Positions 1 through 64,000 of a stretch of 64,000 nucleotides of DNA are shown here, piece after piece. The stretch is from positions 62,001 to 126,000 of the forward strand of contig JAFUXA010000002.1 in the NCBI GenBank assembly GCA_017470985.1, read 5' to 3'. The stretch comes from Lachnospiraceae bacterium (GTDB taxonomy: Bacteria > Bacillota > Clostridia > Lachnospirales > Lachnospiraceae). Position numbers and translations under genes: made by a program. A model generated the notes under the pieces. The model did no database searches, was not told where the DNA came from, and saw only the letters and a list, made by a program, of their open reading frames with translations. Numbering within the stretch: the stretch's first letter is position 1; each line of letters opens with the position of its first letter.

Positions 1-301
1 TTTTCAGAACAATGGGATCTTCAATTGATTCAGGTGTAAAATATAATGCAATCCTTTTGAAGTCAGTGTTGGCTTTTTTGGAGTATGAGTGATGCATGAT
101 AAATGGTGCAAATAGCATTATATCGCCTGGGTCAGTTTGATATATATCATTTTCCAACATATGAAGTCTCGTTCCTTCTTCCAGGTAATACAATTCAAAA
201 TGTGGATGGTAGTGTGACTGATACATGTTGCTATTGTCATATACTCTTTCTGCGGCAATTGCTGCTCCCTGCTGCATTAGCATATTTGCCTTATCAACCA
301 T
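1..301 (-). CDS. AraC-family transcriptional regulator, N-terminal part (partial at left edge)
   Basis: Reading the minus strand from an ATG at 301 gives an open frame of 100 codons that runs off the left edge. The start follows a purine-rich site (AGAGGGGGG) with 7 bases of spacing. The visible protein contains HYHPHFELYYLEEG followed by PGDIMLFAPFIMHHSY, the cupin-type sugar-sensing N-terminal domain of AraC/XylS regulators. The DNA-binding helix-turn-helix domain lies outside the window, so the family call rests on the sensor domain only. It is divergent from the GH31 glycosidase at 497, separated by 195 bases, so it is inferred to control that gene in response to a sugar. Confidence 0.75.
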   Translation of the reverse strand, partial: MVDKANMLMQQGAAIAAERVYDNSNMYQSHYHPHFELYYLEEGTRLHMLENDIYQTDPGDIMLFAPFIMHHSYSKKANTDFKRIALYFTPESIEDPIVLK

Positions 302-496
302 TAGATTACCCCCCTCTATGAATTTATTTGTGAAATGTAAAATAATATTTCTCAAGATATAATCAGAGTATACCACAAGATTTGTTGAAAAACGCATTAT
401 TTTACGCAAAATATGTAAAGTCTTGCTGTGGATGATTGGCTAATATTATAGGTGTTGGAGAATTAAATACAATAAGTCACTGTAGGGGGGCGGAAA

Positions 497-3013
497 ATGA
501 AGATAGCAAGAAAGATTGAAAGAATTGAAAATATTAACAATGTGGTATCTATTCAGACCAATGCTGTAGAGATTAGAATTTATGGACTGACAGATAATAT
601 TCTTAGAATCAGAGCCGGATTTGATGGTGACTTTGCAGAGGAGTCCTATGATCTGACAATGACCGCCTGGGATGACCGAATGGATGAGTATATGTCGGAT
701 TACAGAACTCGTGTGAAGCTGCAGAATATAGAGGTTAATTCTGCAGGGGAAAATGTATCAGAAATCAAGACTGGCAACTTCAGAATAGAAGCAATTCATG
801 AACCTTTTATGCTGAAGGTCTATGATATGGATGAAAATCTGTTGCATGAGGATATTCCTGAGAGAGGCTGGTTAAATGATTCCAATAATAGAAGGATTCA
901 TACATGCGTCTTGGATGCCAATGATCATTTCTACGGATTCGGCGAGAGAACCGGTGAGCTGGATAAGAGGAATAAATTCATGGCAATGGCGCCGGGAGAC
1001 ACCATGGGATATAACCCGGTTGAGACTGATCCGCTTTATAAGCATATTCCATTTTATATTAAGGTAAATGATAAGACTAAGCAGGCTGTAGGTTATTTCT
1101 ATCACAATACATATGAATGTGATTTCAATATGGGACGAAGCCATAGCAATTATGTAAAACATCACAGTACCTATAGAACAGATGGTGGAGATATTGATTT
1201 ATTCCTGATTGCAGGTCCACAGGTCAGAGATGTTGTAAAGCGTTATACGGATTTGACAGGTAAGAGCGCCATGCTTCCAAAAGCAGCATTGGGATACCTA
1301 GGCAGTTCGATGTATTATGCCGAACTTCCTGTGGATGCTGACGAAGCAATTTTGGATTTCATTGATACAGCCAGAGAAGAGGACATTCCTATTGATGGTT
1401 TCCAATTGTCAAGTGGTTACTGCAATATAGAAACAGAAGAAGGAATGAAGAGATGTACATTTACATGGAATAATAAGAGATTTAAGGATCCGGCTGATTT
1501 CTATAATAGAATGACTCAAAAAGGTATTACAGTTTCTTCAAATGTAAAACCTGGAATGCTTCTTTCACATCCTCTCAAGGATGAGATGATAGCTAAGAAT
1601 TTCTTTGTTAAATCTTCTGAATCAGATGAGCCTGCTGTTGGATTATGGTGGGGTGGAAATGGTCATTATGTTGATTACACAAGTCAGGCCAACAGAGAAC
1701 AGTGGAAGAAATATTTGCGTGAAAATGTGCTTGATTATGGAACGACCTCAGTGTGGAATGATAATTGTGAGTATGATGGCTTGGCTGACAAAGATGCAAG
1801 AGTTTCCTTTGAAGGAAAAGGTGGAACCATTGGACAGATAAAATCGGAAATGGCCAATATCATGTGTCATATTGCAAATGAAGCTGTACAGGAATCCCAT
1901 CCGAATATGAGACCTTTTGTGGTATGCAGAAGTGGTCATGCAGGTATTCAGAGATACGCCCAGACCTGGGCTGGAGACAATTATACCAGCTGGGAGACAT
2001 TGAAATATAATATTGCAACAATCCTTGGTATGGGACTTAGCGGTGTGGCAAATCAGGGCTGCGATATAGGTGGTTTCTACGGACCGGCTCCAGAGGAGGA
2101 ATTGCTTCTTAGATGGATACAAAATGGAATATTCCAGCCTAGATTTTCTATTCATTCTACCAATACTGATAATACAGTTACAGAACCATGGATGTATGAA
2201 AACACCAAGGCCAACGTGGCTGATGCTATTAAATTTAGATACAGATTAAGTCCTTATTTATATTCTCTTATGAGAAGGGCAGCAGTGGCTGGACTTCCAA
2301 TTATGGAGCCTCTTGTAAGTGCATTTCAGGATGATCCTAATGTATATCAGGAGAGTATCAATTTCATGGAAGGGGATTCCCTTTTCGTGGCAAATGTTGT
2401 TGATAAGGGCGCTACAACCAAGAAGATATATTTTCCAAAGGGATATAATTTCTACGACTATCACACAAGGGAGAAATATGTAGGCGGCAAGGAGTATGAG
2501 ATACCGGTTACATTGGAATCCATCCCCATGTATGTGAAAGAAGGTGGAATAATTGTTGAAGCTTCTAATCAGTTGTACAATTTGACTGATGAAGTTGTGA
2601 CTGGTTTGAATATCATCTGTGCCCCATCACAAAATAGTGGTGTGGAAAATGTATTTGAATTGTATGAGGATGACGGCAAGACTCTCAATTATAAAAAAGG
2701 TGAATACAGCCTGACCACAATAACCATGAAATCAGGAGAACAGGTTGAACTTGATTTCAAGACTGAAGGAAAATTTGAAACAGCTGTGGAAAATATGAGC
2801 ATTGATATGATTCATAAGTCATCGAGTCCTTATTGGGTCACAGTTGATGGGAAGGAGATTCCTCATATTTTACATAAGGCAAAATATGATAAGTCCGTAC
2901 TTGGCTGGTATTACGACCAGACCCTAAAGAGCGTGCAGATAAAATATCCAAATATCCATAGGGATTACAAGGTTATTGTAAGCTTCGAGCAGTTTGATTT
3001 ACTTGGAATGTAA
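497..3013 (+). CDS. Glycoside hydrolase family 31 (alpha-glucosidase or alpha-xylosidase type)
   Basis: This 838-residue protein has the GH31 layout: an N-terminal beta-sandwich (about 1-250), a TIM barrel (about 255-620) and C-terminal beta domains. The nucleophile region reads WNDNCE with Asp422 in the expected place (family motif WxDMNE), and the acid/base region reads AGDN with Asp494. FYGFGERTG near residue 145 is also typical of the family. There is no signal peptide, so it should act in the cytoplasm on imported oligosaccharides. Substrate (alpha-glucoside, alpha-xyloside or other) cannot be told from the sequence. The start follows GGGGGG with 7-8 bases of spacing. The neighbouring divergent AraC-type regulator suggests substrate induction. 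Confidence 0.9.
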   Translation: MKIARKIERIENINNVVSIQTNAVEIRIYGLTDNILRIRAGFDGDFAEESYDLTMTAWDDRMDEYMSDYRTRVKLQNIEVNSAGENVSEIKTGNFRIEAIHEPFMLKVYDMDENLLHEDIPERGWLNDSNNRRIHTCVLDANDHFYGFGERTGELDKRNKFMAMAPGDTMGYNPVETDPLYKHIPFYIKVNDKTKQAVGYFYHNTYECDFNMGRSHSNYVKHHSTYRTDGGDIDLFLIAGPQVRDVVKRYTDLTGKSAMLPKAALGYLGSSMYYAELPVDADEAILDFIDTAREEDIPIDGFQLSSGYCNIETEEGMKRCTFTWNNKRFKDPADFYNRMTQKGITVSSNVKPGMLLSHPLKDEMIAKNFFVKSSESDEPAVGLWWGGNGHYVDYTSQANREQWKKYLRENVLDYGTTSVWNDNCEYDGLADKDARVSFEGKGGTIGQIKSEMANIMCHIANEAVQESHPNMRPFVVCRSGHAGIQRYAQTWAGDNYTSWETLKYNIATILGMGLSGVANQGCDIGGFYGPAPEEELLLRWIQNGIFQPRFSIHSTNTDNTVTEPWMYENTKANVADAIKFRYRLSPYLYSLMRRAAVAGLPIMEPLVSAFQDDPNVYQESINFMEGDSLFVANVVDKGATTKKIYFPKGYNFYDYHTREKYVGGKEYEIPVTLESIPMYVKEGGIIVEASNQLYNLTDEVVTGLNIICAPSQNSGVENVFELYEDDGKTLNYKKGEYSLTTITMKSGEQVELDFKTEGKFETAVENMSIDMIHKSSSPYWVTVDGKEIPHILHKAKYDKSVLGWYYDQTLKSVQIKYPNIHRDYKVIVSFEQFDLLGM

Positions 3014-3119
3014 TATTTTGGACAGACATAGGCATATGGTTTATTTGTTTTAATTAATACTAAATTATGATAGAATGTTTTTGAGAAAAATGGGGAGGAG
3101 AAATAATGGAGGGATAAAT

Positions 3120-4661
3120 ATGAATAAGGAAAGAAACTTTAAGTATGCAGATGAGAGAGAGCGTGTTAGACGAATTAATAGAGCGCTTTTTATTGGCTTT
3201 GCAATGATTTATTTCTGTATTATTGTAGCAGCAACCACTCAGTTGCTTGCTCATAAGGTGAGTTCATTAGCTGGCGGAACTATTATTGTATTGTCCATTG
3301 TATTTTTGGCGATAATAGGTTTGTTGTTGAAGTTCAATCCTATGGGCAATAATGCCAGAAATTTGTCAGTTATATTGATGGCTATTACAGTTATATTGGG
3401 TTCCATGTTCTTGAATTCAAACTATGTAATGGTATTTGCATGTTTTCCACCTATTGGATATATTGCTTATAATGATTTCAAATTTCAGACCAAGGCATTT
3501 TTCATACTTGGAATTGTAGATTCATTGCAGTTCTTCATTCGCTGGCTGATTTTGAAATCACTTACAGATCCTTTGGAAGATGCGCAGACAGTGTTTGCGG
3601 TTTTGCTTGTTCTTGTGGCAGCACTGTTTATGGGTAAGATTAATTCTGATTTCCTGAGAGATATAACAGGCAAGCTGAAGGAAGAGCAGAATCAGGTTCA
3701 GTCCATGATGAAGGATGTGCTCCATGTGGCAGGCAGGGTTCGTCAGGGAACTACCGATGCAATGAGCGTGGTTAATAAGCTTTCTGATTCAACAGGTACA
3801 GTTACAGGAGCAGTTCGTGATATTACAGAATCTACTCAGAATACTGCGGAAAATATTCAGAATCAGACAGTTATGACTCAAAATATTCAACAGTCAATTG
3901 ATGATATTTTACTTCGTGCTGAGCAGATGGTTTCTATTGCCAAGGATTCTGAGCAGGTAAATGTGAATGGTATGAAGATCATGGATAATCTGAAAGAGCA
4001 GGCTAAGATTATTTCAGAGACCAATGCTGATGTATCCATGACTATGGCTCATCTTCAGGAGAAGGCCGAAGAAGTAAAGAGTGTTGTTGGAACTATTTTC
4101 GAGATTTCAAGCCAGACAAATCTCCTGGCTTTAAATGCATCTATTGAGTCTGCCCGCGCTGGTGAGGCAGGAAGAGGTTTCGCAGTAGTAGCAGATGAGA
4201 TTCGTCAGCTTGCTGAGAAGACCAAGGAAGAAACAGAAAATATTGAGCGTGTGTTAGATGAGTTGTCTCAGAATGCTCAGGCGGCAGCCGATGCAGTTTC
4301 ATCTTCTGTTGATGCTACAAATACAGAGGATGCTCTGATAAATGATGCATCTGACAGCTTCTCAAATATCAGTGAGGATGTTAATAGCTTAACTGGCATG
4401 ATTGATGAAGTTGATAATATGCTAAATGAATTAGCCCAGGCTAATAATCAGATTGTTGATGCAATCACACAGCTTTCTGCAACGACAGAGGAAGTGACAG
4501 CATCATCATCTCAGGCAGAGTCATTGTCAAATGAAAACTTAGAGAATGCAGGCAATGCTCGTACATTCCTCAATGATGTAATGGAAGTATCTGCTGAACT
4601 TGATAAGTATACAGCAAATGCTTCAGACATGGTTGATGAAGATGATGAGACTGTTGAGTAA
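3120..4661 (+). CDS. Methyl-accepting chemotaxis protein with multi-pass membrane sensor
   Basis: The start at 3120 is preferred over the upstream in-frame ATG at 3075 because GGAGGG lies 6 bases before it. The 513-residue protein begins with about six hydrophobic segments (roughly residues 15-185) and has no large extracellular loop, so it probably senses a membrane-linked or cytoplasmic signal. The C-terminal half is a coiled-coil signalling domain with the receptor hairpin tip [19 protein letters not shown], which contacts CheA and CheW. It swings the flagellar motor through CheA-CheY; those genes are not in the window. A 17-bp stem terminator follows directly, so it is probably transcribed alone. 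Confidence 0.92.
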
Positions 4662-4698
4662 TATGAATAAGTTATATATTTCATAAGAATAGGAATTT

Positions 4699-4735
4699 AA
4701 AGAATATCTTAATACTTTGTATTAGGATATTCTTT
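4699..4735. terminator. Bidirectional intrinsic terminator
   Basis: An almost perfect 17-bp stem with a 3-base loop (AAAGAATATC pairs with GATATTCTTT) lies between two convergent genes and is followed by TTC on the plus strand. It can serve both the chemoreceptor and the Xre gene. Confidence 0.85.
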
Positions 4736-4736
4736 T

Positions 4737-4943
4737 TCATTTCGTCTTTGATAATCCAAGGATATAGTCTGAAGAGGTGTTATATGATTTGCAGAGTGTG
4801 ATAAGATGTCGAATCGGAAGTTCATTTGCTCCGCGTTCATATCTAGCATACATCGTTTGGGATGTTCCTAAAACAGAGGCGACATATTCTTGCGTAAAAT
4901 CCGAATCTTCACGCAAATCGCGTATTCTTTTTGTATAATCCAC
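4737..4943 (-). CDS. Xre/Cro-type helix-turn-helix regulator
   Basis: This 68-residue protein starts at a GTG (4943) that follows AAAGGAGG with 8 bases of spacing; longer upstream starts lack a ribosome binding site. It is almost entirely one HTH domain: TKRIRDLRED, then FTQEYVASVLGTSQTMYARYERG, the recognition helix region of HTH_3 proteins. Such single-domain proteins bind operator DNA as dimers. No target is evident, though it lies 200 bases from the toxin module. It is probably chromosomal and autoregulated, but no operator was identified. Confidence 0.85.
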   Translation of the reverse strand: MDYTKRIRDLREDSDFTQEYVASVLGTSQTMYARYERGANELPIRHLITLCKSYNTSSDYILGLSKTK

Positions 4944-5107
4944 AGCTGTCGCCTCCTTTCTACTGCAATATTTATAATTATAATTAGTAAAGTTTTTTAA
5001 TATTGATATGAAAAAAAGCATATTGACGAAAAGACAGCAGGGATGTATGATTTAAATATAAAGAGGTGCTACCGTAGTTCACGGTTGACCCTAGATATGT
5101 GTTATAG

Positions 5108-5142
5108 AAATAACCGCATTCCTTGGTCAGGGGCGGTTATTT
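5108..5142. terminator. Hairpin at the 3' end of the toxin gene
   Basis: AAATAACCGC pairs with GCGGTTATTT across a 15-base loop. The stop codon of the minus-strand toxin lies inside the stem, the arrangement seen at known holin-like toxin loci. The plus-strand side is followed by a T-rich run, so it may also end an antisense RNA. Confidence 0.75.
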
Positions 5143-5232
5143 CTTATTTCTTTTGTCGTTTCCGACGAAATATCCCAACTGGAAAATCGCAACTGTATAA
5201 GACAGTATTGAAATTAAGTCAAGTATTGTCAT
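5137..5232 (-). CDS. Small hydrophobic holin-like toxin of a type I toxin-antitoxin module
   Basis: A 31-residue peptide starts at the ATG at 5232, with GGAGGG 6 bases upstream; the in-frame ATG at 5238 abuts that site and is unlikely to be used. The peptide has one membrane segment (DLISILSYTVAIFQLGYFVG) and a basic tail NDKRNKK, the form of the Firmicute holin-like toxin family (Pfam Hol_Tox) and TxpA/BsrG-type peptides. The terminal AAATAACCGCCCC and a downstream conserved hairpin (ACCGT..ACGGT at about 5072-5086) match my memory of other loci of this family. Overexpressed peptides of this kind depolarise the membrane. The antisense antitoxin is inferred and was not located exactly. Confidence 0.72.
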   Translation of the reverse strand: MTILDLISILSYTVAIFQLGYFVGNDKRNKK

Positions 5233-5338
5233 TGGCATCCCTCCTTCCATAAAGTCGGAGGGTGAAAAAAGAACCCTCCGCTGGAGGGGACAACCGCTCA
5301 CCGTGTTGTAACACCTCGCAGGATTACCCTGCATATAT

Positions 5339-5367
5339 AGTATAGCAATGGCAGTATGCACAGCCAA
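5339..5367 (-). promoter_or_regulatory. Promoter for the holin-like toxin mRNA
   Basis: On the minus strand TTGGCT (5362-5367) and TATACT (5339-5344) are separated by exactly 17 bases. Transcription would start near 5332, giving a leader of about 100 nt. That leader contains GGAGGG and CCCTCC tracts (5255-5280) that can pair with each other, a possible translational control of the toxin. Confidence 0.55.
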
Positions 5368-5500
5368 GAACAAATGTTCGATTAGCAAAATGCAGCATTT
5401 TTGAACTATAGAAATCGTCTGTGTCAGGTGGCAAGGGTAAGCATATGTATGGTAAAATTTAATGAGTGCTTCAGTACTGTGATATGAGGAGAATTTAATC

Positions 5501-6067
5501 ATGAAGAAGAAACTATTATTTTACCTATTGGTTGGTTGTATGTGTTTGTCTATGGCAGCATGTGGGAAGAAAGTTGAAAAAGATAATTCTGCTACAGTGT
5601 CTACAGAGGAATCATCAAGCGATGATAGCACGGTGACAAAAGATGAAGCCGTAAATGATGATAGTGCAGCCACTGCAGAAGAATCATCAAGCAATAACAC
5701 TGCAGTGATGAGAGATGAATATAGTTTGAAATATGATGCTTGCGTGGCACAAGCTGAAAAAATTGAGCATTCTTTGGAAAATGATGATTTAACTCAGACT
5801 GAAATAAACACTAAGTCAATGGAGTTATATGAGCTTTGGGATGGACATTTAAATTATTTATGGGGAGTGTTGAAAGCGTCTCTGACCGAAGATGAGTTTT
5901 CAAAACTTGCTACAGAAGAAAAACAGTGGGTTCAGAACAAAGAAGCTGCAATGAATGAGGCAGCAGCAGACTATGAAGGTGGCTCTATCCAGTCTTATAT
6001 TTATAATTCTAAGGGCACTGAGCTGACCAAGAAGCGCGTAGAAGAGCTACAGGTATATTTGAAATAA
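5501..6067 (+). CDS. Lipoprotein with LprI-like (DUF1311) domain
   Basis: The 188-residue protein has a lipoprotein signal peptide ending in the lipobox MAAC (Cys21), then a Ser/Asp/Thr-rich linker (about 25-75) that includes an EESSS repeat. The C-terminal domain (about 80-188) has DACVAQAEKIE and EEKQWVQNKEAAMNEAAADYEGG, the signature of the DUF1311/LprI family. Some members inhibit lysozyme, so an envelope-protective role is plausible but not shown here. A broken copy of the last third of this gene occurs at 6989-7078, so the locus has been duplicated. The start follows a GAGGAG site. Confidence 0.85.
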   Translation: MKKKLLFYLLVGCMCLSMAACGKKVEKDNSATVSTEESSSDDSTVTKDEAVNDDSAATAEESSSNNTAVMRDEYSLKYDACVAQAEKIEHSLENDDLTQTEINTKSMELYELWDGHLNYLWGVLKASLTEDEFSKLATEEKQWVQNKEAAMNEAAADYEGGSIQSYIYNSKGTELTKKRVEELQVYLK

Positions 6068-6111
6068 GAGGATTGTTTTATTTCTATGCTGCATTTTGAA
6101 AAGAGGTTATT

Positions 6112-6906
6112 ATGAGCACATATGTTATAGGTGATATCCACGGATGTATGGATGAGTTTAAGCAAATGCTTGATAATATTCATTTTTCTGATGATGATAT
6201 TTTGATTCTTACTGGTGATTATATTGATCGAGGAAAACAGAATAAGGAAATGCTTGATTGGCTGCTGAATAAGCCGGAGAATGTTATTGCAATCAAAGGA
6301 AATCATGATATTACGTATTGTGCTTATGTAAATATTATGCAAATTGCTGGGGATAAAAGAAATCTTAACAAAAGATATGATAGTCAGTTGGAAACTATGG
6401 TACGTTATTCTTGTGCGATTTCATATTTAACCGAAGAGCGGCCGTGGGATTCAATATACTTTGATTATTATAAAACACTGGATATGCTAATTGATGATGA
6501 AGGTGTTACTTTTGCGGAGATGCTTGAGTGGAAGGATATGATAGATGCTTATCCTTATTACGTTAAATTGCAAGTAAATGGTAGGGATTATGTTGTTGTT
6601 CATGCAAGTTATCGTGAGGATTCAACGAATATGCAGCCTTTTGATTCGATTGAGGAATACTATGTCTATGCAAGAGATGAAGCTTTGGATTGCGGCGTTA
6701 AGGGAAAGACGATTGTTGCAGGACACTCTCCTACGATATTTAAGGATTTACCATTCTATAATGATGGAAAAATTTTCAAATATCATAAGAAGAAAGATAA
6801 TATGTCTTTTTATAACGTGGATTGCGGATGCGTATATCGTGAAAAATATAAGAATGCTAGATTAGCATGCATTAGACTTGAAGATGAAAAAGAGTTTTAT
6901 GTGTGA
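6112..6906 (+). CDS. PPP-family metallophosphoesterase (serine/threonine phosphatase-like)
   Basis: The 264-residue protein carries the metal-binding signature of PPP phosphatases in order: GDIHG near residue 7, GDYIDRG near 35, KGNHD near 64, then VVHAS and AGHSPT with further metal-ligand histidines. Members dephosphorylate proteins or diadenosine tetraphosphate; the precise substrate is open. No membrane segment is visible, so it is cytosolic. It follows the LprI-like lipoprotein by 44 bases with its own AAGAGG site. Just downstream lie a pseudogene fragment and tandem repeats, which mark this as a rearranged area. Confidence 0.88.
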   Translation: MSTYVIGDIHGCMDEFKQMLDNIHFSDDDILILTGDYIDRGKQNKEMLDWLLNKPENVIAIKGNHDITYCAYVNIMQIAGDKRNLNKRYDSQLETMVRYSCAISYLTEERPWDSIYFDYYKTLDMLIDDEGVTFAEMLEWKDMIDAYPYYVKLQVNGRDYVVVHASYREDSTNMQPFDSIEEYYVYARDEALDCGVKGKTIVAGHSPTIFKDLPFYNDGKIFKYHKKKDNMSFYNVDCGCVYREKYKNARLACIRLEDEKEFYV

Positions 6907-6988
6907 AGTTTAATGATTTAGCTAACGAATATTTATTGCAACTTTCATATGAAAAAAGTCAGAATAAGGGAATATGTGTAATGCTTGG

Positions 6989-7078
6989 GCTGAAATGAAT
7001 GAGGCAGCAGCAGAGTATGAAGGAGGCTCTATCCAGTCTTATATATAATTCCAATGGTGCTGAGCTGACTAAGAAGCG
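6989..7078 (+). pseudogene. Remnant of a second LprI-like gene (3' part only)
   Basis: About 90 bases here closely match the 3' part of the lipoprotein gene (about 5949-6040), including the stretch coding MNEAAA and EGGSIQSY. The copy has lost two bases relative to the parent after the TCTTAT that encodes SY, which shifts the frame to a stop. No start or 5' part is present. The similarity ends at AAGAAGCG, where the first 74-bp tandem repeat begins. This is a broken duplicate, not a functional gene. Confidence 0.8.
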
Positions 7079-7442
7079 AAAAACTACGTGCCGGCTACCA
7101 AAGGAGTCGAAATAGAATAGAATGGTAGCCGGGATGGGAAATAAAGGAAGCAAAAAGCAGCGAGCCGGCTACCAAAAGAGTCGAAATAGAATAGAATGGT
7201 AGCCAGGATGAGGAATAAAGGAAGCGAAAAACTGCATGCCGGCTACCAAAAGAGTGGAATTAGGATAAAATGGTAGCCGGGATGAGGGATAAAGGAAGCA
7301 AAAAACTACATGCCGGCTACCAAAAGAGTCAAAATAGAAAGAAATGGTAGCCGGAATGAGAAATAAAGGAAGCAAAAAACTACATGCCGGCTACCAAAAG
7401 AGTCGAAGTAGAATAAAATGGTAGCCGGGGAGCAGAATAAAG
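7073..7442. repeat. Five tandem 74-bp repeats, each with a 10-bp dyad
   Basis: Five head-to-tail units begin at 7073, 7147, 7221, 7295 and 7369, each exactly 74 bases and each starting GAAGC. Every unit contains GCCGGCTACCA about 16 bases in and TGGTAGCC(G/A)GG about 45 bases in, so each transcript copy can fold into a 10-bp hairpin with a loop of about 21 bases. Because 74 is not a multiple of three, the array does not encode a repeated peptide. Differences between units are scattered single bases, and one unit has a stem mismatch (AGCCAGG). It lies just upstream of the recJ-like gene and abuts the LprI remnant. The function is unknown. Confidence 0.95.
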
Positions 7443-7482
7443 GGATGAGGAATAATGGAAGCGAAAAAAAGGGAGCAAATAG

Positions 7483-9201
7483 ATGGCTAAATGGTTTGTA
7501 TATAACAAGTCTGCAGACTTTAAGGGGATAGGCGAGAAATATAATATTGATCAGGTAGTTGCCAGGGTGCTTATCAATAGAGATGTGGCGGAAAATGATA
7601 TGGCAGAATATCTAAATCCTGCGCCAGAGCACTTGCATGACGGAAGCCAGATGCAGGATATGTCTCAGGGAGTTTCGCTCATAAAAGACTCCATTGATAA
7701 GAAAAATAAAATTCGCATAATAGGTGATTATGATGTGGATGGTATCCAGTCTACTTACATCCTCCATCAGGGATTGCTTCGCTTAGGAGCTGATGTTGAT
7801 TATGCTATTCCTGACAGAGTGGAGGATGGTTATGGAATCAACACATCCATGGTGGACAAGGCTCACAGCGAAGGTGTGGAGACCATTATCACCTGTGACA
7901 ATGGTATAGCTGCCATGGAGGCTATTGAACTTGCCAAGGAATACAACATGACAGTGGTTATCACAGACCACCATGAGATTCCTTATGAGGATACTGCTGA
8001 AGGGCGTAAGTTTATACTGCCTCCGGCAGATGCAGTTATTAATCCTCACAGACAGGATTGTAATTATCCTTTTGAGAAGCTGTGTGGAGCGGCTGTTGCA
8101 TGGAAATTCATAGAACAGCTGTATATCGCATGTGGACTATCCAAGGATGATGCTTATGTCTTTGTGGAAAATGCTGCCTTTGCTACAGTGTGCGATGTAA
8201 TGGAATTGGTTGGTGAGAACCGTACTATAGTTAAGCTTGGGTTGGAGCGCCTCAACAATACTCAGAACCTGGGCCTGGATACTTTGATTAAGCGTTGCAA
8301 GCTGGAAAATACGAATCTGTCAGCATATCATCTGGGATTTGTATTGGGACCATGCCTTAATGCCAGTGGTAGACTTGATTCGGCTACAGTTGCAATTGAA
8401 TTGTTGGAATCAACTTCTCCAATAGAGGCTGCCAGACTTGCGGAGAAGCTTCAGAGCCTCAATGAAGAGCGCAAGAATATGACAGAGATGGGAATCAGAA
8501 TTGCTGAGCAGACCATATTAGATGAGGGTATGGAAAATGATGTGGTTCTGGTGGTATATCTGCCTGATGTTCATGAGAGCGTAGCTGGTATAATTGCCGG
8601 TAGAATCAGAGAGCGGTTTGAGCGCCCTGTATTTATTCTGGTTGACGCTGCAGACGAGGATGGTGTCAAAGGTTCCGGCAGATCTCTTGATGGCTATTCA
8701 ATGTATGACAAGATGTGCGAATGCAGAGACTTACTGGACAAATTTGGCGGTCATCCCAAGGCGGCAGGATTATCTCTCAAGAGGGAAAATGTTGACATAC
8801 TCAGACAGCGACTCAATGAACAGGCTGGAGTGACTTTGAAGGAGCTGGAGCCGAAGATTCATATAGATGTGCCTATGCCATTTGGATATATTTCTAACAA
8901 GCTTATAGAGGACTTGAATCTGTTAGAACCCTTCGGTAATGGAAATTCCAAGCCAATTTTTGCTCAGAAAAATGTGCGAATCCTAAGCCACAAATCCATT
9001 GGTAAAACAGGGCAGTACAAGAAACTTGTGTTACAGGATCAGCAGGGATTTAAAATAGATGCTCTGTATTTCGGAGACGCTGATAGATTTGATGAAGTAT
9101 ATGCTGCCAAGGGTGGCTCAATGGATGTGTTATATTATCCTCAGATTAATGAATTCAGAGGTGTCGCAAGCCTGCAAATTGTAGTTACCGATATTGCATA
9201 A
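7483..9201 (+). CDS. recJ: DHH-family single-strand DNA exonuclease, RecJ-like
   Basis: The 572-residue protein has the DHH phosphoesterase core: GDYDVDGIQS (about residue 83), CDNG, ITDHHE (about 163), and later GRSLDGYSMYD and GGHPKAAGLSL, the DHHA1 substrate-binding part. An OB-like segment closes the protein. RecJ degrades single-stranded DNA 5' to 3' in recombination and mismatch repair; this protein is of the shorter Firmicute type, so the symbol is a family assignment. The start follows GGGAG with 8 bases of spacing. Its promoter region contains the 74-bp repeats, so a role of the array in its expression is possible. Confidence 0.88.
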   Translation: MAKWFVYNKSADFKGIGEKYNIDQVVARVLINRDVAENDMAEYLNPAPEHLHDGSQMQDMSQGVSLIKDSIDKKNKIRIIGDYDVDGIQSTYILHQGLLRLGADVDYAIPDRVEDGYGINTSMVDKAHSEGVETIITCDNGIAAMEAIELAKEYNMTVVITDHHEIPYEDTAEGRKFILPPADAVINPHRQDCNYPFEKLCGAAVAWKFIEQLYIACGLSKDDAYVFVENAAFATVCDVMELVGENRTIVKLGLERLNNTQNLGLDTLIKRCKLENTNLSAYHLGFVLGPCLNASGRLDSATVAIELLESTSPIEAARLAEKLQSLNEERKNMTEMGIRIAEQTILDEGMENDVVLVVYLPDVHESVAGIIAGRIRERFERPVFILVDAADEDGVKGSGRSLDGYSMYDKMCECRDLLDKFGGHPKAAGLSLKRENVDILRQRLNEQAGVTLKELEPKIHIDVPMPFGYISNKLIEDLNLLEPFGNGNSKPIFAQKNVRILSHKSIGKTGQYKKLVLQDQQGFKIDALYFGDADRFDEVYAAKGGSMDVLYYPQINEFRGVASLQIVVTDIA

Positions 9202-9245
9202 TAGGCTCAAAAACATTAAAATAAGAGACATCGGAGGAGTATCAT

Positions 9246-10205
9246 ATGTTTGGGAATAAAAGCATAAAAGAACAACTTCAAAAAGCACAGGAGATGGGAA
9301 ATCAATCCAAGGAAATGTTGGATCAGGTTTCAGTAGATTCTTCTGATATTCAGGTGGAAATCGACCAGCTCAATATGAGTGCCAGTCGAATGGATCACAG
9401 TCTGACCAAGGTGGTTGATTGTACCAAGGAGGCTAGAGATTATCATGAGGAAATCTCTGACAAGCTTGGAGAGATGCAGGATATCACTGGAGATTTAGAG
9501 AGCCAGGGGAAGCTGGTGACAGAAGCTTATACTACTCAGGTGAAATTTGTATCGAAGCAGCGGGAACAGCTGACAGGTCTTATTGAAGATGGCAAGAATT
9601 ACACAAGTCTGTCTAAGTCAGTATCACAACTTTCCAAGAATCAGGAGGAAAGCCTCATTGCTCTTATGGCAGAGATAACAGATATCAGAACTGTGGTAAA
9701 TAATATTGGAGCCATGGCTCTTGATGCAGCTATTGAAGCAGGGCGTATGGGCGAGACAGGAATTAATTTCGTCAAGGCAGCAGAAAATATTCGTCAGGCC
9801 ACCAATGATTTTGGTGAGAAGACAGAAGCTCTGCAGATGGAATTGCAGAAATTGCAGAATGTACATCAGGAGAGCGAGCAGGAGATGAACAAATTTATAT
9901 CTCTTGTAAAAGATAATAATAAAACAGCATCCACATTGTTAAATGCAGCAGAGAAAAATGAAAAGCAGGATAGACCGGATGCCAAGGGGCTGTCAGATTA
10001 TCTGAATCAATTAATGGAATTGCAAAATGACATTATTGATATAAATACCAATAGCAAGAAGACACAGGAAACCATTCTAGATGAGATGGAAAGTATTGGC
10101 GCTTGTTATATGGAACAACAGGATAGTACAACTAGAATTGAAACATCAATCAACCACATGAAACAAGTGCTATCTGACACAGAAAACACAGAGCAGGGGG
10201 AATAA
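9246..10205 (+). CDS. Soluble receptor-like coiled-coil protein with divergent MCP tip
   Basis: The 319-residue protein has no membrane segment or sensor domain and is almost entirely heptad-like helix. Near residue 155 it reads MALDAAIEAGRMGETGINFVKAAENIRQ, recognisably the chemoreceptor hairpin tip but with changes from the usual [14 protein letters not shown] and with VVADEIR replaced by VKAAENIR. It may join receptor arrays as a cytoplasmic adaptor or may have left chemotaxis altogether. The start follows GGAGG with 6 bases of spacing. It is 44 bases after recJ and 5 bases before the hydrolase gene, suggesting a shared transcript. Confidence 0.75.
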   Translation: MFGNKSIKEQLQKAQEMGNQSKEMLDQVSVDSSDIQVEIDQLNMSASRMDHSLTKVVDCTKEARDYHEEISDKLGEMQDITGDLESQGKLVTEAYTTQVKFVSKQREQLTGLIEDGKNYTSLSKSVSQLSKNQEESLIALMAEITDIRTVVNNIGAMALDAAIEAGRMGETGINFVKAAENIRQATNDFGEKTEALQMELQKLQNVHQESEQEMNKFISLVKDNNKTASTLLNAAEKNEKQDRPDAKGLSDYLNQLMELQNDIIDINTNSKKTQETILDEMESIGACYMEQQDSTTRIETSINHMKQVLSDTENTEQGE

Positions 10206-10210
10206 TTAAA

Positions 10211-11158
10211 ATGGCGACAAAAGAGGAGTATAGTTTTCAGTCAGCAAACAATGTAACAACCATTCATGGTGTTAAATGGACACCGGATACAGAGCCTATT
10301 GCAGTAATTCAATTGGTTCACGGAATGGTGGAGTATATCGAGAGATATACAGCTTTTGCAGAATTTCTGGCAAGTAAGGGATTCGTAGTAGTCGGACATG
10401 ATCATGTAGGACACGGTCATTCTATGAAGAGTATTGATGAAGCAGGTTATATGTATGACAAGCATCCAAGCAATATAATGGTAGAGGACATTTATACCAA
10501 TTATAAGATGACACAGCCACAGTATAAGGGGCTTCCATATTTTATCCTGGGCCATTCAATGGGCTCATATATGCTTCGTAAATTCTTGTGTGTACATGCC
10601 AATGATTTAGATGATTTATCAGGAGCTATTATAATGGGAACAGGTTCAGAGGCAGATGGAGCTATCAAGGCTGGACTTACAGTTATCAATCTGTTATCTA
10701 AGTTCAAAGGCGAGAATTATAGAAGTACATTTGTCAGAGATATGACATATGGCGGACCATATAAGCAGTACGATTGTACAGGTGCCAACCCTGAGAATAG
10801 CTGGTTATCCAAGAATGTGGGAAATGTTAAAGCTTATTACAAGGATCCTTATTGTACATTTGTATTTCCACTTCATGCTTACAGAGGTTTGGTTGAGTCA
10901 ACAGGATATGACAACAAGATGGAGAATATCAAGAAGATGAGAAAGTCTCTTCCAATCTTCTTCGTATCAGGAGCTTGTGATCCTGTTGGAAATATGGGCA
11001 AAGGTGTTCAGGAAGCTCATGATAAATTCCTTGAAGCTGGAATGGAAGATGTAGAGATTAAGCTCTATCCAAATGACAGACATGAGATTTTAAATGAGTT
11101 AGACAGAGATGCAGTCTACAACGACATTTATCAGTGGATGTTATCTAAAATGGTTTAA
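10211..11158 (+). CDS. Alpha/beta hydrolase of the monoacylglycerol lipase/lysophospholipase type
   Basis: The 315-residue protein has an alpha/beta hydrolase fold with IQLVHGMVEYIERY (oxyanion segment), GHDHVGHG, the nucleophile elbow GHSMGS (Ser118 by position) and a late DRHEILNE that supplies the catalytic His. This pattern fits serine aquatic-lipase-like YtpA/PldB proteins that cleave lysophospholipids or monoglycerides. No signal peptide is present. It begins 5 bases after the receptor-like gene and ends at a strong terminator. Confidence 0.88.
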   Translation: MATKEEYSFQSANNVTTIHGVKWTPDTEPIAVIQLVHGMVEYIERYTAFAEFLASKGFVVVGHDHVGHGHSMKSIDEAGYMYDKHPSNIMVEDIYTNYKMTQPQYKGLPYFILGHSMGSYMLRKFLCVHANDLDDLSGAIIMGTGSEADGAIKAGLTVINLLSKFKGENYRSTFVRDMTYGGPYKQYDCTGANPENSWLSKNVGNVKAYYKDPYCTFVFPLHAYRGLVESTGYDNKMENIKKMRKSLPIFFVSGACDPVGNMGKGVQEAHDKFLEAGMEDVEIKLYPNDRHEILNELDRDAVYNDIYQWMLSKMV

Positions 11159-11200
11159 GAATTATATAATGCCATAAGAAATATTATTAAATAAAATAAT

Positions 11201-11245
11201 AGCCTGCGGGATAGGATAAATAATATTTATCAAATCTCACAGGCT
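11201..11245. terminator. Bidirectional intrinsic terminator
   Basis: AGCCTG pairs with CAGGCT and the inner GATAAAT pairs with ATTTATC, giving one long imperfect hairpin. It is followed by TTATTTTTAT on the plus strand and sits between convergent genes. Confidence 0.85.
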
Positions 11246-11251
11246 TTATTT

Positions 11252-12304
11252 TTATACTTTCTGGCTTAGAAATGCCATCAATTTGCGAAGGGGTTTGAAA
11301 TCGTCCTGGATTTCTTCCACCTTCAGGCGGTTTTCTTCACTGAATCCCACCAGTATTTCATGGTTGGCTTCTGCTAAGTAATCCATAATACCATCAATAT
11401 CACTCTTTACATTCTTAGGGCATTTGATGTAATGCTTATTGGCAGCAGTAATATGCAGCGTATAAGATATACTGAAATGATGCCATAAGAATTTATGAAG
11501 GGTGGAATACTTATAAATCCATATAATCTGATCAATTGGCACAATGGCTATTCCGAAATTGGAAGTCTCAATGAAGTAGTGTTCTGTAATAAACATATCC
11601 TCTGTGGCCAGCTGTGGTAGCGTGGCCAGTTCTTCCTCGGCTTGTTTAAGTATCTGAGTTGGATTGCCGTAAGCTCGTAGTCGCTGTACAGGCAATGAGT
11701 ACTTCGGAAAAGCAATATATATGCCATAGACTACTATGTTTATCATGGCAAATATTCCTGTAAACCAGTATACAAACAGAAACAGCTTGGTTCTGAAATC
11801 TGTAGCTGCAGGTTCAGATAACATATAATCTGAAACTGTAGAATGAATTCCCTGGGTGCTCCAATTCAAATCCACTGCCATGGCATTTAAGAGCTGGTCC
11901 TGGGATTTTGAATTATGAAGTATTTTCACAGGAAGGGATATGGCATTGATCTGAGATATTCCCTGCTGGCTGGTTTTTGGCGAGAGCAATACGATTACAC
12001 ATTTATCATTTACCATAGTGTAATAATAGTAGCCTTCTGTTCCATACAGCCATTCCTTGGTATAGCCTGTGAAATATAAGTTAGTTAAATCCGCTTTCAC
12101 ATACTTGGTTCTATCCTGATATAAGGACTCCAGCGAGGTGGAATTATCCGAAGTGTCAACATGCTTCGGAGTTGCCATCTGCGGAATAGGTAATATCAAG
12201 GTTATTATTACCAGTAACAACAGATATATAATAGGCGATATGATTCTTCGTTTATAGAAACTTTGAATGTTTTTACTTATATAATGTTCTAAGTTCTCAA
12301 TCAT
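11252..12304 (-). CDS. Uncharacterised protein with two membrane segments
   Basis: I do not recognise this 350-residue protein. It has one membrane segment near residues 21-43 (ISPIIYLLLLVIITLILPIP), a predicted extracellular region of about 125 residues, a second membrane segment near 174-196, and a cytoplasmic C-terminal region of about 150 residues. That C-terminal part contains a beta-rich stretch (FGIAIVPIDQIIWIYKYS) that resembles PH-like domains of Firmicute membrane proteins, an impression only. It is transcribed away from the methyltransferase gene across a 117-base intergenic region. Confidence 0.6.
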   Translation of the reverse strand: MIENLEHYISKNIQSFYKRRIISPIIYLLLLVIITLILPIPQMATPKHVDTSDNSTSLESLYQDRTKYVKADLTNLYFTGYTKEWLYGTEGYYYYTMVNDKCVIVLLSPKTSQQGISQINAISLPVKILHNSKSQDQLLNAMAVDLNWSTQGIHSTVSDYMLSEPAATDFRTKLFLFVYWFTGIFAMINIVVYGIYIAFPKYSLPVQRLRAYGNPTQILKQAEEELATLPQLATEDMFITEHYFIETSNFGIAIVPIDQIIWIYKYSTLHKFLWHHFSISYTLHITAANKHYIKCPKNVKSDIDGIMDYLAEANHEILVGFSEENRLKVEEIQDDFKPLRKLMAFLSQKV

Positions 12305-12421
12305 TATTTTAGTATAAGATTTAGAACAAGAATAATCAAGGCGAAAACCCGGTGTCAGTTTGCATTTGCCTAGAAATGTGGTAGTATAGCAAAAGGGAAA
12401 AAATGTCTATTGGAGGATGAG

Positions 12422-13177
12422 ATGGCATCATACGAAAGCTTCGCAGAAGTATATGATATGTATATGGATAATGTGGATTATGATAAATGGTGTCATAATT
12501 TGGTAGACATACTTGCCAAGTATGATATTACAGAAGGCCTGGTGGCTGATTTGGGATGTGGTACAGGCAAGATGACTCGCGCTCTTAGGGACTCGGGCTT
12601 TGATATGATAGGAATTGATAATTCTTATGATATGTTAGGCATAGCCATGGCCCAGGATATGGATGGGATCCTGTATTTGTGTCAGGACATGAGAGAGTTT
12701 GAGTTATATGGCACGGTAGCTGCCATTGTAAGTGTGTGTGATTCCATGAATTACATTACTGATTTAGAGGACTTGAAGCAGGTCTTTGCTCTGGCCAATA
12801 ATTATCTGGATCCAAGAGGTATATTTATATGTGACATGAATACTATATATAAATATGAAACTCTACTGGGAGATAATACATTTGCAGAAAACAGAGATGA
12901 GGGAAGCTTCATTTGGGAAAATGATTACGACAATCAGACTCATTTAAACGAGTATGATTTGACTCTGTATATTGCTGATGAAAATGAAGACGGAGAGGAA
13001 GTATACAACCGTTTTGAAGAACAGCATATACAGAGAGCATATACTATAGAAGAAATACGAGAAGCTGTGGCAGATGGCGGTATGGAACTGGTGGATATTA
13101 TTGATGTGGATACAATGGATAAGCCTGTTCCGGAGACTGAGAGAATATATGTCATAGCTAGAGAGGTAGGCAAGTAG
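12422..13177 (+). CDS. Class I SAM-dependent methyltransferase
   Basis: The ATG at 12422 is chosen because GGAGG lies 5 bases upstream; the in-frame TTG at 12410 lies before that site. The 251-residue protein has the SAM-binding motif I VADLGCGTGKMTRAL near residue 44 and the acidic residue after strand 2 in GIDNSYDML. It resembles small cytosolic methyltransferases (UbiE/Methyltransf_25 type) with unknown acceptor. Its stop is 5 bases before the hslO start, so the two are probably co-transcribed. The substrate cannot be inferred. Confidence 0.88.
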   Translation: MASYESFAEVYDMYMDNVDYDKWCHNLVDILAKYDITEGLVADLGCGTGKMTRALRDSGFDMIGIDNSYDMLGIAMAQDMDGILYLCQDMREFELYGTVAAIVSVCDSMNYITDLEDLKQVFALANNYLDPRGIFICDMNTIYKYETLLGDNTFAENRDEGSFIWENDYDNQTHLNEYDLTLYIADENEDGEEVYNRFEEQHIQRAYTIEEIREAVADGGMELVDIIDVDTMDKPVPETERIYVIAREVGK

Positions 13178-13182
13178 AGATT

Positions 13183-14076
13183 ATGTCAGATTATATTGTA
13201 AGAGCAACAGCAGCAGATGATGCTATTAGAGCATTTGCTATAAATTCCAAGGATATTGTGCAGACAGCCAGAGATAATCATAATACAAGTCCTATTGCTA
13301 CAGCTGCATTGGGTAGAATGTTATCAGCTGGTGCCATGATGGGGGTTATGATGAAGGGTGAAGATGATTTGCTTACTCTGCAGGTGTTGGGTAGCGGCCC
13401 TATTCATGGAGTTACTGTAACTGCCAATTCCAGAGGCGAGGTAAAAGGTTTCGCCAATGAGACACAGATTGATCTGCCACCAAATGCCCAGGGTAAGCTT
13501 AATGTAGGCGGCGCAGTTGGTGTAGGAATACTTAGAGTTATCAAGGACATGGGCTTGAAGGAACCTTATGTGGGAACAGTTCCTATTCAGACAGGTGAGA
13601 TAGCAGAGGATTTGACATATTATTTTGCATCTAGTGAGCAGGTTCCATCTTCCGTAGGACTTGGAGTCCTTGTAGATGTGGATGGCTCAGTTTTGCAGGC
13701 TGGTGGATTTATCATTCAACTTATGCCTTTCGCTTCAGATGAGGTTGTTGAGAAGCTGGAAGCTAACATCAAAGAACTTGATTCAGTTACCAATATGCTC
13801 TCGAAGGGTATGACTCCGGAAAATATTTTGGAGACAGTATTAGCAGGTCTTGATGTGAAATTCCTCGAGACAACAGATGCGAAATTTGTATGTGACTGCT
13901 CGGCTGAGCGAGTTGAGAGAAGCCTTATAGCTTTAGGGGATGAGGATGTGGCTGATATTATTTCGGACGGTAAGCCAATTGAGATTAAATGTCAGTTCTG
14001 TAACAAGGCTTATGAATATACAGTGGAAGAACTTATTGAATTGAGAAATAAAGCTCGTGGCGGGAAGCGCAAGTAG
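13183..14076 (+). CDS. hslO: Redox-regulated chaperone Hsp33
   Basis: The 297-residue protein has the Hsp33 N-terminal domain (DYIVRATAADDAIRAFA, then LGRMLSAGAMMG) and the C-terminal zinc centre with Cys237-x-Cys239 and Cys270-x2-Cys273. In the family these cysteines bind zinc when reduced; oxidation releases zinc, unfolds the C-terminus and switches on holdase activity. In an anaerobe it would protect against oxygen exposure. Length matches the family (about 290). It sits 5 bases after the methyltransferase gene. Confidence 0.95.
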   Translation: MSDYIVRATAADDAIRAFAINSKDIVQTARDNHNTSPIATAALGRMLSAGAMMGVMMKGEDDLLTLQVLGSGPIHGVTVTANSRGEVKGFANETQIDLPPNAQGKLNVGGAVGVGILRVIKDMGLKEPYVGTVPIQTGEIAEDLTYYFASSEQVPSSVGLGVLVDVDGSVLQAGGFIIQLMPFASDEVVEKLEANIKELDSVTNMLSKGMTPENILETVLAGLDVKFLETTDAKFVCDCSAERVERSLIALGDEDVADIISDGKPIEIKCQFCNKAYEYTVEELIELRNKARGGKRK

Positions 14077-14140
14077 CATTATTTTCAACATATAGATAAT
14101 CAGTAAATGGAGAAAGCGGAATAGTTTTAGAGGGATTATT

Positions 14141-16066
14141 ATGAGAGACGGATTTATTAAGGTAGCAGCAGTTACACCTGAGATTTGTGTAGCTGATGTA
14201 GATGGCAATGTAAATCGAATAAAAGAAAACATGTCTCTGGCGGACAGTGAAAATGTAAAATTGATGGTATTTCCGGAATTATGCATAACAGGATATAGCT
14301 GTGGGGATTTATTCTATCAGAGAACTCTTCTGGAGAAAGCTATGTCAGGCCTGAAATCCATTGCAAATGAGAGCGCTAAGTATGATGCAGTTTTCGTTGT
14401 GGGCTTGCCTCTGTCACATGGTGGAAAGCTATATAATGTAGCAGCTGTTGTATCTCATGGCGAGGTTTTGGGTCTTGTGCCCAAGACATATTTGCCAAAT
14501 TACAATGAGTTCTATGAAGCCCGTAGATTTACGCCGGCTCCAAAGGACAAGGTTTTGCTGGATACTTCATTAAATGAACATGATATGTGTATATTTGGCA
14601 CAGATATTATATTTACATGTGATGCTATTCCTGAGTTTTCTTTTGCAATAGAAATCTGCGAGGACCTATGGACACCTTGCCCGCCTAGTGTGAGACATTG
14701 TATAAATGGTGCCAATATAATTGTGAATCTGTCTGCCAGCAATGAACTTGTTGGCAAGAATAGCTATAGAAGAGAGTTGGTAACTACTCAGTCAGCCAGA
14801 CTGTATTGTGGATATATATATGCAAGTGCCGGTGAGGGTGAATCCACACAGGATGTGGTTTATTCCGGCCACAATATGATTGCGGAAAATGGAATTATGT
14901 TAAATGAGTCTGCTCTTTACAGACCAGGCTATATTGTATCAGAGATAGATGTGCAGGCTATTGAAGCTAAGCGCAGAAATATGACAACTTATGATGTGCC
15001 TGAATTACATAGTAATTATATCCGTCAGACTTTCAGTTTGAACATGTCAGAGACCAAGGTTACAAGATTTGTAGACAAGGCACCTTTCGTTCCATCTAAT
15101 CAGACAATCCTTCGCAGACGTTGCGAGGAGATTTTGGATATTCAGTCAGTGGGATTGAAGAAGAGATTGGCTCATACCCATTGTAAGACTGCAGTAGTGG
15201 GAATATCTGGAGGTTTGGATTCCACACTGGCCCTTTTGGTTACAACAAGAGCATTTGACATGCTTGGCCTGGACAGAAGAGGCATTATCGCAGTGACAAT
15301 GCCTGGCTTTGGAACTACTGATAGAACTTACAACAATGCAATTGATATGATTGATAGACTTGGAGTGACTCTCCGTGAGATTTCCATCAAGGATGCAGTG
15401 CTTCAACATTTTACAGATATAGGACAGGATCCAGAGGTTCATGATGTGACTTATGAAAATGGTCAGGCTCGTGAGAGAACTCAGATTCTCATGGATATTG
15501 CCAACAAGGAAAATGGTATGGTAATTGGTACTGGGGATATGTCCGAATTGGCTCTTGGTTGGGCTACTTATAATGGAGATCATATGTCTATGTATGGAGT
15601 TAACTGCTCTGTGCCAAAGACATTGGTTAGATATCTGGTGAGCTATTATGCCAACTTCCAGGCGGATGAGACCCTTAGAGAGGTGTTGCTTGATGTGCTT
15701 GATACACCTGTGTCTCCAGAACTTTTGCCACCGAAGGATGGGCAGATCGCTCAGAAGACAGAGGATTTGGTGGGACCATATGAATTACATGATTTCTTCT
15801 TATATCATATGATGAGATATGGCTCGAATCCATCCAAGATTTATAGATTAGCTTTGATTGCTTTTGAAAATGATTATGATAGAGAGACTGTTTTGAAATG
15901 GTTGAAGACATTTTACAGAAGATTCTTCAGTCAGCAATTCAAGAGATCATGTCTGCCGGACGGACCAAAGGTGGGTACAGTCAGCTTGTCTCCAAGAGGA
16001 GATTTGCGTATGCCTTCAGATGCGTTGGCAGATATTTGGTTAAAACAGATTGACACATTGAGCTAA
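14141..16066 (+). CDS. nadE: Glutamine-dependent NAD+ synthetase
   Basis: The 641-residue protein fuses a nitrilase-like glutaminase domain (1 to about 290) to an NAD synthetase domain (about 320-641). The glutaminase triad is visible as Glu46 (PELCITGY), Lys115 (PKTYLPNYNEF) and Cys173 (EICEDLW). The synthetase ATP-binding loop SGGLDST spans residues 356-362. It makes NAD+ from deamido-NAD+ and ATP using ammonia channelled from glutamine. The start follows GAGGGA with 7 bases of spacing. Both active sites look complete. Confidence 0.95.
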   Translation: MRDGFIKVAAVTPEICVADVDGNVNRIKENMSLADSENVKLMVFPELCITGYSCGDLFYQRTLLEKAMSGLKSIANESAKYDAVFVVGLPLSHGGKLYNVAAVVSHGEVLGLVPKTYLPNYNEFYEARRFTPAPKDKVLLDTSLNEHDMCIFGTDIIFTCDAIPEFSFAIEICEDLWTPCPPSVRHCINGANIIVNLSASNELVGKNSYRRELVTTQSARLYCGYIYASAGEGESTQDVVYSGHNMIAENGIMLNESALYRPGYIVSEIDVQAIEAKRRNMTTYDVPELHSNYIRQTFSLNMSETKVTRFVDKAPFVPSNQTILRRRCEEILDIQSVGLKKRLAHTHCKTAVVGISGGLDSTLALLVTTRAFDMLGLDRRGIIAVTMPGFGTTDRTYNNAIDMIDRLGVTLREISIKDAVLQHFTDIGQDPEVHDVTYENGQARERTQILMDIANKENGMVIGTGDMSELALGWATYNGDHMSMYGVNCSVPKTLVRYLVSYYANFQADETLREVLLDVLDTPVSPELLPPKDGQIAQKTEDLVGPYELHDFFLYHMMRYGSNPSKIYRLALIAFENDYDRETVLKWLKTFYRRFFSQQFKRSCLPDGPKVGTVSLSPRGDLRMPSDALADIWLKQIDTLS

Positions 16067-16111
16067 AAAATGTTTCAATGATTTTTATATAAAATTGAAG
16101 GGAAGATAGAT

Positions 16112-17938
16112 ATGTTTTTTAAGAAAAAACAAGAGATGACTTCAGTTGAAGAGACGCAAGAGGCGATAGAAGCTGCTCTGGATTCATCCAATGATGCATC
16201 AGAGCAAGGCTCTAAGAGAAATATCAATTGGAAGAAGATTGGTATTATTGCCGGCAGTGTGGCGGCTGTATGTCTGATAGTATTTGTTGGATTTGGAATA
16301 TATTTTCAGAGCCATTTCTATTTCAGAAGTACTATTAACGGAACGGACACTTCCGGAGTGAATGTGGCAACTGCTAAAAAGCGTTTGTCTGCTTCAGCTA
16401 AGGGCTATGAACTGAAAATTACAGACAAGAAGAAAAATATCAAGACTTTAAGCGCTGAGGATTTAGGTGTTGAGATTGATATTACTGACAAGAAACTCCA
16501 GAATATCATGGATAAACAGAATGGTTTCATGTGGGTGAATTATCTGTTTAATCCTAAGGAATATGTGGATGATGCATTGGTTTCATGCAATGAGGACACA
16601 TTGAACAAGACAGTATTCAGTTTGTATCTGGACTTGACCAAAGAGGTTGTTCCAACAGTCAATGCCAATGTGAAATACAACAAGGGTGAATTTCAGGTTG
16701 TAGATGAAGTATATGGTACAGAGATTGTATTTGAAGATTTCAGAGATATGGTGGAGAAGTCTGCTTTAACTTTGGATAAGAGCCTGGATATGACAGCTGA
16801 TAAATGTTACAAGCAGCCTGAGTACACTGCAGAATCCAAGGAAATCAAATCTCTTATTAAATCTTTGAATTCATATGTGGATACCAAGATTACTTATACA
16901 GTAGGTAATGAGAAGGAAGAGATTCCAAAGGATACCATCGGTTCATGGTTGAAGGGTGGAGATGATATGAAGCCTGCATTTAATGATGAGCTTATGGGTG
17001 AATTCGTATCTGCTATGGGCAAGAAATATAATACCTATGGTCAGCCAAAGACTCTTAATTCCCAGTATGGTGTTACGGTTACAGTGCCAGGTGGAAATTA
17101 TGGATGGAAGATTGACAAGGACAAGGAAATTGCTCAGCTGAAGGAAGATTTAGCAAAGGGCAAGGATGTGTCCAGAGATTTCGTATATCAGTATACAGCT
17201 GCAAGCCGTGATGGAAATGATTATGGTAATACTTATGTGGAAGTAAACTACACAGCTCAGATGGTATATCTCATCGTAAATGGTAGCTGCGTAATGTCTA
17301 CTCCTTGTGTTACGGGTAATCCGAACAACGGACATTACACTCCTTGCGGAGCATATAGAATCACATATTGTGAGAAGGATGCAATCCTTAAAGGTGACAA
17401 CTATAGAACCCATGTAAGTTATTGGATGCCATTTAACGGAGACATCGGATTGCATGATGCTATCTGGCAGAAATCCTTTGGCGGACAGAGATATAAAGAG
17501 GGCTTTGGATCCCATGGATGTGTAAATCTGCCATTATCTGCAGCAGGTACAATATTTGCCAATGTGAAGACTGGCTATCCGGTCCTTCTATATGAATTGC
17601 CTGGAACTGAGACAGTGGATACATTGACTCAGCAGAATGCTAATAACTGTATTGATGCAATAAATGCTATTGGCCCGGTAACAGCTAACAGTGGTCAGCC
17701 AATTGCAGATGCCAGAGCAATGTATGAAGAGCTGACAGATTCTGGCAAGGGACTTGTTACCAATATTCAGGTGCTTATAGATGCAGAATATGCATACAAT
17801 AATATTCTGGCTCAGATTGCACAGCAGCAGGCGGCTCAACAGGCTGCACAGCAGGCGGCAGAGGAAGCAGCTCGTCAACAGGCACAGCAGCAGGAGCAAT
17901 CTATCAAGAATCAGATTAGCCAACAGTTAGGACAATAG
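16112..17938 (+). CDS. L,D-transpeptidase (YkuD) with N-terminal anchor and Q-rich tail
   Basis: The 608-residue protein has a cytoplasmic N-terminus, one membrane segment (about 49-68), two putative peptidoglycan-binding repeats (about 75-340, VG_K/PG_binding_4 type) and a YkuD catalytic domain (about 370-490) whose SHGCVN contains Cys470. It makes 3-3 crosslinks in peptidoglycan or attaches proteins to it. After the catalytic domain is a helical module of about 50 residues (IDAINAIGPVT, YEELTDSGKGLVTN) like those repeated in Firmicute surface proteins, then an Ala/Gln-rich tail. The protein follows nadE by 45 bases. Confidence 0.92.
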   Translation: MFFKKKQEMTSVEETQEAIEAALDSSNDASEQGSKRNINWKKIGIIAGSVAAVCLIVFVGFGIYFQSHFYFRSTINGTDTSGVNVATAKKRLSASAKGYELKITDKKKNIKTLSAEDLGVEIDITDKKLQNIMDKQNGFMWVNYLFNPKEYVDDALVSCNEDTLNKTVFSLYLDLTKEVVPTVNANVKYNKGEFQVVDEVYGTEIVFEDFRDMVEKSALTLDKSLDMTADKCYKQPEYTAESKEIKSLIKSLNSYVDTKITYTVGNEKEEIPKDTIGSWLKGGDDMKPAFNDELMGEFVSAMGKKYNTYGQPKTLNSQYGVTVTVPGGNYGWKIDKDKEIAQLKEDLAKGKDVSRDFVYQYTAASRDGNDYGNTYVEVNYTAQMVYLIVNGSCVMSTPCVTGNPNNGHYTPCGAYRITYCEKDAILKGDNYRTHVSYWMPFNGDIGLHDAIWQKSFGGQRYKEGFGSHGCVNLPLSAAGTIFANVKTGYPVLLYELPGTETVDTLTQQNANNCIDAINAIGPVTANSGQPIADARAMYEELTDSGKGLVTNIQVLIDAEYAYNNILAQIAQQQAAQQAAQQAAEEAARQQAQQQEQSIKNQISQQLGQ

Positions 17939-18040
17939 GCTGAGTTATTATATAATATGGCTAAATGCTGTATGAGAGATAATAATAAGGGATTCGTAGT
18001 AACTTATAGATTAGTAGCATACAAGTAATACGAGGTAATT

Positions 18041-19111
18041 ATGAAAAGATGGGAAGCAAATGTTCGCAAGGTTGTACCATATGTACCGGGCGAGCAGCCA
18101 AAAGAGACAGACATCATCAAGTTGAATACTAATGAGAATCCATATCCACCATCACCTATGGTTTTGGAAGCATTACAGAATGTGAAATATGAGGATTTGA
18201 GACTTTATCCTGATCCTGAGATTAGTCAGCTGGTTCACTCGATAGCAGCTGATAAGGGATTGGACGACAATCAGGTCTTCGTTGGAGTGGGCTCAGATGA
18301 TGTGTTAGCCATGAGTTTTATGACATTCTTTAATTCCGATAAGCCTGTGTTCTTCCCGGATATTACATATTCATTCTATGATGTGTGGGCAGATTTGTTT
18401 CATATAAAATATGAGACCAAGGCATTGAGGGATGATTTTACAATTGATGTAAATGATTATAAAGCGCCAAATGGTGGTATAGTTATTCCTAATCCAAATG
18501 CGCCGACAGGTCTGGAGGCTTCAAGCAGCGCAATTGAATCTATTATTGCAGCCAATGAGGATTCTATTGTTATAATTGATGAAGCCTATGTGGATTTTGG
18601 CGCCAGATCCGTGGTTTCACTTATTGAGAAGTATGATAATCTGTTGGTTGTACAGACATTTTCCAAATCCCGTTCTATGGCAGGCAGCCGAATTGGATTT
18701 GCCATGGGTAATGCCAAGCTGATTAAATATCTAAATGACTGTAAATATTCATTTAATTCATATACAATGGATAGAATCACTATGGCCGTTGGCCAGGCTG
18801 CTATAGAAGATGTAGATTATTTCAATTCCACTGTGGCAGATATTATATCTACAAGAGAGTGGGTGAAGGATGAGTTGGATGATTTGGGATTTGTATTCCC
18901 TGATTCCTCTGCGAATTTTATTTTCGCATCCCATCCTGATATTGCAGCAGCAGAGATTTTTGAAGAATTGAAGAAGCGTGGTATTTATGTGAGATATTTC
19001 AATAAGCCACGAATCGATAATTACCTGAGAATTACAATAGGAACAGATGAGCAGATGGGACAGCTCATTGAAGCACTGAAAGAAATAAGGAGTTTAAAAT
19101 GTCACGATTAA
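18041..19111 (+). CDS. hisC: Histidinol-phosphate aminotransferase
   Basis: The 356-residue protein is a fold-type I PLP aminotransferase with LNTNENPYPPSP, NPNAPTG, IIDEAYVDFG and TFSKSRSMAGSRIGFAMG, where the Lys of SKS is the PLP lysine. It converts imidazole acetol phosphate to histidinol phosphate. It stands alone here; the hisA gene is 18 kb away, so histidine genes are scattered in this genome. It overlaps the next gene by 13 bases, indicating translational coupling to a membrane protein of unrelated type. Confidence 0.93.
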   Translation: MKRWEANVRKVVPYVPGEQPKETDIIKLNTNENPYPPSPMVLEALQNVKYEDLRLYPDPEISQLVHSIAADKGLDDNQVFVGVGSDDVLAMSFMTFFNSDKPVFFPDITYSFYDVWADLFHIKYETKALRDDFTIDVNDYKAPNGGIVIPNPNAPTGLEASSSAIESIIAANEDSIVIIDEAYVDFGARSVVSLIEKYDNLLVVQTFSKSRSMAGSRIGFAMGNAKLIKYLNDCKYSFNSYTMDRITMAVGQAAIEDVDYFNSTVADIISTREWVKDELDDLGFVFPDSSANFIFASHPDIAAAEIFEELKKRGIYVRYFNKPRIDNYLRITIGTDEQMGQLIEALKEIRSLKCHD

Positions 19112-19599
19112 TTAAATACGCAATTATATTTTTTATGTCAATGGTACCGCTTATAGAGCTTAGAGGAGCGATTCCTGTGGCTTATGGATTCAAGGCAGCA
19201 GATCCTGGAATCAATTTGTTACTATCTTATATAATCATTGCCATTGGCAATATGATACCTGTTCCAATTATATATTTCTTTGCCAGAAAAGTATTGGAAT
19301 GGGGGAAGGATAAACCGGTAATCGGTGGATTCTTTACTTTCTGCCTTGAAAAAGGTGAAAAAGGCGGCAAGAAGCTGCAGGAGAAGGCTGGTAAAGGACT
19401 CTTCGTAGCATTGATGCTTTTTGTTGGAATTCCAATTCCTGGAACAGGAGCATGGACAGGAACACTTGCAGCATCGATTTTGGATATGGACTTTAAGTCA
19501 ACAGTTCTTGCTGTTGTTGCTGGAATTGCTATGGCAGGATGTATTATTGGTTTGCTTTGTGCTCTTGGATTGGGTGCATATCTTGGAATAGCTGCATAA
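19099..19599 (+). CDS. Small multidrug export-like membrane protein (COG2426 type)
   Basis: The 166-residue protein has about four membrane segments and the family features MVPLIELRGAIPVAYGF and GIPIPGTGAWTGTLAAS. COG2426 proteins are labelled small multidrug export proteins, but that function is poorly proven. The start follows AAGGAG and lies inside the 3' end of hisC. The basic loop EKGEKGGKKLQEKAGKG is probably cytoplasmic. Confidence 0.85.
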   Translation: MSRLIKYAIIFFMSMVPLIELRGAIPVAYGFKAADPGINLLLSYIIIAIGNMIPVPIIYFFARKVLEWGKDKPVIGGFFTFCLEKGEKGGKKLQEKAGKGLFVALMLFVGIPIPGTGAWTGTLAASILDMDFKSTVLAVVAGIAMAGCIIGLLCALGLGAYLGIAA

Positions 19600-19630
19600 T
19601 TGATGTATGTGATTTGAATAGGAGGGCGAA

Positions 19631-19816
19631 ATGGCAGGACAAGCTTCGAACTGTGATATGTGCAATAATTTCATATATGATGAAGAAGACGAGTGCTATG
19701 TATGTGATATGGACTTGGATGAGGATGAGATGTATCGTTTTCTTACAGGGACTTATACAGAGTGCCCTTATTATCAGTCTAATGATGAGTATTTGATAGT
19801 TAGACATCAGATGTAG
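19631..19816 (+). CDS. Small Cys-containing protein, DUF6472-like
   Basis: The 61-residue acidic protein has CDMCNNFIYDEEDECYVCDMDLDED and a later CPYYQ, four to five cysteines that could bind a metal. It resembles the DUF6472 proteins I recall from Lachnospiraceae. Function is unknown. The start follows AGGAGGG with 6 bases of spacing, a strong site, so it is expected to be well translated. It is 31 bases after the export-like gene and is followed by a terminator. Confidence 0.8.
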   Translation: MAGQASNCDMCNNFIYDEEDECYVCDMDLDEDEMYRFLTGTYTECPYYQSNDEYLIVRHQM

Positions 19817-19870
19817 ATGGTTATTATATATGATAACTGCAGTATCTATAGGATTTATAGGAAATTAGTC

Positions 19871-19900
19871 AGAGACCACAAGATGTAGTGGTCTCTTTTT
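19871..19900 (+). terminator. Intrinsic terminator
   Basis: AGAGACCAC pairs perfectly with GTGGTCTCT across an 8-base loop and is followed by TTTT. It ends the hisC to DUF6472 transcript. Confidence 0.9.
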
Positions 19901-19921
19901 GTGTGAAAAAGTCAAATGATG

Positions 19922-19950
19922 TAGACATTAACCACTAAATGTTGTATAAT
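19922..19950 (+). promoter_or_regulatory. Sigma-A type promoter for the DnaJ-like gene
   Basis: TAGACA (19922-19927) and a perfect TATAAT (19945-19950) are 17 bases apart. Transcription would start near 19957, about 45 bases before the chosen start codon. Confidence 0.7.
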
Positions 19951-20001
19951 GAATACGGATTTTTGGTAAATGTTGACTAGATGTTTGAAGGAGTTTTTTA
20001 C

Positions 20002-20436
20002 ATGGGTCATACACTAGAAGAACAGCAGAGAGAAATCGAAAACCAACGCAGACAGTTAGAGTTGGATCAGGAGAGTTTCTCGCGAAAAGTTCAATGGGAG
20101 ACAGAGCGCATTGCGCGCGAGCAACATTTGTTGGACATGAAGGTTCGAATCTTGGAAGAGGAATTACAGAAACTTGCGGCCGACAAGAGGGACTTCGAAA
20201 GACAGAAAGCATTTTATGACAGAGTATCACAATATGAATCTCAGCAGGAAGTACGAGAGTCTAATATTGTAAGAGGTGAATTGTTCTTCATTGGAGTGGA
20301 GAATAAGACATCATTGCGAAAGCGTTATAAGGATTTGATCAAGATATATCATCCTGATAATAGCGATGGCGACAATGATACTGTTCAGGAAATTAATAAT
20401 GAATATGAACGCCTCAGAATGGTTATGGAGGCCTAA
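20002..20436 (+). CDS. Coiled-coil protein with C-terminal J domain
   Basis: The ATG at 20002 follows GAAGGAG with 8 bases of spacing; an in-frame ATG at 19981 precedes that site. The 144-residue protein has a charged coiled coil (about 4-75: EEQQREIENQRRQLELDQ) and a short J-domain-like end (about 90-144) with LIKIYHPDN, the HPD motif that stimulates DnaK ATPase. It is therefore probably a specialised DnaK partner whose coiled coil picks the client. It has its own promoter and terminator. Confidence 0.8.
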   Translation: MGHTLEEQQREIENQRRQLELDQESFSRKVQWETERIAREQHLLDMKVRILEEELQKLAADKRDFERQKAFYDRVSQYESQQEVRESNIVRGELFFIGVENKTSLRKRYKDLIKIYHPDNSDGDNDTVQEINNEYERLRMVMEA

Positions 20437-20458
20437 AATTGAATATTGAATAAATTAT

Positions 20459-20497
20459 TCCCTGTGAGTCATTTAGTGACTTATGGGGGATTTTTTT
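20459..20497 (+). terminator. Intrinsic terminator
   Basis: An imperfect hairpin (TCCC with GGGA outside, GAGTCA with TGACTT inside) is followed by seven T residues. It ends the J-domain gene; a TATAAT lies immediately after the T run and could belong to the next gene. Confidence 0.85.
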
Positions 20498-20540
20498 GTA
20501 TAATTAAGCCACATTATATGTATGAGGGGAATGATCTTAT

Positions 20541-21608
20541 ATGGGTGGAGAATTAAGTAGAAATTTGCTGGTTGTAGATGATAATGATATGAATCGTATG
20601 GTCTTTATGGCAGCCCTTGCGGATTTGGATGTTGTAGTAGATGAAGCATCATCCGGTGCGCAATGTATTGATATGGCTTGTGATAAATATTATGACATGA
20701 TATTTATGGATATTATGATGCCTGAGATGAATGGTATTGAAACATATAACAGGTTGAAAGCCAATTCTGATAATAAATGTATGGAATCACCGGTAGTTGC
20801 TCTGACTGCAGATGACAGCATGGATATGCGAAAGCAGATATCTGAGGCCGGATTTGCAGATTTTCTTGGAAAGCCAGTGTTTTTTGATGATATATGTGGT
20901 GTTATGAGAAAACATATTCCGGGGATAGATGATATTTTGCCACCTGTGATAAATGAGTCTGAATCTGCCGGGGAGGAATTGGATTTAGAGAATCAGGTTG
21001 ATGATATAATTCTTCCGGATGTTGATGGTTTTGACTGGAAGCTGGCTGAGACACATTTTCAAAGTCGTAAGGTACTGTGGGAGTTTGTCAGAAACTTTCA
21101 TAAGACATATAAATCATGGTTGGCAAAGATTGACAGAACATACCGTGACATTGACGAAGGGGATGCAGATTCCATTGATGCATATAGAATAGAGGTGCAT
21201 GCTTTAAAAAGTAACGCGGCTTTATTTGGCAATATGATGTTATCAGATATGAATAAGCAGTTGGAGGATGCTGCCGGAGCGGGAGATATAGAATTTATTA
21301 GAAGTATGCATTCGGTTATGATGGATGCCTGTGACAGATATATGCAGTCTCTGTCTATATATTTTACAGAGGGTGACAAGGAATTGATGACAGACAGAGG
21401 ATGGATATTTTCTATGTTATCTATGTTGAAAATGGCGTTAGATGAGTTGGATTATGACAAGGCTGATGGAATTATGGAGGATATTATGTCTTATTCTTAT
21501 GAGGATTCATTGGCCCGGGATATAAATGAATTGGATATTCTGGTTTCTAATCTGGAAAATGCTGCTGCAGTAACTAGAATAGAGGATTTACTGTCACATC
21601 TTGAGTGA
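20541..21608 (+). CDS. Response regulator with REC and Hpt domains
   Basis: The 355-residue protein starts with a receiver domain (about 8-125) with phospho-acceptor Asp57 in MDIMMPEMNG, the LTAD switch residue and Lys of GKPV. An Hpt domain (about 170-270) has His220 in EVHALKSNAALFG. There is no output domain, so it passes phosphate rather than binding DNA. Such proteins usually work with hybrid histidine kinases, none of which is in the window. The downstream GGDEF gene, 64 bases away, may be in the same pathway. Confidence 0.9.
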   Translation: MGGELSRNLLVVDDNDMNRMVFMAALADLDVVVDEASSGAQCIDMACDKYYDMIFMDIMMPEMNGIETYNRLKANSDNKCMESPVVALTADDSMDMRKQISEAGFADFLGKPVFFDDICGVMRKHIPGIDDILPPVINESESAGEELDLENQVDDIILPDVDGFDWKLAETHFQSRKVLWEFVRNFHKTYKSWLAKIDRTYRDIDEGDADSIDAYRIEVHALKSNAALFGNMMLSDMNKQLEDAAGAGDIEFIRSMHSVMMDACDRYMQSLSIYFTEGDKELMTDRGWIFSMLSMLKMALDELDYDKADGIMEDIMSYSYEDSLARDINELDILVSNLENAAAVTRIEDLLSHLE

Positions 21609-21672
21609 TTTATGAAATGGTATGTGGTAAAATGATTTTACTATATTATTTGTAATAATAAAGGGGATTGAA

Positions 21673-23148
21673 ATGAGTGTAGTATCATTGGCATTGAGTA
21701 ATTATATAATGGTTGCTGAGCTTTTGGGATTGTGGGGTATGCTGGCATCCAATGTCTTTTTAAATAAAAGAACAATCAAGGTTACTCGTGTTGTGATTAT
21801 CTTGATATTTGTAGAGGCAATATGTTGGGCTGTGGAGAGGTATACCAGAGAGATTGGATATCTCACTTATACCAGAATTATTCTGGCGCCGACTATTTAT
21901 TTGCTACATGCCATAATCATGCTTGGAATAATTGAGATGGCAGGTTTTGCTGATAAGCACAGATTTCTATTATATTTGCCGATTCTTATAAGTGCACCTA
22001 TTTTATATACATCTCAGCAGACACATATTATATATTATTTTAACGAAAATAATTTATATGTGGCGGCAGATAATCTTATGAGATATTATCCATATTTCCT
22101 GTTTTTGTTTTATGTTATCGTATTTGTTGGTACTTTTACTATTCGTTATGCTTATTATGGTACATCAGAGAGAAGAAGTATCCTGATAAGTATTATTGCG
22201 GCAACCATCGGAGTAATAGCTCATCTGATTTTGGATATAGATGTGGATTACAGTACTTTGTTTGCATCTCTTCTTTTGATTTATTATCTGTCACTTTATG
22301 TATTAACAGCCAAGGAAGATACGCTTACACATCTGCTAAATCGTCAATGCTATTATGCTGATATGGAAAAGCGAAAGGATATGATTACAGCGATTGCATC
22401 TGTGGATATGAATGATTTGAAGAAAATCAATGATTATCAGGGACATGATGCAGGTGACAAGGCTCTTGCTACAGTTGCAGAATGTTTTATTAGAAATCGT
22501 ATCAAGAATAAGAGAGTATATCGTGTAGGTGGAGATGAATTTGCAATTTTCTATATGGGACAGAATGAAGAAGAGGTTAAAGCTGATATAGAAAATATGC
22601 GTAAATACATTTCTAGAACACCATATGTATGTGCATTTGGTTATGAGATGGTACATGAATCAGATGTGGAAAGAGCGATTATTACAGCTGACAAGAAAAT
22701 GTATATTAACAAGTCAGTATTGAAGAGAGATAACGAGAAGAAGATAGCTGCCCATAGGGAAGAGACTATTCGCATAATGCATGAGGCCCTTGGCTCAGGT
22801 ATGTGGGGAATGGAATTCGATGAACATGGAAATATTGATGTTGTAAAATGGAGTAAGGAATTCAGGAAGATGATTGGATATAAGGACGAGAAAGATTTTC
22901 CTGATGAGCTTGAGTCCTGGTCTGATCTCTTGCATCCGGATGACAGAGAACGTGTATTGAGAGAATTCTATGATACTATAGCTGATTACAGCGGTAAGAA
23001 GAATTATAATGTGGAATATCGTCTGAAGGTGAAAAGCGGAGAGTGGAGATGGTTCCATGCTATAGGAAGGCTGCTTCGTTCCGATGATGGCAAACCTCTC
23101 TCATATGTTGGCATGTTTGTTGATATAAGTGACAAGAAAATGGCTTAA
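21673..23148 (+). CDS. Membrane diguanylate cyclase with C-terminal PAS domain
   Basis: The 491-residue protein has about seven hydrophobic segments (1-215), a GGDEF domain (about 215-345) with an intact GGDEF at residues 286-290, and a PAS_3-type domain (about 365-490) with LHPDDRERV and WRWFHAIGRL. It should make cyclic di-GMP. The order is unusual because sensor PAS domains normally precede GGDEF. Starts at an ATG after AAGGGG. It is followed by the cobalamin riboswitch, which has its own promoter, so co-transcription with the B12 operon is not needed. Confidence 0.88.
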   Translation: MSVVSLALSNYIMVAELLGLWGMLASNVFLNKRTIKVTRVVIILIFVEAICWAVERYTREIGYLTYTRIILAPTIYLLHAIIMLGIIEMAGFADKHRFLLYLPILISAPILYTSQQTHIIYYFNENNLYVAADNLMRYYPYFLFLFYVIVFVGTFTIRYAYYGTSERRSILISIIAATIGVIAHLILDIDVDYSTLFASLLLIYYLSLYVLTAKEDTLTHLLNRQCYYADMEKRKDMITAIASVDMNDLKKINDYQGHDAGDKALATVAECFIRNRIKNKRVYRVGGDEFAIFYMGQNEEEVKADIENMRKYISRTPYVCAFGYEMVHESDVERAIITADKKMYINKSVLKRDNEKKIAAHREETIRIMHEALGSGMWGMEFDEHGNIDVVKWSKEFRKMIGYKDEKDFPDELESWSDLLHPDDRERVLREFYDTIADYSGKKNYNVEYRLKVKSGEWRWFHAIGRLLRSDDGKPLSYVGMFVDISDKKMA

Positions 23149-23176
23149 TGTCATTGATTTCTCACTATTATGCTAA

Positions 23177-23205
23177 TTGACATATTGAACCTGTTCATAT
23201 AAGAT
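23177..23205 (+). promoter_or_regulatory. Promoter of the cobalamin-responsive operon
   Basis: A perfect TTGACA (23177-23182) is followed after 17 bases by TAAGAT (23200-23205). Transcription near 23212 would place the riboswitch at the very 5' end of the mRNA. Confidence 0.75.
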
Positions 23206-23224
23206 TATTGAGGAAATTTGATAT

Positions 23225-23436
23225 ATATACAAACCTTATGATGTGATTCACTTAATAGGGAATCCGGTTAGAGGCCGGAGCAACAGTCATTACTGTAAGA
23301 GATTGGGAAATTCAATATACCATTGGATTGGTTCTATGAAAACATATTACTGTCTGGATAGATATATCTGAGAAGGTGAACTTCCCGGTGCATAATAAGA
23401 TGCACAGTCTACAAGTCAGGAGACCTGTCATAAGGG
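23225..23436 (+). ncRNA. Cobalamin riboswitch
   Basis: The RNA shows the ordered conserved parts of the cobalamin aptamer: AGGGAATCCGGT at about 23258, GGCCGGAGCAACAG, TCATTACTGTAA, a second TTACTGTC, GAAGGTGAAC and TTCCCGGTG, ending in the B12 box AAGTCAGGAGACCTG (23413-23427). Binding of adenosyl- or methylcobalamin should fold this region and reduce expression of the downstream genes. The variable stems P8-P12 are AT-rich. The likely expression platform is the terminator at 23592. Start and end are approximate to about 15 bases. Confidence 0.93.
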
Positions 23437-23446
23437 AGGAATAGCC

Positions 23447-23536
23447 TTGCTTGGACAATGGAGCAGACGATACCGCGTATTGATTGACCTGTTATATTCT
23501 ATATTATTCTATGGTTGTAATGATGAATTGAACTAA
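23447..23536 (+). CDS. Possible 29-residue leader ORF inside the riboswitch leader
   Basis: A TTG at 23447 follows GGGAGGA with 7 bases of spacing and opens a frame of 29 sense codons ending in TAA at 23534-23536. The peptide begins with basic residues (QWSRRYR) and continues with a hydrophobic stretch (VLIDLLYSILFYG). It lies between the B12 box and the terminator stem, so ribosomes on it could influence the expression platform. The strong ribosome site is the main evidence; the coding nature is unproven and it may simply be part of the RNA switch. Confidence 0.35.
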   Translation: MLGQWSRRYRVLIDLLYSILFYGCNDELN

Positions 23537-23591
23537 AGTGGATTTATCAATATATCAGGTTGGATTTTTGCGCTGAAATATAATTTTAAGT

Positions 23592-23626
23592 ATCCTGTTT
23601 TGCAATAAGCAAGACGGGATTTTTTT
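23592..23626 (+). terminator. Riboswitch expression-platform terminator
   Basis: ATCCTGTTTTGC pairs with GCAAGACGGGAT across a 5-base loop and is followed by seven T residues. It ends 13 bases before the start codon of the first operon gene, which argues for transcriptional control by the upstream riboswitch rather than a simple gene end. Confidence 0.9.
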
Positions 23627-23638
23627 ATTAAGTGGAAG

Positions 23639-24514
23639 ATGAATATGCTGGACAAGATTAGAGATTTCATTAGAGAAAAAGGAAATATCAAGAAGCTGAT
23701 GGTAGGAATTATCATAGTGGTTTCAGCTGTGGTAATTATTGCAAATATTTCTATTGAGCCTGCAAATCAGGCATCGGAAGTATCTGTATCTGCTTCTAGT
23801 GTTAAAAGTGATGGAAGCGACAGCTCAAAGGACAAAGGTCAGAATTCGAATTCAGAGGATGAATTGGGACAGGATTCTAATAAGGCCGATGAATCCAAGG
23901 CGGGTGAATCTGAAGATAAAACTGATAAATCCAAGGATAAGCAGGATAAATCCAAGAATCAGGATGTACAGCTTCAAACAGATAATCAGGGTAATAAAGC
24001 TGCAGAAACAGGAACTGGCAGTGGAAGTAGTCAGTCAACAGAAAATTCAGGCGGGACAGGCTCCCAGCGGAATACTCAATCGAATACAACTATAGCGGAA
24101 CCAAAGCCCAAGGTGGAGGAGAAGGTTCCAGTCAGTATTAATTGTACAATAACAATTGATTGTTCTTCCATAAGCGGAACAGGAGCTTTGACTGCTGCGG
24201 GGAATCCTCAGCTTGAGAGCTATGCTGCCAATCCTACTATTTTATCTGTAAATATGAATGTGTCAGATACCAGCGGTGATGGCAAGGTTGGAGTGGACGA
24301 GGCTTTAAAGCAGGCATGTGATGCATATGGCATACAATATGAGTTTAAGAGTTCATCCTATGTCAGTGGAATCAATTATTTATATGAATTTAATGCAGGT
24401 CCTAACAGTGGATGGATGTACAATGTAAATACTATCCATCCAAATAGAGGTTGCAATTCATATTACCTGAAAGGCTCGGAAAATGTGTTATGGTACTACG
24501 TGATAACTTATTAG
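23639..24514 (+). CDS. Membrane-anchored DUF4430 (transcobalamin C-terminal-like) protein
   Basis: The 291-residue protein has an N-terminal membrane anchor (about 20-40) without a lipobox, a long Ser/Asp/Lys/Gly-rich linker (about 45-155) that reaches out through the wall, and a C-terminal DUF4430 domain (about 160-291) with VDEALKQACDAYGIQYEF, YLYEFNAGPNSGWMYNVN and an aromatic end. This domain is related to the beta domain of eukaryotic transcobalamin and intrinsic factor. First gene after the riboswitch and overlapping ecfT, it is inferred to hand cobalamin to the ECF transporter. Two ATGs two codons apart (23639, 23645) are possible starts. Confidence 0.85.
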   Translation: MNMLDKIRDFIREKGNIKKLMVGIIIVVSAVVIIANISIEPANQASEVSVSASSVKSDGSDSSKDKGQNSNSEDELGQDSNKADESKAGESEDKTDKSKDKQDKSKNQDVQLQTDNQGNKAAETGTGSGSSQSTENSGGTGSQRNTQSNTTIAEPKPKVEEKVPVSINCTITIDCSSISGTGALTAAGNPQLESYAANPTILSVNMNVSDTSGDGKVGVDEALKQACDAYGIQYEFKSSSYVSGINYLYEFNAGPNSGWMYNVNTIHPNRGCNSYYLKGSENVLWYYVITY

Positions 24515-25374
24515 AAAAGCGAGGACTGGGATTTATACATCCCGCATGTGCCTTTATATATCTGGTGCTGGCGCTGATTCTCACCATGTGTACCATGAAT
24601 CCAATGCTTATTATGATGTCTCTTATGGCAGGTATTTCATATGAGATTCATATTATGGGACTTTCTCGATTTAGAAGATACATACCCTGGCTGGTTTTAA
24701 TATTTATCATAACCACCTTGGGCAATATGGTTATATCTCATAATGGTGCCCATGTACTATTTCGATTAAATGATAATCGTGTAACCCTTGAAGCCGGGCT
24801 GTATGGCGCGGTTTTCGGATTGATGTTTGCAGCAGCATTTCTCTGGTGCGATATTACACAACGCATTATTGCCGGAGAGAAAATCACTTACATGTTTGGA
24901 AGTATTGCACCGAATATGGGGCTTATTATCTCAATGACCCTTCATTATATTCCAATGCTTCGAAAGAGACTTGAGGTGGTTCATGCTGCTCAGGTATCCA
25001 TGGGAAGAGGAGATTACAAAAATAGATGGGACAGAGCCAAGCAGTGGGGCAAGGAATTCTCCATAGTAATAAGCTGGTCTTTGGAAAATTCCATCGATAC
25101 ATCCGGAGTTATGTCCACCATGGGGTATGGTACAGGCAAGAGAACTAATTATTCGAATTATAGATTTAAAAGCGCAGATGGGCTGTTTTTATTTATAGCG
25201 CTGGCTTTGGCAATTCCTGCTTTTATAGTAGTGTTGTCTGTTAGATTCAAGGTGTATTATTATCCCACTTTTGGAGCTATGTGCTCATGGAAACAGATGG
25301 CAGTGGCAAGTGTGGGATATTTGATTTATATGTTTATTCCATTTGTTGCAGAGAAATTCTTTAAGTGGCATTAG
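24490..25374 (+). CDS. ECF transporter transmembrane component EcfT (CbiQ family)
   Basis: The ATG at 24490 is preferred over an in-frame TTG at 24451 that has no properly spaced ribosome site. The 294-residue protein has about six membrane segments and a cytoplasmic helix region with the coupling motifs (A/S)xGRGDY-like QVSMGRGDYKNR, and later TMGYGTGKRTNYSNY. In ECF transporters EcfT couples ATP hydrolysis by EcfA to toppling of the S component. It overlaps the DUF4430 gene by 25 bases, showing translational coupling. Confidence 0.9.
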   Translation: MVLRDNLLEKRGLGFIHPACAFIYLVLALILTMCTMNPMLIMMSLMAGISYEIHIMGLSRFRRYIPWLVLIFIITTLGNMVISHNGAHVLFRLNDNRVTLEAGLYGAVFGLMFAAAFLWCDITQRIIAGEKITYMFGSIAPNMGLIISMTLHYIPMLRKRLEVVHAAQVSMGRGDYKNRWDRAKQWGKEFSIVISWSLENSIDTSGVMSTMGYGTGKRTNYSNYRFKSADGLFLFIALALAIPAFIVVLSVRFKVYYYPTFGAMCSWKQMAVASVGYLIYMFIPFVAEKFFKWH

Positions 25375-25431
25375 CAGTCTATATATTGGAATAATCATTT
25401 GTATTTTGACATCAGTGAAATGAGGTTATAG

Positions 25432-27225
25432 GTGGCTTTAATTAGATTTGAAAATGTTAATTTCACATATCCTGGAGCTGAGAACAAAGCTCTGGACAAT
25501 ATTAATATAGAGATAAATGATGGGGATTTTGTTCTCATCTGTGGACCTAGTGGTTGCGGTAAGACAACTCTTATTAAGCAGTTACTGCCTGAAATATGTC
25601 CCTATGGTCATAGAGAAGGTCGAATAGTCTATTATGGTTTGGCCCATAATCCTGATGTATATGATGGCCAGAATAAGGGCTGCGATTTAGATGAGTTATC
25701 TCCTAGAGATTTGGCTAGAACATTTGGTTTTGTAGGGCAGAATCCTCAGAATCAGATGGTGACAGATAAGGTGTGGCATGAGCTGGCTTTTGGCATGGAA
25801 AATATTGGTACCAGCCAGGAGATTATGGAGCGAAGAATTGCGGAAATTTGTGAATTCTTTGGTATGCAAAGCTGGTTGAACAAGGATGTGGCATCTCTAT
25901 CTGGTGGTGAGATGCAGATGGTACATCTGGCAGCCGTTATGGTTATGGAACCTAGAGTGCTGATTTTGGATGAGCCGACAGGGCAGCTTGATCCTCTTGC
26001 TGCCAGAAATTTCCTGGATATGCTGGCTCGAATTAATCAGGAGTTGGGAACTACCATTATATTGGTGGAGCATCATCTGGAGGAAGCTTATGCAATGGCG
26101 GACATGGTTGTTGCCATGGATGAGGCTTCTGTGAAATGTGTAGGAAATCCAAGAGATGTGGCTGGTGAGCTGGGATTTCGAGCTGGTCTTCCGTCAGCTT
26201 TGATAATAGCAAAATCAGTGTTGGACGGGGCAGGTGAGAAGATGCCTGTAAATCTCATTGATGATCTGCCATTAAATGTGGCTGAGGGTCAGAAATGGTT
26301 GCGGAGATTATTTCATGAGAGGACTTCTCGTAGTACCCATGAAATGGTTGCTCATACTGCAGACAGACAGGATGATGTATCAATAGACCAGATTCAGACA
26401 TGGGATGTTGTATTGAAGACCCAGGAATTGTGCTTTGCATATGATGAGGGCAAGGCTGTATTACAGGATTGTAGCTTTTCCATTTTCCGAGGGGAGATAT
26501 TTACTCTACTTGGCGGTAATGGAACAGGAAAGAGCACTTTGTTGAAATTACTGTCAACTACATTAAAGCCTGCTTATGGAACCATTGAAGTTCTAGGCAG
26601 GAAGCTGGGAGGATTCAAGGATTCAATTCAGTTAAAACGCAAGGGTGACAAGACTCCTCTGGGATATGAGGGGATGGTATTGTTGCCACAGGATCCTATG
26701 GCTTTGTTTACAGAAATAACTGTATGGGATGAGCTGAAGGAGGTTTTGGATGGTTTGCCTTATTCCTTTGATGAAAAGAATGGTTTGATTGCCGGCATGC
26801 TTGAACAAATCAGGTTGACCGGTTATGAGAAGAGACATCCTTATGATTTGAGTGGAGGGCAACAGCAGATGCTTGCCATTGGAAAGCTGCTTTTGTTGAA
26901 GCCACGAATTATATTAATGGATGAACCTACCAAGGGGCTGGATTATGACCGTAAGATTGCATTGGGACATATGATAGCTGAGCTTGCATCAGAAGGAATC
27001 AGTTTTCTCATTGTAAGTCATGATATAGAATTTGCAGCAAGATTTGCCCACAGATGTGGATTGATGCATGATGGTAGAATTGTGGCGGTGGATAGAGCTA
27101 AGAGCTTCTTCGCAGGGAACAGCTTCTTCACAACAGCTGCCAATAGAATGGCCAGAAGATATTTTCCGGAGGCCATATTGCCTGAGGAGGTGATTGAGCT
27201 TTGCAAAAAAGAACTGGTAGAGTGA
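25432..27225 (+). CDS. Fused double ATPase of an ECF transporter (EcfA-EcfA')
   Basis: The 597-residue protein holds two ABC ATPases in one chain. The first (about 3-245) has Walker A GPSGCGKT at 38-45, LSGGEMQ, and Walker B LILDEPTGQLDP; the second (about 318-560) has GGNGTGKST at 361-369, LSGGQQQ and LMDEPTKGLD. Both sites look complete. In most ECF systems EcfA and EcfA' are separate genes; fusion is a known variant in single-substrate (group I) transporters. The start is a GTG after GAGG. The gene overlaps the S-component gene by 25 bases. Confidence 0.92.
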   Translation: MALIRFENVNFTYPGAENKALDNINIEINDGDFVLICGPSGCGKTTLIKQLLPEICPYGHREGRIVYYGLAHNPDVYDGQNKGCDLDELSPRDLARTFGFVGQNPQNQMVTDKVWHELAFGMENIGTSQEIMERRIAEICEFFGMQSWLNKDVASLSGGEMQMVHLAAVMVMEPRVLILDEPTGQLDPLAARNFLDMLARINQELGTTIILVEHHLEEAYAMADMVVAMDEASVKCVGNPRDVAGELGFRAGLPSALIIAKSVLDGAGEKMPVNLIDDLPLNVAEGQKWLRRLFHERTSRSTHEMVAHTADRQDDVSIDQIQTWDVVLKTQELCFAYDEGKAVLQDCSFSIFRGEIFTLLGGNGTGKSTLLKLLSTTLKPAYGTIEVLGRKLGGFKDSIQLKRKGDKTPLGYEGMVLLPQDPMALFTEITVWDELKEVLDGLPYSFDEKNGLIAGMLEQIRLTGYEKRHPYDLSGGQQQMLAIGKLLLLKPRIILMDEPTKGLDYDRKIALGHMIAELASEGISFLIVSHDIEFAARFAHRCGLMHDGRIVAVDRAKSFFAGNSFFTTAANRMARRYFPEAILPEEVIELCKKELVE

Positions 27226-27959
27226 AAGCTCGAGAGGTAGTAATGATTGCAATTATGTCTGCTATTACAGTTCTGGGAAATATGCTATCTTTTCCTGTAC
27301 TTCCAATTCAGGCTGGTACTGGAATGGTAATTATATCAGGAATTGCATTTGGCCCACTGGCTGGAGTGCTTATAGGAATGTTATCCAGATTTATTGTAAA
27401 TTTCTTTACAGGTCAGGGTGTATGGACCATATGGCAGATGTGCACCTGGGGACTGCTGGGAGCAATCTCTGGAGCAGTATTTTCCAAGATAGATATAGAA
27501 GCTCCCAGGTCTAGGGATTTCAAGGTTCTTCTAGGACCTGTCAGTGCTGTGGCTTTCATGGAGGTTGTGGCATATGTGTCTTATCTTCTATGGCCGGGAG
27601 GAGAGGAGACTTTCCTGGGATGGAGATTATATATATTTGGATTCATAGGTCTCATTCTTGGGGCGCTGATTCAGAGAAAGAGAATGCCGGCAGATGATAT
27701 TACTTTGGCAGTATTTACCTTTATGGTGGTATTTATCATATATGGTGGAATTATGAATCTGGGAACTATGTTTATGAGCGTCATGAGCGCCGCAGACATG
27801 TCCTGGAATGCTCTGAGAGCTTTGTATGTAACAGGAGCTCCATTTGATTTGTGGCATGCATTTCGTGCTGCAGTATTCGTTTTTATATTTGGCAATAATA
27901 TGCTTGTTAAACTTGAGCGGGTGAAAATTAAATATGGTTTTTATCGCGTTCACAGATGA
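27201..27959 (+). CDS. ECF transporter S component, predicted cobalamin-specific
   Basis: The 252-residue protein has about six membrane segments with the S-component pattern near its start (MIAIMSAITVLGNMLSFPVLPI, then SGIAFGPLAGVLIGMLSRF). The substrate is inferred from context only: a cobalamin riboswitch governs the operon and the flanking genes carry transcobalamin-like domains. CbrT-type S components are known cobalamin carriers. The start is a TTG after GAGGTGATT inside the end of the ATPase gene. A small hairpin (ATTCC with GGAAT, about 27994-28018) lies in the gap before the next gene. Confidence 0.85.
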   Translation: MQKRTGRVKAREVVMIAIMSAITVLGNMLSFPVLPIQAGTGMVIISGIAFGPLAGVLIGMLSRFIVNFFTGQGVWTIWQMCTWGLLGAISGAVFSKIDIEAPRSRDFKVLLGPVSAVAFMEVVAYVSYLLWPGGEETFLGWRLYIFGFIGLILGALIQRKRMPADDITLAVFTFMVVFIIYGGIMNLGTMFMSVMSAADMSWNALRALYVTGAPFDLWHAFRAAVFVFIFGNNMLVKLERVKIKYGFYRVHR

Positions 27960-28081
27960 TGGTGGAAATATATTTTGTAAATATAGAAATCATTCCGCAA
28001 GCGTTATGCTTTAGGAATATGGATTAATCAGTATATATTTAAATTTATAATATATAAAACAATAAGAAAGGATGGAAGAAA

Positions 28082-30322
28082 ATGTTTAATCTTAAGACAA
28101 TTTCTAAAAAGGTTGTTGCCTTTATTGGAGCAACAACAATGGCTGTTACTCTCTTTGCCGGAAATGTATATTCTGGCGCAAGTGTAGTAAATGCAGATGC
28201 AAGTGCAGTTGTTGTAAATGTAACATATACTGCGCAATATGATGGTGCCTTCAAAGATGTGAAGGTAAATGTACCTGTATCTTCTGATACAGCAGAAAGC
28301 TATGGATATGATGATGCATTGGCATCAGGAACTGGAGTATCAATGCTTGATGTATTAGTTCAGATGCACAAGGATATATTCCCAGAGTATACTGCAGCTA
28401 ATAAGGATGATTACCTGGCTGTTGGCGCAGGCGGATGGATTACCAATGCTTTCGCCAAGAATGGAAGCGGAGTTAGCTATTATAAAAACGGCGCTTCGGT
28501 TTATTCTTTAGATGTAGCTGTTGAGGAAGGGAATGTAGTTGATGCATTCTATTATCAGGATGTAACAGGATATTCAGATGCTTATACAACATTTGGCAAT
28601 GTGACTTTAGATGGAGGATATCTGTCAGGAGAAATCACAATGGCTGGATATGACAGTAACTGGAATATTGTTCAGTCCCCACTTGCCAATGTAGAACTTG
28701 GATGGTTAAATCCTGAGACACTTAAGATTACACCTGCAGGTAGCTGGTCTCCTGTTAAGACAGCTGCAGATGGTACATTCTCAGTTGAGGTTCCAAATAC
28801 ATCAGTAAACTATTTACTTACAGTTGTTGATAATACAGTTGGTACTACACCACTTATCAAAACTCTTTGTGTTGACTATCCTGCAACACCAAAGGTTGTA
28901 ACTGCTTCTAAGACATTGGATCAGGAGTTGGCAGTATATGCTTTGGCTGGTAAGTATCTGGCAAATAATAATAATAAGAAAATCACATATGGTGATGGTG
29001 ATTCTAAGGAAGGCTATCTCGTAGGTTTAGGACGTGCTGGATATCCTGTAGCGGATGGTTTATATGCAGGTTATTATGAGAGCGTGAAGACATATCTTGC
29101 AGCACATAATAACAGATTTTCATCTCCTACAGAGTGTGCCAAGGTTGTTGGTGCCCTCAATGCAATTGGATATGATCCAACAAATGTAGGTGGCGTAGAT
29201 ATTACTGCCCAGTTAAATGATTCTGAAAATGTATTAGGTGATTTTTCAATTGCTTATATGCTTCTTGCAATTGAGTCAAAGAATTATAATGTGGCTGCAA
29301 AAGATGCATATATCAAGACTTTGGTTGATGATGCATATGCTTCTGGCGGCTGGGGATGGAATGGAGTTTCAGCAGATGTTGATACAACAGGTGTTGTATT
29401 GGCAGCCCTTGCTCCATATTACAATACTAATTCATCAGTGAAGGCTGTTGTTGACAATGCGGTAGCAGCTCTTTCTAAGATGCAGGCAGCAGATGGCGCT
29501 TTCGCTTCAGGAATGGACGAGAATTCCAATACAACAGCAATGGTAGTATTTGGATTATCTGAACTTGGAATCAATGCAGATACAGATGCCAGATTTGTAA
29601 AGAATGGTATTTCAGCAGTTGATGCTTTATGTTCATTTGCAGTAGATGGCGGTGGATTTGGATGGACAGATAATGTAGATGTAAATGATTATGCTACTAA
29701 TCAGTCATATTATGCTCTCGGTTCATATTTCAGAATGAACTCAGAGATGAACAGATTATTTGACATGACTGCAGAGTCTACAATTACAGCATTGGATGGC
29801 TCTGTTGCATTAGCTGATCCAGCGGGGGTTCTTCCTGCTTCTTCATTTATTGAGGCTGAAGAGTTGAAATCAGGAGCTGTATATGACAATGCCAAGGCAT
29901 TGGTAGATGCACAGTATAGCAATGTGTCCAACACAGCTGTATTTGAAATCAATCTTTTCGATGCAGCCCTTAATCAGCTTCATCAGTTAAATGGTAAAGT
30001 ATATGTAGGTGTTACACTTCCATTTACAGTATCAGCAGGACATAAGCTTGTAGCTTTCCGTGTAGAAGGAAATAATCTCATTCCATGTGATGTGGAATAT
30101 GATGCAGAGTCCAATGTGGCTATGATTTCAACAGATCACTTCTCTACATTTGTTTTTGCTGAGGTTCCTGAAGAAGCTGTTGTTGCTACACCTGCTCAGA
30201 CTGTAACTACAATTGCTGCCAAGGCTCCTAAGACAGGAGATGATTATGTATTATGGATCAGCTTGATTTTAGTTGCTATTGGTTGTAGTGTAATCTTAGT
30301 TGGTAAGAAGAAACAGAAGTAG
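28082..30322 (+). CDS. Sortase-anchored DUF4430 plus alpha-barrel protein, candidate surface cobalamin binder
   Basis: The 746-residue protein has a signal peptide (cleavage near VVNADA, residue 40), a DUF4430-like region (about 42-165, MLDVLVQMHKDIF and AVGAGGWITNAFA), a beta-rich linker (to about 275), and a helical repeat region (about 280-560) with GGWGW at 422-426 and GGGFGW near 522, as in prenyltransferase/squalene-cyclase-like alpha barrels. The end has APKTGD (715-720), a membrane helix and KKKQK, a sorting signal. Intrinsic factor and transcobalamin combine the same two folds in the opposite order. The start follows AAGGATGGAAG. It is inferred to capture cobalamin at the wall. Confidence 0.83.
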   Translation: MFNLKTISKKVVAFIGATTMAVTLFAGNVYSGASVVNADASAVVVNVTYTAQYDGAFKDVKVNVPVSSDTAESYGYDDALASGTGVSMLDVLVQMHKDIFPEYTAANKDDYLAVGAGGWITNAFAKNGSGVSYYKNGASVYSLDVAVEEGNVVDAFYYQDVTGYSDAYTTFGNVTLDGGYLSGEITMAGYDSNWNIVQSPLANVELGWLNPETLKITPAGSWSPVKTAADGTFSVEVPNTSVNYLLTVVDNTVGTTPLIKTLCVDYPATPKVVTASKTLDQELAVYALAGKYLANNNNKKITYGDGDSKEGYLVGLGRAGYPVADGLYAGYYESVKTYLAAHNNRFSSPTECAKVVGALNAIGYDPTNVGGVDITAQLNDSENVLGDFSIAYMLLAIESKNYNVAAKDAYIKTLVDDAYASGGWGWNGVSADVDTTGVVLAALAPYYNTNSSVKAVVDNAVAALSKMQAADGAFASGMDENSNTTAMVVFGLSELGINADTDARFVKNGISAVDALCSFAVDGGGFGWTDNVDVNDYATNQSYYALGSYFRMNSEMNRLFDMTAESTITALDGSVALADPAGVLPASSFIEAEELKSGAVYDNAKALVDAQYSNVSNTAVFEINLFDAALNQLHQLNGKVYVGVTLPFTVSAGHKLVAFRVEGNNLIPCDVEYDAESNVAMISTDHFSTFVFAEVPEEAVVATPAQTVTTIAAKAPKTGDDYVLWISLILVAIGCSVILVGKKKQK

Positions 30323-30410
30323 TATTATTTATAATCGAGATACAATTTATAAGAAATGTATATAATAAGCCTATGTTTTCTTGACATAGATTTGTTAAAT
30401 GATTAGGATT

Positions 30411-30441
30411 AATGTGTGTGGATTTTCCACACACATTTTTT
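30411..30441 (+). terminator. Intrinsic terminator after the cobalamin operon
   Basis: AATGTGTGTGGA pairs perfectly with TCCACACACATT, followed by a run of six T. It closes the cobalamin uptake operon. A TTGACA-N17-TAGGAT promoter-like pair (30381-30409) overlaps its 5' side and could serve apt. Confidence 0.9.
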
Positions 30442-30530
30442 CTGTAGAGATATAAGTGTAAAATATCAATATATTGATTTATAATATCTCATATATGGAT
30501 TATGAAATTGCAGATGGGAGAATAGATACC

Positions 30531-31055
30531 ATGAAAAAAGTAGAAGATTACGTAAGAACGATTCCGGATTTTCCAGAACCAGGAATTATGTTTAGAGACA
30601 TAACAACAGTATTGCAGGATGCAGATGGTTTACAGCTTGCAATTGATGAGATGACCAAGCTTCTTGATGGAGTTGACTGTGATGTTATAGCAGGTGCAGA
30701 ATCCAGAGGATTCATCTTCGGTACAGCTATTGCTTATAATACTCATAAGCCATTTGTACTTGTAAGAAAGGCTGGTAAGTTGCCGGGAGAGACTGTTTCC
30801 AAAACATATGATTTGGAATATGGCACAGCTACAATCGAGATGCACAAGGATTCAATTAAGCCGGGACAGAAGGTTGTATTGGTTGATGACTTAATTGCAA
30901 CTGGTGGTACAATCGAGGCAGCAGCTCAGTTAGTAGAAGAGCTTGGGGGCGAGGTTGTGAAGATTGTATTCCTTATGGAGCTTGAAGGTCTCAAGGGAAG
31001 AGAGAGACTTGCCAAGTATGATGTTGCTTCAGTTGTAAAATATCCTGGTAAATAA
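30531..31055 (+). CDS. apt: Adenine phosphoribosyltransferase
   Basis: The ATG at 30531 gives a 174-residue protein, the normal family length; an upstream in-frame ATG at 30474 would add 19 residues with no family match. FPEPGIMFRDIT, AGAESRGFIFG and the PRPP loop VVLVDDLIATGGT are all present. It salvages adenine to AMP using PRPP in the cytosol. It lies between two strong terminators and so is transcribed alone. Confidence 0.95.
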   Translation: MKKVEDYVRTIPDFPEPGIMFRDITTVLQDADGLQLAIDEMTKLLDGVDCDVIAGAESRGFIFGTAIAYNTHKPFVLVRKAGKLPGETVSKTYDLEYGTATIEMHKDSIKPGQKVVLVDDLIATGGTIEAAAQLVEELGGEVVKIVFLMELEGLKGRERLAKYDVASVVKYPGK

Positions 31056-31096
31056 TTGAGGGATTGAGGCTGACCACAGATAATTTAAGATAAAAT

Positions 31097-31132
31097 AAAT
31101 CAGCATTCACAGGATTTGTGGATGCTGATTTT
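31097..31132. terminator. Bidirectional intrinsic terminator
   Basis: AATCAGCAT pairs with ATGCTGATT and CACA with TGTG across a short loop, with T-rich flanks on both strands. It separates convergent apt and HAD phosphatase genes. Confidence 0.85.
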
Positions 31133-31196
31133 GCTTATAAATATATTTTTAAAAACTTCTCAATATTATCTTATGGTAACTGTTTCAGGATTTATG

Positions 31197-31865
31197 TTAC
31201 TTATTAGAACTAATTAGTTTATCAACGATTCTTGGTACATCACTAAGACCATTTGCCACATCATATAAGAGGGGCTCTAAGTCTGGAGTAGGACCACTTA
31301 GATCAGGCACCATTACAGTTATACATCCGGCTGAGGAAGCGGAGCGAATACCATTGGGGGCGTCCTCGAGAGCCAGACAGTTCTCAGGCTTCAGGCCTAA
31401 TTCCTGGCAGGCATATTGGTATACATCAGGATGTGGTTTGCCTTTTTTTACCATATGAGCGCTGATTACCATGTCAAATGAATCCTGCAGACCTACCTGA
31501 GTAAGTCTTGGGATTGCACGGGTCATATCTGTTGCTGTAACTACTGCAGTTTTGAGATTATGAGACTTGAGATAGTCCAATAATTCTGAGACGCCAGGCT
31601 TGGCTTCTACTCCCTCTGCTTTGCTGATTTCCAGCATTATTGCAGTTGAGCGTTTATGAATCTCTTCATAAGGCACATCCATGCCGTATCGCGTTTGCCA
31701 AAGCTTCAGGGCATCAGTACTGTTTAGACTTCTCTGAAGCAAAGCATCATCCCTGGTGAAATCTGTATATCCGAATTCGTGAAAGGCTTGAGGCCAGGAA
31801 CGGTTATAATATTTCTCTGTATCTGTTATAGTTCCATCCATATCAAATAAGACTGCTTCTAACAT
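31197..31865 (-). CDS. HAD-superfamily hydrolase, beta-phosphoglucomutase-like
   Basis: The 222-residue protein has the HAD motif I DMDGTITDTE with both aspartates, motif II TATD, Lys of VKKGKPHPD and motif IV ALEDAPNGIRSA. The helical cap after motif I marks subfamily IA (beta-phosphoglucomutase or sugar-phosphate phosphatase). The exact substrate cannot be told. It is convergent with apt and divergent from the flagellin methylase gene, sharing a 75-base upstream region with it. Confidence 0.9.
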   Translation of the reverse strand: MLEAVLFDMDGTITDTEKYYNRSWPQAFHEFGYTDFTRDDALLQRSLNSTDALKLWQTRYGMDVPYEEIHKRSTAIMLEISKAEGVEAKPGVSELLDYLKSHNLKTAVVTATDMTRAIPRLTQVGLQDSFDMVISAHMVKKGKPHPDVYQYACQELGLKPENCLALEDAPNGIRSASSAGCITVMVPDLSGPTPDLEPLLYDVANGLSDVPRIVDKLISSNK

Positions 31866-31940
31866 ATATATTCTCCTGATTTTGTGTAGTTTTTTGTATG
31901 TTGCTTTCTAATAGAAAGCTAACTGTAGTATAATAAATCC

Positions 31941-33128
31941 ATGAAAGATTATGCAATATCATTTTACAAAAACTTCAAATGTCTGGGGGGCGAATGTCCT
32001 AGAACATGTTGTCAGGGATGGAAGATTCTAGTGGATGACAAAACCTATAATCGTGTATTCCACTATGATGGTTTAGATTCTTTTTTGCCAGAGATTCAAG
32101 AGAGCATGACTACCAGATATTTCTTTAGTCTTACGAGAAAACCGGAACATGTCATGCGTCAAAATTTATCAGGAAAATGTGTCTGTCTGACACCGGATGG
32201 ATTATGCAAGATGCATAAATTACTTAGATTTAATGTAATGCCTGCAGTATGTATAAATTATCCTAGAAGATCTTATGATCTGGGAAATATTTCTGAAACC
32301 ACACTGGAACTGGCTTGCCCGGAAGCTGCGCGATTGCTGTTAGAGCACCAGGGGCCCCTTCAGATGGAGGAGATGAAACTGGAGGAACCTTATGAGGTGA
32401 ACTGGATTATAGGTAACGAGGATGAGGCATTTCTTAAATTTCTTATGGATTTGAGAACAGCTTTGTCTGAGCAGATATATGACAAGCCTGATTTGAATAA
32501 GGATATTTTGAATCAGATTTATAAGATGTCATTTGATATACACCATGAATTATTGCGGGATAAATTATCAGAGGCAAATAATATTTTACAGAGCTTTCAG
32601 CTTACAGATAAGGAGGCTGCTGATGATGCTATAGATTATATGTTTTATCCTATGGAGATTATGGACAAGGTGATTGCATATAATATATGTCCGCAGGTGA
32701 CAGATTGTAATCATAAGGATTTGCGGAAGGTGATTCGTTATTATTTCAAATGTTTTGATAAGCTGACAGATTCAGAGGCTAGAGAATTCTATTTGCGAAA
32801 TTATGATGTAATGAGTCAGGAGATAGAAGGACTGGAAGAGAAATATAAGTCCTATTATATATATTATCTACATGAGATGCTTATGAGTGCTTATGAAGAT
32901 TATCATATTCTCCGCGTGATACTTCTGGGAAATATGTATATGCAGATATATAGAGTACTGGATATGGTGGCATGGCTTATGGCCAAGGAGCAGGGCAAGA
33001 AATATGACATGGCTTCTCAGTCTGAACTGCTGTCTAATCTGGAGAGACGTATGCGTCATAATCTGTCAATTACAGATGGAATAATGGAGAGAATTAGGAA
33101 AGAGTTTTTGAACGGAAATGAAAGTTGA
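31941..33128 (+). CDS. Flagellin lysine-N-methylase, FliB family
   Basis: The 395-residue protein has an N-terminal cysteine cluster (FKCLGGECPRTCCQGW), then CVCLTPDGLCKMH and AVCINYPR, the pattern of FliB proteins that may hold an iron-sulfur centre. FliB methylates surface lysines of flagellin. The start at 31941 has a weak upstream site. No flagellin or flagellar structural gene lies nearby, so it is a stand-alone member, but several chemotaxis genes in the window support a motile cell. Confidence 0.82.
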   Translation: MKDYAISFYKNFKCLGGECPRTCCQGWKILVDDKTYNRVFHYDGLDSFLPEIQESMTTRYFFSLTRKPEHVMRQNLSGKCVCLTPDGLCKMHKLLRFNVMPAVCINYPRRSYDLGNISETTLELACPEAARLLLEHQGPLQMEEMKLEEPYEVNWIIGNEDEAFLKFLMDLRTALSEQIYDKPDLNKDILNQIYKMSFDIHHELLRDKLSEANNILQSFQLTDKEAADDAIDYMFYPMEIMDKVIAYNICPQVTDCNHKDLRKVIRYYFKCFDKLTDSEAREFYLRNYDVMSQEIEGLEEKYKSYYIYYLHEMLMSAYEDYHILRVILLGNMYMQIYRVLDMVAWLMAKEQGKKYDMASQSELLSNLERRMRHNLSITDGIMERIRKEFLNGNES

Positions 33129-33215
33129 TGCATTTGATGGAGTTTCATTTGAGTATTAAGAAAACAATAGTTAATTGCGAATTTTAAGACAATTTAACAA
33201 AATCTCTCAAAGTGT

Positions 33216-33244
33216 TTGACAACTTAACGGGCAGATGTTATAGT
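33216..33244 (+). promoter_or_regulatory. Strong sigma-A promoter of the amidase leader
   Basis: A perfect TTGACA (33216-33221) and TATAGT (33239-33244) are separated by exactly 17 bases. Transcription near 33251 leaves about 440 nt before the amidase start codon. Confidence 0.88.
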
Positions 33245-33251
33245 TTACTTA

Positions 33252-33600
33252 GAAATAAGGAGAAAGGAGAAAACAAAGAAAGGCGGTACGGACCAATGGG
33301 GTAAGTGCTTTCTGACAGAGAGTTATATGTCAGGCCGAATCTAAGGATGGATAACCAGTGATGAATCATACAAAAGGAAATCGGTGGAGTGATTGATGGC
33401 AATTATGCATATAAATCACCAACCCAAGATCACTGAAGGAAAACGAAAGACGAGGGTTCGGAGAAGAAAATATAAAAGACGAGGAAGAAAAATTGAATAC
33501 TGTAACATGTAATTAGGCGTCTGGCGGTTAACATAAGTTGAATCGTTTCAGGCGTCTAATTCTGTATGCAAATATTTACTATTGAAAAATTGGTGGTGAT
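33252..33600 (+). ncRNA. Long structured 5' leader, possibly c-di-AMP (ydaO/yuaA)-like
   Basis: A leader of about 440 nt follows a strong promoter and has no coding frame. The part at about 33282-33365 reads GGTACGGACCAATGGGGTAA, later CAGGCCGAATCT and GGATAACC, which resembles but does not fully match the ydaO/yuaA cyclic di-AMP aptamer (whose copies read GGTACGGA, GGGGTTAAT, CCGAATC and GCTAAC). The downstream gene is a cell-wall amidase, the usual target of that riboswitch. A 13-bp stem with 25-base loop lies at 33511-33561 (arms 33511-33523 and 33549-33561), but no T run follows. Ligand is uncertain. Confidence 0.45.
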
Positions 33601-33693
33601 GACCTGGTCGTGGAAAATTGACTGGAATTAACACATGTTATAAAATGTTTTACATCAAGATTATTTGAGAGAATTGGGGATTATAAGTGCTTC

Positions 33694-34401
33694 ATGGAAA
33701 AGAAGAAAACCAGAAGAAAATTAAGTAAAAGACAGAAGAAGCAATTATTATTGGAAGTTATAATACTATTTCTGGCAACTGTAGGTGCATTTACCATAAT
33801 AATTGCAGCCGGATCGAAGATTGCAGATGCTATAGGTCATAAGAAGTACAAGGTGGTGGAAGAGCAACCAGAGCTTGATGTGGAATTATTGCAGATAAAT
33901 AATTATTCTAGACCGGGAACTGCAATGGATAAGGTGAATAATATAGTAATTCATTATACTGCAAATCCAGGAACATCAGCTATACAGAACAGAGATTATT
34001 TCAATGGGTTGGCGGATTCTCATGTGACTTCAGCCAGCAGTCATTTCATTATTGGATTAGATGGCGAGATTGTGCAATGCATACCAACAAATGAGATTGC
34101 ATATGCAAATTATCCGAGAAATAATGATACAGTTACTATTGAGTGTTGTCATATGGATGACAGTGGTGAATTCAATGATGCCACTTATGAATCACTTATT
34201 AAGCTTACAGCTTATCTAATGGGTAAATTCTCCCTGACTACCGATGATGTGGTTAGACATTATGATATTACAGTTGAAGCTGGAATAACTCCAAAGGATT
34301 GTCCGAAGTATTTTGTTGACAATGATGACAAGTGGGAGAAATTCAAGGAAGATTTAGAGGATTATATTGATAGATATGGAGTAGTGCAGTCTCAGGAATA
34401 G
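33694..34401 (+). CDS. Membrane-anchored N-acetylmuramoyl-L-alanine amidase (Amidase_2)
   Basis: The 235-residue protein has a basic cytoplasmic start (KKKTRRKLSKRQKK), one membrane anchor (about 20-42) and an Amidase_2 domain (about 85-225) with zinc ligands in VIHYTA and VVRHYD and a third in the KDCPKYF segment. It cuts the amide bond between muramic acid and the stem peptide outside the membrane. The ribosome site is poor (GGGGA 13 bases upstream), fitting regulation by the leader. It is 10 bases before the PAP2 gene. Confidence 0.9.
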   Translation: MEKKKTRRKLSKRQKKQLLLEVIILFLATVGAFTIIIAAGSKIADAIGHKKYKVVEEQPELDVELLQINNYSRPGTAMDKVNNIVIHYTANPGTSAIQNRDYFNGLADSHVTSASSHFIIGLDGEIVQCIPTNEIAYANYPRNNDTVTIECCHMDDSGEFNDATYESLIKLTAYLMGKFSLTTDDVVRHYDITVEAGITPKDCPKYFVDNDDKWEKFKEDLEDYIDRYGVVQSQE

Positions 34402-34411
34402 GAGGTAACCT

Positions 34412-34915
34412 ATGGAGGAGAAGACTTATAATAGAATAGCAAAACACATACGCTCATCCAGATATGGTGTGTCAGTGGTGAATTGGCTGGATAAGGTTAT
34501 AGTGCTGGCTACTGTGGTTATCTATGGCATTATGATTCTGCTTCAGTTTATATATGCTGATTACGATTTGCTATATAAGATTATATTGGTGCCTGCAGTG
34601 GGCTTTCTTGTGGTTTCTGCCTGCAGATATATATATAATCAGCCCAGACCTTATGAGATTATGAATATTGATCCAATAATTACCAAGGATACCAAGGGCA
34701 AGAGCTTTCCAAGCAGACATGTGTATTCTATATTTGTCATTGCCATGACTGCAATGCAGATTAATATGTTCTTTGGAATTCTGCTTCTGGTTGTAGGTTT
34801 TGTGCTTGCAATTTTGAGAGTTATAGGTGGTGTACATTTCACAAGGGATGTATTTGCAGGAGCATTTCTTGGAGTTATAACTGGAGTGATTGGATATTAC
34901 ATATTATTGAGATGA
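34412..34915 (+). CDS. PAP2-family membrane phosphatase
   Basis: The 167-residue protein has about five membrane segments and the PAP2 signature: KGKSFPSRHVYS (motif 2, catalytic His) and GGVHFTRDVFAG (motif 3). Motif 1 may be YNQPRPYE near residue 72. Family members dephosphorylate lipid phosphates, including undecaprenyl pyrophosphate, so recycling of the cell-wall carrier is a reasonable role next to an amidase. The start follows GGAGG with 6 bases of spacing. Confidence 0.88.
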   Translation: MEEKTYNRIAKHIRSSRYGVSVVNWLDKVIVLATVVIYGIMILLQFIYADYDLLYKIILVPAVGFLVVSACRYIYNQPRPYEIMNIDPIITKDTKGKSFPSRHVYSIFVIAMTAMQINMFFGILLLVVGFVLAILRVIGGVHFTRDVFAGAFLGVITGVIGYYILLR

Positions 34916-34929
34916 AATGGAGAGACTAG

Positions 34930-35196
34930 ATGAAGAAAAATGTATTCAAACTTGTTGCTATGATTATTAGTATTGCAGGGACGATTTTAGCAATATATTT
35001 TGGTGGATATATATTTTTTGTGAAACCGGTTAAATTTCTATATTTAGGAGTTGTAAATAAGACTTTGACAACCAGAGGATTGATCGTAAGCATTGTCAAA
35101 ATATTCCTGGCATCTACAATAGCAGGGGGGATATGGAGTGTATGCGATATTATAGCCGGTAAGTTCAGAGATGCCGCAGAGAATTTCAGATTCTAA
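34930..35196 (+). CDS. Small two-segment membrane protein, unknown function
   Basis: I do not recognise this 88-residue protein. It has two membrane segments (about 5-31 and 52-75) joined by a basic loop and no polar active-site motif. It begins 14 bases after the PAP2 gene with GGAGAG upstream, so it belongs to the same transcript and may assist the envelope enzymes. Confidence 0.65.
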   Translation: MKKNVFKLVAMIISIAGTILAIYFGGYIFFVKPVKFLYLGVVNKTLTTRGLIVSIVKIFLASTIAGGIWSVCDIIAGKFRDAAENFRF

Positions 35197-35276
35197 TATG
35201 GATGAATATTATCATTTGATAATTATAAGGCATTAAACAAAAACTCAATACTTTTATATTTAACAGAAAGTAAACA

Positions 35277-35320
35277 AAAAACTCAGGATTCATTTCTACT
35301 GAAATTAAATCCTGAGTTTT
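35277..35320. terminator. Bidirectional intrinsic terminator
   Basis: AAAACTCAGGATT pairs perfectly with AATCCTGAGTTTT, with A and T runs on either side, between convergent genes. Confidence 0.9.
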
Positions 35321-35359
35321 ATTTTTAATTAGTTATTGAAAGTCTTAATTCTATTAGAA

Positions 35360-36874
<1,515 letters not shown>

Positions 36875-36884
36875 TTAGTAAAAT

Positions 36885-36913
36885 ATTTTAGCAAAATAAA
36901 AATACCTAGTCAA
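36885..36913 (-). promoter_or_regulatory. Promoter of guaB
   Basis: On the minus strand TTGACT (36908-36913) and TAAAAT (36885-36890) are 17 bases apart, giving a leader of about 60 nt. In the whole 312-base gap 36818-37129 I saw nothing else: no purine riboswitch core and no open frame. Confidence 0.75.
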
Positions 36914-37129
36914 CGAATTGAAGGGTTTAAAAATACATACAATTATAAGGGGAAATGGCGGGTTTTATAGGCAAAATCACAAGCCACTTGGGTAATGTTT
37001 TAAAGGGCTAAAGCGTACTCTGTTAATTTGTTGTGAAATATGGTATTCTTGTTACTGTATATAATTTGATGTGACATGGGTATTGATAAAATGAGCCTGT
37101 GTATAAAGGAAAGGAAGTGGTCATAGACT

Positions 37130-37909
37130 ATGGAATATCGACCGTGTATAGATGTGCACAACGGTAAGGTAAAACAAATTGTGGGTAGCTCACTTGATGA
37201 TGAGGGAGCCTCCGCACAGGAAAACTTCGTATCAAAAAGAGATGCTGATTTCTTTGCGGAGTTTTATGCCAAGGATGGATTGAGAGGCGGACATGTGATT
37301 CTGCTTAATAAGGTGGGAAGCCCATATTATGAGGACACCAAGAGACAGGCTTTGCTTGCTCTGCGGACTTATCCAAATGGTCTGCAGGTTGGAGGTGGCA
37401 TAAATGCTGACAATGCTCAGGAATTTCTTGATGCAGGTGCCAGCCATGTTATTGTGACTTCATATGTGTTCTCAGATGGCAAAATTAATTATGAGAATCT
37501 CCAGAAACTGGTTGATGCTGTTGGCAAGGAGCATGTGGTTCTGGATTTGAGCTGCCGTAGAGTGGAGGATGATTATTTCATTGTCACTGATAGATGGCAG
37601 AATATAACTAAGGAACAGATTACCTATGATTTGCTGGATAATCTGGCATCTTATTGCGATGAATTTCTGATTCATGCTGCTGATGTGGAAGGGAAATCAG
37701 ATGGTATTGAGAGAGACCTGGTGGAATTGCTGGGTGGATGGGGCAAGATTCCAATGACTTATGCAGGAGGAATCAGCACCTATCAGGATATTGAAGATGT
37801 GAAAGAGTTGGGACAGGGACATTTGAATATTACAATAGGAACAGCTCTTGATTTATTTGGCGGACCTTTAAATTATGAGACAGTATTGAGTTGCGTTCAG
37901 GAGGTATAA
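37130..37909 (+). CDS. hisA: Eukaryotic-type HisA (ProFAR isomerase)
   Basis: The 259-residue TIM-barrel protein starts YRPCIDVHNGKVKQIVG, with GGHVILLNKVG, QVGGGI, LDLSCRR and TYAGGIS, the form of the fungal/plant HIS6-type isomerase rather than the usual bacterial HisA. It converts ProFAR to PRFAR in histidine synthesis. No HisF, HisH or HisG is nearby; hisC is 18 kb away. It is 2 bases before dapF, an odd pairing of histidine and lysine/peptidoglycan genes. Confidence 0.87.
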   Translation: MEYRPCIDVHNGKVKQIVGSSLDDEGASAQENFVSKRDADFFAEFYAKDGLRGGHVILLNKVGSPYYEDTKRQALLALRTYPNGLQVGGGINADNAQEFLDAGASHVIVTSYVFSDGKINYENLQKLVDAVGKEHVVLDLSCRRVEDDYFIVTDRWQNITKEQITYDLLDNLASYCDEFLIHAADVEGKSDGIERDLVELLGGWGKIPMTYAGGISTYQDIEDVKELGQGHLNITIGTALDLFGGPLNYETVLSCVQEV

Positions 37910-37911
37910 AT

Positions 37912-38781
37912 TTGATATTTACAAAGATGCATGGGTGTGGAAATGATTACGTGTATGTAGATTGCACTGAGACACTCATAGACAGAATAGAAGAGACAGC
38001 AAGATTTGTAAGTGACAGACATTTTGGAATTGGATCTGATGGATTGATTCTCATTAGAGATTCCAAGGTGGCTGATTTTATGATGGACATGTACAACGCA
38101 GATGGCTCTAGAGGCATGATGTGCGGAAATGGTATCCGCAGCGTGGCAAAGTATGTATATGATCACAAGCTGACAGATAAATCAGTTATCACTATCGAGA
38201 CTTTGTCAGGTATCAAGACATTGGAACTGACTATCCTAGATGATAAGGTTGAGTCAGTGAAGGTGGATATGGGTGAGCCTATATTGGTTCCAGAGGATAT
38301 TCCGGTTGATCCTACTGTATTGGGATTGGAACCTCATACCAAGGAACCGATTATCGGTCATGATTTTGTAGTTGATGGCAGAAATTATCCTATTACATGT
38401 ATCTCTATGGGTAATCCTCATTGCGTTACATTTATTGAGGAAAATGTTAGAGACTTTGATTTGGAGACAGTGGGACCTAAGTTTGAAAATCATCCTCTAT
38501 TCCCAGAGAGGGTAAATACAGAATTTATCAATGTAATAGATGAGTCTCACCTTAGAATGAGAGTCTGGGAGAGAGGCTCAGGAGAGACATTGGCTTGTGG
38601 AACAGGAACATGTGCTTCTGTAATGGCTGCTTACTTAAATGGATTCACAACCAACGCGGTGGATGTGGAACTTATGGGAGGACATCTCTTTATAGAATAT
38701 GATAAAGAGACAAATCATATATTTATGACAGGACCTGCTACAGAGGTATATACTGGAGAAATAAAGCTGCCTTGGGAGTAG
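37912..38781 (+). CDS. dapF: Diaminopimelate epimerase
   Basis: A TTG start at 37912 follows CAGGAGG with 7 bases of spacing; it gives 289 residues. The two catalytic cysteines are in MCGNGIRS (about residue 70) and ACGTGTCAS (about 222), and the start FTKMHGCGNDYV is typical. It converts LL- to meso-diaminopimelate for lysine and peptidoglycan. It is translationally close to hisA. Confidence 0.95.
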   Translation: MIFTKMHGCGNDYVYVDCTETLIDRIEETARFVSDRHFGIGSDGLILIRDSKVADFMMDMYNADGSRGMMCGNGIRSVAKYVYDHKLTDKSVITIETLSGIKTLELTILDDKVESVKVDMGEPILVPEDIPVDPTVLGLEPHTKEPIIGHDFVVDGRNYPITCISMGNPHCVTFIEENVRDFDLETVGPKFENHPLFPERVNTEFINVIDESHLRMRVWERGSGETLACGTGTCASVMAAYLNGFTTNAVDVELMGGHLFIEYDKETNHIFMTGPATEVYTGEIKLPWE

Positions 38782-38844
38782 GTAGGATTAGTTATTGTTA
38801 ATAATTAAAGGAAATAATTTGGGAGTATAAATGGGGAAAAGAGT

Positions 38845-39684
38845 ATGGGACCTAAGTATTTGAATGTCTACTTGGAAAAAGACAAGTTTACAGAACAGAC
38901 TTATGAGAAAGAAATGGCGGAGATTCAGAGGCTTGCTGAAAACTTTGAAAGGACTATTTATCTGGAGCCTAAAAGTGTAGGCTGCTTATTTGAGCAGATG
39001 TCTCCTGAGGATTGTATATCTATAACAACATCAGCTGATTTATCATGGCAGCTTATGGGCCTGGGATATGCTGTTATAGGCTTTGAAACAGATGGGGCTG
39101 AGATGATGAAGGCTCCTTATATAGTTCTGGATTTGGAAGAGATAGAATATGATGATTTATTGAAAGCATATCAGAGATATCATGATATTCCATGGCACAT
39201 TCTTGATACAGACAGATGTTTGATCAGGGAATTTGGAATGAGTGATTTGGACCAGTTGGAAGAGATGTATGCTGTGCCGGGGTTTACGGAGTTCATAGAA
39301 CCTCTTTATGCTCATGAACTGGAAAGAGAGTATGAGCGCAATTACATCGATAATATCTATAAATTCTATGGCTTTGGTATGTGGCTTGTATTCCATAAGG
39401 AAAGTGGCAGACTTATTGGCAGAGCCGGAGTGGAATTTAGAGATAATTGCGGGGAAAATGAAGTTGAGCTGGGATATGCTATTTTGCCGGAGTTCAGAGG
39501 ACAGGGAATTGCTACAGAAATCTGTACAGCTATTATTGATTATGTGCGGGATGAACTGGCAATGAGAAGTATTATCTGCAGGGTAAATGTGGCTAATGAT
39601 AAATCCCAGAAATTCATTGAGAAGCTTGGGTTTACACTTCGAGAACGGGTTGATGAATTATATACTTATGAGTATTTGTTGTAG
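38845..39684 (+). CDS. GNAT-family N-acetyltransferase with extra N-terminal domain
   Basis: The 279-residue protein has an N-terminal region of about 120 residues that I do not recognise, with LSWQLMGLGYAVIGFET, then a GNAT domain (about 125-279) of the RimJ/RimL type: GRAGVEFRD, VELGYAILPEFRGQGIATEI (acetyl-CoA loop) and ANDKSQKFIEKLGF. The acceptor is unknown. The N-terminal part also looks like the first domain of HAD-like indigoidine-type proteins, an impression only. A short competing frame overlaps its start at 38831. Confidence 0.85.
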   Translation: MGPKYLNVYLEKDKFTEQTYEKEMAEIQRLAENFERTIYLEPKSVGCLFEQMSPEDCISITTSADLSWQLMGLGYAVIGFETDGAEMMKAPYIVLDLEEIEYDDLLKAYQRYHDIPWHILDTDRCLIREFGMSDLDQLEEMYAVPGFTEFIEPLYAHELEREYERNYIDNIYKFYGFGMWLVFHKESGRLIGRAGVEFRDNCGENEVELGYAILPEFRGQGIATEICTAIIDYVRDELAMRSIICRVNVANDKSQKFIEKLGFTLRERVDELYTYEYLL

Positions 39685-39732
39685 TAGTCTGATTTCAATG
39701 CAGGCGACATTTAATATTTAACAGTAAAGTGC

Positions 39733-39770
39733 AAGAGGCATGATTCCTTGTTTGGAGTCATGCCTCTTTT
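39733..39770. terminator. Bidirectional intrinsic terminator
   Basis: AAGAGGCATGA pairs perfectly with TCATGCCTCTT and is followed by TT. It lies between convergent GNAT and MATE genes. Confidence 0.88.
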
Positions 39771-39816
39771 GTGGAAAAGAATTATATTATGGGAAAGTAA
39801 TAAGCTTTGTGTTTAT

Positions 39817-41247
39817 TTACGCGCAAGTTGATTCTGATTCCTGCGCTTTGAGATTAATATTTTGCTGCACATCTACATCCTCTGACTCTATAGAGCCGGG
39901 GTGAGATGATGCAGTATCTAGAGTCAGGCTTCTAAACCATTTAAGAGTTAGAAGAACTGTCACTATAATGGTGAAGAACATTGTAGCTGCATGAGTGAAT
40001 GCAACTCCATATGCTCCAAAAAACTTGTTCAATATAACTAGCATAGGAAGGTATATGATTCCCTTGTCTAGTAATGAGGTGAAAATTGCATAGCTTGCTT
40101 TGCCTGTAGCCTGAAGTGATGACTGGCATAATTGATATATACCGAATACCGGGCCTATAACTACGCCTGCAAGTACGAAAATCTGACCTATGGCAATGAC
40201 ATCTGCATCGTTGATAAATGCAGCTACCAACCTATTCTTGAAAATAAATACAAGGATGGTCAGAACAAGTCCTACACCTATGGTAAATACTCCTGTTGAC
40301 TTTATGATATATTTCATTCGCGTATAATTCTTGGCACCAAAGTTATATGATATTGCAGGTTGCATTCCCATACATATTGCCATTATAAGCATAGTAATTA
40401 CCATGTTGACCTTGCCAGCCACACTCTGGGCAGCCAGATAGGTTGAACCATAACTCATCATCATGCGATTGGCGATAATTCCAGATACACTGCTCAGGAT
40501 TGTTGACACTGTCATAGGCAAGCCCAGGGTGATTACAGGAATCATGATGCCTGTGGTAAAGGCCTGGCGGTTTATTGATGGCAGAAATGCTCTCTTCTTA
40601 GTTAAAATCAATGCCACCAGAATTACTGAAGTTAATACATTTCCCAAAACTGTAGCAAAGGCTGCTCCAAATACATCCCAATGAAATACCAAAATGAATA
40701 AGGCATCCAGTATAATATTTAGAAATGTTCCGGACAGGGTTGCCATCATTGGAGTGGCACCGTCACCATCTGCTCTTATAATAGAACCGAAGCACTGGCT
40801 TAATAGAACCAGAGGAGCAGAGAAACTAAATATTTTGATGTAAGTGATTGTATCTGTCAGAGTCTGTGAGTCAGCTCCCAGCAAAATCGCGATTGTGTCA
40901 GAAAAAACGAATACTATTGCAAAGAAGATAAGTCCAATGCACAATCCTCCTGCCAGACAAAAACCGGTTACATTTCTGATTTTGTCTTTGTTGCCTTCAC
41001 CTAAGGCAATTGATACCGAGGTTGTTCCACCGGTTCCAAACAAAGTGCCGATGCCGGATAGAATGGTAAACAGTGGCATGCCCAATGATATGGCAGATAT
41101 TTTGTTAGGGTCGCCGGTCTGACCGATGAAATATGTATCTGCCACGTTATAGACAATCATAATTAATATTACAACTATTGTGGGAATAGATAGCTTTACC
41201 ATCAGTTCCCAGAAAGAACCTTTTTCTAATACAGAATCATTTTTCAT
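39817..41247 (-). CDS. MATE-family multidrug efflux transporter
   Basis: The start at 41247 follows GAGGAG with 7 bases of spacing and gives 476 residues; the longer frame to 41340 would extend across the promoter. The protein has twelve membrane segments in two similar halves, with VYNVADTYFIGQTGDPNKISAISLGMP and later TFLNIILDALFIL. It exports cationic compounds using a Na+ or H+ gradient. It is divergent from a TetR-type gene that probably represses it. Confidence 0.93.
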   Translation of the reverse strand: MKNDSVLEKGSFWELMVKLSIPTIVVILIMIVYNVADTYFIGQTGDPNKISAISLGMPLFTILSGIGTLFGTGGTTSVSIALGEGNKDKIRNVTGFCLAGGLCIGLIFFAIVFVFSDTIAILLGADSQTLTDTITYIKIFSFSAPLVLLSQCFGSIIRADGDGATPMMATLSGTFLNIILDALFILVFHWDVFGAAFATVLGNVLTSVILVALILTKKRAFLPSINRQAFTTGIMIPVITLGLPMTVSTILSSVSGIIANRMMMSYGSTYLAAQSVAGKVNMVITMLIMAICMGMQPAISYNFGAKNYTRMKYIIKSTGVFTIGVGLVLTILVFIFKNRLVAAFINDADVIAIGQIFVLAGVVIGPVFGIYQLCQSSLQATGKASYAIFTSLLDKGIIYLPMLVILNKFFGAYGVAFTHAATMFFTIIVTVLLTLKWFRSLTLDTASSHPGSIESEDVDVQQNINLKAQESESTCA

Positions 41248-41304
41248 GTTGTTTCTCCTCGTAAAAATGTTGAAAAATATAAAATGTAGTTTTATTATGA
41301 GATT

Positions 41305-41333
41305 AGTATAATCCCTAAAATATAGGGCTTCAA
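41305..41333 (-). promoter_or_regulatory. MATE promoter with palindromic operator in its spacer
   Basis: On the minus strand TTGAAG (41328-41333) and TATACT (41305-41310) are 17 bases apart. The spacer contains the 15-bp palindrome CCCTA-N5-TAGGG (41313-41327), placed so that a bound TetR dimer would block polymerase. A TATAAT on the plus strand (41307-41312) overlaps it and could belong to the tetR-like gene. Confidence 0.72.
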
Positions 41334-41362
41334 CCGACAATGTATGGAGAAGTGTAGAAATA

Positions 41363-41953
41363 ATGAATGTAGATAATAATGTGAGATTTAAGGAAACAGA
41401 AGAGAGAATTATGAGGGCCTACGGCAATCTGGCCAGAAAGTTGCCTATAAACAAGATAACCGTCAGCGCCATATGTAAGGAGGCTGGAATTCACAGAACA
41501 ACATTTTACGGACATTTTCAGGATATAATTGAGCTTGGAGATATGGTTGAGATTGAGCAAATAAACCGACTGGTTCATTATTATATAGATTCAGATAATT
41601 TTGATTTCCCTGCTATGATTAAGGCCATGTTTCAGTTCTATTATGAGAACAGGGAGGTTATCAGAAGACACCTCTTTCAGACAGCTGATGGTGAAGTGAC
41701 TGAGAGAATCCGCAAGAACTTCCTGCCCAAGGAGTTGTCTGCAGAATATGCCAGATGCTTTGATTGTCAAAGTGATACGGAGCTGCAGTATCATCAGGTG
41801 TTCTTTGAAAATGGTTTTATAAATGTGCTTAAACAGTGGATTCTAACCGGGTGTAAGGAATCTTATGAGGAAATGGCCAGTCTTATAATCAAAATATATG
41901 TTACAGCCATGAAACCGGAGGCGAGAGCAGACATTGGAGATGAGTGGCTTTAG
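41363..41953 (+). CDS. TetR-family transcriptional regulator
   Basis: The 196-residue protein has an N-terminal HTH (about 12-58) with KITVSAICKEAGIHRTTFYGHF, the TetR signature, and a helical C-terminal ligand domain. It is divergent from the MATE gene, with the operator-like palindrome between them. Repression of the pump, lifted when a toxic compound binds, is the inferred role. The start follows GGAGAAG at a rather long 11-13 base spacing. Confidence 0.9.
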   Translation: MNVDNNVRFKETEERIMRAYGNLARKLPINKITVSAICKEAGIHRTTFYGHFQDIIELGDMVEIEQINRLVHYYIDSDNFDFPAMIKAMFQFYYENREVIRRHLFQTADGEVTERIRKNFLPKELSAEYARCFDCQSDTELQYHQVFFENGFINVLKQWILTGCKESYEEMASLIIKIYVTAMKPEARADIGDEWL

Positions 41954-42037
41954 TAAATAAAAATCTATTATTCATAATCAGTATGTGGTAGTATTAATAC
42001 ATAGTTTATTAATTGTGAGACAAAACAGAGGTGGGTT

Positions 42038-42964
42038 ATGGCAGAGACAAATATTTTACTTGAGGCTGGTAACAATCAGCTGGAGTTGTTGAAGTTCAAA
42101 GTTGGTGGACAATATTATGCAATCAATGTTGCCAAGACAGATGAGAGTATAGATTATATGGAAGTTACACCTGTTCCACTATCTCGACCGGAGATAAAAG
42201 GAATATTGGCCATCAGAGATACTTTGGTTACAGTTATTGATTTGAAGAAGGTACTCTTTGATGAGTATACAGAAATAACTCCGAATACAAGTATTGTACT
42301 GACGAATTTCAATAAATTGAATCTGGGGTTTGTTGTAGATGAGATAGTAGGAATCAGTAGATTTAGCTGGTTGCATATTCTGAAGCCTGAAGCTACAATT
42401 TCCAGCACAGATGAGGGTATTATTACAGGTCTGGTAAAGGATGAGGATCGTATTGTATGTATCCTGGATTTTGAGAAGATAGTAAGTGATATCAATCCTC
42501 AATGTGGATTGACCTCATCAGATTTGGATGCATCTGTAATGAAGAATTCCAATAATAGAGAGGATTATAGTCTGTTGGTGGCAGAGGATTCGAAGCTTCT
42601 GAATAAGCTTATTGTCAAGTCACTTCTTGACGCTGGATATCAGGTGAAATCAGTATGGAATGGTTCTGAGGCCTGGGATGAAATCACTGCCTGTGAAACA
42701 CGGGAGGAATTGTTGAAGAAGTATCAACTTCTTATTACAGATATTGAGATGCCGGTTATGGATGGTATAACCCTATCTAGAAATATCAAGAAAAGTGATG
42801 AATACAAGTCTCTTCCGATTTGTGTATTCTCAAGTCTGGTAAATGAGATGCTTATTAACAAGGTGAAGGAATTAGAGATTGATGCTATGATTACCAAACC
42901 TGAGATTGGAAAACTGGTTGAGAAAATTGATTCCATGCTTGGAATTTCAGTGAGCGGTAAGTAA
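42038..42964 (+). CDS. cheV: Chemotaxis protein CheV
   Basis: The 308-residue protein has a CheW domain (about 12-155) and a receiver domain (about 175-300) with MPVMDG after the acceptor Asp and a C-terminal Lys in TKPE. CheV links receptors to CheA and adjusts sensitivity through its own phosphorylation. It has its own ribosome site (AGAGGTGG) and a terminator after it, so it is probably monocistronic. It joins the receptors at 3120 and 52547 in the same pathway. Confidence 0.93.
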   Translation: MAETNILLEAGNNQLELLKFKVGGQYYAINVAKTDESIDYMEVTPVPLSRPEIKGILAIRDTLVTVIDLKKVLFDEYTEITPNTSIVLTNFNKLNLGFVVDEIVGISRFSWLHILKPEATISSTDEGIITGLVKDEDRIVCILDFEKIVSDINPQCGLTSSDLDASVMKNSNNREDYSLLVAEDSKLLNKLIVKSLLDAGYQVKSVWNGSEAWDEITACETREELLKKYQLLITDIEMPVMDGITLSRNIKKSDEYKSLPICVFSSLVNEMLINKVKELEIDAMITKPEIGKLVEKIDSMLGISVSGK

Positions 42965-42984
42965 TTAGAGTGCAGATTTTATTG

Positions 42985-43017
42985 AAAGGTAGATTAAGTT
43001 TTTGATCTGCCTTTTTT
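42985..43017 (+). terminator. Intrinsic terminator
   Basis: AAAGGTAGAT pairs with ATCTGCCTTT (one G-T pair), followed by six T. Confidence 0.78.
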
Positions 43018-43154
43018 ATTTTTGCAAAATGATAGATATGTCTTGTATAACAAATGTACATTTTACAAGGGATTTTATGGGATTTTTGTCAATGTTACTA
43101 TGGAGAATATGAGCTATTTTTGATATAATTTAGGAAAAATTTTAGGAGAAGAAT

Positions 43155-44240
43155 ATGAGGTCGACAAAAAAAGGTGTTTTTATAGCAGTTATAGTCGTTT
43201 TGGTGGTGCTTCTGTTAACACCATTTAACTGGTATAAGAGCTCATCGAGAGCAGTATCAGATGAAAGCAGCCAGGTGGAATTCGAAGTAAGTGAGGGTGC
43301 TACTTTAGGTCAGGTTGCTACTGAGTTGGAGAGTGCAGGAATTATTCGAAGCGCGGCAGCAGTAAAGGTATATAACAAGCTGAAGGGTGGTATCATTTTA
43401 CAGGCTGGCATTTATATGCTGGATAAATCCTGGAATATGCCAACTATTATAGACAATATTTCTGTGGGAAATGCTATGGATTTAAGCGTGAGTCTCACAT
43501 TCATAGAGGGGACAGGAATTGAGGATTATGCAGATGTTATAGCTGCAAATACTTCCAATAGCAGAGAGGAAGTGCTGGCAGTTATGTCTGATGCAGAGTA
43601 TATGAGAAGCCTTATAGATAAATACTGGTTTCTGACAGATGATATTTTAGATGAAGATATCTATTATCCTCTTGAAGGCTATCTGATGCCAAATACCTAC
43701 AAGGTGGCAAATGAAAATGTAGATGTTAAAACCATTGTGGAGATGCTTCTGGATCAGACGGCAACAGTGTTGGAACCATATAAGGAAACTATTGAATCCG
43801 GCAGTGCAGGATATACTATTCATGAGATTATGACTCTGGCTTCAATTACAGAGCGAGAGGGCAAGAGCTCAGAGGATAGAGCAGAGATTATTGGTGTCTT
43901 CAAGAATCGATTGGCAGCAGGCATGAGCTTAGGTAGCGATGTTACAACTTATTATGCCTTTGGAGTCGATATGGCTACAAGCGATTTAACATATAATCAG
44001 CTTCATACAGCCAATCCATATAATACCAGAGGACCTGGGATGGAAGGTAAGCTTCCTGCGGGACCTATTTGCAACCCGTCAGAGGATGCTATTGGTGCGG
44101 TGATTAATTATAAAACAACTGATGCCATGTACTTCGTGGCAGATGTTAACGGTAAGGTATATTTCACCAAAACACCAGCAGAACACGAGGCGAAAATAGC
44201 AGAACTTAAGGCAGCAGGACTTTGGCATATATATGAATAA
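43155..44240 (+). CDS. mltG: MltG-family endolytic murein transglycosylase
   Basis: The 361-residue protein has a membrane anchor (about 6-24) and a YceG domain with VSEGATLGQVATELESAGII and the catalytic Glu in SITEREGKSSEDR, then NTRGPGMEGKLPAGPICNP. It cleaves nascent glycan strands and limits their length. Its ribosome site is AGGAG. It lies 41 bases before the relA/spoT gene. Confidence 0.93.
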   Translation: MRSTKKGVFIAVIVVLVVLLLTPFNWYKSSSRAVSDESSQVEFEVSEGATLGQVATELESAGIIRSAAAVKVYNKLKGGIILQAGIYMLDKSWNMPTIIDNISVGNAMDLSVSLTFIEGTGIEDYADVIAANTSNSREEVLAVMSDAEYMRSLIDKYWFLTDDILDEDIYYPLEGYLMPNTYKVANENVDVKTIVEMLLDQTATVLEPYKETIESGSAGYTIHEIMTLASITEREGKSSEDRAEIIGVFKNRLAAGMSLGSDVTTYYAFGVDMATSDLTYNQLHTANPYNTRGPGMEGKLPAGPICNPSEDAIGAVINYKTTDAMYFVADVNGKVYFTKTPAEHEAKIAELKAAGLWHIYE

Positions 44241-44281
44241 GTGGTACAATAAATCAGATAAATTGAGAAAGGAGGCGGACA

Positions 44282-46609
44282 ATGGCTGAATTAACAGAAA
44301 AAGAAGTTAGACAACTGGAGAAGAAGTATAATCAGGCAGTGGATAGCGTGGTTGCTACGGAAGATTTCGTGGATCCTCAGGATTTGTATAATGAGCTGAT
44401 TGCCCGTGTCCGTAAATATCACCCAAGTGATGATATATCTATGATTGAGAAGGCTTACAAGGTGGCACGAGATGCTCATGAGGGGCAGGCTAGAAAGTCA
44501 GGTGAGCCTTATATTATCCATCCATTATGTGTGGCTATTATTCTGGCGGATTTGGAGTTGGATAAAGAGACTATTGTGGCAGGACTTCTTCATGATGTAG
44601 TAGAAGATACTGTTATGACTACAGAGGAAATCGAGCAGGAATTCAGCAAGGAAGTAGCTCTTTTAGTTGATGGTGTTACTAAACTGGGACAGTTGTCATA
44701 TGATGCTGACAAGGTGGAAGTACAGGCAGAAAACTTGCGCAAGATGTTTCTGGCTATGGCCAAGGATATAAGAGTTATTCTTATTAAGCTGGCTGATAGA
44801 CTTCACAACATGCGTACTTTGAAATATATGGCTCCTGAGAAACAGAAGGAGAAGGCCAGAGAGACTATGGAGATTTATGCTCCTCTGGCACAGCGTCTGG
44901 GTATTTCCAAAATCAAGATTGAGCTTGATGATCTGTCTCTGAAATATTTGAAGTCAGAGGCTTATTATGATTTGGTTGAGAAGATTGCTCTTCGCCGTCA
45001 GGAGCGTGATGACTATGTGCAGAGTCTTGTAGATGAGGTTCGCAAGCATATTGAGGGCGCAGGCATTGATGCGGAGATAGAAGGCAGAGCGAAGCATTTC
45101 TTCAGCATTTACAAGAAGATGGTGAACCAGAACAAGACATTGGATCAGATTTATGACCTCTTTGCCATTAGAATTATTGTAAATTCTGTGAAGGACTGCT
45201 ATGCAGCTTTGGGTGTAATTCATGAGATGTACACGCCGATTCCTGGCAGATTCAAAGATTATATAGCTATGCCAAAGCCTAATATGTACCAGTCACTTCA
45301 TACTACATTGATTGGACCTACAGGTTCGCCTTTTGAGATACAGATTAGAACCTATGAGATGCATCGTACTTCAGAGTACGGTATCGCAGCTCACTGGAAA
45401 TACAAGGAGAGTGGAGAGGGTTCAACTCTCAACAAGGAAGAGGAGAAGTTAAGCTGGCTTAGACAGATTCTGGAATGGCAGCAGGACATGTCTGATAACA
45501 AGGAATTTATGAGTCTGCTGAAGAGTGACTTGAATCTCTTCTCTGATACAGTATTTTGTTTCACACCTTCAGGAGATGTGAAGAACCTGCCAAATGGTTC
45601 CACTCCAATTGATTTTGCTTACAGCATTCATTCAGCTGTAGGTAACAAGATGGTGGGTGCCAAGGTAAATGGTAAACTGGTTCCTATTGATTATGTAATC
45701 CAGAATGGTGACAGAATTGATATTATTACTTCTCAGAATTCCAGAGGACCTAGCCGTGATTGGTTAAATATTGCCAAGAGTACTCAGGCCAAGAACAAGA
45801 TTAATCAGTGGTTTAGAAATGAGTTCAAAGAGGAAAATATAATCAAGGGTAAGGAATTGATGTTATCCTCAGCCAAGGCAAAGGGCATCAATTATGCTGA
45901 TATTAACAAACCTGAATATCAGGCCAAGGTTGTGAGAAAATATGGCTTCCATAGCTGGAACGATTGCCTGGCAGCAGTTGGACACGGCGGTTTGAAGGAA
46001 GGTCAGGTTATTACTCGTATGTACGAGGAATACAAGAAGGATCATCCTATTGTAGTTACTGATGATGATATTTTGGCAGAGAATTCAGGGGCTAACCGTG
46101 ATGCCAAGGGCGATAATGAGCCAACTATAGACAGAAAGCATAAATCCAAGAATGGAATTACTGTAAATGGCCTATTTGATGTATCTGTGAGATTCTCTAA
46201 ATGTTGCAGCCCTGTTCCGGGGGATGAGATAGTAGGTTTCGTCACAAGAGGACGAGGTGTATCTATTCATAGAACAGACTGTATTAATATGATTAACCTG
46301 CCTGAGATTGATAAGCGCAGACTTATTGAAGCTGAGTGGTCAATTGACGGTGAGGAGAATTCCGGCGGATTATATCTGACAGAGATAAATATTTATGGTA
46401 ATAACAGAAAAGGTTTGTTGGTGGATATATCTCGAATATTTACAGAGAGTGATATTGATATCAATACAATTAATTCCAAGACCAGCAAGCAGGGTGTTGC
46501 TACTATAAATGTAACTTTCAGAGTTCGTACCAAGGATGACTTGAGAGGTCTGGTGGAGAAACTGAGACAGGTTGAAAGTGTAGTTGATGTGGAGAGAACA
46601 ACAGGATGA
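44282..46609 (+). CDS. Bifunctional (p)ppGpp synthetase/hydrolase RelA/SpoT
   Basis: The 775-residue Rel protein has an HD hydrolase domain with HDVVED at 104-109, a synthetase domain (about 240-390, GRFKDYIAMPKPN and EIQIRT), a TGS domain (about 405-465), a helical/zinc-finger region with RFSKCCSPVPGDE, and an ACT domain (about 695-775). Both enzyme centres look complete, so it can make and break (p)ppGpp in the stringent response. The ribosome site is AGGAGG. It overlaps the next gene by 4 bases. Confidence 0.97.
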   Translation: MAELTEKEVRQLEKKYNQAVDSVVATEDFVDPQDLYNELIARVRKYHPSDDISMIEKAYKVARDAHEGQARKSGEPYIIHPLCVAIILADLELDKETIVAGLLHDVVEDTVMTTEEIEQEFSKEVALLVDGVTKLGQLSYDADKVEVQAENLRKMFLAMAKDIRVILIKLADRLHNMRTLKYMAPEKQKEKARETMEIYAPLAQRLGISKIKIELDDLSLKYLKSEAYYDLVEKIALRRQERDDYVQSLVDEVRKHIEGAGIDAEIEGRAKHFFSIYKKMVNQNKTLDQIYDLFAIRIIVNSVKDCYAALGVIHEMYTPIPGRFKDYIAMPKPNMYQSLHTTLIGPTGSPFEIQIRTYEMHRTSEYGIAAHWKYKESGEGSTLNKEEEKLSWLRQILEWQQDMSDNKEFMSLLKSDLNLFSDTVFCFTPSGDVKNLPNGSTPIDFAYSIHSAVGNKMVGAKVNGKLVPIDYVIQNGDRIDIITSQNSRGPSRDWLNIAKSTQAKNKINQWFRNEFKEENIIKGKELMLSSAKAKGINYADINKPEYQAKVVRKYGFHSWNDCLAAVGHGGLKEGQVITRMYEEYKKDHPIVVTDDDILAENSGANRDAKGDNEPTIDRKHKSKNGITVNGLFDVSVRFSKCCSPVPGDEIVGFVTRGRGVSIHRTDCINMINLPEIDKRRLIEAEWSIDGEENSGGLYLTEINIYGNNRKGLLVDISRIFTESDIDINTINSKTSKQGVATINVTFRVRTKDDLRGLVEKLRQVESVVDVERTTG

Positions 46610-47241
46610 CAGATAACATAGGATTGATGCATTTTGTGGTAGGCCCTGTGTCTACCAATTGCTATATAGTATATAACAGACAGACTCTTGAAGCTTTTAT
46701 TGTAGATCCGGGAGCCAACGCATCCGGTCTGGCAGCCAAGATGGATGAGAAGAATCTGAAGCCGGTGGGTATTTTGCTAACTCATGGTCATTTCGATCAT
46801 GCAGGGGCAGCAGAGGAATTATCAGATAAGTATGATATTCCTATTTATGCTCATGAGGCGGAGGCAGAGACTCTGGATAATCCAAGTATTAATCTGTCTG
46901 GAAACATGATGGGGCAGCCTGCCAGATATGAAGTTGATAATTTGCTTCGAGATGAAGAGACCATTAAGCTGGCAGGATTTGATATAAGAGTATTATTTAC
47001 TCCCGGGCATACACCTGGAGGTTGCTGTTATTATTTGCCATATGAAGATTTGCTTTTTGCAGGAGATACATTATTCTGTGGTTCCGTTGGAAGAACTGAT
47101 TTCCCAGGCGGTAGTATGAGTCAGCTGGTGGGGGCTATAAGAGATAAGCTTATGGTTCTTCCGGATAATACTGTGGTTTTGACTGGACACGATAGTGATA
47201 CAACTATTGAGAGAGAAAGGTTATATAATCCGTACTTATGA
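46606..47241 (+). CDS. Metallo-beta-lactamase fold hydrolase, glyoxalase II-like
   Basis: The 211-residue protein has LTHGHFDHAG (THxHxDH metal site), FTPGHTPGG and LTGHDSDT with further metal ligands. This is the GloB/YcbL-like group of thiolester hydrolases, but the substrate is uncertain. It overlaps relA by 4 bases and hemZ by 4 bases (ATGA junction), a translationally coupled operon. Confidence 0.9.
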   Translation: MTDNIGLMHFVVGPVSTNCYIVYNRQTLEAFIVDPGANASGLAAKMDEKNLKPVGILLTHGHFDHAGAAEELSDKYDIPIYAHEAEAETLDNPSINLSGNMMGQPARYEVDNLLRDEETIKLAGFDIRVLFTPGHTPGGCCYYLPYEDLLFAGDTLFCGSVGRTDFPGGSMSQLVGAIRDKLMVLPDNTVVLTGHDSDTTIERERLYNPYL

Positions 47242-48782
47242 TTTTAGTAAAATTGAATGAGGCGAATTTCGAATACGATATTTACTCCCTTATCAAGGCT
47301 TTCTATCCTAGAGAGAATATTATTATTGATGTTGACTTTAAGAAAGAAGCCCTGCCGGAGGAAATATCGTTTCGTCTTGTTATAGAATACAGCGATAACT
47401 TAATAAAGTTAATGGAAGTGGATGATGGAGTAGTTGGTGAAAAAAACGGGAATAAATATTCTTACGAGGATACCATTGAGACAGAGTATTCTGATCGAGT
47501 GGGCACCAAGAATCAATTGAAATTACTTCTATATAAATATTTATCCAAAAAGACAAGCGCGACTCTGCCTTGGGGAACACTGACTGGAATCCGTCCAACC
47601 AAGGTGCCTCTCAAGATGTTGGAGGAGAGATACAGCGGGGAGGAGATTTATGGTTTCATGAGAGATACCTACCAGATATCTCAGACCAAGGCGTCCTTAT
47701 CCTATGGAATTGCTCGAACTGAGCACGAGCTCCTCATGGATGTATGTGAGAAGATGGGACATCACAAAACACCGAAGGATACAGGTACGGGAGATTTGTG
47801 TGAGGATGCTTACAGTCTCTATATTGGGATTCCTTTCTGCCCGAGTACCTGTCTCTATTGCTCATTTACTTCTTATCCTATTTCTATATATAAGGAAATG
47901 GCAGATGAGTATGTGGAAGCTCTTCTGAAGGAAATTGATTTTGTAGGTGAGAATTTAGCTGATAAGAAGCTTACTACTATTTATATGGGTGGAGGCACTC
48001 CCACAAGCTTAGAACCTCATCAGCTGGAGAAAATATTTAACAGAATAGAAGAGAAGTTAGATATCACCAATGTGCTGGAGTTTACTGTTGAGGCTGGAAG
48101 ACCAGACAGCATAACAGAGGAGAAACTTCTGGTGCTGCGACGCCATGGAGTGACTCGTATTTCCATTAACCCACAGACTATGAACGACAAGACCTTGAAG
48201 CTTATTGGTCGTCATCACACTGTGGCGGATATTAGAAAGAGTTATGAATTGGCCAGAAGTCTGGGCTTCGATGATATTAATATGGATTTGATATTGGGAC
48301 TTCCTGGTGAGGACGGACCTGATATAGCATATACATTTGCCGAGATAGCCAAGATGAAACCGGACAATCTCACAGTTCACTCCCTGGCCTTGAAGCGTTC
48401 GGCCAGACTGAATATACAGTGGAGCGACTATGAGAACATGCTTATGGAAAATTCCGAGGAGTGCATGGAGATGGCTCACAAAACTGCCAAGAAGTTGGGA
48501 ATGAAACCATATTATCTCTACAGACAGAAGAATATGGCGGGAAATCTGGAAAATATTGGATTTGCTACTCCTGGCAAAGAAGGACTCTATAATATCTTGA
48601 TTATGGAGGAAAAACAGACTATAATGGCACTTGGCGCTGGAACCTCTTGCAAATATGTATCGGAGGCCGGAGCCACAGTTACTAGAAGTGAAAATGTCAA
48701 AGATGTGAAGCTCTATATAGAGCGCATTGATGAGATGATTGATAGAAAAAGAGAAAAACTGGAGGAAATGGGATGGCTTTAA
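47238..48782 (+). CDS. hemZ: Oxygen-independent coproporphyrinogen dehydrogenase HemZ
   Basis: The 514-residue protein is a radical SAM enzyme with the cluster motif Cys201-x3-Cys205-x2-Cys208 (CPSTCLYCSF), plus TIYMGGGTPTSLEP and NMDLILGLPGED. The N-terminal domain of about 190 residues is the HemZ-specific extension. It removes two carboxyl groups from coproporphyrinogen III or acts on a related haem precursor; haem-less anaerobes may use it otherwise. It overlaps hisS by 10 bases. Confidence 0.9.
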   Translation: MILVKLNEANFEYDIYSLIKAFYPRENIIIDVDFKKEALPEEISFRLVIEYSDNLIKLMEVDDGVVGEKNGNKYSYEDTIETEYSDRVGTKNQLKLLLYKYLSKKTSATLPWGTLTGIRPTKVPLKMLEERYSGEEIYGFMRDTYQISQTKASLSYGIARTEHELLMDVCEKMGHHKTPKDTGTGDLCEDAYSLYIGIPFCPSTCLYCSFTSYPISIYKEMADEYVEALLKEIDFVGENLADKKLTTIYMGGGTPTSLEPHQLEKIFNRIEEKLDITNVLEFTVEAGRPDSITEEKLLVLRRHGVTRISINPQTMNDKTLKLIGRHHTVADIRKSYELARSLGFDDINMDLILGLPGEDGPDIAYTFAEIAKMKPDNLTVHSLALKRSARLNIQWSDYENMLMENSEECMEMAHKTAKKLGMKPYYLYRQKNMAGNLENIGFATPGKEGLYNILIMEEKQTIMALGAGTSCKYVSEAGATVTRSENVKDVKLYIERIDEMIDRKREKLEEMGWL

Positions 48783-50032
48783 GTAAGAAACCTGTAAATG
48801 GTATGAAGGATATTCTGCCAAAGGAAATGGAAATCAGAGATTATGTAACAGGCGTTATCAAAGAGACTTATCGTGAATTTGGATTTACACCTATTGAGAC
48901 TCCTTGTATGGAAAATATTGCCAACTTGTCCAATAAGCAGGGTGGTGAGAATGAGAAGCTTATTTTCAAGGTGTTGAAAAGAGGCGAAAAGCTTCATCTG
49001 GATACAGCCAAGGAAGAGATGGATGTAGTTGATTTCGGTATGCGTTATGATCTGACAGTTCCTCTTTGCAGATTTTATTCAAATAATGTAAATGATTTGC
49101 CAAGCCCATTCAAGGCCCTTCAGATTGGAAGTGTGTGGAGAGCTGACAGACCACAGCGTGGTAGATACAGACAGTTTACACAGTGTGATATTGATATTTT
49201 GGGCGAGCCAAGTAATATGGCAGAGATTGAATTGATTCTGGCTACAACAACAACTCTTGGCAGACTTGGTTTCAAGAAATTTGAAATCAGAATCAATGAG
49301 AGAAGAATCCTCAAGGCTATGGCTTCATATGCCGGATTTGCTCCAGAGGAATATGACAATATATTTATCACACTTGATAAGATGGACAAGATTGGTCTTG
49401 ATGGAGTCAAGGCTGAGCTTGTGGAAGATGGATATGATGCAGCAGTAGTTGAGAAATATTTGGGACTCTTCGATGCTCTTGAGAATAAGAAGGATGTGGC
49501 TGTAGGAGTTGACTACCTTCTTGAAACTCTTGGTGAGCATCTAGATGAGGATATAGCAAATAATCTCAAGGAGATTGCTTTGGCAGTAAATGCTACCAAG
49601 GAAGCTGATTTTGAACTTGTATTTGATCCAACACTGGTTCGTGGTATGAGCTATTACACAGGTACAATCTTTGAGATCGCTATTCCAGAGTTCGGCGGAA
49701 GCTGCGGTGGCGGCGGACGCTACGATGAAATGATCGGTAAATTCACAGGTCAGAATGTTCCAGCTTGTGGATTCTCCATTGGATTTGAGAGAATCATCCT
49801 CCTTCTTATGGAGCAGGGATATGAGATTCCTGAGAGCCCAAAGAAGGTTGCATACTTAGTTGAGAAGAAGTATCCTGCAGATAAGCTGGCTGAGGTAATG
49901 CAGCAGGCCAAGGAAGCAAGAAAAGCAGGACAGCAGGTGCTTGTTGTTCGCATGAACAAGAATAAGAAGTTCCAGAAGGAGCAGCTCAATAACCAGGGCT
50001 ACGCTGAATTTGTGGAATTCTTCAACAATTAG
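48773..50032 (+). CDS. hisS: Histidyl-tRNA synthetase
   Basis: The 419-residue class II synthetase has motif 1 near FTPIETPCME, motif 2 with GSVWRADRPQRGRYRQF, the histidine motifs LVRGMSYYTG and GGGGRYDEMIGKF, and a C-terminal anticodon-binding domain. The start codon lies inside the end of hemZ with GGAGG upstream. It charges tRNA-His. The next gene, aspS, is 425 bases away behind a structured element. Confidence 0.96.
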   Translation: MALSKKPVNGMKDILPKEMEIRDYVTGVIKETYREFGFTPIETPCMENIANLSNKQGGENEKLIFKVLKRGEKLHLDTAKEEMDVVDFGMRYDLTVPLCRFYSNNVNDLPSPFKALQIGSVWRADRPQRGRYRQFTQCDIDILGEPSNMAEIELILATTTTLGRLGFKKFEIRINERRILKAMASYAGFAPEEYDNIFITLDKMDKIGLDGVKAELVEDGYDAAVVEKYLGLFDALENKKDVAVGVDYLLETLGEHLDEDIANNLKEIALAVNATKEADFELVFDPTLVRGMSYYTGTIFEIAIPEFGGSCGGGGRYDEMIGKFTGQNVPACGFSIGFERIILLLMEQGYEIPESPKKVAYLVEKKYPADKLAEVMQQAKEARKAGQQVLVVRMNKNKKFQKEQLNNQGYAEFVEFFNN

Positions 50033-50047
50033 TTGGATTTGATACTT

Positions 50048-50370
50048 GTCCAGCCTCGTTAAGTGCCTTGCAGAATCTCTTCGAGGCGTGCAATAATCGA
50101 AAACTATCCGCACTCTTATCAGCATAATAACTTTGCAGGAACGCTTCCGCTACGTATTCGCACCAGCGGTACTAAATTCGCTGCGCCAGAGCTTGCTCAT
50201 TAAGTGCCGGGGCTCATAATGTTCCTGCAAATGTTATTAGCTGATTTCGAGTGCTGGTTAAACCAGCCGAGTTTAGTGCTTGTAGACGCAGGCGTGTACT
50301 CTCAAGGTTTGCATGTCGCAAACCGTAGAGTGCCGCCGAGAGATTCTGCAATGCACTTAACGAGGCGGAC
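50048..50370. repeat. Nested inverted-repeat element between hisS and aspS
   Basis: A 323-base element is framed by a 32-33-bp inverted repeat (50048-50080 against 50339-50370) with one extra base and one mismatch. A second imperfect inverted repeat is nested inside (50110-50142 against 50221-50254). Local hairpins follow: GCTGGTT with AACCAGC (50253-50267) and GGTTTGC with GCAAACC (50306-50324), the latter extended by ACTCT with AGAGT. The phrase TTAAGTGCC occurs at 50059 and again near 50200. The base composition is richer in GC than the surrounding genes. There is no significant open frame. It could be a non-autonomous mobile element or a large structured RNA. Confidence 0.85.
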
Positions 50371-50456
50371 TTAACAATGCTCACATAATTCAAGTTACTT
50401 ATTAGATGTGAATGTAGTATATTATAGAAGAATATAGTTGAAAGGAAGTCATTGAC

Positions 50457-52253
50457 ATGGCAGAGAGTATGAGTGGACTTCACCGCAGTCATAGATGCGC
50501 TGAAGTTACAGAAAATGAAATAGGTACAAAGGTTACTTTGATGGGTTGGGTGCAGAAGCGCCGTAACTTAGGAAGCTTGATTTTTATTGACTTGAGAGAT
50601 AGAAGCGGAATCATGCAGGTTGTATTTGACGAGCCTGTAGCAGGAAGTGAAGCATTTGCCAAGGCAGGTGATGTAAGAAGCGAGTATGTAATCGCAATTA
50701 CAGGAACTGTTGCCAAGAGAAGTGCAGCTGTAAATGAGAATTTGAAGACAGGTTCAATTGAGGTTATGGCTGACTCCATCAGAGTATTGTCAGAGGCCCA
50801 GACTCCTCCATTCCCGATTGAAGCTGGAATTAATACCAAGGAAGAAGTTAGATTGAAGTATAGATATCTGGATTTGCGCAGACCTGATATCCAGAATAAT
50901 CTTATTCTCAGAAGTAAGGTTACAAGTGCTATCAGAGAGTTCCTTACACAGGAAGGATTCCTTGAGATTGAGACTCCTATTTTACAGAAGTCTACACCTG
51001 AGGGAGCTAGAGATTATCTGGTACCTAGCCGTGTTCATCCAGGTAGCTTCTATGCTTTGCCACAGTCACCACAGCTGTTTAAGCAGTTGCTTATGTGCTC
51101 CGGTTATGATAGATATTTCCAGGTTGCAAAATGTTTCCGTGATGAGGATTTGCGTGCTGACAGACAGCCTGAGTTTACACAGGTTGATATGGAAATGTCA
51201 TTCGTAGATGTGGATGATGTACTTGATGTAAATGAGAGATTACTTGCTAAAGTATTTAAGGATGCCATCGGTGTTGATGTAGCTCTTCCAATTCAGAGAA
51301 TGACATGGCAGGAAGCTATGGACAGATTTGGTTCAGACAAGCCTGATATCAGATTTGGTATGGAACTTACAGATGTATCTGAGGTTGTAAAGAACTGTGG
51401 ATTTGGAGTATTTACAGGCGCTCTTGAAAATGGTGGTACTGTCCGCGGTATCAATGTAAAAGGCCATGGAGATATGCCTAGAAAGAAGATTGATAAGCTT
51501 GTTGATTTCGCCAAGGGATATGGTGCCAAGGGACTTGCTTATGTATGCGTAAATGAGGACGGTACAGTTAAGTCATCATTTGCCAAGTTCATGACAGATG
51601 ATGAGATGTCAGCTTTGGTTAGTGCTATGAATGGTGAGGCAGGAGATTTACTTCTCTTTGCTGCAGATAGATATAAGACAGTATGCGAAGTACTTGGCGC
51701 ACTTCGTTGCAATTTGGCCAAGGAATTTGAGATGTATGATCCATCAGAATTTGCTTTCCTTTGGGTTGTGGATTTCCCACAGTTCGAGTGGTCTGATGAG
51801 CAGAATAGATTCCTTGCAATGCATCATCCATTTACAATGCCTTACGAGGAAGATTTGGATAAGCTTATTTCTGATCCGGGTGCAGTTAGAGCCAAGGCTT
51901 ATGATATTGTATTAAATGGTTGTGAACTTGGTGGTGGTAGTATTCGTATCCACCAAAGTGATGTTCAGGAGAAGATGTTTGAGGCTCTTGGATTTACAAA
52001 TGAGGAAGCTCATGACAGATTTGGATTCCTTTTGGATGCATTCTCTTATGGAGTTCCACCTCATGCTGGACTTGCCTTTGGTTTGGACCGTATGATTATG
52101 CTTATGACAGGTGCAGATTCTATTCGTGATGTTATTGCCTTCCCTAAGGTAAAGGATGCCAGCGATTTAATGACAGAGGCTCCTACACCGGTAGATGACA
52201 AGCAGCTTGAGGAGTTGGCTCTGAATATTAACATTCCTCAGGAAGACGAATAA
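50457..52253 (+). CDS. aspS: Aspartyl-tRNA synthetase
   Basis: The 598-residue class II synthetase has an N-terminal OB anticodon domain (1 to about 105), the catalytic core with FLEIETPIL and [18 protein letters not shown], the bacterial GAD insertion (about 290-410) and [13 protein letters not shown] at the end. It charges tRNA-Asp and, if no Asn synthetase is present, may be non-discriminating. The ribosome site is AAAGGAAG. The gene is separated from hisS by the inverted-repeat element, and no T-box motif is visible. Confidence 0.96.
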
Positions 52254-52327
52254 TTGAATATATAGATATTATCTGTGTCTCGATATGTGATTGTGACACA
52301 GGATAATACTGGGAAAAATATACAGAT

Positions 52328-52389
52328 ATGACCAATTTAATTTGTGAATTTTTATTTCTGAAAATTCCATGTTGAATTGGTCATTTTTT
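52328..52389 (+). terminator. Intrinsic terminator after aspS
   Basis: ATGACCAATT pairs with AATTGGTCAT across a long AT-rich loop and is followed by six T. A second imperfect hairpin (TGTGTC with GACACA, about 52272-52305) precedes it. The remainder of 52254-52546 shows no gene. Confidence 0.85.
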
Positions 52390-52546
52390 ATACAATATAT
52401 AGTATACTCATTTATATACGTGGGTTTTTAGGTGGAATTGACAGAATGTGACTGAATTTGATATATTTTGAATGAAACCAAAGTATATAAAATGTTTTGA
52501 GGGGCATTTATAATGAGAGTAAATAATTATGAGAGAGGGAAGAGGT

Positions 52547-54007
52547 ATGAAAATTAAGAAGATTGAACTTACACCAGAACAGAAAGAGCATTCAAATCAT
52601 AGAGGTATATTGATTTATGGACTTACATATTTAGGATTTTTAGGTTCTATGATTATGGCTAACAGTATATCCAAGATTGGAATTGTGGCTATGATAATAG
52701 GAATGCTTTGTACCATTATTATGGGCACTAAGTTTGCCAAGGGTGAGAAAACTCATTTGTATATATCTTTAATATTTACAGTGGTTTATTTCTTGACAGT
52801 CAGTTCAACGGATGCACATATTTATCCAATAACATTTGTTACTGTCTTTGCATTGATTGTATATCAAAATGTGACTTTGGTTACAGGAGGCGCCATAATT
52901 ACATATATAATTAGTTTGATACATGTAATTATCCAGGTGCAAGTGAGGGGTGCTACTGTGGCGGATGTTGCAACTGAATCTATCAGTTCAACAATTTTTA
53001 TGATTTTTGCTATTTACACATCTACCAATATTTATAATTCTACCAAAGAGAATATGGATAATATCAAGAGACAGACTGAGGCTGCTGTGGAAGTTGCAAA
53101 TCAGGTTTCTGATATTTCTCAACAGATTCTGGTGGAGTTCCATGATATAACCAATGGAATGGATATTATTACTACACAGGCTTCTGAAAACAAGGGAGCT
53201 TTGATGGATATTACCAATGCTTCTGAGGTAAATAGTAGTGAGATGACTCATCAGTCTGATTTGACTCAGAATATATATGCTATTATTCAGGAGACTCAGG
53301 CCAATGCTGCCAAGGTTCAAGAGGATGCAACAGAGGTGTATGAGGAAGTTGAAGATGGAGCTAGAATGTCAGAGGATATGAGGGTTCAATCTGAAGATGT
53401 TACAGCTGGAATCAATGAGACTTATGAGGTTATTTCAAAACTTGTTGCTGAGATTCAAGGGGTATCAAGTATTACAGATACAATTTTGGCTATTTCAGCA
53501 CAGACTAACCTGTTGGCTTTAAATGCTTCTATTGAAGCAGCAAGAGCAGGTGAAGCTGGTAAAGGTTTTGCTGTTGTTGCTGATGAGATTAGAATTCTTG
53601 CTGAGCAGACCAAGAATTCTACAGAGGAAATCACCAATATTATGAATCAGTTGGTTTCAGTTGCAAATCAATCTGTAACTACTTTGGATAGATGCGTTGA
53701 GGGTATTAGAATTCAGAGTGAGAAGATTGCCAATGTAAATGATAGTTTTGAAACTACCAAGAATAATGTAGGTGATTTGAAGAAGATGGTTGACGGTATC
53801 ATAGATGCTGTAGGTGAGATTTCACACAACACTGCCAATATCGTTGATTCGGTTGTAAGTGTGACAGAGACTACTAATCAGGTATCTAAGCTTTCAGGCG
53901 ATGGTGTAACAGGAGCTGAGAAGATTTATGATACTGTACAGGCATTTAATGAAATAATTGTTAGATTGCAGGAACAGGTAGTGTCATTGAAGGATGCAGT
54001 TTCTTAA
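52547..54007 (+). CDS. Methyl-accepting chemotaxis protein with multi-pass membrane sensor
   Basis: The ATG at 52547 is chosen because GAGGG lies 7 bases upstream; an in-frame ATG at 52529 precedes it. The 486-residue protein has about six membrane segments (about 20-170) without a large external domain, then a long coiled coil with the tip [31 protein letters not shown]. It resembles the receptor at 3120 in layout, and the two are probably paralogues. It signals through CheA. A terminator follows. Confidence 0.92.
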
Positions 54008-54033
54008 CATTTTATATAATATGATAAAGAAAG

Positions 54034-54066
54034 AGGCGCTTGGCTTTCTGCCAGGCGCCTTTGTTG
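54034..54066. terminator. Bidirectional intrinsic terminator
   Basis: AGGCGCTTGGC pairs with GCCAGGCGCCT across a 5-base loop and is followed by TTTG. It lies between convergent genes. Confidence 0.88.
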
Positions 54067-54087
54067 TTATTATTTATGGCAATATTA

Positions 54088-54606
54088 TTATCTTGCCAGA
54101 ATCTCGAGAATCTCTCCGATGTACATTGTGTGCATATTGCCTTCTTCTTTTCCAGAATAGAAGTTTTCCTTTATGGTTGGATCGACAAAGTCCTCTTCAC
54201 GAAGAGGAGTAGCAGCCAATTTCTTGCATATAATTACGAAGTCAGCTGTGTCAAGAAAAGCTACATCCTTGTGATAGTTTATATCTAATCCAGCTGCAGC
54301 AATTTTATCTTCATGTCGTCCGCTTGCCTTGCCTAAGTATTGAAGTGTGGAATGTTTCTTGCCTTCTCCCAGAAAACAAACAGAGAAAGTATCGCTTTTA
54401 TCCAATAACTCTTTGGTGTATCTGGAATCACGGATATATATTGTGCAGGCATTCTTGCCCCAGATAATACCCAAGCCGCCCCAGCTAGCTGTCATGGCGT
54501 TGATTTTGCCATCTGCCTCTGTGACAATTGCGGCCCATTCATTGCTTAATTTGGTGAATGGGTTAAATTCTAATACCTCTATAGGGTATGGTTGAAAATC
54601 ATGCAT
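54088..54606 (-). CDS. Flavin reductase-like FMN-binding protein
   Basis: The 172-residue protein has the flavin reductase fold pattern NAMTASWGGLGIIWGKNACTIYIRDSRYT and FSVCFLG. Such proteins bind FMN and reduce flavins or transfer electrons in anaerobes. The partner is unknown. It is monocistronic, convergent with the chemoreceptor. Its upstream region has AAGGAGTATTACAAT before the ATG. Confidence 0.88.
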   Translation of the reverse strand: MHDFQPYPIEVLEFNPFTKLSNEWAAIVTEADGKINAMTASWGGLGIIWGKNACTIYIRDSRYTKELLDKSDTFSVCFLGEGKKHSTLQYLGKASGRHEDKIAAAGLDINYHKDVAFLDTADFVIICKKLAATPLREEDFVDPTIKENFYSGKEEGNMHTMYIGEILEILAR

Positions 54607-54850
54607 ATTGTAATACTCCTTATAGATTTTAATTATTTATTCTTCTCTTTGTTTAATTATATTATTGACTGGAGGACTTATCAAGGATAAATAGTCAGAT
54701 AATTGGCTGTAGAATTTAAACAACACATATATATGTATTTTTATATCTGAAAATATGCTAAAATATAATAGTATTGTTGTGCTAAAATTGAGGGATGCAA
54801 CATAAGAATCTAAATCATTAATGCTTAACTTTAGGGGGAGGACATAATTT

Positions 54851-57121
54851 ATGGAAAAAAACGCGCGACTGATAGGGGTTATTGCGGCAGGAATAATGTG
54901 GGTTTTCTATTGTATCTGCCTGGCAGTGGGACAGTATATTATAGCTGACATTTTGTCACCGCTTTGTGCATTATTTGTTTTCAGCAGCATAATGTCTGTT
55001 GCAGTAACAAATGTAAGATATAGGATTCCTATTGTATTTATCGCACTGGGACCTTTGTTTTGGGCTTTTGGAGATTTCGTTTATTTGTTAAATGATTTTG
55101 GCTTTGTTGCTGATTCTGAAGTTGTTGCTATTTCGGATCCAATATATCGAGTTACCAGTTATGCTTATGTAATAGGTATGCTGGCTTTTGGTTCTATTCA
55201 GTATTCCAGAAAGGATATGCTTAGATTATCAGCGAATACATTTCTGTTTTCTGTTGCTACATTTATCATAAGTGTTGCAACTTTCCAGATGGTTACACAT
55301 GAAGAACTGACATTTGCAAAATTACATCCGGTTTATATTCTGGCTATTATCATAGCCATGTTTATAATAGTATTCTTTCTTGTTATTATCGCCAACAGGG
55401 CGAAGCGGCAGGTATCATTCTATGGACTTATGGTCCTGTCCAGCTTCCTGTTATATGGAGTGTTGGATATTAGATATATGATGATGGATGCAGTTGGTTT
55501 GGATGCATCGAGTCTATGTGCGGATGCACTATTCTTGCTGAGTATTATATTGTTGGGATTTGCCTATTCTACAACATCTCTATACAAACTTATATATAAA
55601 ACAGAGAAAGACATGGTGAAGAGAAGCAATACTGCAGGAAATGTCATGGCAGCTATTGCTTTGATTGTGGGACTGCTATTGTGTATTTCAGGGAATATGC
55701 CTCTAAGCCGGTGGTTTCTACTTCTGATTGTTGCTATGGCATATTTTCTTATGACCAAGACGATTCAGTTGAATGAGTTGAATGAGAAACTTATAGAACA
55801 AAAGGAAAATGAATTGTCTGAAGTTACAGAGAAACTTAATAATGTATCTCTTTTGGATATGCAGACAGGCTTGAAAAACAGACGGGCCTGGGATCGCTTT
55901 GGAGAGGATTATGTTATTAATAATAGAGATAGAAGATTGATTTTATATTCTATAGATGCCAACTTCTTCAAGGTGATAAATAATACTTATGGAGCAAAGG
56001 CTGCAGATAAGGTACTTCTTGAAATTGGAAGGAGACTCCTTGAGATAGAAGATGTGGGGATAACAACCTATCGCATTGATGGTGATCAGTTTATGGTAGC
56101 CTGCGAAGATGTAATGGGAGATGTAAATGCTGCCAGATTTGCGGATTATCTTATGGATGTGCTTGATAGACCATATGATGTTGGGGACAAGATTATACGA
56201 GTGTCCTTCAGTATAGGTGCAGCAATATATCCTGATGATATAGATGAATTCGATAAGCTGCTATCAAGTGTAGAAATTGTGAGAAATACAGTGAATTTGA
56301 GGGGAAATAAATCCACCTGCGCTTTCTTTGATTCCAATATTGTACCGAGACTTCAGAGAAATCAGGTGATTGAGAGCAAGCTCTCTGATATGGATTATGA
56401 TAGTATTTTGAGATTATATTATCAGCCTCAAATATCTACTACAAATGGCGAAGTTATTGGAATGGAAGCATTGCTTCGATGGGAAGATCCGGACTATGGA
56501 TATATATCACCATCGGAATTTGTGCCAATTGCTGAGACTATGGGAGTGATGCCTGCCATGGGCAGGTGGGTTGCCAAGGAAGCTTTCAAACAAATTGCTG
56601 AGTGGAATGAGAAATATGACGGCAAGTATGTCATAGGAATAAATGTATCACCGGCTCAATTACAGGAAGAGAAGTTTATAACTGATTTCATTGAAGATAT
56701 GAAAGCGTTGAAAGTAAAGCCAGAGTGGATAGATGTAGAGCTTACAGAGGGGATTGCGTTAAATGGCATTGTAAATATTACTGATATAATTGATAAACTG
56801 AAAAACCAGGGATTAAGTGTTTCGGTTGATGATTTTGGAACAGGTTATGCTGCTTTTGCCAATATGATTAATTTCAGGTTTAACAGATTGAAGATTGCCA
56901 AGGAACTGATTGATCAAATAGTTATCAATAATAATGCTAGGGTTATTGTGGCATCTATTATTGAAATGGCCAAAGGTCTGAAACTTGATGTTATAGCAGA
57001 AGGTGTAGAAGAGAAAAGTCAGGCTGATATGCTTACAGAAATGGGATGTACACAGATTCAGGGATTCTATTATGGCAAAGCAATTCCTGCGAAAGATTTC
57101 GAGGAACAATGGCTTAAATAG
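54851..57121 (+). CDS. Membrane GGDEF-EAL protein with degenerate GGDEF, likely c-di-GMP phosphodiesterase
   Basis: The 756-residue protein has about eight membrane segments (1 to about 310), a coiled linker, a GGDEF domain in which the motif reads DGDQF (410-414), and an EAL domain (about 515-755) with intact EALLRW at 539-544, NVSP, ELTEG and DDFGTGYA. The cyclase half has probably lost activity and may bind GTP to regulate the EAL half, which should hydrolyse cyclic di-GMP. It balances the cyclase at 21673. The ribosome site is GGGGGAGG. Confidence 0.9.
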   Translation: MEKNARLIGVIAAGIMWVFYCICLAVGQYIIADILSPLCALFVFSSIMSVAVTNVRYRIPIVFIALGPLFWAFGDFVYLLNDFGFVADSEVVAISDPIYRVTSYAYVIGMLAFGSIQYSRKDMLRLSANTFLFSVATFIISVATFQMVTHEELTFAKLHPVYILAIIIAMFIIVFFLVIIANRAKRQVSFYGLMVLSSFLLYGVLDIRYMMMDAVGLDASSLCADALFLLSIILLGFAYSTTSLYKLIYKTEKDMVKRSNTAGNVMAAIALIVGLLLCISGNMPLSRWFLLLIVAMAYFLMTKTIQLNELNEKLIEQKENELSEVTEKLNNVSLLDMQTGLKNRRAWDRFGEDYVINNRDRRLILYSIDANFFKVINNTYGAKAADKVLLEIGRRLLEIEDVGITTYRIDGDQFMVACEDVMGDVNAARFADYLMDVLDRPYDVGDKIIRVSFSIGAAIYPDDIDEFDKLLSSVEIVRNTVNLRGNKSTCAFFDSNIVPRLQRNQVIESKLSDMDYDSILRLYYQPQISTTNGEVIGMEALLRWEDPDYGYISPSEFVPIAETMGVMPAMGRWVAKEAFKQIAEWNEKYDGKYVIGINVSPAQLQEEKFITDFIEDMKALKVKPEWIDVELTEGIALNGIVNITDIIDKLKNQGLSVSVDDFGTGYAAFANMINFRFNRLKIAKELIDQIVINNNARVIVASIIEMAKGLKLDVIAEGVEEKSQADMLTEMGCTQIQGFYYGKAIPAKDFEEQWLK

Positions 57122-57131
57122 GCTACAAGCC

Positions 57132-57160
57132 TTGACATGCAAGGAATGCGTTGATATAAT
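57132..57160 (+). promoter_or_regulatory. Perfect consensus sigma-A promoter
   Basis: TTGACA (57132-57137) and TATAAT (57155-57160) are both perfect and exactly 17 bases apart. It drives the NlpC/P60 gene with a leader of about 50 nt, suggesting very high constitutive expression. Confidence 0.93.
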
Positions 57161-57216
57161 GAACAAGATGTAACAATTTTGTAATAAATTTGTTTGGTAA
57201 TTATTGGAGGAAATTC

Positions 57217-58404
57217 ATGAAAGAGAAGAACATCAAGAACGTCTCTTATGCTATTGCTGCTGGCCTTATGATTGGTAGTACAGGATTTACAGCTATGGCA
57301 GCACCTATAGCAGGCGTTGTGGCTATGACATCAACAGATGCTCAGACCGTATCTTCAAGTTCATATACAACTTTATCGGGGGTACAGCTTACTGTTTCCA
57401 ATATTTTGTCAGATGCTTCTGCACAGGCAAATGGAACAGCAGCAGGAACAAGCGCAAATGGTAATTCGGCAGTTGCCAGTGGACAATCTGAATATGCAAA
57501 TATAGCAATTGCTCAGGTTAATGATTATGTAAATATTAGAAGTACAGCCAGCGAAGATGGAGAAGTAGTTGGCAAATTATATGATAAATCAGCTGCTACA
57601 GTACATTCTACAGAGAACGGCTGGTATAATATCACATCTGGTAATTGTACAGGATATGTAAAATGTGAATATGTAGTTGTAGGTGATGAGGAACTTGCCA
57701 AGTCAGTATCTACAAGACTTGCCAAGGTAAAGACTCAGACATTATATGTCAGAGAGGAAGCTACAACAGATTCTAGTATTATTGGAATGGTGCCAGAGGA
57801 TGATGATTTGGTTGTAACTGATGAGTCAATGGCTTCAACTGGTTGGATACAGGTTTCATATCAGAATGAGACAGGATATGTATCAACAGAATTTGTTACT
57901 TTGTCAACACAGTTTGTAACAGCTGAGTCTAAGGAAGAGGAAGCTGCCAGACTTGCAGCAGAGGAAGCAGAGAGAAAGGCAGCGGCAGCTGCAGCAGCTC
58001 GCAAGAGAGGCTCAGGATCATCAGGCGGCGGTTCATCTTCTAATTATGTAGCTCCATCTGGTGGAGACGGCGGTTCAGTTGTATCATATGCTTCACAATT
58101 TGTTGGTAATCCATATGTATATGGTGGATCAAGTCTTACAAATGGAACTGATTGTTCTGGTTTTGTAATGAGTGTATATTCTGCATACGGTGTAGGCCTT
58201 CCACATTCTTCTAGTGCAATGAGAAGTGTAGGATATGGTGTAAGCACAGGTGAGATGCAGGCTGGAGATATTGTATGTTACAGTGGACATGTAGGAATCT
58301 ACACAGGTAATGGTACTATTGTAAATGCTTTGAATGAGTCAAATGGTATTACATATACAGATGTAAACTACAGCCCAATCTTAGCAGTTAGACGTATTTT
58401 CTAA
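57217..58404 (+). CDS. Secreted SH3-domain NlpC/P60 peptidoglycan endopeptidase
   Basis: The start at 57217 follows GGAGG with 6 bases of spacing. The 395-residue protein has a signal peptide (about 1-31), two SH3b domains (about 100-155 and 175-240), an Ala/Glu/Arg coiled region and Ser/Gly-rich linker (about 240-290), and a C-terminal NlpC/P60 domain with Cys313 in TDCSGF and His358 in GHVGIY. It cuts D-Glu to DAP bonds in stem peptides. SH3b-coiled coil-NlpC/P60 enzymes are typical targets of FtsEX activation, and ftsEX lies 1.7 kb downstream. Confidence 0.93.
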   Translation: MKEKNIKNVSYAIAAGLMIGSTGFTAMAAPIAGVVAMTSTDAQTVSSSSYTTLSGVQLTVSNILSDASAQANGTAAGTSANGNSAVASGQSEYANIAIAQVNDYVNIRSTASEDGEVVGKLYDKSAATVHSTENGWYNITSGNCTGYVKCEYVVVGDEELAKSVSTRLAKVKTQTLYVREEATTDSSIIGMVPEDDDLVVTDESMASTGWIQVSYQNETGYVSTEFVTLSTQFVTAESKEEEAARLAAEEAERKAAAAAAARKRGSGSSGGGSSSNYVAPSGGDGGSVVSYASQFVGNPYVYGGSSLTNGTDCSGFVMSVYSAYGVGLPHSSSAMRSVGYGVSTGEMQAGDIVCYSGHVGIYTGNGTIVNALNESNGITYTDVNYSPILAVRRIF

Positions 58405-58421
58405 TTATAATTGTAAAGTTT

Positions 58422-58454
58422 TAGCCTTCGACTTTTAGTCGGAGGCTATTTTTT
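58422..58454 (+). terminator. Intrinsic terminator
   Basis: TAGCCTTCGAC pairs with GTCGGAGGCTA across a 5-base loop and is followed by six T. Confidence 0.92.
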
Positions 58455-58579
58455 CGCAATTGATAAATTTGAAAAATTTATAACGAAATTATTAAAATTA
58501 TATAAATTGCACAAAAGTGGGACAAAGTACATAATGATATGGAAACTGTGATGCGTGTGCTTGGTTTTTAACTGGGGAG

Positions 58580-58670
58580 TTATCCACAATTTTGAGTCGT
58601 GAAACCCTTGTGAAACGAGTTGTTAACTAAACTATCCACATTATCCACCAAAAAAATGAATTATTCCACA
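58580..58670 (+). other. Cluster of DnaA-box-like motifs
   Basis: TTATCCACA occurs perfectly at 58580-58588, with CTATCCACA at 58632-58640 and TTATCCACC at 58641-58649 each one base off, and a weaker TATTCCACA at 58662-58670, all in the same direction. The surrounding 580-base gap is AT-rich and contains no gene. It is not next to dnaA or dnaN. The rest of the gap (58671-58980) shows only AT-rich sequence with the likely promoter of the CdaR gene. Confidence 0.55.
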
Positions 58671-58987
58671 TGTTTTTGGGGGAGAAAGCAAACACTTGTT
58701 TTGTGATGTTCTAATAAAAAATGTTACATTTTATCTTTTGTGTTGACATTTTTAATGAGAAACAGCAGTGCAAAATCAACCTAAAGTGACAGACAATTTG
58801 CAAATTCTACAAAAATATTACGAAAAAATAACCGAATTATTTAACACACGGCAAAAATAACCAAAAACACAATAGTTTACTCTTCCTTTTTTCGTTATTT
58901 TGTATTACAATGTGCAATAGATATGTGTAAAACTAAGTAAAACTACGTTGATGAATTGTGTAAAATGTATAAATAGGAGGAGTACAC

Positions 58988-60076
58988 ATGATATCAAACC
59001 AGATATTGCAAAATACAATAGACGGATTACACCAGATTTCAAAGATTGAGTTTGCTGTAATGGATAGTGAAGGGGGCGTTCTTGCAACTACGATTTCTGA
59101 TGCAAAGCAGTATAAGGAGGCAGCAGTATCTTTTGCTATGTCCGAGGCTGAGAGTCAGGTGGTTCCAGGATGTCAATTCTTTAAGGTGTATGACGAACAA
59201 CAGTTAGAATTTGTTGTTCTTGCCATTGGAGTTGATGAAGAAGAAACTCAGATGGTGGGTAAGATTGCCACATTCCAGATTCAGGAATTGATGGTTGCTT
59301 ACAAAGAGAGATTTGACAGAGACAACTTTATTAAGAACTTACTTTTAGACAATTTGCTTTTGGTTGACATTTATAATAGAGCCAAGAAGCTTCATATTGA
59401 TGTGGAAGCCAGAAGAGTTGTTATGATTGTGGAGACTGGTTCTAAGAAAGATGGGGACGAAATCGATAGAATCAGAAGCGTCTTCAGCGGCAAGACAAGA
59501 GATTTTGTAACTGCTGTAGATGAGAATAACATCATTGTAGTAAAAGAACTTGCGGAAAATGAAACATTGGCTGATGTTCATAAGATTGCATCAGTTATTT
59601 TGGACACATTCAAAGATAGAAGCAACGAAGTCCGTATTTCATATGGTACAGTTGTAAAAGAGATCAAGGAAGTATCCCGTTCCTATAAGGAAGCAGGACT
59701 TGCTTTGGATGTAGGCAAGATATTTATTGAAGAGAGAAATATTATTGCTTACTCAGAGCTTGGAATTGGTCGTTTGATTTATCAGCTTCCAATACCTCTT
59801 TGTCGTATGTTTATCAAAGAAATATTTGATGGTAAATCATTAGAAGATTTCGATGAGGAGACTTTGGTTACAATCAATAAATTCTTTGAGAACAGTTTGA
59901 ACGTGTCAGAGACATCTAGACAGTTGTATATTCATAGAAATACTTTGGTTTATCGTCTTGATAAGCTGGAGAAGACAACTGGACTTGATTTGAGAGTTTT
60001 CGAGGATGCTATTACATTCAAGATCGCTCTTATGGTTGTCAAGTATATGAAATATATGGAGAATCAGGAATTTTAG
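58988..60076 (+). CDS. CdaR/PucR-family transcriptional regulator
   Basis: The 362-residue protein has an N-terminal sugar-diacid-recognition-like domain (about 4-135), a GGDEF-like middle region (about 140-260) and a C-terminal PucR helix-turn-helix with NVSETSRQLYIHRNTLVYRLDKLE. Such proteins respond to small molecules. Here it stands first in the conserved order before ftsE-ftsX-ctpA-prfB; its ligand is unknown. The start follows AGGAGG with 6-7 bases of spacing. It is 22 bases before ftsE. Confidence 0.85.
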   Translation: MISNQILQNTIDGLHQISKIEFAVMDSEGGVLATTISDAKQYKEAAVSFAMSEAESQVVPGCQFFKVYDEQQLEFVVLAIGVDEEETQMVGKIATFQIQELMVAYKERFDRDNFIKNLLLDNLLLVDIYNRAKKLHIDVEARRVVMIVETGSKKDGDEIDRIRSVFSGKTRDFVTAVDENNIIVVKELAENETLADVHKIASVILDTFKDRSNEVRISYGTVVKEIKEVSRSYKEAGLALDVGKIFIEERNIIAYSELGIGRLIYQLPIPLCRMFIKEIFDGKSLEDFDEETLVTINKFFENSLNVSETSRQLYIHRNTLVYRLDKLEKTTGLDLRVFEDAITFKIALMVVKYMKYMENQEF

Positions 60077-60098
60077 TTAGTTGTAAAGGATTGATAAT

Positions 60099-60782
60099 AT
60101 GATTAAGCTTGAACATGTAAGCAAGTTATACCAGGAAGGTGTACCTGCATTAGATGATGTAAGCATAAATATTGAAAAAGGCGAGTTCGTCTTTATTATG
60201 GGAAAGAGTGGTTCTGGAAAATCCACTTTGATTAAACTTCTGTTAAAGGAGTTGACTCCTACAGAAGGTGAAATATATATATCAGGTAAGAAATTATCGA
60301 AGATTAATCACAAGGCTATTCCAAATTTTCGAAGAAATATTGGCGTAGTATTCCAGAATTTTAGATTGCTTCAGGATAGAAATGTATATGAGAATGTTGC
60401 ATTTGCCATGAAGGTTGTAGAAGCTCCAACAAGGGAAATCAAAAAGAGAGTTCCTTTGATGCTTTCTTTGGTGAATCTGGCTGCCAAGTACAAATCTCTT
60501 CCTAGACAATTGTCAGGTGGAGAGCAGCAGAGGGTTGCTATTGCGAGAGCTTTGGTAAATGAACCGGAGATTCTATTGGCAGATGAACCTACTGGAAATC
60601 TGGATGATACCAATGCTTGGGAGATTATGAGGCTCCTGGAAGAAATCAATGAGCGTGGAACAACTGTAGTAGTTGTAACTCATAATGCAGAGATTGTCAG
60701 AAAGATGAATAAGCGTGTCATCTACATAAAGCGCGGACAGGTCGTAGGCGACGGAAAGTGGGGTGACATCAGTGAGATTTAG
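60099..60782 (+). CDS. ftsE: Cell-division ATP-binding protein FtsE
   Basis: The 227-residue ABC ATPase has Walker A GKSGSGKSTL, signature LSGGEQQRVAIARAL and Walker B ILLADEPTGNLD. With FtsX it forms a membrane complex that activates peptidoglycan hydrolases at the septum or side wall. It overlaps ftsX by 11 bases. Confidence 0.95.
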   Translation: MIKLEHVSKLYQEGVPALDDVSINIEKGEFVFIMGKSGSGKSTLIKLLLKELTPTEGEIYISGKKLSKINHKAIPNFRRNIGVVFQNFRLLQDRNVYENVAFAMKVVEAPTREIKKRVPLMLSLVNLAAKYKSLPRQLSGGEQQRVAIARALVNEPEILLADEPTGNLDDTNAWEIMRLLEEINERGTTVVVVTHNAEIVRKMNKRVIYIKRGQVVGDGKWGDISEI

Positions 60783-61680
60783 TACAATAACATATAATAT
60801 TGGCCAGGGTTTCAAAAATATTTGGCGAAATAAACTTTTCTCTTTGGCATCCATTGCGACAATGACAGCTTGTATTTTCCTATTGGGACTGTTCTATTCC
60901 ATAGGTGCTAACTTTAGTGAGATGGTTCATACTGCTGAGGAGGGTGTTGCTGTAACAGTATTTTTCGATGCAGGAATAACTCAGGAACAGATTGATAATA
61001 TAGGAAATGAAATCAAGAAGCGTGGCGAGGTCCGAGATGTGAAATTTGTTTCTGCTGAGGAAGCATGGGATAGCTTTAAGGTGGAATACTTCAAGGGTAG
61101 AGAAGAGTTGGCAGAGGGCTTTGTAAATGATAATCCACTTGCTAATCAGGCAAATTATGAGATATATCTCAATGATGTATCTATGCAATCTTCTCTGGTG
61201 ACTTATTTAGAATCCTTGGACGGTGTTCGCCAGGTTAATCAGTCAGAGGTAGTAGCTGAGACTTTATCAGATGTTAATAAACTTATAAGCCTGATATTTG
61301 TAAGTTTTATTATTATATTGATTGCGATTGCTATTTTCCTTATTAGCAATACAATTACAACAGGTATTGCAGTTAGAAAAGAAGAGATTGCTATTATGAA
61401 ACTTATCGGTGCCAAGGACAGTTTCGTTAGAGCGCCATTTATAGTAGAGGGAATTGCAATTGGGTTAATCGGATCCATTATCCCACTGGTGATACTTCTG
61501 TTTATGTACAAGTCGGTAATGGTATATGTAACTGAGAAATTTATATTCCTTACAAATTTCCTTACATTTATTCCTGTACATGAGATATTTGAAGTTTTGG
61601 TTCCTTTAGCTTTGATTCTAGGAATCGGAATTGGTTATATAGGAAGTAGAATGACTTTGAAGAAGCATTTGAAGGTATAA
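60772..61680 (+). CDS. ftsX: Cell-division protein FtsX
   Basis: The GTG at 60772 gives MRFSTITYNIGQGFKNI, matching the family start, and follows GGGGTGA; an in-frame GTG at 60763 is an alternative. The 302-residue protein has one membrane segment (about 23-43), an extracellular domain (about 44-165) and three more segments. The external loop contacts wall hydrolases such as the NlpC/P60 enzyme upstream. Stop is followed by a weak hairpin (61697-61721). Confidence 0.92.
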   Translation: MRFSTITYNIGQGFKNIWRNKLFSLASIATMTACIFLLGLFYSIGANFSEMVHTAEEGVAVTVFFDAGITQEQIDNIGNEIKKRGEVRDVKFVSAEEAWDSFKVEYFKGREELAEGFVNDNPLANQANYEIYLNDVSMQSSLVTYLESLDGVRQVNQSEVVAETLSDVNKLISLIFVSFIIILIAIAIFLISNTITTGIAVRKEEIAIMKLIGAKDSFVRAPFIVEGIAIGLIGSIIPLVILLFMYKSVMVYVTEKFIFLTNFLTFIPVHEIFEVLVPLALILGIGIGYIGSRMTLKKHLKV

Positions 61681-61696
61681 TAGATTTAGATAAATA

Positions 61697-61721
61697 ATTC
61701 CCCTGGCAGATGCTAGGGGAA
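61697..61721 (+). terminator. Weak hairpin between ftsX and ctp
   Basis: ATTCCCCT pairs with AGGGGAAT and is followed by AATTTTG. The T run is poor, so it may attenuate rather than end transcription. Confidence 0.5.
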
Positions 61722-61747
61722 TAATTTTGTTTTAGGAAGGTTTGACA

Positions 61748-62953
61748 ATGTACGATAAGAAAACATATAGAAAAGGTGTGTTAAAGGGAGTATTAATTAC
61801 AACTCTGGTTTTTCTTCTGATATTTTGCGGAATTGGAATATTTTATATAAGAAGTTTTGGTAATTCAGGAATTGCCGGGGTTAGCCTAAGCAAGCTGAAA
61901 TATATGGAAGAAATAATCAACAGATATTATTATAAAGATGTGACAGAAGCAGATGAGGCCACAGGTATATACAAGGGATTGATGGCTTCTCTGGACGATA
62001 AATATGCTGATTATTATAATCGGGAAGAGTATGAGAAGCTTATGGAAGAATTAGGCGGAAGCTTTGGCGGAATCGGTGCTACTTTAAGCAAGGATGCTGA
62101 CACTGGGAATGTGGTAATAAAGAGTATCTATGAAGGCTCCCCGGCTGAGAAAGTTGGATTGAAGGCTGGAGATATACTGCTGGCTGCTGACGGAGTCAAT
62201 GCAGTGGATTGCGAGACTTTAGATGAATTTGTATCCAATGTACGTGGTGAAGTTGGAACCGAAGTGAAGCTTCTATACAGCAGAGATGGAGTGGAAGCTA
62301 CAGTTAATGTAGTTAGGGATAATATTGAAATCAAGAGCATCCGATATGAGATGCTTGAAGGAGATATAGGCTATGTCTATATAGCTGATTTCTCGGAAAA
62401 TACAGCAGCTCAGTTCAAAGCTGCCATGGAAGACTTACAGTCCCAGGGAATGAAGGGGGTAATATTTGATTTGAGAACCAATGGCGGTGGCCTTCTTGAT
62501 TCTGTAACTGAGATATTGGATTATCTACTGCCTGAGGGAACTACAGTATATATTGAGGATAAGGATGGCCAGAAGCAGGTGTTTGAATCTGATGCCGAGC
62601 ATTTCGTAGATTTGCCAATGACAGTGTTGACTTCAGAGTATACTGCCAGTGCTTCAGAAATATTTGCAGGAGCTATTAGAGATTACAATTATGGTACACT
62701 GATTGGAACCAAGACATTTGGTAAGGGAATTGTGCAGTCTACTATAACTCTGCCAGATGGAAGTGCCATGAAACTTACAACTGCCAGATATTTCACACCG
62801 AAGGGTGAGTGTATCCATGAGGTGGGAATTGAACCTGATATAAATCTGGAATATGAATTTATGGGCAAAGCCGATGAGGAATATGATGAATTGCTGGATA
62901 ATCAGGTTTTAAAGGCTATAGAAGTGCTGAGAAATGATATAAGTAATAAGTGA
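61748..62953 (+). CDS. S41-family C-terminal processing peptidase
   Basis: The ATG at 61748 follows AGGAAGG with 7 bases of spacing; an in-frame TTG is 6 bases earlier. The 401-residue protein has a membrane anchor (about 12-34), a PDZ domain (about 90-180) and a peptidase core with TASASEIFAGA (catalytic Ser) and KTFGKGIVQ (catalytic Lys). It degrades or matures extracellular proteins, and neighbours suggest wall-related clients. It is 76 bases before prfB. Confidence 0.93.
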   Translation: MYDKKTYRKGVLKGVLITTLVFLLIFCGIGIFYIRSFGNSGIAGVSLSKLKYMEEIINRYYYKDVTEADEATGIYKGLMASLDDKYADYYNREEYEKLMEELGGSFGGIGATLSKDADTGNVVIKSIYEGSPAEKVGLKAGDILLAADGVNAVDCETLDEFVSNVRGEVGTEVKLLYSRDGVEATVNVVRDNIEIKSIRYEMLEGDIGYVYIADFSENTAAQFKAAMEDLQSQGMKGVIFDLRTNGGGLLDSVTEILDYLLPEGTTVYIEDKDGQKQVFESDAEHFVDLPMTVLTSEYTASASEIFAGAIRDYNYGTLIGTKTFGKGIVQSTITLPDGSAMKLTTARYFTPKGECIHEVGIEPDINLEYEFMGKADEEYDELLDNQVLKAIEVLRNDISNK

Positions 62954-63029
62954 TAAATATTTAAAACAATAATTATCTTGAGTGATTAATAATAGGTAAT
63001 AAATAAAAAGTAGAGAAAGAGGTACTGAT

Positions 63030-64000
63030 TTGATTGTAGAATTAGATGGATTTAAAAACAGGGTTCAGGCTTTGGAACAACCTATGCAGGAAGTGAAAGA
63101 GTCGTTGGATTTAAATAATAAGTCTAATCGTATACAAGAGCTGGAACGAGAGATGGAAGCCCCGGATTTCTGGAATGATGCTGCAATATCAACTGCCAAA
63201 ATGAAGGAACTGAAAAGCCTCAAGGATGATGTTGAAATGTATGCCAGATTGGAGGAAGTCTATGATGAGGCATTGGAATACATATCCCTTGCAGAGGAGG
63301 AAGATGACGAAGATTTGGTTCCGGAGATAGAGGAACTATTATTGGAGCTGGAAAATGATTTTGAAGATCTTCGCATGAAGACTCTGCTTTCAGAGGAGTA
63401 TGATGCCAACAATGCTATTGTAACTCTTCATTCCGGCGCTGGCGGAACTGAGGCTTGCGATTGGGTATCTATGCTTTATCGTATGTATACCCGATGGGTA
63501 ACTGCCAAGGGATATACCCTTGAGGAGCTGGACTATCTGGAGGGTGACGAGGCTGGTATTAAGTCTGTAACTTTCCAGGTAAATGGAGAGAATGCATATG
63601 GATATCTCAAGTCTGAAAAGGGTGTTCATCGTCTGGTTAGAATCAGCCCTTTCAATGCGGCTGGTAAGCGCCAGACTTCCTTTGCATCCTGTGATGTTAT
63701 GCCGGAGCTGGATGATAATATAGATATTGTGGTAAATGATGAAGACATTCGAATTGACACATATCGTTCCAGCGGTGCAGGTGGACAGCATATTAATAAG
63801 ACATCTTCAGCTATCCGTATTACTCATTTCCCAACTGGAATTGTGGTTCAGTGTCAGAATGAGAGATCTCAGCATCAGAACAAGGACAAAGCTATGCAGA
63901 TGCTGAAATCCAAATTGTATCTGTTGGAGATGGAGAAACAGCAGCGAGAAGCTCAGGGAATTCGTGGTGAAGTGACAGATATTGGTTGGGGTAATCAGAT
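63030..64000 (+). CDS. prfB: Peptide chain release factor 2 (partial at right edge)
   Basis: An open frame from a TTG at 63030, after AGAGG with 7 bases of spacing, runs off the right edge (over 320 residues visible). It contains [16 protein letters not shown], the GGQ loop [11 protein letters not shown] and [16 protein letters not shown]2 reads UGA and UAA stops. The usual programmed frameshift after about codon 25 is absent: the equivalent place reads SLDLNN without UGA. The C-terminus lies outside the window. Confidence 0.93.

Follow-up and report, generated by a model that had tools for sequence, protein, structure and literature searches.

A characterised importer of the kind considered here is ECF-CbrT of Lactobacillus delbrueckii, which drives cobalamin and cobinamide import with ATP (PMC5997447) and whose structure is PDB entry 6FNP. 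In Lacticaseibacillus rhamnosus, a proteomics study carries the annotation "additional lipoprotein component of putative cobalamin ECF transporter" and also lists a DUF4430 protein beside rtpR (PMC9963975). A surface relay has been described for haem, the Shr-Shp-HtsABC system of Streptococcus pyogenes (PMC2266757). In a 2019 survey of gut genomes, nearly half of the auxotroph variants had a known B12 transporter, and for numerous genomes the task of identifying the transport system was described as an open problem (PMC6593275).

Here we describe a locus that combines a CbrT-type importer with putative outer capture proteins. In the window, a 64,000-nucleotide stretch of a Lachnospiraceae genome, positions 23177-30437 read as one operon, in which a promoter-like site, a cobalamin riboswitch and a terminator precede five genes and an end terminator. 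In order, the genes encode a membrane-tethered DUF4430 protein, EcfT, a fused EcfA-EcfA', a CbrT-like S component and a wall-anchored protein. An earlier sequence-only reading had proposed one transcription unit with these parts, and the analysis bears this out, with one correction on how the DUF4430 domain of the last protein is recognised. The operon is probably dedicated to riboswitch-controlled uptake of corrinoid (vitamin B12), with an outer capture layer.

23177..23205, + strand: sigma-70-like promoter, TTGACA-17-TAAGAT (consensus scan, 10/12; position upstream of the riboswitch)
23222..23446, + strand: cobalamin riboswitch aptamer RF00174 (cmscan 76.3 bits, E 5.1e-17, full length)
23460..23473, + strand: predicted antiterminator 5' arm, pairing with the terminator 5' arm (constrained fold)
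23592..23627, + strand: intrinsic terminator of the riboswitch expression platform (terminator scan, 12-pair stem and T run)
23639..24514, + strand: P0001, membrane-tethered DUF4430 (transcobalamin beta-type) protein
24451..25374, + strand: P0002, putative EcfT transmembrane energiser, likely start ATG 24490 (homology to operon ORFs of relatives)
25432..27225, + strand: P0003, fused EcfA-EcfA' ATPase with two nucleotide-binding domains (PF00005, TIGR04520/TIGR04521, motifs)
27201..27959, + strand: P0004, CbrT-like S component (PF12822/PF07155; PDB match 6FNP chain A)
28082..30322, + strand: P0005, wall-anchored candidate capture protein (profile comparison, structure model, sorting signal)
28196..28591, + strand: divergent DUF4430-type domain of P0005, residues 39-170 (hhalign profile comparison)
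28919..29797, + strand: predicted alpha/alpha barrel of P0005, residues 280-572 (fold akin to the transcobalamin alpha domain and terpene cyclases)
30224..30319, + strand: sorting signal, APKTGD, hydrophobic stretch and KKKQK (sequence)
30411..30437, + strand: intrinsic terminator closing the operon (terminator scan, 12 pairs and T run)

The leader has the parts expected from the earlier reading. Promoter-like sites are no more frequent in the region than in shuffled sequence (29 found, 29.9 expected), so the promoter call is weak alone and rests on its position 5' of the riboswitch. The aptamer passes the Rfam check, with a score above the RF00174 gathering cut-off of 31.5 bits, and is the only cobalamin riboswitch in the genome at E <= 0.001. 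The terminator that had been placed ahead of the first gene is a hairpin at 23592-23620 followed by T's (-17.0 kcal/mol for 52 nt), after which the first ATG is 23639. The alternative helix formed by 23460-23473 and the terminator 5' arm is a candidate antiterminator. This segment also occurs in another locus (L035), and its first seven bases in a further one (L004). The leader would switch in response to cobalamin: when cobalamin is scarce it would antiterminate, and the unit would be transcribed.

The second to fourth genes encode the ECF module predicted from the sequence. P0002 has no match of its own in the Pfam scan, and it is assigned as an EcfT by homology to relatives only: of seven related ORFs scanned from relatives' operons, including two closely related to the window, four match PF02361 (CbiQ), three over the cut-off. 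Read from its TTG, the gene would overlap that of P0001 by 64 bases, and the in-frame ATG at 24490 is the likelier start. P0003 has two PF00005 stretches, TIGR04520 and TIGR04521 matches, and two each of the Walker A, LSGG(E/Q) signature and Walker B motifs. With EcfT counted by homology only, the operon has the EcfT and two EcfA-type ATPases of the ECF-CbrT type. The P0004 gene overlaps the ATPase gene by 25 bases and encodes an ECF S component by its PF12822 and PF07155 matches. The better of its two PDB sequence matches is 6FNP chain A (E 1e-7, residues 7-97), followed by 4HZU chain S (E 9e-4). By sequence comparison, P0004 is akin to CbrT, its closest relative among solved structures, and can be placed in the CbrT family.

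P0001 has one hydrophobic N-terminal stretch, read from the sequence as an anchor, and no N-terminal Cys. A Ser/Lys/Asp-rich linker connects this anchor to DUF4430 (residues 219-287, 53.6 bits), the sole Pfam DUF4430 match in the genome; the protein is without a barrel. DUF4430 has been placed at the C-terminus of TCN proteins (PMC4350170). The DUF4430 profile has only transcobalamin-2 (E 0.084) and transcobalamin-1 (E 0.33) as PDB matches at E<1, which is consistent with a transcobalamin-type beta domain. The relationship to transcobalamin and intrinsic factor suggested earlier therefore holds, weakly.

P0005 begins after a 122-base gap. It consists of a signal-like N-terminus, a DUF4430-like domain, a linker domain, an alpha/alpha barrel, a C-terminal region and a sorting signal. 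The second of these parts is divergent: Pfam DUF4430 is undetected in P0005 by the Pfam scan, and the structure model is of low confidence here. Profile-profile comparison does support the DUF4430 domain that the earlier reading had assigned to this protein (hhalign of alignment A3 against A2: probability 82%, E 1.1e-5, 70 columns). A3 holds 7 N-terminal P0005-type segments of 22 reached by an iterated HMM, and A2 holds 32 of 35 DUF4430 segments, leaving out three longer ones from L036, L038 and L054, and also L003. The iterated HMM reaches DUF4430 proteins as well, after one DUF4430 segment had joined the seed.

Among the structures that the barrel model resembles are the animal carriers transcobalamin, haptocorrin and intrinsic factor, and also terpene cyclases and glycoside hydrolases. 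The carriers are tied with or close behind the enzymes among the structure matches, and rat transcobalamin ranks first by Foldseek (E 1.5e-3). The predicted barrel is of the alpha/alpha type found in the transcobalamin alpha domain. Of the 19 bacterial barrels compared with PF01122 (eukaryotic cobalamin-binding protein), three reach E<1, the best 0.0041; the window barrel is not among them, and there is no match in ten barrels rescanned singly. Alignment A1 of the barrels contains 19 of 20 segments, without L003, which is near-identical to L035. The outer domains resemble transcobalamin, as had been anticipated, with the DUF4430 likeness weak and the barrel likeness not exclusive. Of the conditions under which the earlier reading would have failed, neither a riboswitch outside the Rfam model nor a lack of fold similarity to transcobalamin domains was observed. 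The C-terminus bears out the predicted sortase anchoring: P0005 ends in an APKTG variant of the LPXTG-like motif, a hydrophobic stretch and a KKKQK tail, and the genome has four sortase matches.

The gene set recurs across many genera. Among 200 family genomes, 43 have an S component near DUF4430 and 38 have the barrel; across the phylum, 97 of 348 genomes contain a match to the barrel profile at E <= 0.001, weak in some cases. The survey suggested by the sequence-only reading links DUF4430 with both cobalamin riboswitches and ECF genes. Of the 43 genomes, 40 (all but G000, G014 and G189) were examined for riboswitches; they are preselected, since each has its S component close to DUF4430. Together they contain 70 riboswitches. 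Half of these (35) have a DUF4430 match no more than 15 kb away, and for 33 the match is downstream on the riboswitch strand, an arrangement present in 27 of the 40 genomes. Counted as one row per place, S components occupy 66 places, and at 44 of these DUF4430 is matched no further than 15 kb away. All 44 belong to the 48 strongest places and none to the 18 weaker ones, a split chosen after the table was seen. A minimal operon also exists, consisting of a riboswitch, a DUF4430 protein and a solitary CbrT-like S component. This type occupies 7 of 8 places with DUF4430 300-650 nt below the riboswitch, of which there are at least 8; two further such places, in G070 and G106, head full operons. 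For the one minimal-operon S component tested (L078), the PDB search returned CbrT alone (E 6.5e-9). An over-threshold riboswitch is present in 18 of 20 sampled loci (all except L039 and L052), which is no frequency estimate because the loci were chosen partly for visible linkage.

The window genome encodes a MetH-like enzyme and has no match to CbiD, the de novo gene searched. The barrel is enriched in genomes without CbiD: across the 200 family genomes, CbiD occurs in 8 of 38 barrel-bearing genomes versus 111 of 162 others (Fisher 1.1e-7). This count leaves G022 and G117, which matched P0005 outside the barrel only, out of the barrel-bearing group; with both, it is 8 of 40 versus 111 of 160.

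We propose that the wall-anchored P0005 catches corrinoid outside the membrane via its DUF4430-like beta domain and alpha/alpha barrel pair. The membrane-tethered P0001 would bind the corrinoid or guide it to the CbrT-like S component, and the EcfT/EcfA-A' motor would drive the S-bound corrinoid inward for use by the MetH-like enzyme. That the outer proteins pass it on in this order, as a wall-to-membrane hand-off, we consider slightly more likely than not.

The ECF part could import corrinoid while P0005 is merely a co-regulated adhesin, or binds B12-carrying proteins or glycans and not free corrinoid. Many proteins with no corrinoid ligand contain alpha/alpha barrels, the P0005 gene is set off by its gap, and its homologues reach 1400-3400 aa with further, adhesin-like regions. 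Linkage makes this unlikely. Of 74 rows matching P0005, 65 have DUF4430 no more than 15 kb away, as have 58 of 58 once the 16 rows matching only N- or C-terminal parts are left out and those covering or reaching into the barrel are kept. In 9 of the 20 sampled loci (L040, L041, L045-L049, L053 and L054), the long ORF that comes first after the riboswitch on its strand is the one with the barrel. Of the 40 barrel-bearing ORFs in the sampled loci, 25 have DUF4430 fused to the barrel, 5 of them in simple barrel-then-DUF4430 order (e.g., L051).

Genes for cobalt and precursor transporters can also stand under cobalamin riboswitches. The substrate could be cobinamide, which CbrT itself takes (PMC5997447), another corrinoid, alpha-ribazole or a lower-ligand base. 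We rate this slightly lower still, given the closeness of the S component to CbrT, the lack of a CbiD match in the window genome and outer domains that resemble cobalamin carriers. It is very improbable that the barrel is an enzyme of the terpene-cyclase, polysaccharide-lyase or GH88/GH105-like kind and the DUF4430 domains are structural spacers. Enzymes do share the fold, but the animal carriers score alongside them, and the barrel goes together with cobalamin riboswitches and CbrT-like S components, favouring genomes without CbiD.

Corrinoid uptake with an outer capture layer suggests how B12-dependent Gram-positives such as this gut-type bacterium may capture the vitamin and move it into the cell, and the operon type is a concrete candidate for the B12 transport systems still sought in numerous gut genomes. 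More tentatively, at a little under an even chance, B12 auxotrophs in many genera of this Gram-positive phylum would display surface transcobalamin homologues, fused or two-gene DUF4430 beta and alpha/alpha barrel pairs under cobalamin riboswitches, that clamp corrinoids at the wall, from where a DUF4430 protein in the membrane and a CbrT-type S component would take them over. The architecture of animal intrinsic factor and transcobalamin would then have shared ancestry with these proteins and not be an animal invention. The operon type itself would give Gram-positives a B12 capture layer, put relatives of the human B12 carriers on the surfaces of bacteria that depend on this vitamin too, and assign a role to DUF4430, still a domain of "unknown function" in Pfam.

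The earlier reading knew of no characterised example of this gene set. That stands for the wall-anchored barrel and DUF4430 (transcobalamin-like) layer, which was not found in the literature searched, but not for the importer, for which ECF-CbrT is characterised and a cobalamin-ECF lipoprotein is annotated. The operon shares with ECF-CbrT the kinship of its S components (P0004 and that of L078), EcfT and two ATPase domains. It differs in encoding its own ECF module instead of a shared one, in its fused ATPases, which in several relatives are fused to S too, and in adding transcobalamin-like outer proteins and a riboswitch. The L. rhamnosus lipoprotein, known by annotation name alone, is likewise named as an accessory to a predicted cobalamin ECF transporter. 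The rtpR gene encodes a ribonucleotide reductase. The entries seen in that study show no wall-anchored barrel protein alongside, and the lipoprotein and the DUF4430 entry may be one protein or two (PMC9963975).

Animal transcobalamin, intrinsic factor and haptocorrin have the same pairing of an alpha/alpha barrel with a DUF4430-type beta domain. The bacterial proteins are instead anchored to wall or membrane and often split over two genes or repeated, their sequence kinship to the carriers is weak, and their corrinoid binding is predicted only. In P0005 the beta-like domain precedes the barrel, unlike the barrel-then-beta order of the carriers' single chain. BtuG/BtuB of Bacteroides, to which the earlier reading pointed only by way of analogy, consists of an outer-membrane TonB receptor and a beta-propeller surface lipoprotein; domains of this type are absent among the families listed in the Pfam scan of the five window proteins. 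Both BtuG/BtuB and Shr-Shp-HtsABC serve other ligands or envelopes with proteins unrelated to those of the window, yet they work as the proposed relay would: the ligand is caught at the surface and then handed to an importer in the membrane.

The operon begins with a promoter-like site at 23177 and closes with a terminator ending at 30437. Its leader carries a full-length cobalamin riboswitch (76.3 bits) followed by a terminator; a constrained fold predicts that 23460-23473 can pair with the 5' arm of this terminator in a competing helix. Five genes follow the leader in this order:

membrane-tethered DUF4430 protein (P0001)
EcfT (P0002)
fused EcfA-EcfA' (P0003)
S component (P0004)
wall-anchored protein with a divergent DUF4430-like domain and an alpha/alpha barrel (P0005)

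Genes overlap at the first junction, by 64 bases or, with the other candidate EcfT start, by 25, and at the third, by 25 bases, suggesting translational coupling at both. The second and fourth junctions have gaps of 57 and 122 bases. A single transcript for the whole operon is therefore likely. A diguanylate cyclase with GGDEF and PAS domains (21673-23148) lies directly upstream and a response regulator (20541-21608) precedes it; neither shows any sign of operon membership. Downstream (30474-34401) lie genes for a phosphoribosyltransferase, a minus-strand HAD hydrolase and an N-acetylmuramoyl-L-alanine amidase, as well as an ORF (31941-33128) that matches no Pfam family at E 1e-6.

A PDB sequence search identified 6FNP chain A as the best solved relative of the S component (E 1e-7), with 4HZU_S the sole other match (E 9e-4). 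6FNP is the already characterised ECF-CbrT, an importer of cobalamin and cobinamide according to the eLife paper PMC5997447. The window EcfT has no match in Pfam. Four of seven scanned EcfT-related ORFs matched CbiQ, three over the cut-off, and the two close kin of the window among the seven gave no CbiQ match. In nine loci (L045-L049, L052-L054, L089), both ATPases and the S component form a single ORF of 809-983 aa, an unusual all-in-one ECF architecture.

The gene set recurs in the family. Among 200 genomes from 199 genera, 95 had a DUF4430 match, 164 a riboswitch, 64 a P0004 match and 40 a P0005 match. DUF4430 matches lie within 15 kb of 44 of 66 S component places, comprising 44/48 of the strongest versus 0/18 of the weakest, a split chosen after the table was seen. 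Of the 43 genomes that have an S component near DUF4430, 40 were used to count riboswitch linkage. These 40 contain 70 riboswitches, of which 35 have a DUF4430 match no more than 15 kb away and 33 of those 35 are upstream of it on the same strand; rough arithmetic (two DUF4430 genes, 30 kb each, ~3 Mb) gives a chance expectation of ~1-2% per riboswitch. The linkage occurs in 27/40 genomes, while eight have no riboswitch match and five carry riboswitches elsewhere only. Among the matches listed, DUF4430 follows 300-650 nt below a riboswitch at eight places. Seven show a minimal form of riboswitch, DUF4430 protein and solitary CbrT-like S component; the eighth (L084) has a 1777-aa protein instead.

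The barrel profile matched 97/348 phylum genomes, weak E-values included. In seven of ten such loci, a cobalamin riboswitch precedes the barrel match on its own strand; L087 and L093 have no cobalamin riboswitch, and L089 has one on the other strand only. Operons in L045, L046, L051, L053 and L054 are headed by riboswitch matches of 32-41 bits, little above the gathering score, possibly a divergent variant. In L036 (2432-5606, minus strand), two ORFs separate the barrel gene from the ECF/DUF4430 genes, one with a DUF58 match below cut-off and the other with a transglutaminase-core match, an unexpected insertion into a B12 gene set; L038 has a similar ORF pattern. Very large surface-type proteins of 1900-3400 aa with the barrel occur in L043 (438-10586, reversed coordinates), L087, L052 and L053, and most also carry DUF4430-type domains. 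Among the kin of the window, a Lachnospiraceae bin recovered from the rumen of water deer (L003) has the same gene set, with P0005 80% identical. G139, probably this very genome, has the same ORFs, with the S component 95% identical.

The genome (2.38 Mb; window at C9:62001-126000) encodes a radical SAM protein whose family binds B12, and a MetH-like enzyme (TIGR02082), for which the fragment scanned scores below the model's cut-off. CbiD has no match in this 88.8% complete genome. Among the 38 barrel genomes in the set of 200, CbiD is present in 8, versus 111 of the 162 others (Fisher 1.1e-7). The corresponding counts are 9/43 with an S component near DUF4430 versus 110/157, and 34/95 with any DUF4430 match versus 85/105; almost every genome is its own genus, and the statistics ignore shared ancestry.

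The most plausible reading of the gene set is a system dedicated to corrinoid uptake, in which transcobalamin-type domains form an outer layer for capture. The operon very probably serves corrinoid uptake, and P0001 and P0005 probably bind corrinoid. Because the window protein lacks the barrel-then-beta order and binding is putative, we do not class the system as transcobalamin.

PMC8123684 and PMC6593275 list CbrUVT as a B12 transporter set. PMC9963975 mentions a DUF4430 protein adjoining rtpR and, in a proteomics table, an "additional lipoprotein component of putative cobalamin ECF transporter". Neither the wall-anchored barrel protein nor a link between this bacterial operon and transcobalamin architecture was found in the literature searched. 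A stepwise wall-to-membrane hand-off has slightly better than even prospects; by analogy, the operon would work like Shr-Shp-HtsABC, the Gram-positive haem relay described in PMC2266757, with B12 as the ligand.
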